From positions 1 through 26,232 of IMG/VR virus record IMGVR_UViG_3300006793_000238: DNA of 26,232 nt; one strand, given 5' to 3'. The notes under the pieces are model-generated. The model did no database searches. It saw only the letters and a program-made list of their open reading frames with translations, and was not told the DNA's origin. Numbering within the stretch: position 1 is the first letter of the stretch; every line of letters begins with the position of its first letter. This stretch comes from a virus. The position numbers were made by a program, and so were the translations under genes. Shown in pieces: positions 1 through 26,232 of the stretch.

Positions 1-228
1 ACCACCCTGCTCTTTGAAAGCATTACGCTCATCAGTAGCAGTCAACTCTACAGTCTCTTTCAGACTGGACATGTCACCCAAGGCAACAAGATCAAGGATA
101 GTGTCAGTGTCATTGTAATGCTCGTTAAGCACTTCACCGACACCCCAAAGACCACCATCCCAGTGACAGTATGCAGACGCAAAGTTTTTCCAATCGGAGG
201 TGATCATAATGTTAGAGCGAGTAGCCAT
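1..228 (-). CDS. MATRS-type small phage protein (3' end outside window)
   Basis: An open frame of 76 codons runs from ATG at 228 off the left edge without a stop. The protein starts MATRSNIMI and carries YCHWDGG around residues 20-26, followed by a region like GVGEVLNEHY. This pattern (MATRS start, then a YCHWDG box) is common in small conserved proteins of tailed phages whose function is unknown. The start is supported by an AAGGAA ribosome binding site eight bases upstream and by a promoter 36 bases further up. It is the first gene of its own transcription unit. The function is not known. Confidence 0.8.
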   Translation of the reverse strand, partial: MATRSNIMITSDWKNFASAYCHWDGGLWGVGEVLNEHYNDTDTILDLVALGDMSSLKETVELTATDERNAFKEQGG

Positions 229-263
229 TTGGCAATTCCTTTCTTTTCTCAACTTACATACTT

Positions 264-291
264 AATATAAACATTCTGGCGAAAAATACAA
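264..291 (-). promoter_or_regulatory. sigma70-like promoter P1 (module type)
   Basis: On the minus strand, TTGTAT (291-286) and TATATT (269-264) are 16 bp apart. The stretch after the -10, TATATTAAGTATGTAAG, and the following GTTGAGAAAAGAAAG are almost identical to the promoter at 641-669. It directly follows the terminator of the upstream gene and drives the gene starting at 228. The -35 is weaker than in the sister promoters. Confidence 0.65.
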
Positions 292-328
292 CCCCCAAAA
301 TGAATTTTTTTCATATTATTTTGGGGGT
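281..328 (-). terminator. intrinsic terminator after the 88-aa gene
   Basis: On the minus strand an 11-bp stem (ACCCCCAAAAT paired with ATTTTGGGGGT, forward 318-328 and 291-301) closes an AT-rich loop and is followed by TGTATTTTT. It ends the gene at 341-607. The downstream T tract overlaps the -35 region of P1, so stop and restart of transcription share the same bases. Confidence 0.75.
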
Positions 329-340
329 GTTGCATTTATG

Positions 341-607
341 TTACGCTACACGCAGCAGAGTTGGTGATACCCGCCAACGAACAAGGGGAGCAGTCCGAAC
401 ACTAATGGACTTGCGGTTGATTTTCTCAATCTCACCACGCTCAACAACACCTTTCTTGGTTTTAAACTCAACCATTTGACCTACGGTAAACTTACTACCA
501 AGTTGCTCTTGAACAACACGACGGCGTGCATTGATTTCTTTAATCATTGCGTTAAGAGTGTCGTTATCAGCATTATGGATAGCTTTGAGAGTCGTTGCGT
601 TAATCAT
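341..607 (-). CDS. small conserved phage protein, SH3-like C-terminal half
   Basis: An 88-aa protein. The first 35 residues look helical and basic (INARRRVV); the rest reads as short beta strands (VGQMVEFKTKK, GEIEKINRKSISVRT, WRVSPTLL), the layout of an SH3/Tudor-like barrel. Similar proteins ending in a WRVSP-type motif occur in marine T4-like phages as hypotheticals. It has its own promoter (641-669) and terminator (281-328), so it is a monocistronic unit. The start is supported by an AAAGA-type purine stretch upstream. The function is unknown; nucleic-acid binding is only a guess from the fold. Confidence 0.7.
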   Translation of the reverse strand: MINATTLKAIHNADNDTLNAMIKEINARRRVVQEQLGSKFTVGQMVEFKTKKGVVERGEIEKINRKSISVRTAPLVRWRVSPTLLRVA

Positions 608-640
608 ATCAATCTCTTTCTTTTCTCAACTTACATAATT

Positions 641-669
641 AATATAATAAAAAAGGAGGGCAATGTCAA
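641..669 (-). promoter_or_regulatory. sigma70-like promoter P2 with its -35 box in a terminator loop
   Basis: Minus-strand TTGACA (669-664), a 17-bp spacer and TATATT (646-641), followed by the shared AATTATGTAAG leader. The whole -35 hexamer lies in the 9-nt loop of the terminator at 651-679. It drives the gene starting at 607. Confidence 0.8.
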
Positions 670-679
670 CCCTCCTTTT
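651..679 (-). terminator. intrinsic terminator of the AT-hook gene
   Basis: A perfect 10-bp stem (AAAAGGAGGG / CCCTCCTTTT on the minus strand) with a 9-nt loop TTGACATTG runs into a T run. This is a classic Rho-independent terminator for the gene at 713-1024. Its loop is also the -35 box of P2. Confidence 0.85.
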
Positions 680-683
680 CATA

Positions 684-703
684 TTTTTTTCAACTATCGT
701 TTC
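684..703. repeat. 20-nt repeat, copy 1
   Basis: TTTTTTTCAACTATCGTTTC is identical at 684-703 and 19384-19403. With the following bases the match is 27 of 29. Both copies lie just after a stop codon and just before a promoter of the same family, about 18.7 kb apart. Confidence 0.85.
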
Positions 704-712
704 GGATTTTAT

Positions 713-1024
713 CTAAACAGGCCATCCCATACCATCAAACTTTCGACCATCAGTTAGAGTACGAATGTTCTTTTTATCTACAGATTGAACGATATTGTTA
801 CCCTGTAGAGAGATAACTCCATCAGGTTCAATTACTCGTAAGATATCATTAAAGCTGCCATACATGCGAGAGGTGTATTCACCTTTCTTGGCATTCCAGT
901 TTGACCGAATAGGTTTATCATCAACTTCTACAATTCGTGAGAAATTGTTATCTACTTCTACTTCAGGGATTTGTGATACATTTTTGGGTTTGTTCTTAGA
1001 ACCCTTGGGGCGGCCTCGTTGCAT
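713..1024 (-). CDS. small protein with N-terminal AT-hook
   Basis: A 103-aa protein beginning MQRGRPKGSKNKPK. RGRPKG is the core of an AT-hook, which inserts into the minor groove of AT-rich DNA. The rest has no recognised domain but is rich in beta-type segments, ending in FDGMGWPV. A good ribosome binding site (AAAAGGAGA) lies upstream of the ATG. The gene ends at the strong terminator at 651-679. A DNA-binding or host-takeover role is possible but is inference. Confidence 0.7.
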   Translation of the reverse strand: MQRGRPKGSKNKPKNVSQIPEVEVDNNFSRIVEVDDKPIRSNWNAKKGEYTSRMYGSFNDILRVIEPDGVISLQGNNIVQSVDKKNIRTLTDGRKFDGMGWPV

Positions 1025-1045
1025 AACAGTCTCCTTTTAAAAACA

Positions 1046-1079
1046 ATTATAGACTACCACACTATTTCAATCTTGTCAA
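1046..1079 (-). promoter_or_regulatory. possible weak or altered promoter
   Basis: TTGACA (1079-1074) and TATAAT (1051-1046) face the gene at 1024, but the spacer is 22 bp instead of 17. The flanks (TTGACAAG and TAGTCTATAAT) match those of the perfect promoter at 24998-25026, as if about 5 bp had been inserted. The TGA stop of the radical SAM gene lies inside TTGACA. Activity is doubtful. Confidence 0.35.
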
Positions 1080-2701
1080 GCCACTGAAAATGAAAGAGTT
1101 GAACTTTCATCATGTTTAACACATCCCTTAGACCATGCTTTGATACCGGCTGGTTCTTTATATTTTTGTTTAACTTTTTTATTAAGTCTCTCTATGCGAG
1201 TTTTTCCACCTTCTTGATAATCAGACCATTGTAAAGACTTGTACTCTTTCATGAGTTTATCGTATTTCTTTTGATCTTTTAGAGATGCTTTAATTTCTCC
1301 CCACCTTTCATCTGGAAAAAATGATAGAAGAGCAAAGATTTTGAGATAATCAAAAACTTCGTCATGCTGGATATATGGCTTGGGCATATTCAACACCCAC
1401 TCTGTTAGAATTCCACCTTTGGAAACATAATTCGGATCGATAAATCCAGCATCTACAGCCATACGTCTAAGCTCAATACCCCGATAGGGAACAAATGTCG
1501 AAACCGTTAATGCATCCCATCCACGACATTCCCGAGCAAATCTCGCTGTTTCCTCTACCATTTCTGGTGTTTCATAGGGCATTCCTAATATAACATTTAA
1601 GTTGTATGGAATATCTGAATTATTGATATACTCCATATGCTTTAAGTAAGTTTCATTGGTTACAGAACGGCTTAGGACTTCTCTGCGATACTGCTCATTG
1701 CCAGATTCTAATCCAAATGCCATGCGATATATACCTGCCTCTCGTAACATATCTAAAACATCAGGAGTACAGTTTTCAATACGGGTATTCATCCAGAATG
1801 GAATTTTGTATTTTGACCAGACTCTAGAAAACTCTTCAATCTCTTTTTTGGGTCTAGCTAAAAATGAGTCATCCATCATCATAATCATTTGAGGATTATG
1901 CTTTTCAATAATTCCAACAATTTCTTTTTCAATAACATCTGCACTCTTACGACGCATGAAATTACCTTGATTGTTTTCTTTGGAGAATGCCCGTTGTGAA
2001 GGTGAGTTGCAGTATGTACAATTGTATGGACACCCTCTGTAAGTCTCCATTGGTACAACTCTTTGGAATACTTTACCACCCATAGGTCTTGCCCATCGAG
2101 AATCATCAAACAAAGAAAAATCAGGTTCTACTGATGCAATGTTACAAAGTTCTTGTTCTACATTTGCATGTGAATGATCTTTGTATCTATAGGTGGTTCC
2201 TTTAATATTCTCTAAAGACTCATTGTTTTTCCAAGCATGGATAGCATCTCTTACAACATATTCACCCTCATGGTGACAAACCTGATTAATAACGTCATGT
2301 TGTAGCAGCACTTCTTTTGCGTCTCTAGCAAAGACACCACCAACAATATTTGGAATATTTTTATCTCTGATAGATTCTAGCAGTTCAATACCAAGTTTGT
2401 AAGTATCTTCTGCTACAGACATCAAAATTAAATCAGGATTATATTCTTTGACTTTAAATTGAAAATCACTTATCAGATTGTTAGGGTCACGAATTTCAAA
2501 AAACTCTTCTACATCAGATGTTTTATTTGCACCAATATTAGTCATAGTAACGTGTCTGTTTTTAAATTGGTCAGAATGATATGTTGTTTCAAAAATATCT
2601 ACTTCAACATCTTCTTCTTTACAGATAGCAGTGAACAACCCCACACTAAGTGCAGGGCTGAACATCATAGGCAGATTAGGGTAAAGGATTAGAATTTTCA
2701 T
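1076..2701 (-). CDS. B12-binding-domain radical SAM protein
   Basis: A 541-aa enzyme. The N-terminal part (about 1-165) is a cobalamin-binding-type Rossmann domain with PDLILMSV and GGVFARDAKEVLL...EGEY, typical of the B12-radical SAM family. The radical SAM core follows, with the cluster motif C224-PYN-C228-TY-C231, then MMDDSF and LGMPYET-type strands. Such enzymes do radical methylations, cyclisations or rearrangements. I see no classical DxHxxG cobalamin ligand, which is common in this family. It is the last gene of the glycan island and overlaps the previous gene by ATGA. The substrate is unknown; a lipid, sugar or peptide is possible. Confidence 0.9.
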   Translation of the reverse strand: MKILILYPNLPMMFSPALSVGLFTAICKEEDVEVDIFETTYHSDQFKNRHVTMTNIGANKTSDVEEFFEIRDPNNLISDFQFKVKEYNPDLILMSVAEDTYKLGIELLESIRDKNIPNIVGGVFARDAKEVLLQHDVINQVCHHEGEYVVRDAIHAWKNNESLENIKGTTYRYKDHSHANVEQELCNIASVEPDFSLFDDSRWARPMGGKVFQRVVPMETYRGCPYNCTYCNSPSQRAFSKENNQGNFMRRKSADVIEKEIVGIIEKHNPQMIMMMDDSFLARPKKEIEEFSRVWSKYKIPFWMNTRIENCTPDVLDMLREAGIYRMAFGLESGNEQYRREVLSRSVTNETYLKHMEYINNSDIPYNLNVILGMPYETPEMVEETARFARECRGWDALTVSTFVPYRGIELRRMAVDAGFIDPNYVSKGGILTEWVLNMPKPYIQHDEVFDYLKIFALLSFFPDERWGEIKASLKDQKKYDKLMKEYKSLQWSDYQEGGKTRIERLNKKVKQKYKEPAGIKAWSKGCVKHDESSTLSFSVA

Positions 2702-3294
2702 TTATGTACTCTAATTTCTAAGTTCTCTGGTTTCTTAAATGGTAAGTTGTCATGTTTATGGTGAATCACAAATTGTGTATCACTAAACTCTTTAAAAATA
2801 CCTTGAAAGATTGGACGCCATGTTCTGGTCAGTCTTTCGGTATTAGCTGCACCCCGGTCAGATGGGAGATAGAAATCGGTTTTTGATAGAATATTAAAAT
2901 CCATAATAGAATCAAAACCATAGAGATGAATTTCCTCACCTTTTAATTTGTTAGCAGCATAGTGTGTCGCAAAGTGACCACAGTTAAAATCAGTATAGTT
3001 CTTTGCATATTTAGGCAAAACAGTATAGAATTCTTTTACTTGTGGAGAATATTTCATATAGAAAGTTTGTCGCATCTCCATCCATTTTTGGGGTCTAACA
3101 CCTAGAACCCAAGGATAGGGATTAGTTACACTGCCTTCTGTAATTGCCTTCATCATCTTGAAGTCAACCATACAAGAAACAAAAATATTTGAAATATCAA
3201 ATGGTGGTAGGTTACAGGCAATCTTCAAGCCTTTTGCTGGCTGATACAGATGTGCGTTGTCACCATTACCAATAATATGAATTACTTTAGCCAT
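2698..3294 (-). CDS. DUF115/MptE-like Rossmann protein
   Basis: A 198-aa protein starting with a nucleotide-binding-like strand and turn, VIHIIGNGDNA (residues 4-14), followed by CNLPP and SCMVDFKMM, and later IHLYGFDSIMDF. The order 'G-G-S/N loop, N-x-P, D after a strand' resembles DUF115/MptE-like and sialyltransferase-like folds that accompany surface-sugar genes. No catalytic residues can be named with certainty. It abuts the glycosyltransferase upstream and overlaps the radical SAM gene downstream, so it belongs to the same operon. A sugar-transfer role is inferred from context. Confidence 0.55.
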   Translation of the reverse strand: MAKVIHIIGNGDNAHLYQPAKGLKIACNLPPFDISNIFVSCMVDFKMMKAITEGSVTNPYPWVLGVRPQKWMEMRQTFYMKYSPQVKEFYTVLPKYAKNYTDFNCGHFATHYAANKLKGEEIHLYGFDSIMDFNILSKTDFYLPSDRGAANTERLTRTWRPIFQGIFKEFSDTQFVIHHKHDNLPFKKPENLEIRVHK

Positions 3295-3981
3295 TTATTT
3301 CCAAGCATCCTTTACCCACTGTTGCGGTTTGTAAGTTCCAAATCCAGTATCTACAGTTTCGTTAATAGCCTGTACAATACTAGGTCTACCATGAAAACAG
3401 ACAATAGATGTTTTGTCTGATGGTTTTTCAGGGTACACATGATACTTATAGGACTTCAATTTACCGGGGTATTTTTGTTGAACAAAGTCTCTAGACAGAG
3501 GCGGGATATAGTCATTTAAGTATTCACCATCACCCCGGAACTGTCTCATGTTCCAAGGATTAGAATTAAATTGCTTCCAAGCATTATTATGAAAGTTATA
3601 ATCCCATGCCATTACAGCAGACTGCATTCTTCCTCTCAGAAACTTTTGGTGTGGGTTACTTGCGCCAAGGTCTTCAATACCCATAAACAAACCATCATAC
3701 TTCAGTAGCCAGTCAATATTACCAACAATCAGAGTATCAAGGTCAAGGTATACCATACGAGTGCCTAGACGGTTATCTGTGTTAAACAGTTGCAGTTTAT
3801 TCCACCAACCCTCATATCCCGGAAGCAAAGGAACAGTCTTGATACCTTCCATCTTTTTTCTGTCAGTCAAGCAGACAAATTTATGCTCTACAGTTGTGTT
3901 GCGTTCAACCATAGACTTGAGGTTATAGACATACTCATCACTAAACTTATCACCCCAAAATACACATGCTACTGTAACCAT
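3295..3981 (-). CDS. GT-A glycosyltransferase (GT8-like)
   Basis: A 228-aa protein from the chosen start. It opens with a beta strand (VTVACVFWG) and carries a DxD metal site, YLDLDTL (D80, D82), that binds a nucleotide-sugar with Mn2+. GYEGWWNKLQLF and GNIDWLL around it match GT8-type or capsular-polysaccharide transferases. I chose the ATG at 3981 because AAGGA stands 8 nt upstream and the previous stop ends one base before; a longer frame would start at 4020 inside the previous gene. It works with the neighbouring sugar genes. The donor sugar is unknown. Confidence 0.82.
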   Translation of the reverse strand: MVTVACVFWGDKFSDEYVYNLKSMVERNTTVEHKFVCLTDRKKMEGIKTVPLLPGYEGWWNKLQLFNTDNRLGTRMVYLDLDTLIVGNIDWLLKYDGLFMGIEDLGASNPHQKFLRGRMQSAVMAWDYNFHNNAWKQFNSNPWNMRQFRGDGEYLNDYIPPLSRDFVQQKYPGKLKSYKYHVYPEKPSDKTSIVCFHGRPSIVQAINETVDTGFGTYKPQQWVKDAWK

Positions 3982-3982
3982 C

Positions 3983-4837
3983 TTATAATCCTTTAGATAC
4001 TTGTTCCCATGCATAACCATTCCGTAGTTCTTCTACTGTAAACTCGGAATGAATATAATCCAAGAACCACTCTTCTCTGTCAGGTCGATTAGGATTTTCA
4101 ATATTACTAAAATCTTTGATAGGGTTAGATACAGGATATGCTACACTTCTAGGTCCAGTATAGGCAGGAATACCTTCTGTGATAGCACGAATACCCGGAC
4201 TGCTAGACCAGTTAACAACAGCCCATACATTATCAAAACTCAAATCAAATTCATCAAAAGCATTTACTTTCTTAGGTTGCTGTAACTCATCCACCAAACC
4301 ATAGAACTTATGATAGCTAATTGGAGCTCTAGGGTGTGGACGTAACGCAATAGGTCTGTCTGTATGTTCCCGAATACGTTCTACAGTTCTCATGATCCAG
4401 TTATCAGGATTTAACAGACCTTCCCATTGCTGACTCTTGCCATGCTGACAAGCAATCAAAATCCAGTCACCTGCATTGTTCCAAGGCTTCAGTTCTAGCT
4501 CCAGCTTTTCTGCTCTGGACATGTCTTTATCAATGTGTTGAAGGTATGGATAGTTTTTTTTGTTTACACCATTAAGACCAAGCTTCCATGTCTTGCCACG
4601 TTTAATGCTACCTACTTCCAGAACAAAGACAGGTTTGTCCTGTGCCTGAAACTTTTCAAACACTTCTTTGTTAGGCTTCATGCGACCATTCCAAAGAACA
4701 GACCAGATAACAGCAGCATCCGCATTCATATCATTTTCTACTACTGTATGACCATGAAACTCTAAACCGCTTTTAAGAGCATCGAAAATCTTTGGACTAT
4801 TCAAAGCACCATATTCTGTAAATAAACTAAATCGCAT
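3983..4837 (-). CDS. KpsC/S-like GT-B glycosyltransferase, paralog A
   Basis: A 284-aa protein. The N-terminal half has a Rossmann-like start (MRFSLFTEYGAL) and AAVIWSVLW; the C-terminal half has WILIACQHG, RPIALRPHPR, WAVVNWSSSPGIRAITEGIPAYTG and IENPNRPDREEWF. The HP-R and SSSPG-(x)n-EGIP boxes resemble the capsule transferases of the KpsC/KpsS type. The second half aligns well with the gene at 5503-6489 (same order of boxes, same ENPN...DREE and WE-x-V ending), so the two are paralogs separated by one gene. The acceptor and donor are unknown. Confidence 0.7.
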   Translation of the reverse strand: MRFSLFTEYGALNSPKIFDALKSGLEFHGHTVVENDMNADAAVIWSVLWNGRMKPNKEVFEKFQAQDKPVFVLEVGSIKRGKTWKLGLNGVNKKNYPYLQHIDKDMSRAEKLELELKPWNNAGDWILIACQHGKSQQWEGLLNPDNWIMRTVERIREHTDRPIALRPHPRAPISYHKFYGLVDELQQPKKVNAFDEFDLSFDNVWAVVNWSSSPGIRAITEGIPAYTGPRSVAYPVSNPIKDFSNIENPNRPDREEWFLDYIHSEFTVEELRNGYAWEQVSKGL

Positions 4838-5510
4838 CCTTCATACCTACCTTTGACATTTCAAAATAATCTCTCCACCAGTCTTCAGCATAATCTGTTT
4901 TATTGTATGCCTCAAACCAAGGACCACCTTCAGTGTAATGTACATTATTTACATCTTCTTTATAATCATACTCAGCAGCAAGCCAGTTCCATTCCAGAGG
5001 CAGTCCACCAATCTTTGTCTCATCATCCAGCCATTTGAACTGGTGTAGTTCTAGACCAGATGCAGAGTTAACATAGTCAGGTGTAAGTCTGGTACACTCT
5101 GCACAGTTCATCAGCATAAAACTAGACCAGTTCTTTTTAGGATACACTGTTTGTGTTTGATTTAAAAACTTTCTATCAGACTTAGGATGGTAATCATGCT
5201 GACAAACTTGTACTGCATATCTATCATCACGCATGCGCCATAGTTCAGCAATGTCTGCTTTCATCAACATGTCACAGTCCATGAACAATGCCCATCCTTG
5301 ATAGTTCATCAAATGAGGCACAATAAACCGACTAAAAGAAAACTCTGTAGAGGAAAGACTATTACGTTTCCTAGAAAAATCATCTTTAATATTTTTAAGG
5401 TAGATAGGTGTAATTGCTACAGGTTGTGTACTGTGCTTTAGAATAGAATATGATAGTGTGCTAAATGCTGCTTTTTCTTTACTGTCATATCCAATGAATA
5501 CATTAATCAT
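4827..5510 (-). CDS. GT-A glycosyltransferase (GT8-like)
   Basis: A 227-aa protein beginning INVFIGYDSKEKAAFSTLSY, typical of small GT8-like transferases in marine phages. The DxD site is FMDCDMLM (D78, D80). A C-terminal NVHYTEGGPWF gives the His often used for metal binding. It overlaps both neighbours by 8-11 nt, which points to coupled translation between the two paralogous GT-B genes. It probably adds one sugar during assembly of the same product; the sugar is not known. Confidence 0.82.
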   Translation of the reverse strand: MINVFIGYDSKEKAAFSTLSYSILKHSTQPVAITPIYLKNIKDDFSRKRNSLSSTEFSFSRFIVPHLMNYQGWALFMDCDMLMKADIAELWRMRDDRYAVQVCQHDYHPKSDRKFLNQTQTVYPKKNWSSFMLMNCAECTRLTPDYVNSASGLELHQFKWLDDETKIGGLPLEWNWLAAEYDYKEDVNNVHYTEGGPWFEAYNKTDYAEDWWRDYFEMSKVGMKDAI

Positions 5511-6489
5511 TGCCGTAGCCTCTTATGTTTCTTAGTTCTCTCCAAAGGTCACCACGCATAACCTCTTCCATGCTCCAATGTGAACCTGCATAGTAACGTA
5601 AAAATTCTTCTCTGTCAACTTCTAAATTTGGATTTTCAATGTCTTTTAACTCACCAGCAGACCACGGTTTTATATATGCTGCCTCATGTGTTGCAAATGT
5701 TGGAATACCCTGCATCATAGTCACTGCCCCAGCAGTGCTAGTAAGAACAACTGCTGCCCATGCATTCTTAATCTGCTGTGCAGACCAATCTGCTAAGTTT
5801 TTAGTTTCTTTATGATAATATACAAAGTCTGAAATATTCAGTGATAGCCAATTTAATGTGCTGTCAATACTATTCTTGTTTGGATGTCTACCCGGATGGT
5901 CTTTTACCTTAATAGGTCTGTCAGTATACTTTCTAATTTCAATACAAGTATCCACTAACCATTTGTAAACATCAATCCCTTGGTGTGACCATCCACCACC
6001 ACCTCTGTTAAGATAGATCAGGATATGTTTCCCATCTGTCTTCCAATCATGGATTTTGACATTAGTATTCTCTTGAATATATTTTACTTTGTTGTCTAAA
6101 TCAGGAGAACTAACAAAGAAGCTTTCATGGGGATGGATAGAGTACATTGGAAACCGATAGAAGTTCATATCAGATTCCATCTGCTTCAATACATTTCCCT
6201 CAAAGAAAAACATATTTTCTTGTTTGCCACCTCTTTGCAGAAAGGAATTGAATGCTCTGTCTCTGCCAACATTACCAGCAGTAGGCCAGCCCCATATCAT
6301 AGCAAAGTCTTTATCAGGGTCTAACTGACCATCTTCATTACCTCTAGTGATAATATGCTTGTCACCACATGCAGACACACCTTGCATCCATTCACTCATC
6401 AACTGTCTTTTATTAGCAGATGATGCAGTTACATGGTAAGCATTTAGTGTTAACTTTTTTTCTGGTGGATTAATCAGCTTCAATGGCAT
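5503..6489 (-). CDS. KpsC/S-like GT-B glycosyltransferase, paralog B
   Basis: A 328-aa protein. Boxes in the C-terminal half are HILIYLNRGGGGWSHQG, RPIKVKDHPGRHP, WAAVVLTSTAGAVTMMQGIP, IENPNLEVDREEF and EEVMRGDLWREL. These match, in the same order, those in the 284-aa protein at 3983-4837. Here the central loop is longer and glycine-rich. The fold suggested is GT-B of the capsule transferase type. It overlaps the methyltransferase upstream by 20 nt. Two diverged copies in one operon suggest two successive, similar sugar additions; this is inference. Confidence 0.7.
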   Translation of the reverse strand: MPLKLINPPEKKLTLNAYHVTASSANKRQLMSEWMQGVSACGDKHIITRGNEDGQLDPDKDFAMIWGWPTAGNVGRDRAFNSFLQRGGKQENMFFFEGNVLKQMESDMNFYRFPMYSIHPHESFFVSSPDLDNKVKYIQENTNVKIHDWKTDGKHILIYLNRGGGGWSHQGIDVYKWLVDTCIEIRKYTDRPIKVKDHPGRHPNKNSIDSTLNWLSLNISDFVYYHKETKNLADWSAQQIKNAWAAVVLTSTAGAVTMMQGIPTFATHEAAYIKPWSAGELKDIENPNLEVDREEFLRYYAGSHWSMEEVMRGDLWRELRNIRGYGND

Positions 6490-7093
6490 TTTTAAATTGC
6501 TTTACTGTTTTCAAATTGAGCCATTCTTTTCGATTGATATCGAAGTTTAACCATGACATATTTGATTCAGGAACAAACAAAGGTTCTTGTGAACCCTTTT
6601 TAATATAACCAATACCATAATCTATATCCACAGTCATCATGGTTAGGTTAGGATTTGAACGGTGCTTAACAAATGCTTTCCATGTTGTACCATTCCAAGT
6701 ACCATTACCAGTATACTCTTCTAGTGGCCTTTGGTGCCACTCTTCAGCAGGGTTGCAGTCATGTAGAACAATACATCCACCTTCATTTAAAGAATTCAAA
6801 GCATTCACAATATCCTTATCTACCTGTTCATAGACATGCAGCCCATCAATAAAGATAATATCAAAACCTGTGCCATGCTCTGCCCATGTCCAAAAAAATT
6901 CATCAGAAGTTACTTCAAATGCTGTTGTGTTTTTGCCTCTTGGTGTTGTGGCAAACTTTGGGTCTACTGCAACTTTAGTATCTACATTAATCTTGTTAAA
7001 ACAACCACTAGGCTTTCTAACCCCAATCTCAAGGTACGACTTGTAATTGTTTTGCTCAATCAAGTAATTGATAACATCATAACGGTACTTCAT
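6470..7093 (-). CDS. class I SAM-dependent methyltransferase
   Basis: A 207-aa protein with the SAM-binding strand YLEIGV (residues 20-25), an acidic second strand (VAVDPKF), and FDIIFIDGLHVYEQVDKDI followed by GGCIVLHD, the layout of the Methyltransf_24 group. Such enzymes often methylate sugars or small molecules in surface-polysaccharide clusters. It sits between the RmlB-like dehydratase (one base apart) and a glycosyltransferase (20-nt overlap), so sugar O-methylation is likely by context, but the acceptor is not shown. Confidence 0.82.
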   Translation of the reverse strand: MKYRYDVINYLIEQNNYKSYLEIGVRKPSGCFNKINVDTKVAVDPKFATTPRGKNTTAFEVTSDEFFWTWAEHGTGFDIIFIDGLHVYEQVDKDIVNALNSLNEGGCIVLHDCNPAEEWHQRPLEEYTGNGTWNGTTWKAFVKHRSNPNLTMMTVDIDYGIGYIKKGSQEPLFVPESNMSWLNFDINRKEWLNLKTVKQFKNAIEAD

Positions 7094-7094
7094 A

Positions 7095-8120
7095 TTACCA
7101 ATCTAACCACTCATTGTTTTTCAGGGTCCAGTCTACAGTCTCAATCAATCTGTCTCGGACAGGCTTTGGAGTCCAGCCCATCTCTGCCATCTTAGATCCA
7201 TCCAGTGCATAACGCAAATCATGTCCCGGACGTGAAGAATGAAAGTCTATCATTTCATAGTTCAGTGCTTTACCTTGAATGTCTGCAATCATCTTTGCCA
7301 GTTCAAGGTTATCAAGTTCTTCACCACCAACAATATTAAACTTCTGACACTTGGCTCCACCATAATCAGGAGAGAGTTTACTCATATCATAGTTCAGCAG
7401 GAAGTAGAGAGCATCTGCAACATCACTAGCATGAATGTAATGGCGTGAACCTGCCTTCTCTTTGGTAGGGTCACTGTGCACAGTAATCTTCTCACCATCC
7501 CGTGCACGTTTGATACACATAGGAATATATTTCTCAGGGTGTTGCCGTTCACCAAATACATTCATTGTATGGGTAATAATAGCAGGGAGCTTGTAGGTAT
7601 TCTCATATGCCACTACCAATTCCTCTGCCCCAGCCTTGGATGCACTGTAGGGGTTAGTAGAGTTGTATCGGTCATTCTCTTTATAGTTAACACCTTCAGG
7701 TGCAGGACCAAACACTTCATCTGTAGAGAAGTAAATAAACCGTTCCAGACCTTCTACTTTACGAGCATATTCCAGAATGTTCACAGTACCAATAACATTG
7801 TCCATCACAAATTCCATAGGATATTCAATACTACGGTCCACATGACTACCAGCAGCCAAGTGCGCAATGTAGTCTACATGCCCGATCATATTAATAATCT
7901 GTGGGTTAAGTTCTGCTTTCAGGTCATGAAAGACTGTGCGTACACGGTTCTGTGTAGCCTTTTCATGCCGACGAACTACATCATGCAGTCTGTTGAGATT
8001 ACCACTATAGTCCAGTCTGTCCAGAGTTACAATATTCCAGTCAGTCTTGGCTAGAAGATAATCCACCACGTGGTGTGCAATAAAGCCAGCGCCACCTGTA
8101 ATCAAAATAGTTTTACTCAT
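7095..8120 (-). CDS. rmlB: dTDP-glucose 4,6-dehydratase-like (RmlB-type) SDR
   Basis: A 341-aa extended short-chain dehydrogenase, close to the family's usual length. It has the NAD-binding GGAGFIAHH (9-17), the dehydratase signature STDEVFGP with T133-D134-E135, the catalytic Y158-SAS-K162, and MNVFGERQHPEKYIP. These fit NDP-glucose 4,6-dehydratases that make NDP-4-keto-6-deoxyhexose, the entry to deoxy and amino sugars. No RmlA, C or D is seen in the window, so the host must supply the activated sugar, or the donor differs. It overlaps the GT-B gene upstream by 8 nt. Confidence 0.9.
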   Translation of the reverse strand: MSKTILITGGAGFIAHHVVDYLLAKTDWNIVTLDRLDYSGNLNRLHDVVRRHEKATQNRVRTVFHDLKAELNPQIINMIGHVDYIAHLAAGSHVDRSIEYPMEFVMDNVIGTVNILEYARKVEGLERFIYFSTDEVFGPAPEGVNYKENDRYNSTNPYSASKAGAEELVVAYENTYKLPAIITHTMNVFGERQHPEKYIPMCIKRARDGEKITVHSDPTKEKAGSRHYIHASDVADALYFLLNYDMSKLSPDYGGAKCQKFNIVGGEELDNLELAKMIADIQGKALNYEMIDFHSSRPGHDLRYALDGSKMAEMGWTPKPVRDRLIETVDWTLKNNEWLDW

Positions 8121-9054
8121 TAGATAGTTCCTTTACCACTTCAATCCATTGTTCAGCAATTTTAATGTCAGATAAGTTCTGCTGTATATATTCCTGCCCT
8201 AAACGTATTCTTTCCAGTGTCTGTGCAGGATTATTCAGACACTCAATCATATTGTCTACAAAGTTATCATTTACATAGGCATAGTCAGAAAACTTTAAAT
8301 AGCTGTCCTGACCAGAAGCAAGCACCATAGTACCACAGGCTAAACCATCTACCAGTTTGTTATGGCTTTTACCAATAGTAAAAGGGTGTGTAGGATCAAT
8401 AGGAAGAATTACAAAATCAGATTTAGACGCAATAATCTTTTGAATTCTTTCATTCCACTTTACATTTCTAGACTCACCATTCAAAGACTTCACACCAGTA
8501 GGCATAGTGCCGTTGCGGTTAATCACAGTAAACTTGATAGGGGGTAGTTCATCTTGCCGTGCCTTTAGTGGATCAAAGACAAGCTTCTTCCAGTCAGCGT
8601 ACTGCAAGTTGCCATCATTACCATACCAAGTTACTTTCAAAATATCTTTAGGTTCAAACTTGGGTTCTTCAAACTCATAGAATACAGGGTCATCAACAAT
8701 AAAAACTTTCTTGTTAATTCCTATAGACTTTAGTTCATGTTCAATATGCTCTTTCAACTTATTAGTTGTGGTGGTAATAGCATCACACTTCTTGAGGATT
8801 TGTAATGCCTGTCCTCTACGCCTGTCAGCAAAGTAATTATCACACACATCCCAAATCATCTTCTTACACTTGGGGTTCCAGTGCTGAATACTTGTTTTAG
8901 AAATAACACCAATACTATCAGAGTTGACAGGATTATTAAAGCCACCATCAAATCCAATCTTCTCCATACCATTTGATGGAGTGATAATTCTAATTCTAGA
9001 AGATGCTGATATTTTTCCGTTTAGATCAATCGGATTAAGAAATCTTAGGTTCAT
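8113..9054 (-). CDS. GT-B-like glycosyltransferase
   Basis: A 313-aa protein from the ATG at 9054. It begins MNLRFLNPIDLNGK; a middle strand and helix (MIWDVCDNYF, CDAITTTTNKL) and a C-terminal FTIGKSHNKLVDGLACGTMVLAS match the donor-binding domain of GT-B (GT4-like) enzymes, where K and the small-residue loop hold the nucleotide. A longer frame opens at 9114, but that would overlap the previous gene by 80 nt; the inner ATG overlaps by 20, as elsewhere in this operon. It shares the operon with rmlB and may use its product. Confidence 0.72.
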   Translation of the reverse strand: MNLRFLNPIDLNGKISASSRIRIITPSNGMEKIGFDGGFNNPVNSDSIGVISKTSIQHWNPKCKKMIWDVCDNYFADRRRGQALQILKKCDAITTTTNKLKEHIEHELKSIGINKKVFIVDDPVFYEFEEPKFEPKDILKVTWYGNDGNLQYADWKKLVFDPLKARQDELPPIKFTVINRNGTMPTGVKSLNGESRNVKWNERIQKIIASKSDFVILPIDPTHPFTIGKSHNKLVDGLACGTMVLASGQDSYLKFSDYAYVNDNFVDNMIECLNNPAQTLERIRLGQEYIQQNLSDIKIAEQWIEVVKELSNE

Positions 9055-9625
9055 AGTCAAAATTAATATTTCCCGCAATAGTATAACGTTTATAGTCGGA
9101 CCACTGTACCTCATGCTGCAAGTGACTTGGGAAAATAATGAATTTTCCTTCTGTCAAGTCTTCTGTGTATATCTCTCTTTGGAAATACTTTTGATTATAC
9201 ATTGTGTTATGAAATACAGTAGTATTAGGTTCTTCTAAGTGCAGCAAATATATTAAGCACAAATCTGCTCCCGGATGATCATGTAATTCATGCATTCCCA
9301 TTTTATCATATCTATTATACCAATACTGAATATTTTTCAAGGGATACGAATTAAAATCTAATTCTTTAATAACTTCATTTAAAATAGGAATAACAACTTT
9401 TTCTGTAAATTGTTCATAATCGATTGTACTATTTGGAGAATAATATGAAGTATTAGAATTAAATTCGGCAGCCCATACATCACGATTCTGTTGTGATGCA
9501 ATAGTATTATTATCTTCTATTTCTTGGTCAATAGAAGATACAAAATGTTGCTTCCACTTATCATGTTCAGGAACATCTTTAACAGCAATAAAATGAGTAT
9601 GAAACTCTCTAATATCTAAAGTCAT
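9035..9625 (-). CDS. 2OG-Fe(II) oxygenase-like protein (PF13759-like)
   Basis: A 196-aa protein. IQYWYNRYDKMGMHELHDH (H112, H115, H117) with CLIYLLHL after it, then FIIFPSHLQHEV (H168, H171) and KRYTIAGNINF (R180) match the double-stranded beta-helix of putative 2OG-Fe(II) oxygenases: metal His near the first motif, distal His, and an Arg for 2-oxoglutarate. The substrate is unknown. It sits between the SPASM radical SAM gene and a glycosyltransferase, overlapping both, so hydroxylation of a sugar, lipid or peptide in the same pathway is plausible. Codon use is AT-richer than in rmlB. Confidence 0.75.
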   Translation of the reverse strand: MTLDIREFHTHFIAVKDVPEHDKWKQHFVSSIDQEIEDNNTIASQQNRDVWAAEFNSNTSYYSPNSTIDYEQFTEKVVIPILNEVIKELDFNSYPLKNIQYWYNRYDKMGMHELHDHPGADLCLIYLLHLEEPNTTVFHNTMYNQKYFQREIYTEDLTEGKFIIFPSHLQHEVQWSDYKRYTIAGNINFDYEPKIS

Positions 9626-10559
9626 TTAAGTTAAACCTTGTACCATGCATTTTATATAAGTCTCTAGTGTGATTGGTATACACTAATACTTCTGGATCAT
9701 CAATCAGAAAGTCACAGTCTTTACAGAAATCGGGGTAGTTGCCTGTAAGATGCTGCTGTCTTAACTCTGTATACTTATCACCTGTCCAAATCTCATCAAT
9801 ACTTTGATCTGATACATGACCCAGAATAGCATCATCATCTCTACCAAGTACTTGACAACAGGGAGTTACTGCCCCCCACTTACCCGGCTTTCCCCCAGCC
9901 CGAATAACAAGATCAGGAGAGAAAGGTCTACCGCAGGTCTTCACCTCTCCTGTGCGTTCTTCAGGTGGACGATACACACCCGACCAATTGTGCATCTTCC
10001 AAATCTCTGTCTGGACTCCTGCACTCTCTACAATCTTGCGGTATTGCTCTACTTCATAGTCAACATTATCATTATCCATAATCAGGTGATAGGTTGATAC
10101 GTTACAAAAAGAGCCAGATTGATTTACATACGATTGCATCTCATGAAGATTGTTAATTACAATATCAAAGTAATCTGAATTCATCCATGCCTTGTAGGTC
10201 TCTTTGTTGTAACCAATAATTGAAAACCTATAGAAATCTGTACCAGCATCCACAACTCTCTTCATAAAGTTGCCTTGCATCTTATACCCATTAGAGAACA
10301 TAAATGCTTTGGCGCCATACTTCTTTACAATCTTGACATACTCAGGCAAGTCAGGGTTAAGGGTAGGCTCACCAGAACCTTCAAGGTTGACAACATTCAA
10401 CCCCTTATCAGACAACTCTTCAATGATTGCTTCGAAGTTTTTGAGACTAAGTTTTTTTAGCCAATTCTTCCCCCTGCCACCGGGAGAAGACTGTGGACAC
10501 ATCTGACAACTGTAGTTGCATCCACCATTAATCTCAATTACTGCTCTGTCGATATTCAT
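9609..10559 (-). CDS. radical SAM/SPASM protein
   Basis: A 316-aa enzyme. The radical SAM cluster motif is C14-NYS-C18-QM-C21, followed by the SAM-binding NLEGSGEPTLNP and FMFSNGY. The C-terminal SPASM part has TCGRPF, TPCCQVLG and FCKDCDF, enough cysteines for extra Fe-S clusters, and ILGHVSDQSIDEIW. SPASM proteins modify peptides or sugars or act as anaerobic maturases; many occur in O-antigen and capsule clusters. It opens the glycan island. The substrate is not known. Confidence 0.9.
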   Translation of the reverse strand: MNIDRAVIEINGGCNYSCQMCPQSSPGGRGKNWLKKLSLKNFEAIIEELSDKGLNVVNLEGSGEPTLNPDLPEYVKIVKKYGAKAFMFSNGYKMQGNFMKRVVDAGTDFYRFSIIGYNKETYKAWMNSDYFDIVINNLHEMQSYVNQSGSFCNVSTYHLIMDNDNVDYEVEQYRKIVESAGVQTEIWKMHNWSGVYRPPEERTGEVKTCGRPFSPDLVIRAGGKPGKWGAVTPCCQVLGRDDDAILGHVSDQSIDEIWTGDKYTELRQQHLTGNYPDFCKDCDFLIDDPEVLVYTNHTRDLYKMHGTRFNLNDFRY

Positions 10560-10746
10560 TGATAACCTTTTGGCATACTTCTAATGCTTCATCAAAACCT
10601 TTACGGAATCTATTAGCAGTATGACCTTTCTCTAAAAACCACTGCATATTATCTATAGTACCTTGATATTTGTCTTCTGGTAAAACGAACCCGGAGACAA
10701 GTTGATCGTATTGACTCCGGGCATTTAGGTAGTTCATAAAATTCAT
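10534..10746 (-). CDS. small conserved phage protein, unknown
   Basis: A 70-aa mostly helical protein (MNYLNARSQYDQL, GTIDNMQWFLEKG, FDEALEVCQKVINEY). It overlaps the SPASM gene by 26 nt and follows the 48-aa gene closely, so it is part of the operon. Translation could also start at the second Met (residue 4). No recognised domain. Confidence 0.6.
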   Translation of the reverse strand: MNFMNYLNARSQYDQLVSGFVLPEDKYQGTIDNMQWFLEKGHTANRFRKGFDEALEVCQKVINEYRQSSN

Positions 10747-10751
10747 ATTGA

Positions 10752-10898
10752 TTACATCATTTTTAGATCATCGATGAAAGAAATTTCAGAGTCAATAAGA
10801 CCCTGAATAAACTCCCGTGCTTCTTCAATTGTGGTTTCGTAGCCAGCAGCAGAATCTACATACTCTTTCATAAAGTTATTCTGCTCAACATCCAACAT
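10752..10898 (-). CDS. 48-aa acidic helical protein, unknown
   Basis: A short frame, ATG at 10898 to TAA at 10752. The protein starts MLDVEQNNFMKEYV and is acidic and helical throughout (ETTIEEAREFIQG, IDDLKMM end). It overlaps the end of the ClpP-like gene by 14 nt and leaves 5 nt before the next start, the usual spacing in this operon. The function is unknown. Confidence 0.6.
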   Translation of the reverse strand: MLDVEQNNFMKEYVDSAAGYETTIEEAREFIQGLIDSEISFIDDLKMM

Positions 10899-11508
10899 CT
10901 TCTGGTTTTCCGTCATCATCATCAAGTTCTAGCTCCAGTTGTTCAACTTCTTTTTTCATAGCTTTCAACCGAGCGATAACTTCATCACCATCCAACCAAA
11001 GGTCTTTGCCTTCAAGAATATCAGTGATTTCATCTTCACTCAGAAAATCACTATATACTTTTTTCATCATCTTGTCAACAAGTTTTTTCTCAAAAGATAC
11101 CTGCGCAAACATTTCTGCACCTTTACCAACTGCAATACCAGAATAGTTATGGAACATAAATGCTGCATGTTCAGAGACTTCAAAAGTCTGTGCTTGCAAG
11201 AATACCATAGTCGCAGCAGACATACATGCACCTTCTACAGATGCAGTAATGATACCTTCTGACTCTTGGATGCAACGCATCATCTGAATAGCAGTAAACA
11301 AGTCACCACCATAAGAGTTGATATGAAGATTGATAATGTCTGTCTTACCAGCATTACGAATAAGTTCAAACCAATCTGTGTATTGGTCAGCAGGACCAAT
11401 CTCACCAGTCAGGTATAAATCATGCCTTGTTACAACTTGCTTGTTAGGAAAAATAGTTTTGTTTTTCTGACCCATGCCAAGCAAGTCATCTAGTGCCATC
11501 GGTTCCAT
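10885..11508 (-). CDS. clpP: ClpP-like serine protease
   Basis: A 207-aa protein from the ATG at 11508, close to the usual ClpP size. INSYGGDLFTAIQMM gives the oxyanion-side glycine pair, EGACMSAATM carries the catalytic Ser97, and FMFHNYSG carries His120. The third residue (Asp) is not certain; DLWLDGDEVIARL lies at the right place. The C-terminus adds a charged tail (VEQLELELDDDD). I chose 11508 because AAGGA precedes it and the previous stop is one base away; a longer frame upstream would run inside the neighbour. Phage ClpP homologs may act in capsid maturation or host protein turnover. Confidence 0.88.
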   Translation of the reverse strand: MEPMALDDLLGMGQKNKTIFPNKQVVTRHDLYLTGEIGPADQYTDWFELIRNAGKTDIINLHINSYGGDLFTAIQMMRCIQESEGIITASVEGACMSAATMVFLQAQTFEVSEHAAFMFHNYSGIAVGKGAEMFAQVSFEKKLVDKMMKKVYSDFLSEDEITDILEGKDLWLDGDEVIARLKAMKKEVEQLELELDDDDGKPEDVGC

Positions 11509-11509
11509 A

Positions 11510-11845
11510 TTATTCAACTTCCTTATAACCAAGATCAGCACGACGTTTTGACTCTGCTGTATCTGTTTTGTTGCGTGAAGACATGTGTTTGCGATTACAG
11601 TCTTTACAGACATGGTAATATGCATAGTAAGAGTTACCCTTGGCAGTCTTCTCTACCAATTGAATAACACTATCAAATTTATCTATACACTGATTAAGGC
11701 TACAATATTCTTCAGCAAACATTGGATTATAGAACCGAATATCACCTTTGACTGGTGTAAGTTTTTGTGGTGTCAGTTCTTTACCTGTCTTGGTTTCACC
11801 CATTAAGGGTGGATTGTTCTGCTTCATATTGTTTGATCGTTTCAT
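11510..11845 (-). CDS. small Cys-containing phage protein, unknown
   Basis: A protein of about 111 aa if it starts at the ATG at 11845, which has a GGAG seven bases upstream; a GTG at 11869 would add eight residues. It has EEYCSLNQC and later HVCKDCNRKH, so four cysteines plus histidines that could bind zinc. The C-terminus is basic (SKRRADLGYKEVE). It overlaps the exonuclease upstream and sits one base before clpP. Annotated as hypothetical in similar phages, as far as I know. Confidence 0.6.
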   Translation of the reverse strand: MKRSNNMKQNNPPLMGETKTGKELTPQKLTPVKGDIRFYNPMFAEEYCSLNQCIDKFDSVIQLVEKTAKGNSYYAYYHVCKDCNRKHMSSRNKTDTAESKRRADLGYKEVE

Positions 11846-12485
11846 GGAGCTTCTCCGTCCAATCGTCACGTTGTTCTACAAATACTAAAGGATGGTCATC
11901 ATCAACAGACATGATAGTAACCAGTTGTGTGATAGGCATCTTAGTGCGTTCTTCCCACATGATAGCATATGCTGCTTCTTGCATAAAGTAGTTATAGCAC
12001 CGGCTACGGGTCTTACGCTTCTTAGATGTTTTGAAATCAATAATAGACAACTGACCATCAAACTCTGCTACACAGTCAACACGACCTGCTACACCCAAAT
12101 GGTTTGAGTAGAGAGGTTGCTCTTGTGCATATACCTTACCAACTCGTTTGTCAATAATATCTTTGATCTGCTGAAAGTTTTCTATGATGTGAGGAAAGTA
12201 ACCAGCATCATAATCAAGTTTATTATCAATATAGTCTTCAACAATCTGGTGAACAGCAGAACCACGGGTAGTAGCCATACGTGATACACGATTTGCCTCT
12301 TCATCACCTACACGTTTTCGCCATGCAGCAATAGCAGCACGGGAAAGAATAGACAGGACTGTAGTGATAGAAGGATACTTTTTGTTATCCTCAGTTACAT
12401 ACTTACGACCTTCATCAGTATCTTCTGAAAGAAGGTCATCATAATCAAAGTGAACTTTTACGTGTTCGAACATTCGTCGTGTCAT
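11796..12485 (-). CDS. PD-(D/E)XK exonuclease (RecB/Cas4-like)
   Basis: A 229-aa nuclease of the size seen in marine T4-like phages. Motifs in order: PSITTVL (38-44), RGSAVH (H79), AQEQPLYS (E122), GRVDCVAEFDG (D137), SIIDFKTSKK (D150, K152) and Q169-x3-Y173. This is the PD-(D/E)XK core of RecB/Cas4/MGME1-like exonucleases, which degrade or process DNA ends with Mg2+. There are no Fe-S cysteines of the Cas4 type. It is the first gene behind the promoter at 12513-12541 and so leads the long unit that continues through clpP and the glycan island. Confidence 0.88.
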   Translation of the reverse strand: MTRRMFEHVKVHFDYDDLLSEDTDEGRKYVTEDNKKYPSITTVLSILSRAAIAAWRKRVGDEEANRVSRMATTRGSAVHQIVEDYIDNKLDYDAGYFPHIIENFQQIKDIIDKRVGKVYAQEQPLYSNHLGVAGRVDCVAEFDGQLSIIDFKTSKKRKTRSRCYNYFMQEAAYAIMWEERTKMPITQLVTIMSVDDDHPLVFVEQRDDWTEKLHETIKQYEAEQSTLNG

Positions 12486-12512
12486 TATATTACTTTCAAT
12501 AGTTTCATTATC

Positions 12513-12541
12513 AATATAGCAGAAAAAAGGGGGTCTGTCAA
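12513..12541 (-). promoter_or_regulatory. sigma70-like promoter P5 with -35 in a terminator loop
   Basis: TTGACA (12541-12536), exactly 17 bp, then TATATT (12518-12513) on the minus strand. The -35 hexamer lies at the loop of the terminator hairpin at 12528-12547. It is the only clear promoter for the 11-kb unit from 12485 to 1076. Confidence 0.8.
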
Positions 12542-12547
12542 CCCCCT
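12528..12547 (-). terminator. intrinsic terminator after the cupin gene
   Basis: A 7-bp stem AGGGGGT / ACCCCCT with a 6-nt loop TGACAG, followed by a T run on the minus strand. It ends the unit that includes the bilin genes and phoH. The loop holds most of the next -35 box. Confidence 0.8.
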
Positions 12548-12551
12548 AATT

Positions 12552-12896
12552 TTATTGTGAGTAGCCTACAGTTTCTCGTACAATATCGTTATGGTTAAAT
12601 TCCGCCCAATACACCTCAAAGGCAACAGCATCTTCAAGGCATTCAAACTGGTGATAAACACCGGGTTTAACCTTAGTCCATTCTCCTGCACAGAGAATAG
12701 TTTCATCTACTAGGTCATAGTCATTCTGCCATACACGAATAAGCAATTGACCAGACTCTACATAGAATCCATTCCACTTAAATTCATGTTTGTGCTTAGA
12801 ACATACTCCACCTTTTTTGGTGAAAATACGATGAAACTCAAGTGCACCGTTGGCTTCAATCAGTTCCGTAGAACCCCATACTTTACCTGCAATCAT
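12552..12896 (-). CDS. cupin-fold protein
   Basis: A 114-aa single-domain cupin. GGVCSKHKHEFKWNGFYVESGQL matches cupin motif 1 (H35, H37 as metal ligands, a Gly at 49), and PGVYHQFECLED provides the second-motif His. Small cupins of this type in phages resemble the sugar-isomerase or mannose-6-P isomerase C-terminal domain, but the reaction cannot be told. It is the last gene of the unit before the strong terminator. Confidence 0.75.
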   Translation of the reverse strand: MIAGKVWGSTELIEANGALEFHRIFTKKGGVCSKHKHEFKWNGFYVESGQLLIRVWQNDYDLVDETILCAGEWTKVKPGVYHQFECLEDAVAFEVYWAEFNHNDIVRETVGYSQ

Positions 12897-12902
12897 AATT
12901 CA

Positions 12903-13820
12903 TCATCCTATACTAAAATATTGTTTATCTTGCCATTTATCTATACCAAAGAAAAACCATAAAGATGCTTGTGTCAATCCAACCCAACTCAAAATCCCAT
13001 CATGGTCAATATTAATTCTCAAAGGTTTTTTACCTAAATTAAAACTACATTCTAATACATTTTTTCTATAAAAATGCAGTTCATATTCATGGTCAAAAAT
13101 ATAATTCCAAAAACTTTCTAGATGATCATCTTTACTAATTTCATCATACCAATTATTAACTATAGTGGGCTGAACTATCTTTGGAGTGGATTGTTTAATT
13201 TCATAACCCTTCATATCGAAATAATCTCTACTAAACTCTGGTGTTATATCAAAAACTTCTTGTAAGTTATTTTCTCCTTCACCTAAAATACTTTCAATAT
13301 CTTCTAAAGAAGTATTGTCATAATTATAAAAATATGCGGGATATTTAAGTTCTTTATTAAATGGGACCAAATCTCCTACAGCCATCAAAAAAATTATTCT
13401 ACTAAATCCAACAGAACACAATACTCTTAGATTATTATCAATATATTTTGTTCTGAATATTAATGGATTCAATATAACCCCATCACGATACAACATATAT
13501 GGCATTACCATTTTATGCACAACATTATTTGGTTTAGGTTGGTGCTGGTCAAATATGTTCAATCTTCCTTTGGGGGGCAATGCTAATGAGTGCATACCCC
13601 AATTAATTTTTTTAATACCATAAACCTTAAATACTATCAAATCATGATCAGCAAGTCTTTTAACAATACCACCAGTTTTATTTTTATTGTTTACATAAAA
13701 ATTTAACTTATCTATAGTTTTATTAATTTCTGTACAGACATCTGTATCAGCACCCCAAGAATACTTGTTTCTTCTCTTATCAATTTTTTTTTGCAGGAGT
13801 TTCTGTTTTTTTAAGGACAT
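12903..13820 (-). CDS. orphan protein of 305 aa, unknown
   Basis: I do not recognise this protein. It starts with a basic helix (LKKQKLLQKKIDKRRNK), then mixed alpha/beta sequence rich in Asn, Lys, Ile and aromatic residues, with GMHSLALPPKG, VGFSRIIFLMAVG and a Trp-rich end (ILSWVGLTQASLWFFFG). The gene is visibly more A+T-rich than phoH, guaC or rmlB. It abuts the 32-aa membrane gene (TAA directly followed by ATG), so it is co-transcribed. The composition suggests a recent arrival. Confidence 0.7.
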   Translation of the reverse strand: MSLKKQKLLQKKIDKRRNKYSWGADTDVCTEINKTIDKLNFYVNNKNKTGGIVKRLADHDLIVFKVYGIKKINWGMHSLALPPKGRLNIFDQHQPKPNNVVHKMVMPYMLYRDGVILNPLIFRTKYIDNNLRVLCSVGFSRIIFLMAVGDLVPFNKELKYPAYFYNYDNTSLEDIESILGEGENNLQEVFDITPEFSRDYFDMKGYEIKQSTPKIVQPTIVNNWYDEISKDDHLESFWNYIFDHEYELHFYRKNVLECSFNLGKKPLRINIDHDGILSWVGLTQASLWFFFGIDKWQDKQYFSIG

Positions 13821-13919
13821 TTATTTTCTATCTGTCAACATCTTCATCAGAACACTAAAACCTAAACCGAGCAGACACACTACTACGAATGTGCCGATAC
13901 CTGCTAATACAAGGATCAT
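13821..13919 (-). CDS. 32-aa single-span membrane peptide
   Basis: ATG at 13919 to TAA at 13821. The peptide starts MILVLAGIGTFVVVC and has one hydrophobic span of about 22 residues with a short basic tail (LTDRK). The start overlaps the stop of the previous gene as ATGA and the stop touches the next start, which supports that it is translated. The function is unknown; tiny phage membrane peptides may affect lysis or exclusion. Confidence 0.65.
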   Translation of the reverse strand: MILVLAGIGTFVVVCLLGLGFSVLMKMLTDRK

Positions 13920-14125
13920 CTAACTGCCCATCCTAGTTCTTCTTCAACTTCATCTTGCAGAACAGGATCGTAGTCATCATATTCAATCTTTTTATATTTG
14001 CGAAGATACTTATCATCTTCTTCAAGAGAATTGCGTTTGCTACCTTTTGGTAACTCACCAATAGTCATCTTTTTATGCCGACCGTTTTTCTTATTACGGG
14101 GGTCAAAACGAGAAAACTTAGCCAT
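13916..14125 (-). CDS. small charged phage protein, unknown
   Basis: A 69-aa protein, basic in the first half (FDPRNKKNGRHKKM) and acidic at the end (DYDPVLQDEVEEELGW). It lies 16 nt after phoH with a GGAGAT-type ribosome binding site. No domain is recognised. Its place next to phoH is shared with many hypotheticals of T4-like marine phages. Confidence 0.6.
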   Translation of the reverse strand: MAKFSRFDPRNKKNGRHKKMTIGELPKGSKRNSLEEDDKYLRKYKKIEYDDYDPVLQDEVEEELGWAVR

Positions 14126-14141
14126 TATCTTTCATATCTCC

Positions 14142-14825
14142 TTATTTAATGCCTAACATTTCTTTTGTCATAATGTAGTCTCTCACAAAGTCGGAACGAA
14201 CAATGTCTTCCCAACCAAACTCTACAACAGTAAAGTGCTTCAGTTTCTCTATAATGTTTAAGAACATCAGCACACCATTCTTATCTTTCTCTTTGTCAAA
14301 GTCGGACTGATAATAGTCACCACAAATCAAAAGTCTACAGTCACGACCAATACGAGTAATAACAGAATCTAATTCATGAAAGTTTAGGTTCTGCATTTCA
14401 TCAATGATAACAACTGTGTTATTCCATGTAGTGCCACGCAGATGTGATGTTGATTCAAAAGCAACAGTTCCTGCTTGAATTAGTTTGTTCCAACTGTCAT
14501 TCTGCCCAAACAGTTCTGCACAAATACCACGATAGGGTTTTGTGTATGGGTCTTCTTTTTCTTCTTTGGTTCCGGGAAGGAAACCTGTGTCACGGGTGGG
14601 TACAACAGACCTAACCAATACGATTTGATCATAGGGGGTTTCCTTGTCTAGTACATCTTCTAGTGCTAGAGATAGTGCTACAAAGGTCTTACCTGTTCCT
14701 GCTGAACCTGACAAGACCACATGGTCACCCTTCTCATAGGCATCAAATACTTTTTCTTGATTTTTTGTGATTGGATTAATCTCAGGCAAGTCTTCTAGAC
14801 GAAAACGTAACTTGGTATTAGACAT
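14142..14825 (-). CDS. phoH: PhoH-like ATPase
   Basis: A 227-aa P-loop protein. Walker A is GSAGTGKT (40-47), Walker B VVIIDEMQN (D142, E143), with LVRSVVPTRDTGFLPG and LLICGDYYQSDF further on, all diagnostic of the PhoH family and its phage form. PhoH-like proteins bind ATP and have been linked to RNA metabolism; they are so common in marine phages that they serve as a marker gene. The length fits the short phage type. It overlaps the FmdB-like gene upstream by 8 nt. There is no Pho-box evidence here. Confidence 0.95.
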   Translation of the reverse strand: MSNTKLRFRLEDLPEINPITKNQEKVFDAYEKGDHVVLSGSAGTGKTFVALSLALEDVLDKETPYDQIVLVRSVVPTRDTGFLPGTKEEKEDPYTKPYRGICAELFGQNDSWNKLIQAGTVAFESTSHLRGTTWNNTVVIIDEMQNLNFHELDSVITRIGRDCRLLICGDYYQSDFDKEKDKNGVLMFLNIIEKLKHFTVVEFGWEDIVRSDFVRDYIMTKEMLGIK

Positions 14826-15051
14826 TGATTTTTGCGTCTTTCCCTGAAGCTTTCTTGACTTTCTTCAGCACGTCTTGCCAACCTTCACCTGCCATACGGT
14901 GTGTTGACATTCTACCAGATACAGTTGCTGGCATTTTAAATACCTGACTGTATTCTGGATTGCCCTGCAAAAATTCTTTGAACTGTGCATAGGACATGGT
15001 TACTTCAGTATATTCTTCTGTGTCATTATTACGAATAGTATAGACTGGCAT
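14818..15051 (-). CDS. FmdB-like small phage protein lacking zinc cysteines
   Basis: A 77-aa protein with the MPVYTIRNNDTEEYTEV start, YAQFKEFLQGNPEYSQVF and SGRMSTHR...GWQDVLKKVKKASG, as in proteins called FmdB-like or regulatory in marine T4-like phages. The CxxC pairs of true FmdB zinc ribbons are missing, so zinc binding is unlikely. It overlaps phoH by 8 nt, a pairing often seen. The role is unknown. Confidence 0.75.
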   Translation of the reverse strand: MPVYTIRNNDTEEYTEVTMSYAQFKEFLQGNPEYSQVFKMPATVSGRMSTHRMAGEGWQDVLKKVKKASGKDAKINV

Positions 15052-15052
15052 A

Positions 15053-15559
15053 TTAATCTCTAAATTGAATTGCTAATGAGTATCTAGCTTGATCGTTAGT
15101 GAATGATGTACCTTTGTGGTGTAGACTACCTTCAAAAGCCATCAATCTATTTGGTAATGGTAACACACCTACTATTTGATTGTCAACTAAAATCTGCGTT
15201 TCTCCACCCATCTGATAATTATATTCTGCAATATCAGGAAAATAAATTAAAGTCCAACCACCCTTTTCAGAATCAACATGAAAATATGTAGGAGTTTTGG
15301 GATCATATTTATTGTAGAGACTTTGTAAATATGTAGTTTCTAGAATTTTTCTCAGATTTGGATGTGCCAAACATTCACTAAGAACAATTTGTGTACCACG
15401 TTCATGAAAACCATCCCCTGAATTATAACCAGATTGACCAGATAATGGATCATCTTCTTGGTCATTCACGGGGTTCCATTTTCTTTTCATGGTCAAATCA
15501 TAAATTTTGTGATGATCCTCTTCAGAGAGAAAATCATCTATTACAATAAGTTCTTTCAT
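15053..15559 (-). CDS. 2OG-Fe(II) oxygenase
   Basis: A 168-aa enzyme. The metal and cofactor residues are H94-V-D96 (YFHVDSEKGG), distal H147/H148 (GSLHHKGTSF) and R159 (RYSLAIQF), with MGGETQIL between. This is the prolyl-4-hydroxylase-like 2OG-Fe(II) fold; the substrate may be protein or nucleic acid. The start at 15559 overlaps the stop of the bilin reductase as TAATG and is preceded by AGAGG; a longer frame to 15580 lacks a ribosome binding site. Its coupling to the bilin genes is tight. Confidence 0.85.
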   Translation of the reverse strand: MKELIVIDDFLSEEDHHKIYDLTMKRKWNPVNDQEDDPLSGQSGYNSGDGFHERGTQIVLSECLAHPNLRKILETTYLQSLYNKYDPKTPTYFHVDSEKGGWTLIYFPDIAEYNYQMGGETQILVDNQIVGVLPLPNRLMAFEGSLHHKGTSFTNDQARYSLAIQFRD

Positions 15560-16239
15560 TATACCTCTGGAAACAAACATTTATCAATAAAAAGTCTAAC
15601 ATCATCTTCACCTAATCCTAGAGAAGTCATAGTTCTAGGAGTGTGAGGATTTTGCTTTTGGTAGTGTGCATATGTATTCTGTGCTTCTTTACCAAGATCA
15701 TCATTAACATAGGTATCATTAAAATTACCAATATGATTTAGATAATAGGAAAGCCCTTCATTGACCATATCTGCAATCATATTCATTTCAGTTTCTTCTG
15801 AGACATTACCTGCTGCTACCATATAACGACTGAAAATTTTCTTAGCCCAATCGGGTAGTGTTCTGGTTTTGCCATATCCATACTTTGCCATAGTGTTACC
15901 AAACCAGTTCACCATTGGGTGATTAATATCAGTTGTCGGGCTAAAATCAAAGAATGCACCTGTAATCTTTTTCTGACCAGCAATTACATCAAATCCAAAA
16001 ACAGGTGCATCACTCTTTAGATGTGGGAAAATGCAAACATGCATCATCCAGAGTTTCTTTGTTTCTCTAGCATCAACTACATCTACATGCGCTCTGCGAT
16101 AATCATTAGAATTCCAGACCCTATTAACCCATCCGGGACGATTAAATTGATCCATCCCATCTTCTTGGATTTCTTCCCCTGTCGAATCTAATTCAGTCTC
16201 AATCAGATTCTGAATTTTGGTCAGTTTGTCCCAAATCAT
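15559..16239 (-). CDS. pcyX: ferredoxin-dependent bilin reductase (PcyA/PcyX-like)
   Basis: A 226-aa protein, the size of phage FDBRs. The segment WMMHVCIFPHL...APVFGFDVIAG...FFDFSP (residues 64-101) matches the FDBR core. H67 and D84 fall at the spacing of the catalytic His88 and Asp105 of PcyA; HVDV (D53) stands about where PcyA has Glu76. The C-terminus (YAHYQKQNPHTPRTM, FIDKCLFPE) is FDBR-like. The enzyme reduces biliverdin IXalpha with ferredoxin electrons to a phycobilin. Which bilin cannot be read with certainty; the PcyX subgroup from oceanic phages makes phycoerythrobilin. It overlaps the heme oxygenase gene by 41 nt. Confidence 0.88.
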   Translation of the reverse strand: MIWDKLTKIQNLIETELDSTGEEIQEDGMDQFNRPGWVNRVWNSNDYRRAHVDVVDARETKKLWMMHVCIFPHLKSDAPVFGFDVIAGQKKITGAFFDFSPTTDINHPMVNWFGNTMAKYGYGKTRTLPDWAKKIFSRYMVAAGNVSEETEMNMIADMVNEGLSYYLNHIGNFNDTYVNDDLGKEAQNTYAHYQKQNPHTPRTMTSLGLGEDDVRLFIDKCLFPEV

Positions 16240-16786
16240 TTGTTAATTTATCCAGTTCAAGAAAAATATAGTGAGCATGGTCAAAAGCTCGCATTGCCTC
16301 TTCTGCCATATCATTATTTAGTTTTTCTCTTAACTTCTCTTTCAGATAATCTTCTTCAACCATAAACTTGTAAAAGGCTCTAGGGAAACTCGCATCAAGT
16401 CGTTTAGCAATAATCTGACCACCAGACAAATCACCCATATGTCGGACATAGATATGTGCTAAGATTTTATGTTTATCATGTTTAATTGAATGAAGATAGT
16501 CAATATACTCTTCAGTAGAGGAAAGAATAGGTGGAGTTGTATAGTTTAACCCTCTAAACCTTCTATAATCTTTCCAGATATTATCTGTACGACGAATACT
16601 GTCAATATCGTCTAGTACACCAAGGGACATTGCAATATTTTCTAAAGTGCCATATAGAAACCCCATATTGTAAAGGTAGATATAATATTCCATTGCTTGG
16701 ATTTTACCTGATACAAGTTTCTTAGCAAAGTTAGAACGTTCTGCATCCTTGTGGTGGTTCATTGTCAGTTCACGGAGTTTAAGCAT
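16199..16786 (-). CDS. ho: heme oxygenase
   Basis: A protein of about 195 aa. NHHKDAERS gives the proximal heme His (H12 from this start) and YVRHMGDLSGGQ (118-124 for GDLSGGQ) is the heme oxygenase signature helix. The reaction is heme plus oxygen and electrons (ferredoxin) to biliverdin IXalpha, iron and CO. Product and cofactor fit the bilin reductase encoded right after. I prefer the ATG at 16786, with AGGG nine bases upstream; another ATG at 16792 is only three bases from that site. It overlaps guaC by 8 nt, so the three genes are coupled. Confidence 0.92.
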   Translation of the reverse strand: MLKLRELTMNHHKDAERSNFAKKLVSGKIQAMEYYIYLYNMGFLYGTLENIAMSLGVLDDIDSIRRTDNIWKDYRRFRGLNYTTPPILSSTEEYIDYLHSIKHDKHKILAHIYVRHMGDLSGGQIIAKRLDASFPRAFYKFMVEEDYLKEKLREKLNNDMAEEAMRAFDHAHYIFLELDKLTNDLGQTDQNSESD

Positions 16787-17888
16787 TTTCATATACCCTA
16801 TTATATTGATTATTCACCTTAACAAATGTAGCACACTTTGTCAAGTCTTTTAGTTGTCTTGCACCAACATAGGTACAGGTAGAACGCAGACCACCAAGAA
16901 TATATTGAATAGTGTCTGCTACAGGACCACGATAAGGAACAAGAATATCACGACCTTCTGATGCACGATAACCTTTTAGACCACCTGCATGTTTTTGATT
17001 TGCTGTATCAGATGACATACCATAGAACTGCCTAAACTCTTTCTTTTCAATAACAGGCTTGTAGACTTCATCATCTTTCATAAAATAGTATTCGTTGTTA
17101 TGAATATACTTGTGAACAGGTTCACCACCACCTTCATCATGACCTGCCAGCATACCACCTAACATTACAAAGTCAGCACCTGCTGCAAATGCTTTTGCTA
17201 CATCGCCCGGAGAAACGCAACCACCGTCAGCGACAATGTGACCACCAAGACCATGAGCAGCATCCGCACACTCCATAACCGTTGATAGTTGCGGATAGCC
17301 AACACCAGTAACAATACGAGTTGTGCAAACACTTCCAGGCCCAATACCCACTTTAACCACGTCAGCTCCATTTAGAATCAACTCCTGTGTCTGATCAGCA
17401 GTTACAACATTTCCTGCAATGATAATGTTATTTACACCACAAAGTTCACGGATAGATTTAACGAACTTTACATACTTTTCCATATATCCGTTAGGTGTAT
17501 CAATACAGATAATAGGATACTTGCCTTTGAGAATACGAACCTTTTCATAGTCAGCGTCTTGCATACCTACAGTCAAACAAAGACTTTCTTTCATGCGTTC
17601 TTTGTCATAGATATCAGCATGCAAATGTAGGTTAGATAGGTCTTGGATTTGATAGCTTTTATTCATGGCAACAATCATATGTTCTTTAGAGAACTCTTTT
17701 GCCATTTCAATTGTACCAACACCATCCATGTTAGCAGCAATGATAGGGAGAACATCAATAACTCTTTGAGAGTGTGGAAACTTGAATGAACGAGTAAGTT
17801 TGACTTCTTTACGAGATTCTAATGTAGATCGTTTTGGTCTTAAAAGAACGTCTGAATAATCTAACTTAGTATCACTCTCAATATGCAT
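16779..17888 (-). CDS. guaC: GMP reductase
   Basis: A 369-aa TIM-barrel enzyme of the IMPDH/GMPR family, without CBS domains. [14 protein letters not shown] starts it; the catalytic loop is [20 protein letters not shown] with C188, and [19 protein letters not shown] plus [13 protein letters not shown] are much closer to GuaC than to IMP dehydrogenase. It converts GMP to IMP with NADPH, feeding purine salvage towards adenine nucleotides for phage DNA. AGGAGT precedes the ATG. It lies 23 nt after tRNA-Thr and overlaps the heme oxygenase frame. IMP dehydrogenase activity is the less likely alternative. Confidence 0.9.
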
Positions 17889-17911
17889 TTTTGTTTACTC
17901 CTAAAAAATAA

Positions 17912-17987
17912 TGGTGCCGCAAGTAGGACTTGAACCCACAACCTATTGATTACAAATCAATTGCTCTACCAGTTGAGCTATTGCGGC
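17912..17987 (-). tRNA. tRNA-Thr(TGT)
   Basis: A full cloverleaf of 76 nt on the minus strand: acceptor GCCGCAA/TTGCGGC, D arm GCTC/GAGC, anticodon arm ATTGA-TTTGTAA-TCAAT with anticodon TGT, T arm GTGGG/CCTAC with TTCAAGT loop. CCA is encoded. It reads ACA codons. It ends 23 nt before guaC. Confidence 0.95.
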
Positions 17988-18175
17988 ATAATATAAAATG
18001 TATAGGGAGGATTAAGGATTACCTCCAATGGCCCACTGGCAAACTCCTGTCTACTCGGTCCAAACCTACCTGCATCCGCTAAGACGGGCCGCTAAACCCC
18101 TTCGGTATTACCTTATCCGCATCTGCCACGGATTATTCAGTCACTATACTATTCCTGCCGTCGCAGGAAACTTGT
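17988..18175 (-). ncRNA. candidate structured RNA between two tRNAs
   Basis: This 188-nt stretch has no convincing ORF and is clearly richer in G+C than the genes around it. On the minus strand I see a 7-bp hairpin TTCCTGC-GACG-GCAGGAA (18169-18152), ATCCG...CGGAT (18133-18115), GGAGG...CCTCC (18026-18006), and TTAGCGG twice within 25 nt. No tRNA cloverleaf can be made. It must be part of the same transcript as tRNA-Pro and tRNA-Thr. I do not recognise the family. Confidence 0.4.
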
Positions 18176-18253
<78 letters not shown>

Positions 18254-18257
18254 TTAC

Positions 18258-18719
18258 TTAGTCATCTTTTACTTCTTCATACCATTTGCCGTTGATAAAG
18301 ATTCGATCTTTTTCAACCTTATCTTCACCAGAAACCCCGGCATGGATTCCGGTATAGACCACAGCATTACCAAAGACTCGAGCATTGGCAAATACTAGAG
18401 CATTACCATAGACCTTAGCATAGTCAAAGACCAAAGCATTGTCATAGACCCAAGCTTGGCCAGAGACCTTGGCTTTGCCAGAGACCTTGGCATGACCATA
18501 GATCTCAGCATTATCACAGACCAAAGCATTGTCATAGACCTGAGCATGCCCATGTATTAGAGCATTATGATAGACCTGAGCGATACCAAACACTTTAGCA
18601 TATGGCCCAACAAAAGCCGTATCAGACACTTCAGCAGTATCTGCGACCCAACCACCACCGTTAGAATGTTGATGTGCTGGAACTGGACCATTACCGTCTT
18701 CAAAATCAAATTTAGTCAT
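18258..18719 (-). CDS. left-handed beta-helix (hexapeptide-like) repeat protein
   Basis: A 153-aa protein. After MTKFDFEDGNGPVPAH and GGGWVADTAEVSDTAFVG, residues 30-125 are tandem six-residue units of the type A-x-V-(Y/F)-x-N (KVFGIAQVYHNALIHGHAQ...), which build a left-handed beta helix. The same N-terminus and repeats are common in phage proteins of unknown role; adhesion, tail-associated or acetyltransferase-like uses are all guesses. The catalytic His of acetyltransferases is not evident. Repetition is visible also at DNA level. Confidence 0.8.
   Translation of the reverse strand: MTKFDFEDGNGPVPAHQHSNGGGWVADTAEVSDTAFVGPYAKVFGIAQVYHNALIHGHAQVYDNALVCDNAEIYGHAKVSGKAKVSGQAWVYDNALVFDYAKVYGNALVFANARVFGNAVVYTGIHAGVSGEDKVEKDRIFINGKWYEEVKDD
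18428..18540. repeat. internal DNA repeats of the beta-helix gene
   Basis: A 23-nt sequence containing GCATTGTCATAGACC is identical at 18428-18450 and 18518-18540, 90 bases (five 18-nt hexapeptide units) apart. Shorter copies such as GAGACCTTGGC lie between. Exact repeats in frame suggest recent gain or loss of units by slippage or recombination. Confidence 0.75.
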
Positions 18720-18758
18720 CAGCTACTTACTCATCTTCCAGTCCAAAATCTAAACATT

Positions 18759-18923
18759 TTATTTCTTTTCGTAAACAAACAATTTTAGTGTTCTGCCATC
18801 ATCCTGAAGTGCTATTTCACACTCCTTTACGTTGAAGTTTTGGTAAGCCCTAACATTCTCAAATTCAGGAGGGTCTTTATACTCCAAAACCTCGACTCTA
18901 GTTACCTTACTAAATTTAGTCAT
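18759..18923 (-). CDS. 54-aa protein, unknown
   Basis: ATG at 18923 to TAA at 18759. It starts MTKFSKVTRVEVLEYKDPPE and ends LKLFVYEKK. The MTKF start is shared with the next gene in the operon. Alternating charged and hydrophobic residues suggest beta strands. No domain recognised. The 39-nt gap after it holds nothing I can support. Confidence 0.55.
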   Translation of the reverse strand: MTKFSKVTRVEVLEYKDPPEFENVRAYQNFNVKECEIALQDDGRTLKLFVYEKK

Positions 18924-18936
18924 TATTCATCATACT

Positions 18937-19074
18937 CTAATATGCTACAGTTGTTGTCTTGCTCGCATACACGCCTTTACGACATGCTTTCTTCGAAACC
19001 TGACGTTTCTTGTCCGTTACTACCTGTTTTCTGTAGTAACCTTTGCGAAGTTGTGCTGCAATAGGATTACGCAC
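18937..19074 (-). CDS. 45-aa basic protein with GTG start
   Basis: A frame from GTG at 19074 to TAG at 18937. The protein (M)RNPIAAQLRKGYYRKQ... is strongly basic, with 13 Lys or Arg, and the MRNP...LR...YRK...V pattern occurs in small phage proteins of unknown function. The start overlaps the end of the 73-aa gene (GGTGCGTAA), so translation is probably coupled. Binding to nucleic acid is a guess from the charge. Confidence 0.6.
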   Translation of the reverse strand: MRNPIAAQLRKGYYRKQVVTDKKRQVSKKACRKGVYASKTTTVAY

Positions 19075-19288
19075 CGTTCTCTTCCTTTACTTTCTTTACA
19101 TATTCCATGAACTCTTGACCTTCTGCAACCCATTCTTCAATGGTCATATGACTCAACTTTTCTACCCAAGTAGCTTTTGCTTCATAAGTTTCGCACCCAT
19201 CATCATAGACCCAAAGATAGTGACTGTGTTGCTGATACAAACTCAAGTGTTCTTCACCAATAGTCTTTAGAATCGTCTGCTTCTTCAT
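19067..19288 (-). CDS. 73-aa phage protein, unknown
   Basis: A 73-aa acidic protein (YDDGCETYEAKATW, MTIEEWVAEGQEFMEYVKK). It is the first gene after the promoter at 19352-19380, with GAGAG upstream of the ATG. No domain recognised. It leads the unit that later contains the bilin genes. Confidence 0.6.
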   Translation of the reverse strand: MKKQTILKTIGEEHLSLYQQHSHYLWVYDDGCETYEAKATWVEKLSHMTIEEWVAEGQEFMEYVKKVKEENGA

Positions 19289-19351
19289 TTTACTCTCTTA
19301 CAGTTCAATCATGTTCATATCTAACTCTCTTTCTCAATCACTTACATATAT

Positions 19352-19380
19352 AATATAGTGTTCTTAGAGCAAGAAGTCAA
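19352..19380 (-). promoter_or_regulatory. sigma70-like promoter P3
   Basis: TTGACT (19380-19375), 17 bp, TATATT (19357-19352), then the shared TATGTAAG leader. The -35 overlaps the 3' arm of the hairpin formed by the repeat at 19378-19399 (8 bp with one G-U). It should drive the whole unit 19288-12552, including tRNAs, guaC, heme oxygenase, bilin reductase and phoH. Confidence 0.75.
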
Positions 19381-19383
19381 TAG

Positions 19384-19403
19384 TTTTTTTCAACTATCGT
19401 TTC
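19384..19403. repeat. 20-nt repeat, copy 2
   Basis: Identical to 684-703. On the minus strand it lies just after the stop of the 144-aa gene. Here, unlike copy 1, it forms a hairpin (CGATAGTT / AACTATTG) with the bases that follow. Confidence 0.85.
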
Positions 19404-19408
19404 TAATT

Positions 19409-19843
19409 TTATGCAAATTGTAAATCAACCTCAGCAGTTTCAAGCATACCTTCACCAGTAAAGTATGGAACTTCAACATCATCATAGGTGTCTTTGATCA
19501 GTGTAGAAGCATCACCATGAATATGCACAAGACCTGCATCATTCCAAGTATAGACTGTTACATTATAGTCACCTGTCCAAATGTTAGGTTCATCTGCTTC
19601 AACCCAATCTAATACTGCATCTAGTGTCATCTGCGCATCAATACCTTCATCATCTTCTACAAGATATTTTACACCAGCCTGTGGTTCTGTCAAGATTTCA
19701 CTTTCATGGTAATAAGACAAAGTAGGAACTTCACTCTCAGTATCATCTACTTTTTCACCTGCAATGAATTCATTGTAAATAATCCATCCACCAATAAAAG
19801 CAGTCAATGTAAGACCAACTGCACCCAATCCCAAAAATAACAT
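19409..19843 (-). CDS. membrane-anchored protein, unknown
   Basis: A 144-aa protein with one N-terminal transmembrane segment (FLGLGAVGLTLTAFIGGWIIY, about residues 3-24) and an acidic soluble part with beta-rich sequence (YNVTVYTW, GLVHIHGDAS). Cys is absent. AGGAG eight bases before the ATG is the start signal; this site is complementary to the 3' extension of tRNA-Arg just upstream. The function is unknown. Confidence 0.65.
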   Translation of the reverse strand: MLFLGLGAVGLTLTAFIGGWIIYNEFIAGEKVDDTESEVPTLSYYHESEILTEPQAGVKYLVEDDEGIDAQMTLDAVLDWVEADEPNIWTGDYNVTVYTWNDAGLVHIHGDASTLIKDTYDDVEVPYFTGEGMLETAEVDLQFA

Positions 19844-19867
19844 TATATAATCTCCTAATAAAATTTG

Positions 19868-19966
19868 TTAGGACAGTTTGCGGACCTACTAGGATTCGAA
19901 CCTAGAATAGAGGTTTAGAAGACCACTGTGATATCCATTTCACCATAGGTCCGCAAACTGTCCTAA
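19868..19966 (-). repeat. 21-bp perfect inverted repeat enclosing tRNA-Arg
   Basis: The 21 bases at 19868-19888 and 19946-19966 are perfect reverse complements. Seven pairs are the tRNA acceptor stem; 14 more extend it, including the discriminator G73 paired with C-1. The 3' end of the extension (TCCTAA) is also complementary to the TTAGGA of the next gene's ribosome binding site at 19853-19858. Confidence 0.9.
19881..19952 (-). tRNA. tRNA-Arg(TCT)
   Basis: A 72-nt cloverleaf without CCA: acceptor GGACCTA/TAGGTCC, discriminator G, D arm GTGA/TCAC, anticodon arm GTGGT-CTTCTAA-ACCTC with anticodon TCT (two of the stem pairs are weak or G-U), T arm CTAGG/CCTAG with TTCGAAT loop. It reads AGA. 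Unlike the other three tRNAs here, CCA is not encoded and must be added. Confidence 0.9.
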
Positions 19967-19978
19967 TCTATACTGTAT

Positions 19979-20509
19979 CTATTGCCCTGACAACATAGTG
20001 ATAATAACCATCACTGCTACTTTATCACCAATACGGTATCGTTTATCTACAACAGTGCTACCATATTGACCATTCCACTCGTAGTAAATAGTATAGTTAT
20101 CGACTACAGATTCTATTTGATCAACATATTGAATAGAACATTGTTTCTGTTTTTCATATCCTACAATACGAGTTTTATCAGCACGACCTGCTTCTGCTGC
20201 AACTACACCACCAATAACTGCTCCCGCTGCTGCACCCTCATCTTTTTCTGTAATTGCTTTACCAAACAAACCACCAATAATAGCACCACCCAGAACTTCT
20301 AGACCTGTAGCACCTTGACCTTGTACTGTATCGTAGATAGGAACATCTACAAAACTACAAATATTTTTACGGGCAGGAGTTACCAGCTCAATATAGTTAG
20401 GTGTAACAGATGTAATAGTTGCATAAACAACATCATCTGCTGCTGCTTTAAGAGGAATAGTTAGGGCAAGAACTGCCCCAACAATACCTGCTAGAATTTT
20501 ATTTTTCAT
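19979..20509 (-). CDS. envelope protein with glycine-zipper 2TM domain (17-kDa antigen/YcfJ-like)
   Basis: A 176-aa protein with a signal peptide (MKNKILAGIVGAVLALTIPL, cleavage near AAA-DD). A glycine zipper, EVLGGAIIGGLFG and GAAAGAVIGGVVAAEAG (71-108), is followed by QIESVVDNYTIYYEWNGQYG and RIGDKVAVMV, the C-terminal sheet of bacterial YcfJ/17-kDa surface antigen proteins. It is likely exported to the periplasm or outer membrane of the infected cell. I chose the ATG at 20509, with GGAA upstream; a longer frame runs inside the lipoprotein gene. It overlaps that gene by 11 nt. Confidence 0.75.
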   Translation of the reverse strand: MKNKILAGIVGAVLALTIPLKAAADDVVYATITSVTPNYIELVTPARKNICSFVDVPIYDTVQGQGATGLEVLGGAIIGGLFGKAITEKDEGAAAGAVIGGVVAAEAGRADKTRIVGYEKQKQCSIQYVDQIESVVDNYTIYYEWNGQYGSTVVDKRYRIGDKVAVMVIITMLSGQ

Positions 20510-20837
20510 AGAAATATTCCGATTCAGTATAGAGAGGTCCGGGAACCACAACATCCGACATAGATTCTGCTGGACAGACCTCATGTGCATGCAGACCACC
20601 TGCTACATTAGCACCTGCTGCTGCACCTACACCTGCCCCTAGAATAGAGATAAATGCATCACCATCTGACAACATCGCTAGACCAAGACCACCAGCAATT
20701 GCACCGAGTGTAGCATAACCCGGAACCTCTGGTGCATAGTAAACTACATCTGTGCATTCTTCCAAATTTGGATAAGTATTGACTGCACAACCCGAAAGTG
20801 CCAACATTGACACACCACCAATAATAACTGCTTTCAT
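20499..20837 (-). CDS. phage lipoprotein with glycine-zipper
   Basis: A 112-aa protein with an n-region, a hydrophobic stretch and lipobox LSGC (C17), so lipidation and transport to the periplasmic face are likely. GYATLGAIAGGLGLAML and GAGVGAAAGANVAGG give glycine-zipper helices. It is directly coupled to the 17-kDa-antigen-like gene, so the two products may work together at the envelope, for example in superinfection exclusion or lysis. No spanin features are clear. Confidence 0.75.
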   Translation of the reverse strand: MKAVIIGGVSMLALSGCAVNTYPNLEECTDVVYYAPEVPGYATLGAIAGGLGLAMLSDGDAFISILGAGVGAAAGANVAGGLHAHEVCPAESMSDVVVPGPLYTESEYFYEK

Positions 20838-20843
20838 TTTATT

Positions 20844-21437
20844 TTATACTCCTACTAAGGTATGATAAATGTCTTCCCAACCTTGAACACGTTGTTCAAA
20901 GTCATAATGCCGATTGTGAGGCAAGTCAATCAAAAACGAATCCAAACCAAGTTCTTGACCCAGCACAGCATTCTTATACTTATCTTCTACCCAAACACAA
21001 CCACTACCACGATACTTCTCAAGTGCATCATCTTTATCAGCACCTGTATCTAGGCAGACAAGTTCATCAATAACATTTTCACCAAACAAATCATGTAGGT
21101 TCTGTAAACGTGCTTTGTAGGCATACTTATTCAAGGACATAGAAGTAATGACACGCAGAACATAACCACATTCTTCATGAAGTTTCTTTACATACTTGAC
21201 TGCATCTAAATGCGGAGTCAGATATGCCATAGCAGCAGAGTTGTTAAACTCACGAACCAGACCTTCACCTGCTTCTTTGTTGATAAAACCATACCGTTTC
21301 CAAATGGCATATCCGGTATCGTCTTGTTCGGTATAACCACGGTCTGCCATAAACTCTTTGAACCCAAAGAGCCAATCTAGTAGCACTCCATCGCAGTCAG
21401 TTAGGATTACCTTATCAGCAAGGTTACTTTTACTCAT
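20844..21437 (-). CDS. HAD-family phosphatase, 5'-nucleotidase-like
   Basis: A 197-aa HAD protein: LTDCDGVLLDW (nucleophile D14, acid D16), VITSMS (motif II), a Lys in DKDDALEKY, and VWVEDKYKNAVLG (motif III/IV acid residues). Phage proteins of this size resemble 5'(3')-deoxyribonucleotidases and T4-like phosphatases, which remove phosphate from nucleotides, but the substrate is not shown. It begins with MSKS right after the RHH gene (ATG overlapping its TAA). Confidence 0.8.
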   Translation of the reverse strand: MSKSNLADKVILTDCDGVLLDWLFGFKEFMADRGYTEQDDTGYAIWKRYGFINKEAGEGLVREFNNSAAMAYLTPHLDAVKYVKKLHEECGYVLRVITSMSLNKYAYKARLQNLHDLFGENVIDELVCLDTGADKDDALEKYRGSGCVWVEDKYKNAVLGQELGLDSFLIDLPHNRHYDFEQRVQGWEDIYHTLVGV

Positions 21438-21652
21438 TAGTCTGTTGCTCCATACTTTTCTTTAATAGAATCATAATACTCTTCGGTGAAAAGGTCTTCT
21501 TTCTCTTCTAGATGGCTACGAATAGCTTCTCTAATGACTGAAGAGATGGTGCACCACTCTTGCTCTGCGACATAGTCTACTTTGTCGTAAACAGCTTCAG
21601 GCAATCTGAGCGTAAGCACTCTGTCTTTTAGCATTTTTCTATTTTTACTCAT
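21437..21652 (-). CDS. ribbon-helix-helix (CopG/Arc-like) regulator
   Basis: A 71-aa protein. RVLTLRLPEAVYDKVDYVA (11-29) gives the N-terminal strand and first helix, and CTISSVIREAIRSHLEE the second helix of the RHH fold, which binds DNA as a dimer with the strand in the major groove. It may repress early or middle promoters. The partner gene at 21652 does not look like a ParE or RelE toxin, so a toxin-antitoxin role is not supported. Confidence 0.8.
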   Translation of the reverse strand: MSKNRKMLKDRVLTLRLPEAVYDKVDYVAEQEWCTISSVIREAIRSHLEEKEDLFTEEYYDSIKEKYGATD

Positions 21653-21900
21653 TAGTCAGTTGCTCCATCCATATCTACAGCATATTCTTCAATTTCTTTG
21701 ACATTAAAAAATGTCGATTCATATTGCACCATATCATTATAGTGCTTTTCACTTACCATGTAAGGTGTATGTTGCACCTCAAACTCTACCCGATTATGTA
21801 TACGTTCAGAAAGATACTCGTCAGCCTCCCATCTAGAGTCAAACACCTTTACATCAGGATTAGGGTCAAGGTAATCCACAAACTCAGTAACTTTAAACAT
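21652..21900 (-). CDS. 82-aa acidic protein, unknown
   Basis: MFKVTEFVDYLDPNPDVKVF, then DSRWEADEYLSERIHNRVEFEVQ. Acidic, mixed alpha/beta, no known domain. Its 3' end GGAGCAACTGACTAATGAGTAAAA is nearly the same as the 3' end of the RHH gene, so both supply the ribosome binding site of the following gene. It overlaps the membrane gene upstream by one base. Confidence 0.6.
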   Translation of the reverse strand: MFKVTEFVDYLDPNPDVKVFDSRWEADEYLSERIHNRVEFEVQHTPYMVSEKHYNDMVQYESTFFNVKEIEEYAVDMDGATD

Positions 21901-22214
21901 TAACGATTCCTCGGAATATAGGGCATTTCTTTACCGTAAATACTATACCACACTGGATACTCTTTGGCAAGCATTTCATGCAGTTCTACCCGTTCAACTG
22001 TGGTCATTTTTTGTAGAACACCTTCCTCAGACATATTATTCAAAATACCTTGAACCTGTCCTGATTCCCATCGTAGTTGCCGAACACGTTCACGGTCATA
22101 CAACCATTCCGTGATATGCTCTTCAAGAAATAACTTATAGAAAAGATATACCGGAGCTACAATACAAAAACCAGTAAAAACTAGAAAAACCAGAAAAAGC
22201 CCATCCATAATCAT
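21900..22214 (-). CDS. membrane protein with one N-terminal span
   Basis: A 104-aa protein with a hydrophobic stretch (LFLVFLVFTGFCIVAPVYLF, about 6-26) followed by a charged, helical cytoplasmic part (ITEWLYDRERVRQLRW, TTVERVELHEMLAKEY). It overlaps the previous gene as ATGA; the second ATG (residue 3) is also possible. Unknown function. Confidence 0.6.
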   Translation of the reverse strand: MIMDGLFLVFLVFTGFCIVAPVYLFYKLFLEEHITEWLYDRERVRQLRWESGQVQGILNNMSEEGVLQKMTTVERVELHEMLAKEYPVWYSIYGKEMPYIPRNR

Positions 22215-22393
22215 TCTTCAATCCTTTCTACAAAAAAGTCTTCAGTCAGCCAACGTAGGTCATTGGTTTCAACTGACCTGAGAAGCACACCACCAAAAGT
22301 CCCTTTACGTTTTTCAACTACAGACCAGAGAGTGCCATGCTCTCTGATTCTCTGCTTACCTTTTTTGGTGTGACCTTTAAGATGGAAGATCAT
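22211..22393 (-). CDS. 60-aa phage protein, unknown
   Basis: I chose the ATG at 22393: GAAGGG lies upstream and the TAA of the previous gene ends one base before, while a longer frame to 22432 runs inside that gene. The product is basic at the start (MIFHLKGHTKKGKQRIREHG) with beta-like sequence after it (WSVVEKRKGTFGGVLLRSV). No domain recognised. Confidence 0.55.
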   Translation of the reverse strand: MIFHLKGHTKKGKQRIREHGTLWSVVEKRKGTFGGVLLRSVETNDLRWLTEDFFVERIEE

Positions 22394-22394
22394 T

Positions 22395-22565
22395 TTACTG
22401 CCCTTCTTCGAACAGTTTCTTTGCCGAAACAAACGAACCGTCTTCTAGTTGAAGTTTAATGTCTGGTAAAGAACCGAAACCCACGATACGGTCAACAACT
22501 TTTACACCGTCGATCTCTTTGACGGTCCACATTTTGTTCATGTGCTTTTTAAACGCTTGATTCAT
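22395..22565 (-). CDS. 56-aa phage protein, SH3-like sequence, unknown
   Basis: I chose the ATG at 22565, just after the stop of the 52-aa gene with GAGG upstream; the longer frame to 22589 lies in that gene. The product has MWTVKEIDGVKVVDRIVGFG and IKLQLEDGSFVSAKKLFEEG, typical of small beta-barrel phage proteins. Unknown function. Confidence 0.55.
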   Translation of the reverse strand: MNQAFKKHMNKMWTVKEIDGVKVVDRIVGFGSLPDIKLQLEDGSFVSAKKLFEEGQ

Positions 22566-22566
22566 C

Positions 22567-22725
22567 TTACTGCACCTCAACCTTTTCAAGAATATCTAAA
22601 AAGTCTGCAATCATACCTTCACAGGCAGTAACAGCACGTTCACGTTCAACAGGGTCTTCAATCTGCTGATACTTGGCAAGGTTTGCTTCACAAGCAGCGA
22701 TGTAACTTTGAATCTGTTCAATCAT
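22567..22725 (-). CDS. 52-aa helical protein, unknown
   Basis: ATG at 22725 to TAA at 22567. The product is helical with acidic residues (MIEQIQSYIAACEANLAKYQ, ERERAVTACEGMIADFLDIL) and two Cys. AAGAAGG before the ATG acts as ribosome binding site, and the promoter P4 is 35 nt upstream, so it leads the unit. Unknown function. Confidence 0.6.
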   Translation of the reverse strand: MIEQIQSYIAACEANLAKYQQIEDPVERERAVTACEGMIADFLDILEKVEVQ

Positions 22726-22749
22726 CAGACTTACCTTCTTTTCTCTCTC

Positions 22750-23334
22750 TTACATACTTAATATAATATCTTCAGAAGGTTTTGTCAAGTACCAATCGGG
22801 ACTTTTTCGTGTTTTTGTCCACTTTGCAAACTTAGATTTTTCTGTGATATAAAAGTCACGGTAGGCAAGCATAGTCTGTGGAACAGAACGTTTGATTTCA
22901 TCAGGCATACATTGTGGGGGTGGAGTCCATCCACCAGTCATCTTCATAGACTTAGGTGGTAGTTGTAGGTAAGGTAGAACAGTAAGAGCAGTACCATGCT
23001 GCTTATCATAACGATATTCAAACTCATCAGCGAGAGCATTCATCAAATCTTTTGCCCAGCCATAATGCTCTACAGAATTACGAATCCATACGCTAGAAGG
23101 ATGATTTACATGACACGCTTTGTATAGAACATCTTCTTTGAATGCGTCAGGATGAACCCAATAGTCAACCATACGCTTACCAGATTTAGATGGTCGTTTT
23201 GTCTTTTCGCCATCTAATACACGATGCGCAGTAGACAACATCTGTGCAGTTTCTACCAGCATCTTTACGACATGCTGATCACAGTGCATCTGTGCTGCTG
23301 TGATAGGGTTATTATGAATATAAAATAAGTTCAT
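22750..23334 (-). CDS. conserved phage protein with HCDxHVVKM box
   Basis: A 194-aa protein beginning MNLFYIHNNPITAAQMHCDQ, with H17-C-D-x-H21-VVKMLVETAQML and VHPDAFKEDV, CHVNHPSSVW later. This N-terminal box is conserved in proteins of T4-like phages that infect marine bacteria; the His/Cys/Asp cluster could bind a metal. No reaction can be assigned. The 3' end contains promoter P4. The start overlaps the DUF1289 stop (ATGA). Confidence 0.7.
   Translation of the reverse strand: MNLFYIHNNPITAAQMHCDQHVVKMLVETAQMLSTAHRVLDGEKTKRPSKSGKRMVDYWVHPDAFKEDVLYKACHVNHPSSVWIRNSVEHYGWAKDLMNALADEFEYRYDKQHGTALTVLPYLQLPPKSMKMTGGWTPPPQCMPDEIKRSVPQTMLAYRDFYITEKSKFAKWTKTRKSPDWYLTKPSEDIILSM
22760..22788 (-). 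promoter_or_regulatory. sigma70-like promoter P4 inside a gene's 3' end
   Basis: TTGACA (22788-22783), exactly 17 bp, TATATT (22765-22760), then AAGTATGTAAGAGAG as in P1-P3. It lies wholly within the last 13 codons of the 194-aa gene and drives 22725 downward. Confidence 0.82.
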
Positions 23335-23507
23335 TTGTCATTCCGTTCTCGATTACGTCTAATACCATACCCCAATTTTTTCATCACGTCAAGTCTTTCT
23401 TCATCGGAATAACTACGCCATTTAGCAATCTCTTCTAGAGTGCGACCACACCCTGCACATTTACCTTCTACTATTTTACAGATTGATACACAAGGTGTTA
23501 TATACAT
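23331..23507 (-). CDS. DUF1289-family zinc-type protein
   Basis: A 58-aa protein from ATG at 23507. PCVSICKIVEGKCAGCGRTLEEIAKW with C6, C10, C17 and C20 is the DUF1289 signature, found in many proteobacteria as a small Cys4 protein of unknown role. The rest, YSDEERLDVMKKLGY, also follows the family. It is unusual in a phage and may be host-derived. It couples to the next gene by an ATGA overlap. Confidence 0.85.
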   Translation of the reverse strand: MYITPCVSICKIVEGKCAGCGRTLEEIAKWRSYSDEERLDVMKKLGYGIRRNRERNDK

Positions 23508-23513
23508 TATTCA

Positions 23514-23735
23514 TCAATGTCCATAAAAATCAATAACTCTTTCTAAAGCATGAATGTCTTGAACGATATCATTCCAATCTTCTTGGTTACGTGCTGTCCA
23601 ACCTTTCATATCTCTTTTCTTGTTCATCTCATCTCTGGTTTCTTTACACAGTTGAAGACTATACTTCAGTCTTCTTAACGTCAGTTCATCTGTTGAGATT
23701 GTTTCTGTTCGATACAAAGGTGTTTGCCTTTTCAA
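23514..23735 (-). CDS. 73-aa helical protein, unknown
   Basis: MKRQTPLYRTETISTDELTL, then KYSLQLCKETRDEMNKKR and DIVQDIHALERVIDFYGH; a helical hairpin is likely. It overlaps the gene upstream by 50 nt, more than elsewhere here, so the true start may lie further in, but no better ATG is present. Unknown function. Confidence 0.5.
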   Translation of the reverse strand: MKRQTPLYRTETISTDELTLRRLKYSLQLCKETRDEMNKKRDMKGWTARNQEDWNDIVQDIHALERVIDFYGH

Positions 23736-24093
23736 TCAAATCATCCTCTTGATCATACTTTGCTAACTGATCTAAAGACTTCGACTGTCTAATTATCTGT
23801 CTGATACGGTTATCAAACAAAGACTGTGGAATATGACTTACTTGCACACCATCTTGCAATAACCACAAGCCATCTTGATCATAGTCTAAAGTGTATTCAA
23901 GTTCATTTGATTTTGACATTTCTTCTTTTAAATCTTTAACCTCTTCTTCAGCCAAATTGTAGGCAGTCAATAACTCAACAATTCTTTCTGCTGCTTCCAG
24001 ATAAAGATTACCTTCAGGTTTGTCTTCGTCTTCTGGATATACCTTTTCCCAGTTCCTAAGACGCTCAATCAGTCTTTTGTCATAACTATTCAT
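23686..24093 (-). CDS. 135-aa acidic coiled-coil protein, unknown
   Basis: The first half is helical with heptad-like spacing (YLEAAERIVELLTAYNLAEE, VKDLKEEMSKSNEL); the second half has DYDQDGLWLLQDGVQV and a helical end. TTAGGAGAGAG from the tRNA-Leu trailer is its ribosome binding site. Unknown function. Confidence 0.55.
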   Translation of the reverse strand: MNSYDKRLIERLRNWEKVYPEDEDKPEGNLYLEAAERIVELLTAYNLAEEEVKDLKEEMSKSNELEYTLDYDQDGLWLLQDGVQVSHIPQSLFDNRIRQIIRQSKSLDQLAKYDQEDDLIEKANTFVSNRNNLNR

Positions 24094-24112
24094 AATCTCT
24101 CTCCTAAGTTTT

Positions 24113-24199
24113 TGGTGCGGACAGTGGGACTCGAACCCACAAGGCCAATGGCCGACGGCTTTTAAGGCCGTTGCGTATACCTAGTTCCGCCATGTCCGC
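24113..24199 (-). tRNA. tRNA-Leu(TAA)
   Basis: An 87-nt class II tRNA: acceptor GCGGACA/TGTCCGC, anticodon arm ACGGC-CTTAAAA-GCCGT with anticodon TAA, a long variable arm (CGGCCATTGGCC type), T arm GTGGG/CCCAC with TTCGAGT loop, encoded CCA. It reads UUA codons. The promoter at 24235-24263 lies just upstream. Confidence 0.95.
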
Positions 24200-24234
24200 A
24201 TATAAGATTATTCACACAAATCATCATATAAAAG

Positions 24235-24263
24235 AGTATACTTCCTATGAGTGCTGGTGTCAA
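24235..24263 (-). promoter_or_regulatory. sigma70-like promoter P6 for tRNA-Leu
   Basis: TTGACA (24263-24258), 17 bp, TATACT (24240-24235), then 35 nt to the tRNA-Leu 5' end. It drives tRNA-Leu and the four genes after it. A weak 5-bp hairpin, GAGAA/TTCTC, lies just before the -35. Confidence 0.78.
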
Positions 24264-24296
24264 GAGAAAAGATTCTCCAAAATACTTTTGCTAACA

Positions 24297-24932
24297 TTAT
24301 TCTGTCCCATCTGTTAGGTTATATGCTAAAGTGTATCTAAACTTTTTTTCTGGAGTAGTATGAAAAGAATGAAAGGTCTCATCACTTCGCACGAAAACTA
24401 AAGCTCTGTTAGGTTTCCATTCTACTTTTTTATCAGGTTCATGATAGTTTTGATCTTTTGTTTTGTAAAGCCATGTTCCAACATTTTGTTCACTTAAAAA
24501 TACTGTAGTACTCATCATTTTCCATGAAGTATCTGGATGTATTTTAAATCTATAATTGTTTGCTTGTATTTGTATAGCAAATTTAAACCCTTTTGGATAT
24601 TCGCTACCATTTTTAAAAGTATTATATAATTCGTTAACGTATTTATCATGATTTTCAGTAAAAAATTTATGCAAATTTTCATAACATTCTGTTAACTCAG
24701 GAAATTGTTTACTATACTCTATAAATAATTTATCCTCTAAAGAATTTATAGATTTTGAATTTTTATTTTGATCTTGCACCCATGCCATATGGGATTTAGA
24801 AGTATTGTAGGTTTGTTTAAATAATAATGTAAACTTACCTTGCTGCTCTAATAGTTCTTTAAATATATGGTCGGGAAAAAAATTATCTACTATCGCATGT
24901 TCCCACGGATCATTATAATATTTAATATCCAT
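24297..24932 (-). CDS. 2OG-Fe(II) oxygenase
   Basis: A 211-aa protein. YRFKIHPDTSWKMMSTTVFL gives the H132-P-D134 metal site, NVGTWLY and NRALVF the middle strands, ETFHSFH the distal His (H188 or H191), and FRYTLAYNL the 2OG-binding Arg (R199). The N-terminal WEHAIVDNFFP is common in such phage proteins. The gene is more A+T-rich than average here, has its own perfect promoter and a leader hairpin, and forms a unit alone. The substrate is unknown. Confidence 0.82.
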   Translation of the reverse strand: MDIKYYNDPWEHAIVDNFFPDHIFKELLEQQGKFTLLFKQTYNTSKSHMAWVQDQNKNSKSINSLEDKLFIEYSKQFPELTECYENLHKFFTENHDKYVNELYNTFKNGSEYPKGFKFAIQIQANNYRFKIHPDTSWKMMSTTVFLSEQNVGTWLYKTKDQNYHEPDKKVEWKPNRALVFVRSDETFHSFHTTPEKKFRYTLAYNLTDGTE

Positions 24933-24955
24933 ATTCTTCCTCTTAGTTAGAAAGA

Positions 24956-24981
24956 CCCAGAGAATGTATATATTCCCCGGG
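24956..24981 (-). promoter_or_regulatory. leader hairpin of the 2OG oxygenase gene
   Basis: CCCGGGGAAT-ATATAC-ATTCTCTGGG on the minus strand forms a 10-bp stem (two G-U pairs) with a 6-nt loop, 23 nt before the ATG and just downstream of the -10. It may stabilise the mRNA 5' end or slow RNA polymerase. There is no T run, so it is not a terminator. Confidence 0.6.
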
Positions 24982-24997
24982 CCCTAAAAGTAAACTT

Positions 24998-25026
24998 ATT
25001 ATAGACTATGATTTAGGACTTGTCAA
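24998..25026 (-). promoter_or_regulatory. perfect-consensus sigma70 promoter P7
   Basis: TTGACA (25026-25021), exactly 17 bp, TATAAT (25003-24998), both hexamers identical to the consensus. The TGA stop of the 55-aa gene is inside the -35. It drives the oxygenase at 24932. Confidence 0.88.
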
Positions 25027-25190
25027 GTGTAAAGTTGTTCCTCTAAATCTTTTATTGATCTGCCCAGATAATCTCGTTTCAATTTCATTTGCCTTACCAA
25101 AGTATCTCTCCCTTGTTTAATTAGTTTTCTTTCATAATGTTCAAGTTCACGATAATCTTTTTTCAAACGGTCGATTTGAGAAACGAGCAT
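25023..25190 (-). CDS. 55-aa coiled-coil peptide, unknown
   Basis: ATG at 25190 to TGA at 25023, with AAGGAA eight bases upstream. The product is almost entirely a charged helix (SQIDRLKKDYRELEHYERKL, RQMKLKRDYLGRSIKDLEEQ) with heptad-like hydrophobic spacing, so a coiled coil is likely. It follows the DUF6433 gene by 38 nt. Unknown function. Confidence 0.62.
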   Translation of the reverse strand: MLVSQIDRLKKDYRELEHYERKLIKQGRDTLVRQMKLKRDYLGRSIKDLEEQLYT

Positions 25191-25228
25191 ATAATGCATT
25201 CCTTAGAAAGTTAATAGGTCATAACAAA

Positions 25229-25657
25229 CTAGTCAGGGGGCATGATACTTGGGAAAGCCTCCTTGACTAAAGCAGATGAAATTCCCTTGAAAGGTTTTTT
25301 ATCTTTCATCTGCAATACGACTAGAGCATCTTTAGGATGGACAGCTTCTAGAAGAGAAACAAACATAGTCTCACGTTTCAGTGCACCAAGGTCATCTGCT
25401 CTCTTACCAACAAAGTACTGCATCTCTCTAGCCTTCCTCAAGAGGCTTGAGGGGGCATTGTGGGGGTCACAGGCAGTATAAGGGGGAATACCCTCTGGAA
25501 GCTTTAGCTGGACAGCAGGGTTGTAGCATCCTTGGAGAATAGTTCTTAGTCCAAAGGACTCATATTTTCTGAGAATAGAAATCTTGTCTGCCTTTTTCTT
25601 AGCAGCACCCACTTTCTCTAAAACTTCAAAAATATCTAATTTAATTTCATTAGCCAT
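25229..25657 (-). CDS. DUF6433-like conserved phage protein
   Basis: A 142-aa protein starting MANEIKLDIFEVLEKVGAA, with KISILRKYESFGLRTILQGC, YNPAVQLKLPEG and SLLEAVHPKDALVVLQMKDK. It fits the family found in T4-like marine phages, as I recall it. KPF and a C-terminal AFPSIMPP tail end it. I use the second ATG (25657), seven bases from GAGG; the first is at 25660. It overlaps the nuclease gene. The role is unknown; in such genomes it is often close to DNA-replication genes. Confidence 0.75.
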   Translation of the reverse strand: MANEIKLDIFEVLEKVGAAKKKADKISILRKYESFGLRTILQGCYNPAVQLKLPEGIPPYTACDPHNAPSSLLRKAREMQYFVGKRADDLGALKRETMFVSLLEAVHPKDALVVLQMKDKKPFKGISSALVKEAFPSIMPPD

Positions 25658-26090
25658 CATTTTTCCTCAAATGTTTCGCATTTATCCGACACTGGATATA
25701 TTCATTAAAGTAATCATCCTTTAGAAGTACATCATATTCAAATTGATATTTGGCTTCATAGTAGGAGCATTCACCTTTAGTCTTACAAAATCTCAAGATT
25801 TCTCTGTAGTATTTATCACCACCGACTTCTTCAACTTGCTCTTGAAGTGCTTTGTTTGATCCATAATATTTTTTCCAATCGGATTCTTTGGTGACATACT
25901 TTGTTTTGGTTCCACCTGTTTTGGTCTTTACCTTGGTTTTCCTGCGGTTCCAGAGCAGTTTTTTACCAATGTACTTCTGATTAGTGTCTAGGTTTTGTAT
26001 CCTGTATACTATCCCTACAAACTCTTCTGGTGCCGTTTCAGGGTCATACTCGGCAAACTGATAGTACCACCCTGTATAATGATCAGACAT
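25650..26090 (-). CDS. GIY-YIG-type endonuclease-like protein
   Basis: A 146-aa protein. VGIVYRI (25-31) and QKYIGKKLLW (38-47) give the two GIY-YIG strands; WKKYYGSNKALQEQV and YYEAKYQFEYDVL (with the Glu often binding metal) follow. The basic insert RRKTKVKTKTGGTKTKY between them is typical of the phage members. It may be a DNA-processing or homing-type nuclease; no intron or insertion site is visible. Its ribosome binding site lies in the hairpin at 26096-26123. Confidence 0.75.
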   Translation of the reverse strand: MSDHYTGWYYQFAEYDPETAPEEFVGIVYRIQNLDTNQKYIGKKLLWNRRKTKVKTKTGGTKTKYVTKESDWKKYYGSNKALQEQVEEVGGDKYYREILRFCKTKGECSYYEAKYQFEYDVLLKDDYFNEYIQCRINAKHLRKNDG

Positions 26091-26095
26091 AAAAT

Positions 26096-26123
26096 AACCC
26101 CAGTCAATTTATCAACTGAGGTT
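26096..26123 (-). terminator. hairpin before the GIY-YIG gene, weak terminator or SD block
   Basis: AACCTCAGT-TGATAAATTG-ACTGGGGTT on the minus strand is a 9-bp stem (one G-U), followed only by ATTTTATG. The GGGG of its 3' arm is the likely ribosome binding site of the next ATG (26090). It may end part of the upstream transcripts or reduce translation. Confidence 0.5.
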
Positions 26124-26130
26124 ACTTATA

Positions 26131-26232
26131 TTAGTCACAAAGACATCCTGCATCATATTCTGAAATCTCATCATCCGTAACTTCAGAACCACAATATGGA
26201 CAATGATTAGGTGGTTCATCATAGACTAGATG
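26131..26232 (-). CDS. C-terminal end of a zinc-ribbon-like protein
   Basis: Thirty-three codons enter from the right edge and stop at TAA 26131. The peptide has HCPYCGSEVTDDEI and ends AGCLCD: CPYC plus CLC could hold a zinc ion. The N-terminus is outside the window. Small phage zinc-ribbon proteins of this type have no known function. Confidence 0.65.
   Translation of the reverse strand, partial: HLVYDEPPNHCPYCGSEVTDDEISEYDAGCLCD

What the first reader, a model, noticed from the sequence alone, without database searches (positions are those of the whole stretch)
19841..19966. tRNA-Arg in a 21-bp perfect helix whose 3' arm can also mask the next gene's ribosome binding site
The acceptor stem is extended by 14 perfect base pairs, far beyond a normal tRNA leader/trailer. 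The end of the 3' extension (TCCTAA) can pair with the leader TTAGGA or with the TTAGGA of the next gene's ribosome binding site (19858-19853), a 6-bp hairpin with a 9-nt loop. The two pairings exclude each other. tRNA processing (RNase III, P, Z) could thus switch translation of the 144-aa membrane protein. This is also the only one of the four tRNAs without encoded CCA.
Basis: partly seen in the sequence, partly recalled or inferred. Interest (0 to 1): 0.75.

Follow-up and report, generated by a model that had tools for sequence, protein, structure and literature searches.

The report
Phage tRNA-Arg with conserved helical handle
In a small group of marine viruses of bacteria, one arginine tRNA gene sits inside two matching 14- to 15-base arms that would fold into an unusually long handle; the handle stays perfectly paired while the tRNA inside it is exchanged, which suggests that the handle matters, probably for cutting the tRNA out of the transcript.

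Summary
The window's tRNA-Arg(UCU) carries a perfect 14-bp extension of its acceptor stem (21 bp in all) and is the only one of four tRNAs without encoded CCA. Five other IMG/VR contigs have the same cassette in the same slot before the 144-aa gene. The arms are perfectly paired in all six (15 bp in one). Every arm difference is compensated: three pairs changed on both sides, plus one inserted pair. Between L010 and L011 the flanks are 97-98% identical and the arms 100%, but the tRNA interior only 54%: the tRNA was exchanged while the arms stayed. Unarmed sister phages carry an ordinary tRNA-Arg with CCA in the slot. Among 630 distinct tRNAs read in the fetched DNA, only these six extend beyond 4 bp. 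The proposed RBS switch is not supported: the hairpin (-4.7 kcal/mol) weakens in L012, is absent in L016, and the same TTAGGA precedes genes after arm-less tRNAs. Most likely the arms are a processing helix, cut first by host RNase III, then trimmed and given CCA by the host. That step is inferred. Template switching could create such arms and mimic covariation. New variant of a known kind (phage tRNA genes).

The parts
19953..19966 (-). 5' arm TTAGGACAGTTTGC
   Evidence: Perfect complement of 19868-19881; identical in L010, L011, L013; one compensated change in L012; two compensated changes plus one inserted pair in L016
19882..19952 (-). tRNA-Arg(UCU), nucleotides 1-72 (no encoded CCA; discriminator G is 19881)
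   Evidence: ARAGORN, Rfam tRNA 62.7 bits
19868..19881 (-). 3' arm GCAAACTGTCCTAA (includes discriminator G73)
   Evidence: As for the 5' arm
19853..19858 (-). TTAGGA, core of the ribosome binding site of the 144-aa gene; could pair with the end of the 3' arm if the 5' arm were gone
   Evidence: -4.7 kcal/mol hairpin; not conserved in L016
19409..19843 (-). Gene downstream of the slot: 144-aa protein, hydrophobic N-terminus, no Pfam or PHROGs match
   Evidence: conserved in all armed and unarmed relatives
19979..20509 (-). Gene upstream of the slot: glycine-zipper protein (weak Pfam PF05433/PF13488, below cut-off)
   Evidence: 86-91% aa identity to the armed relatives

Best explanation
A phage tRNA-Arg(UCU) gene is embedded between two protein genes on the same strand, inside a conserved 14-15-bp extension of its acceptor stem. 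The arms act as a processing helix. In the transcript they form a 21-22-bp helix with the tRNA as its loop; host RNase III cuts this helix, which frees the tRNA from the mRNA. Short paired remnants are trimmed by RNase P and 3' nucleases, and the host CCA-adding enzyme supplies the CCA the gene lacks. Shown here: the helix, its conservation by compensatory change, its restriction to one slot and one phage clade, the link with CCA loss, and exchange of the tRNA body inside constant arms. Inferred: co-transcription, RNase III as the enzyme, the order of steps, CCA addition, and that the tRNA is made and charged.
For: Perfect arms in six loci. On 6 distinct sequences 126/126 helix cells pair, 5 pairs have changes on both sides (3 in the arms), and the covariation score exceeds all 500 shuffles and all slid registers. 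Arms 100% identical where the upstream 300 nt differ by 12% and 4-fold sites by 15-23% (window against L010, L011, L013). tRNA interior swapped (54%) between 97-98% identical flanks while the arms stay (L010 against L011). All six lack CCA; all Arg(UCU) tRNAs of unarmed relatives have GCCA. A covariance model separates armed loci (101-123 bits) from ordinary tRNA-Arg (52-64). A length of 21-22 bp suits RNase III (own knowledge). RNase III takes part in maturation of T4 tRNAs and cuts the rRNA stems (reviewed in PMC4810235). All six tRNAs are in the sense orientation of the gene behind them. No phage RNase III was found in 7 related records, so the host enzyme would be used.
Against: No RNA data, no isolate, host unknown. 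Sister phages keep Arg(UCU) in the same slot with no arms, so the arms are not needed for making such a tRNA. Paired extension of an acceptor stem should hinder RNase P and RNase Z; without RNase III cleavage the tRNA might not mature. Compensated changes can also come from template switching without selection (PMC8794818). Only six sequences, four with identical arms.
Confidence: 0.5

Rival explanations
1. The arms were created by one template-switch event that copied the leader in reverse onto the trailer (overwriting CCA) and are kept perfect by repeated template switching between the arms; little or no function.
For: Perfection of the arms, loss of CCA, and paired multi-base changes in L016 fit the mechanism described in PMC8794818. 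The arms hug the acceptor stem exactly.
Against: Arms are identical between the window and L010/L011/L013 although neighbouring sites have diverged. Template switching between arms would also invert the spacer at times, yet the tRNA has one orientation in 6/6. No unarmed relative carries the arm sequence as a simple leader.
Confidence: 0.22
2. The long helix is an mRNA element: it protects or punctuates the transcript between the glycine-zipper gene and the 144-aa gene (block to exonucleases, RNase III cut that sets mRNA ends), and the tRNA is the loop.
For: Fixed slot between two genes on one strand; arms more constant than the tRNA body.
Against: The tRNA body keeps full tRNA features and the UCU anticodon in every version, so the tRNA itself is selected. 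Unarmed relatives keep the gene order without the helix. No U-tract follows the helix, so it is not a terminator (one search lists none there).
Confidence: 0.13
3. One reading: tRNA processing frees the 3' arm to pair with TTAGGA and represses the 144-aa gene.
For: Pairing possible in the window, L010, L011, L013 (-4.7 to -5.6 kcal/mol).
Against: Weak in L012 (-2.2), absent in L016; same RBS core after arm-less tRNAs.
Confidence: 0.07
4. The arms are ends of a mobile tRNA cassette or a recombination handle by which phages exchange tRNA bodies.
For: tRNA interior swapped within constant arms; in L012 a gene is inserted with its edge at the 5' arm.
Against: Always the same slot, no other location, no target duplication seen; the arms enclose no tRNA in 15 matching bacterial genome places. 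tRNA-Thr appears to be exchanged in these phages without any arms.
Confidence: 0.08

Closest known systems
Phage T4 tRNA cluster, matured with RNase III, RNase E and RNase P (RNase III part: PMC4810235 and its refs 47, 48)
   Same: tRNA genes of a T4-like phage, Arg(UCU) among them, released from a longer transcript with host enzymes
   Different: There RNase III acts on a cluster precursor; to my knowledge no T4 tRNA has its acceptor stem extended by 14 bp. Here a single tRNA between two protein genes has its own closed helix and no CCA
Bacterial rRNA processing stalks (leader-trailer helices of 16S and 23S rRNA)
   Same: Long helix formed by leader and trailer that encloses a mature RNA and is cut by RNase III
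   Different: Here the helix encloses a tRNA and is a direct continuation of its acceptor stem; RNase III cutting not shown
Split (trans-spliced) tRNAs of archaea such as Nanoarchaeum equitans (own knowledge)
   Same: Long complementary extensions attached to tRNA sequence
   Different: Those join two half genes at the anticodon; here the gene is whole and the extension lies outside the acceptor end
Hairpins made by template switching in DNA replication (PMC8794818)
   Same: Perfect arms and multi-base compensated changes
   Different: A mutational origin, not a function; can coexist with the processing role

Membership tests
Phage tRNA gene | Cloverleaf with tRNA covariance score and a sense anticodon | tested here: met
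   Rfam RF00005 62.7 bits in the window, 68-73 bits in L011, L012, L016; ARAGORN Arg(UCU) in all six
Phage tRNA gene | Ordinary unpaired leader and trailer | tested here: not met
   14-15 bp extension; 622 of 630 surveyed tRNAs have 0-1 pairs, two have 2 or 4, six have 14-15
RNase III processing helix | Uninterrupted helix of about two turns formed by leader and trailer | tested here: met
   21-22 bp including the acceptor stem, one G-U in L016
RNase III processing helix | Staggered cleavage by RNase III | not testable with these tools
   Needs RNA from infected cells or in-vitro cleavage
RBS-sequestering switch | Alternative pairing with the RBS conserved among homologues | tested here: not met
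   Absent in L016, weakened in L012
Intrinsic terminator | U-tract right after the helix | tested here: not met
   CAAATTTTATT or CAATATAATAT follows; no site called there
Mobile cassette with terminal inverted repeats | Occurrence at different sites with target duplication | tested here: not met
   Same slot in all six; none with a tRNA in genome contigs; a small sample

The most novel reading that the evidence does not exclude
A tRNA 'socket': a conserved 19-20-bp helical frame (arms plus the outer acceptor stem) that commits whatever Arg(UCU) tRNA is recombined into it to an RNase III- and CCA-addition-dependent maturation route, letting the phage exchange tRNA bodies (for instance to escape tRNA-cutting defences, cf. 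PMC10264068, PMC11555353, listed) while keeping production constant, or holding back a pool of end-protected pre-tRNA.
Probability: 0.15. Interest if true: 0.75.

Novelty: new variant of a known kind. Interest (0 to 1): 0.5.

Why it matters
In the tRNAs I surveyed, leaders and trailers are essentially unpaired (0-1 bp), as the enzymes that make tRNA ends are understood to need. A clade of phages that keeps a perfect 14-15-bp extension through compensated changes, drops CCA, and exchanges the tRNA inside it points to a different maturation route for one tRNA. It is directly testable and bears on how phages keep their tRNAs working while tRNA-targeting defences and recombination change them.

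Tried and rejected
RBS switch: tested on six armed and many unarmed loci, not conserved. Terminator: no U-tract. Mobile element: same slot only; the 15 genome contigs places with the same arms enclose no tRNA and include long palindromes and chance matches inside genes. Phage-encoded RNase III: none in 7 related records, which are fragments. Armed tRNAs in bacterial genomes: none in 399 of one phylum, but only 10 candidates per genome were scored, so weak. Named relatives: the 144-aa protein has no match in INPHARED; PhoH matches T4-like cyanophages at about 50% only, so the host stays unknown. Nearest INPHARED tRNA-Arg genes (Proteus phage RP7, Morganella phage MP1, Escherichia phage ECBP2, Roseobacter phage CRP-13, Lysinibacillus phage LC76P1, a Kuravirus) and Listeria phage A511 tRNA-Lys have 0-1 extra pairs. 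Searches (wrong string length; wrong handle; bad search term) failed and gave nothing. No paper describing such a tRNA was found, in an open-access library only.

Full report
What was checked. On the minus strand the window holds a tRNA-Arg with anticodon UCU at 19952-19880. The 14 nucleotides before it (TTAGGACAGTTTGC, 19966-19953) and the 14 that start with its discriminator base (GCAAACTGTCCTAA, 19881-19868) are perfect complements and continue the 7-bp acceptor stem to 21 bp. The predicted fold has -48.2 kcal/mol against -27.4 for shuffles, z -6.3. The chance of 14 Watson-Crick pairs beside a given tRNA at this base composition is about 9e-9. The other three tRNAs of the window encode CCA and have at most one extra pair.

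Relatives. The 144-aa protein behind the tRNA has no Pfam, PHROGs or INPHARED match but is found in IMG/VR contigs. Five contigs carry the same cassette in the same slot: L010, L011, L012, L013 and L016. Less close relatives (L001-L003, L018, L022-L026, L030, L139, L146-L148) have in the same slot an ordinary tRNA-Arg(UCU) with encoded GCCA and 0-1 extra pairs; in L004-L006 the slot holds no tRNA and an ordinary tRNA-Arg with GCCA lies elsewhere in the contig; L027 has no tRNA in the slot and no tRNA-Arg in the fetched stretch. The upstream glycine-zipper gene groups the six armed loci together (87-97% nucleotide identity) apart from L018 and L002 (71-76%), which fits one origin of the arms.

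Conservation of the helix. L012 changes the fourth pair from G-C to A-U on both sides. L016 changes pairs five and six on both sides and inserts one T-A pair, giving a 15-bp extension, with one G-U in the acceptor stem. On the alignment of six, all 126 cells of the helix pair, five pairs have changes on both sides (three in the arms, two in the acceptor stem), and the covariation score exceeds all 500 shuffles and all slid registers. The folds of the armed relatives have z-scores of -6.2 to -7.8, those of unarmed L002 and L018 -1.9 and -1.3. Four of the six have identical arms, so the number of independent events is small.

Arms constant, tRNA exchanged. Between L010 and L011 the 300 nt upstream are 98% identical, the 5' arm with five acceptor bases 100%, the tRNA interior 54%, the 3' side 100%, and the 100 nt downstream 97%. 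The window and L010 share one tRNA type; L011, L012/L013 and L016 have others. The tRNA body has thus been replaced in place while the frame stayed. Similar exchange seems to occur at the arm-less tRNA-Thr slot, so the arms are not needed for exchange. In L012 a gene was inserted between the glycine-zipper gene and the cassette, with its edge at the 5' arm; the arms remain perfect.

How unusual it is. Among 630 distinct tRNAs read in the fetched DNA, mostly from phage contigs, extensions are 0 (211), 1 (411), 2 (1), 4 (1), 14 (5) and 15 (1); the six long ones are these loci (first version of the count). This set is not random, since many loci were fetched by a tRNA 3'-end pattern. A covariance model gives 101-123 bits to the five armed relatives and 52-64 to ordinary tRNA-Arg genes of their kin. 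The arm pattern in 84,980 bacterial and archaeal genomes gave 15 places, none with a tRNA inside. A sample of 399 genomes of one phylum gave nothing, but few candidates were scored there.

The switch hypothesis. With the 5' arm absent, the end of the 3' arm can pair with TTAGGA of the ribosome binding site at -4.7 kcal/mol in the window, L011 and L013, -5.6 in L010, -2.2 in L012 and not at all in L016. The changes that keep the helix are thus changes that weaken the RBS pairing. TTAGGA is also the RBS core after the arm-less tRNA-Thr and tRNA-Leu of the window and in unarmed relatives. I reject the switch as the reason for the arms, while it may happen by accident in some members.

Most likely mechanism. 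A 21-22-bp uninterrupted helix formed by leader and trailer is what host RNase III cuts in rRNA precursors, and RNase III takes part in making T4 tRNAs (PMC4810235). The discriminator is paired and CCA is missing, two features expected to make direct cutting by RNase P and RNase Z poor (general knowledge of these enzymes). I infer that RNase III opens the precursor, remnants are trimmed, and the host adds CCA. The tRNA is presumably used: AGA is the commonest arginine codon in the window (38%) and Arg(UCU) is found in almost all kin. None of the processing steps has been observed.

Main rival. Template switching in replication can make a perfect hairpin in one event and restore its pairing in later ones (PMC8794818). 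It would explain the origin, the loss of CCA and the block of changes in L016 with no selection. The identity of the arms while neighbouring sequence diverges by about 12%, the constant orientation and the constant association with an intact tRNA speak for selection in addition, but the sample is too small to settle it.

Novelty. I found no description of phage tRNAs with such arms in the papers searched, all open access. I rate it a new variant of a known kind.

Noticed in passing
17996-18168 (-): A manA RNA (Rfam RF01745, 60.3 bits) lies between tRNA-Pro and tRNA-Thr, ahead of a GMP reductase-like gene; the same motif sits after tRNA-Pro in L005 and L027 and is not detected in L011, where tRNA-Pro and tRNA-Thr are adjacent. 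A presumed cis-regulatory RNA with a tRNA gene between it and its gene is odd.
   Followed up: partly
17912-17987 (-); L011:12699-12772; L016:5912-5987; L005:6988-7063: tRNA-Thr(UGU) bodies also look exchanged in place: very different bodies are followed by nearly the same downstream sequence. In-place replacement of tRNAs may be general in these phages.
   Followed up: partly
L012 / L034:4530-5085: A gene of about 178 codons is inserted between the glycine-zipper gene and the tRNA cassette, its edge at the 5' arm; the sequence directly upstream of the slot also differs in L001, L004, L005 and L027.
   Followed up: partly
17888, 19843 and 24093 (gene starts, -): Of 42 gene starts checked only the three genes that directly follow a tRNA gene have TTAGGA within 22 nt upstream; genes behind tRNAs seem to share a strong RBS.
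   Followed up: partly
L111, L116, L120 (Olsenella sp. An285); L110, L114, L121 (Atopobiaceae MAG): Long palindromes built from TGACAGTTTGCCCGGG...CCCGGGCAAACTGTCA, several places per genome (three were read, L110, L111, L116): apparently a dispersed palindromic element, unrelated to the tRNA.
   Followed up: no
16199-16792 (-) and 1076-10559 (-): The window carries a gene that looks like heme oxygenase and a long run of glycosyltransferase-like, radical-SAM-like and sugar epimerase-like genes (read from the translations, not searched).
   Followed up: no
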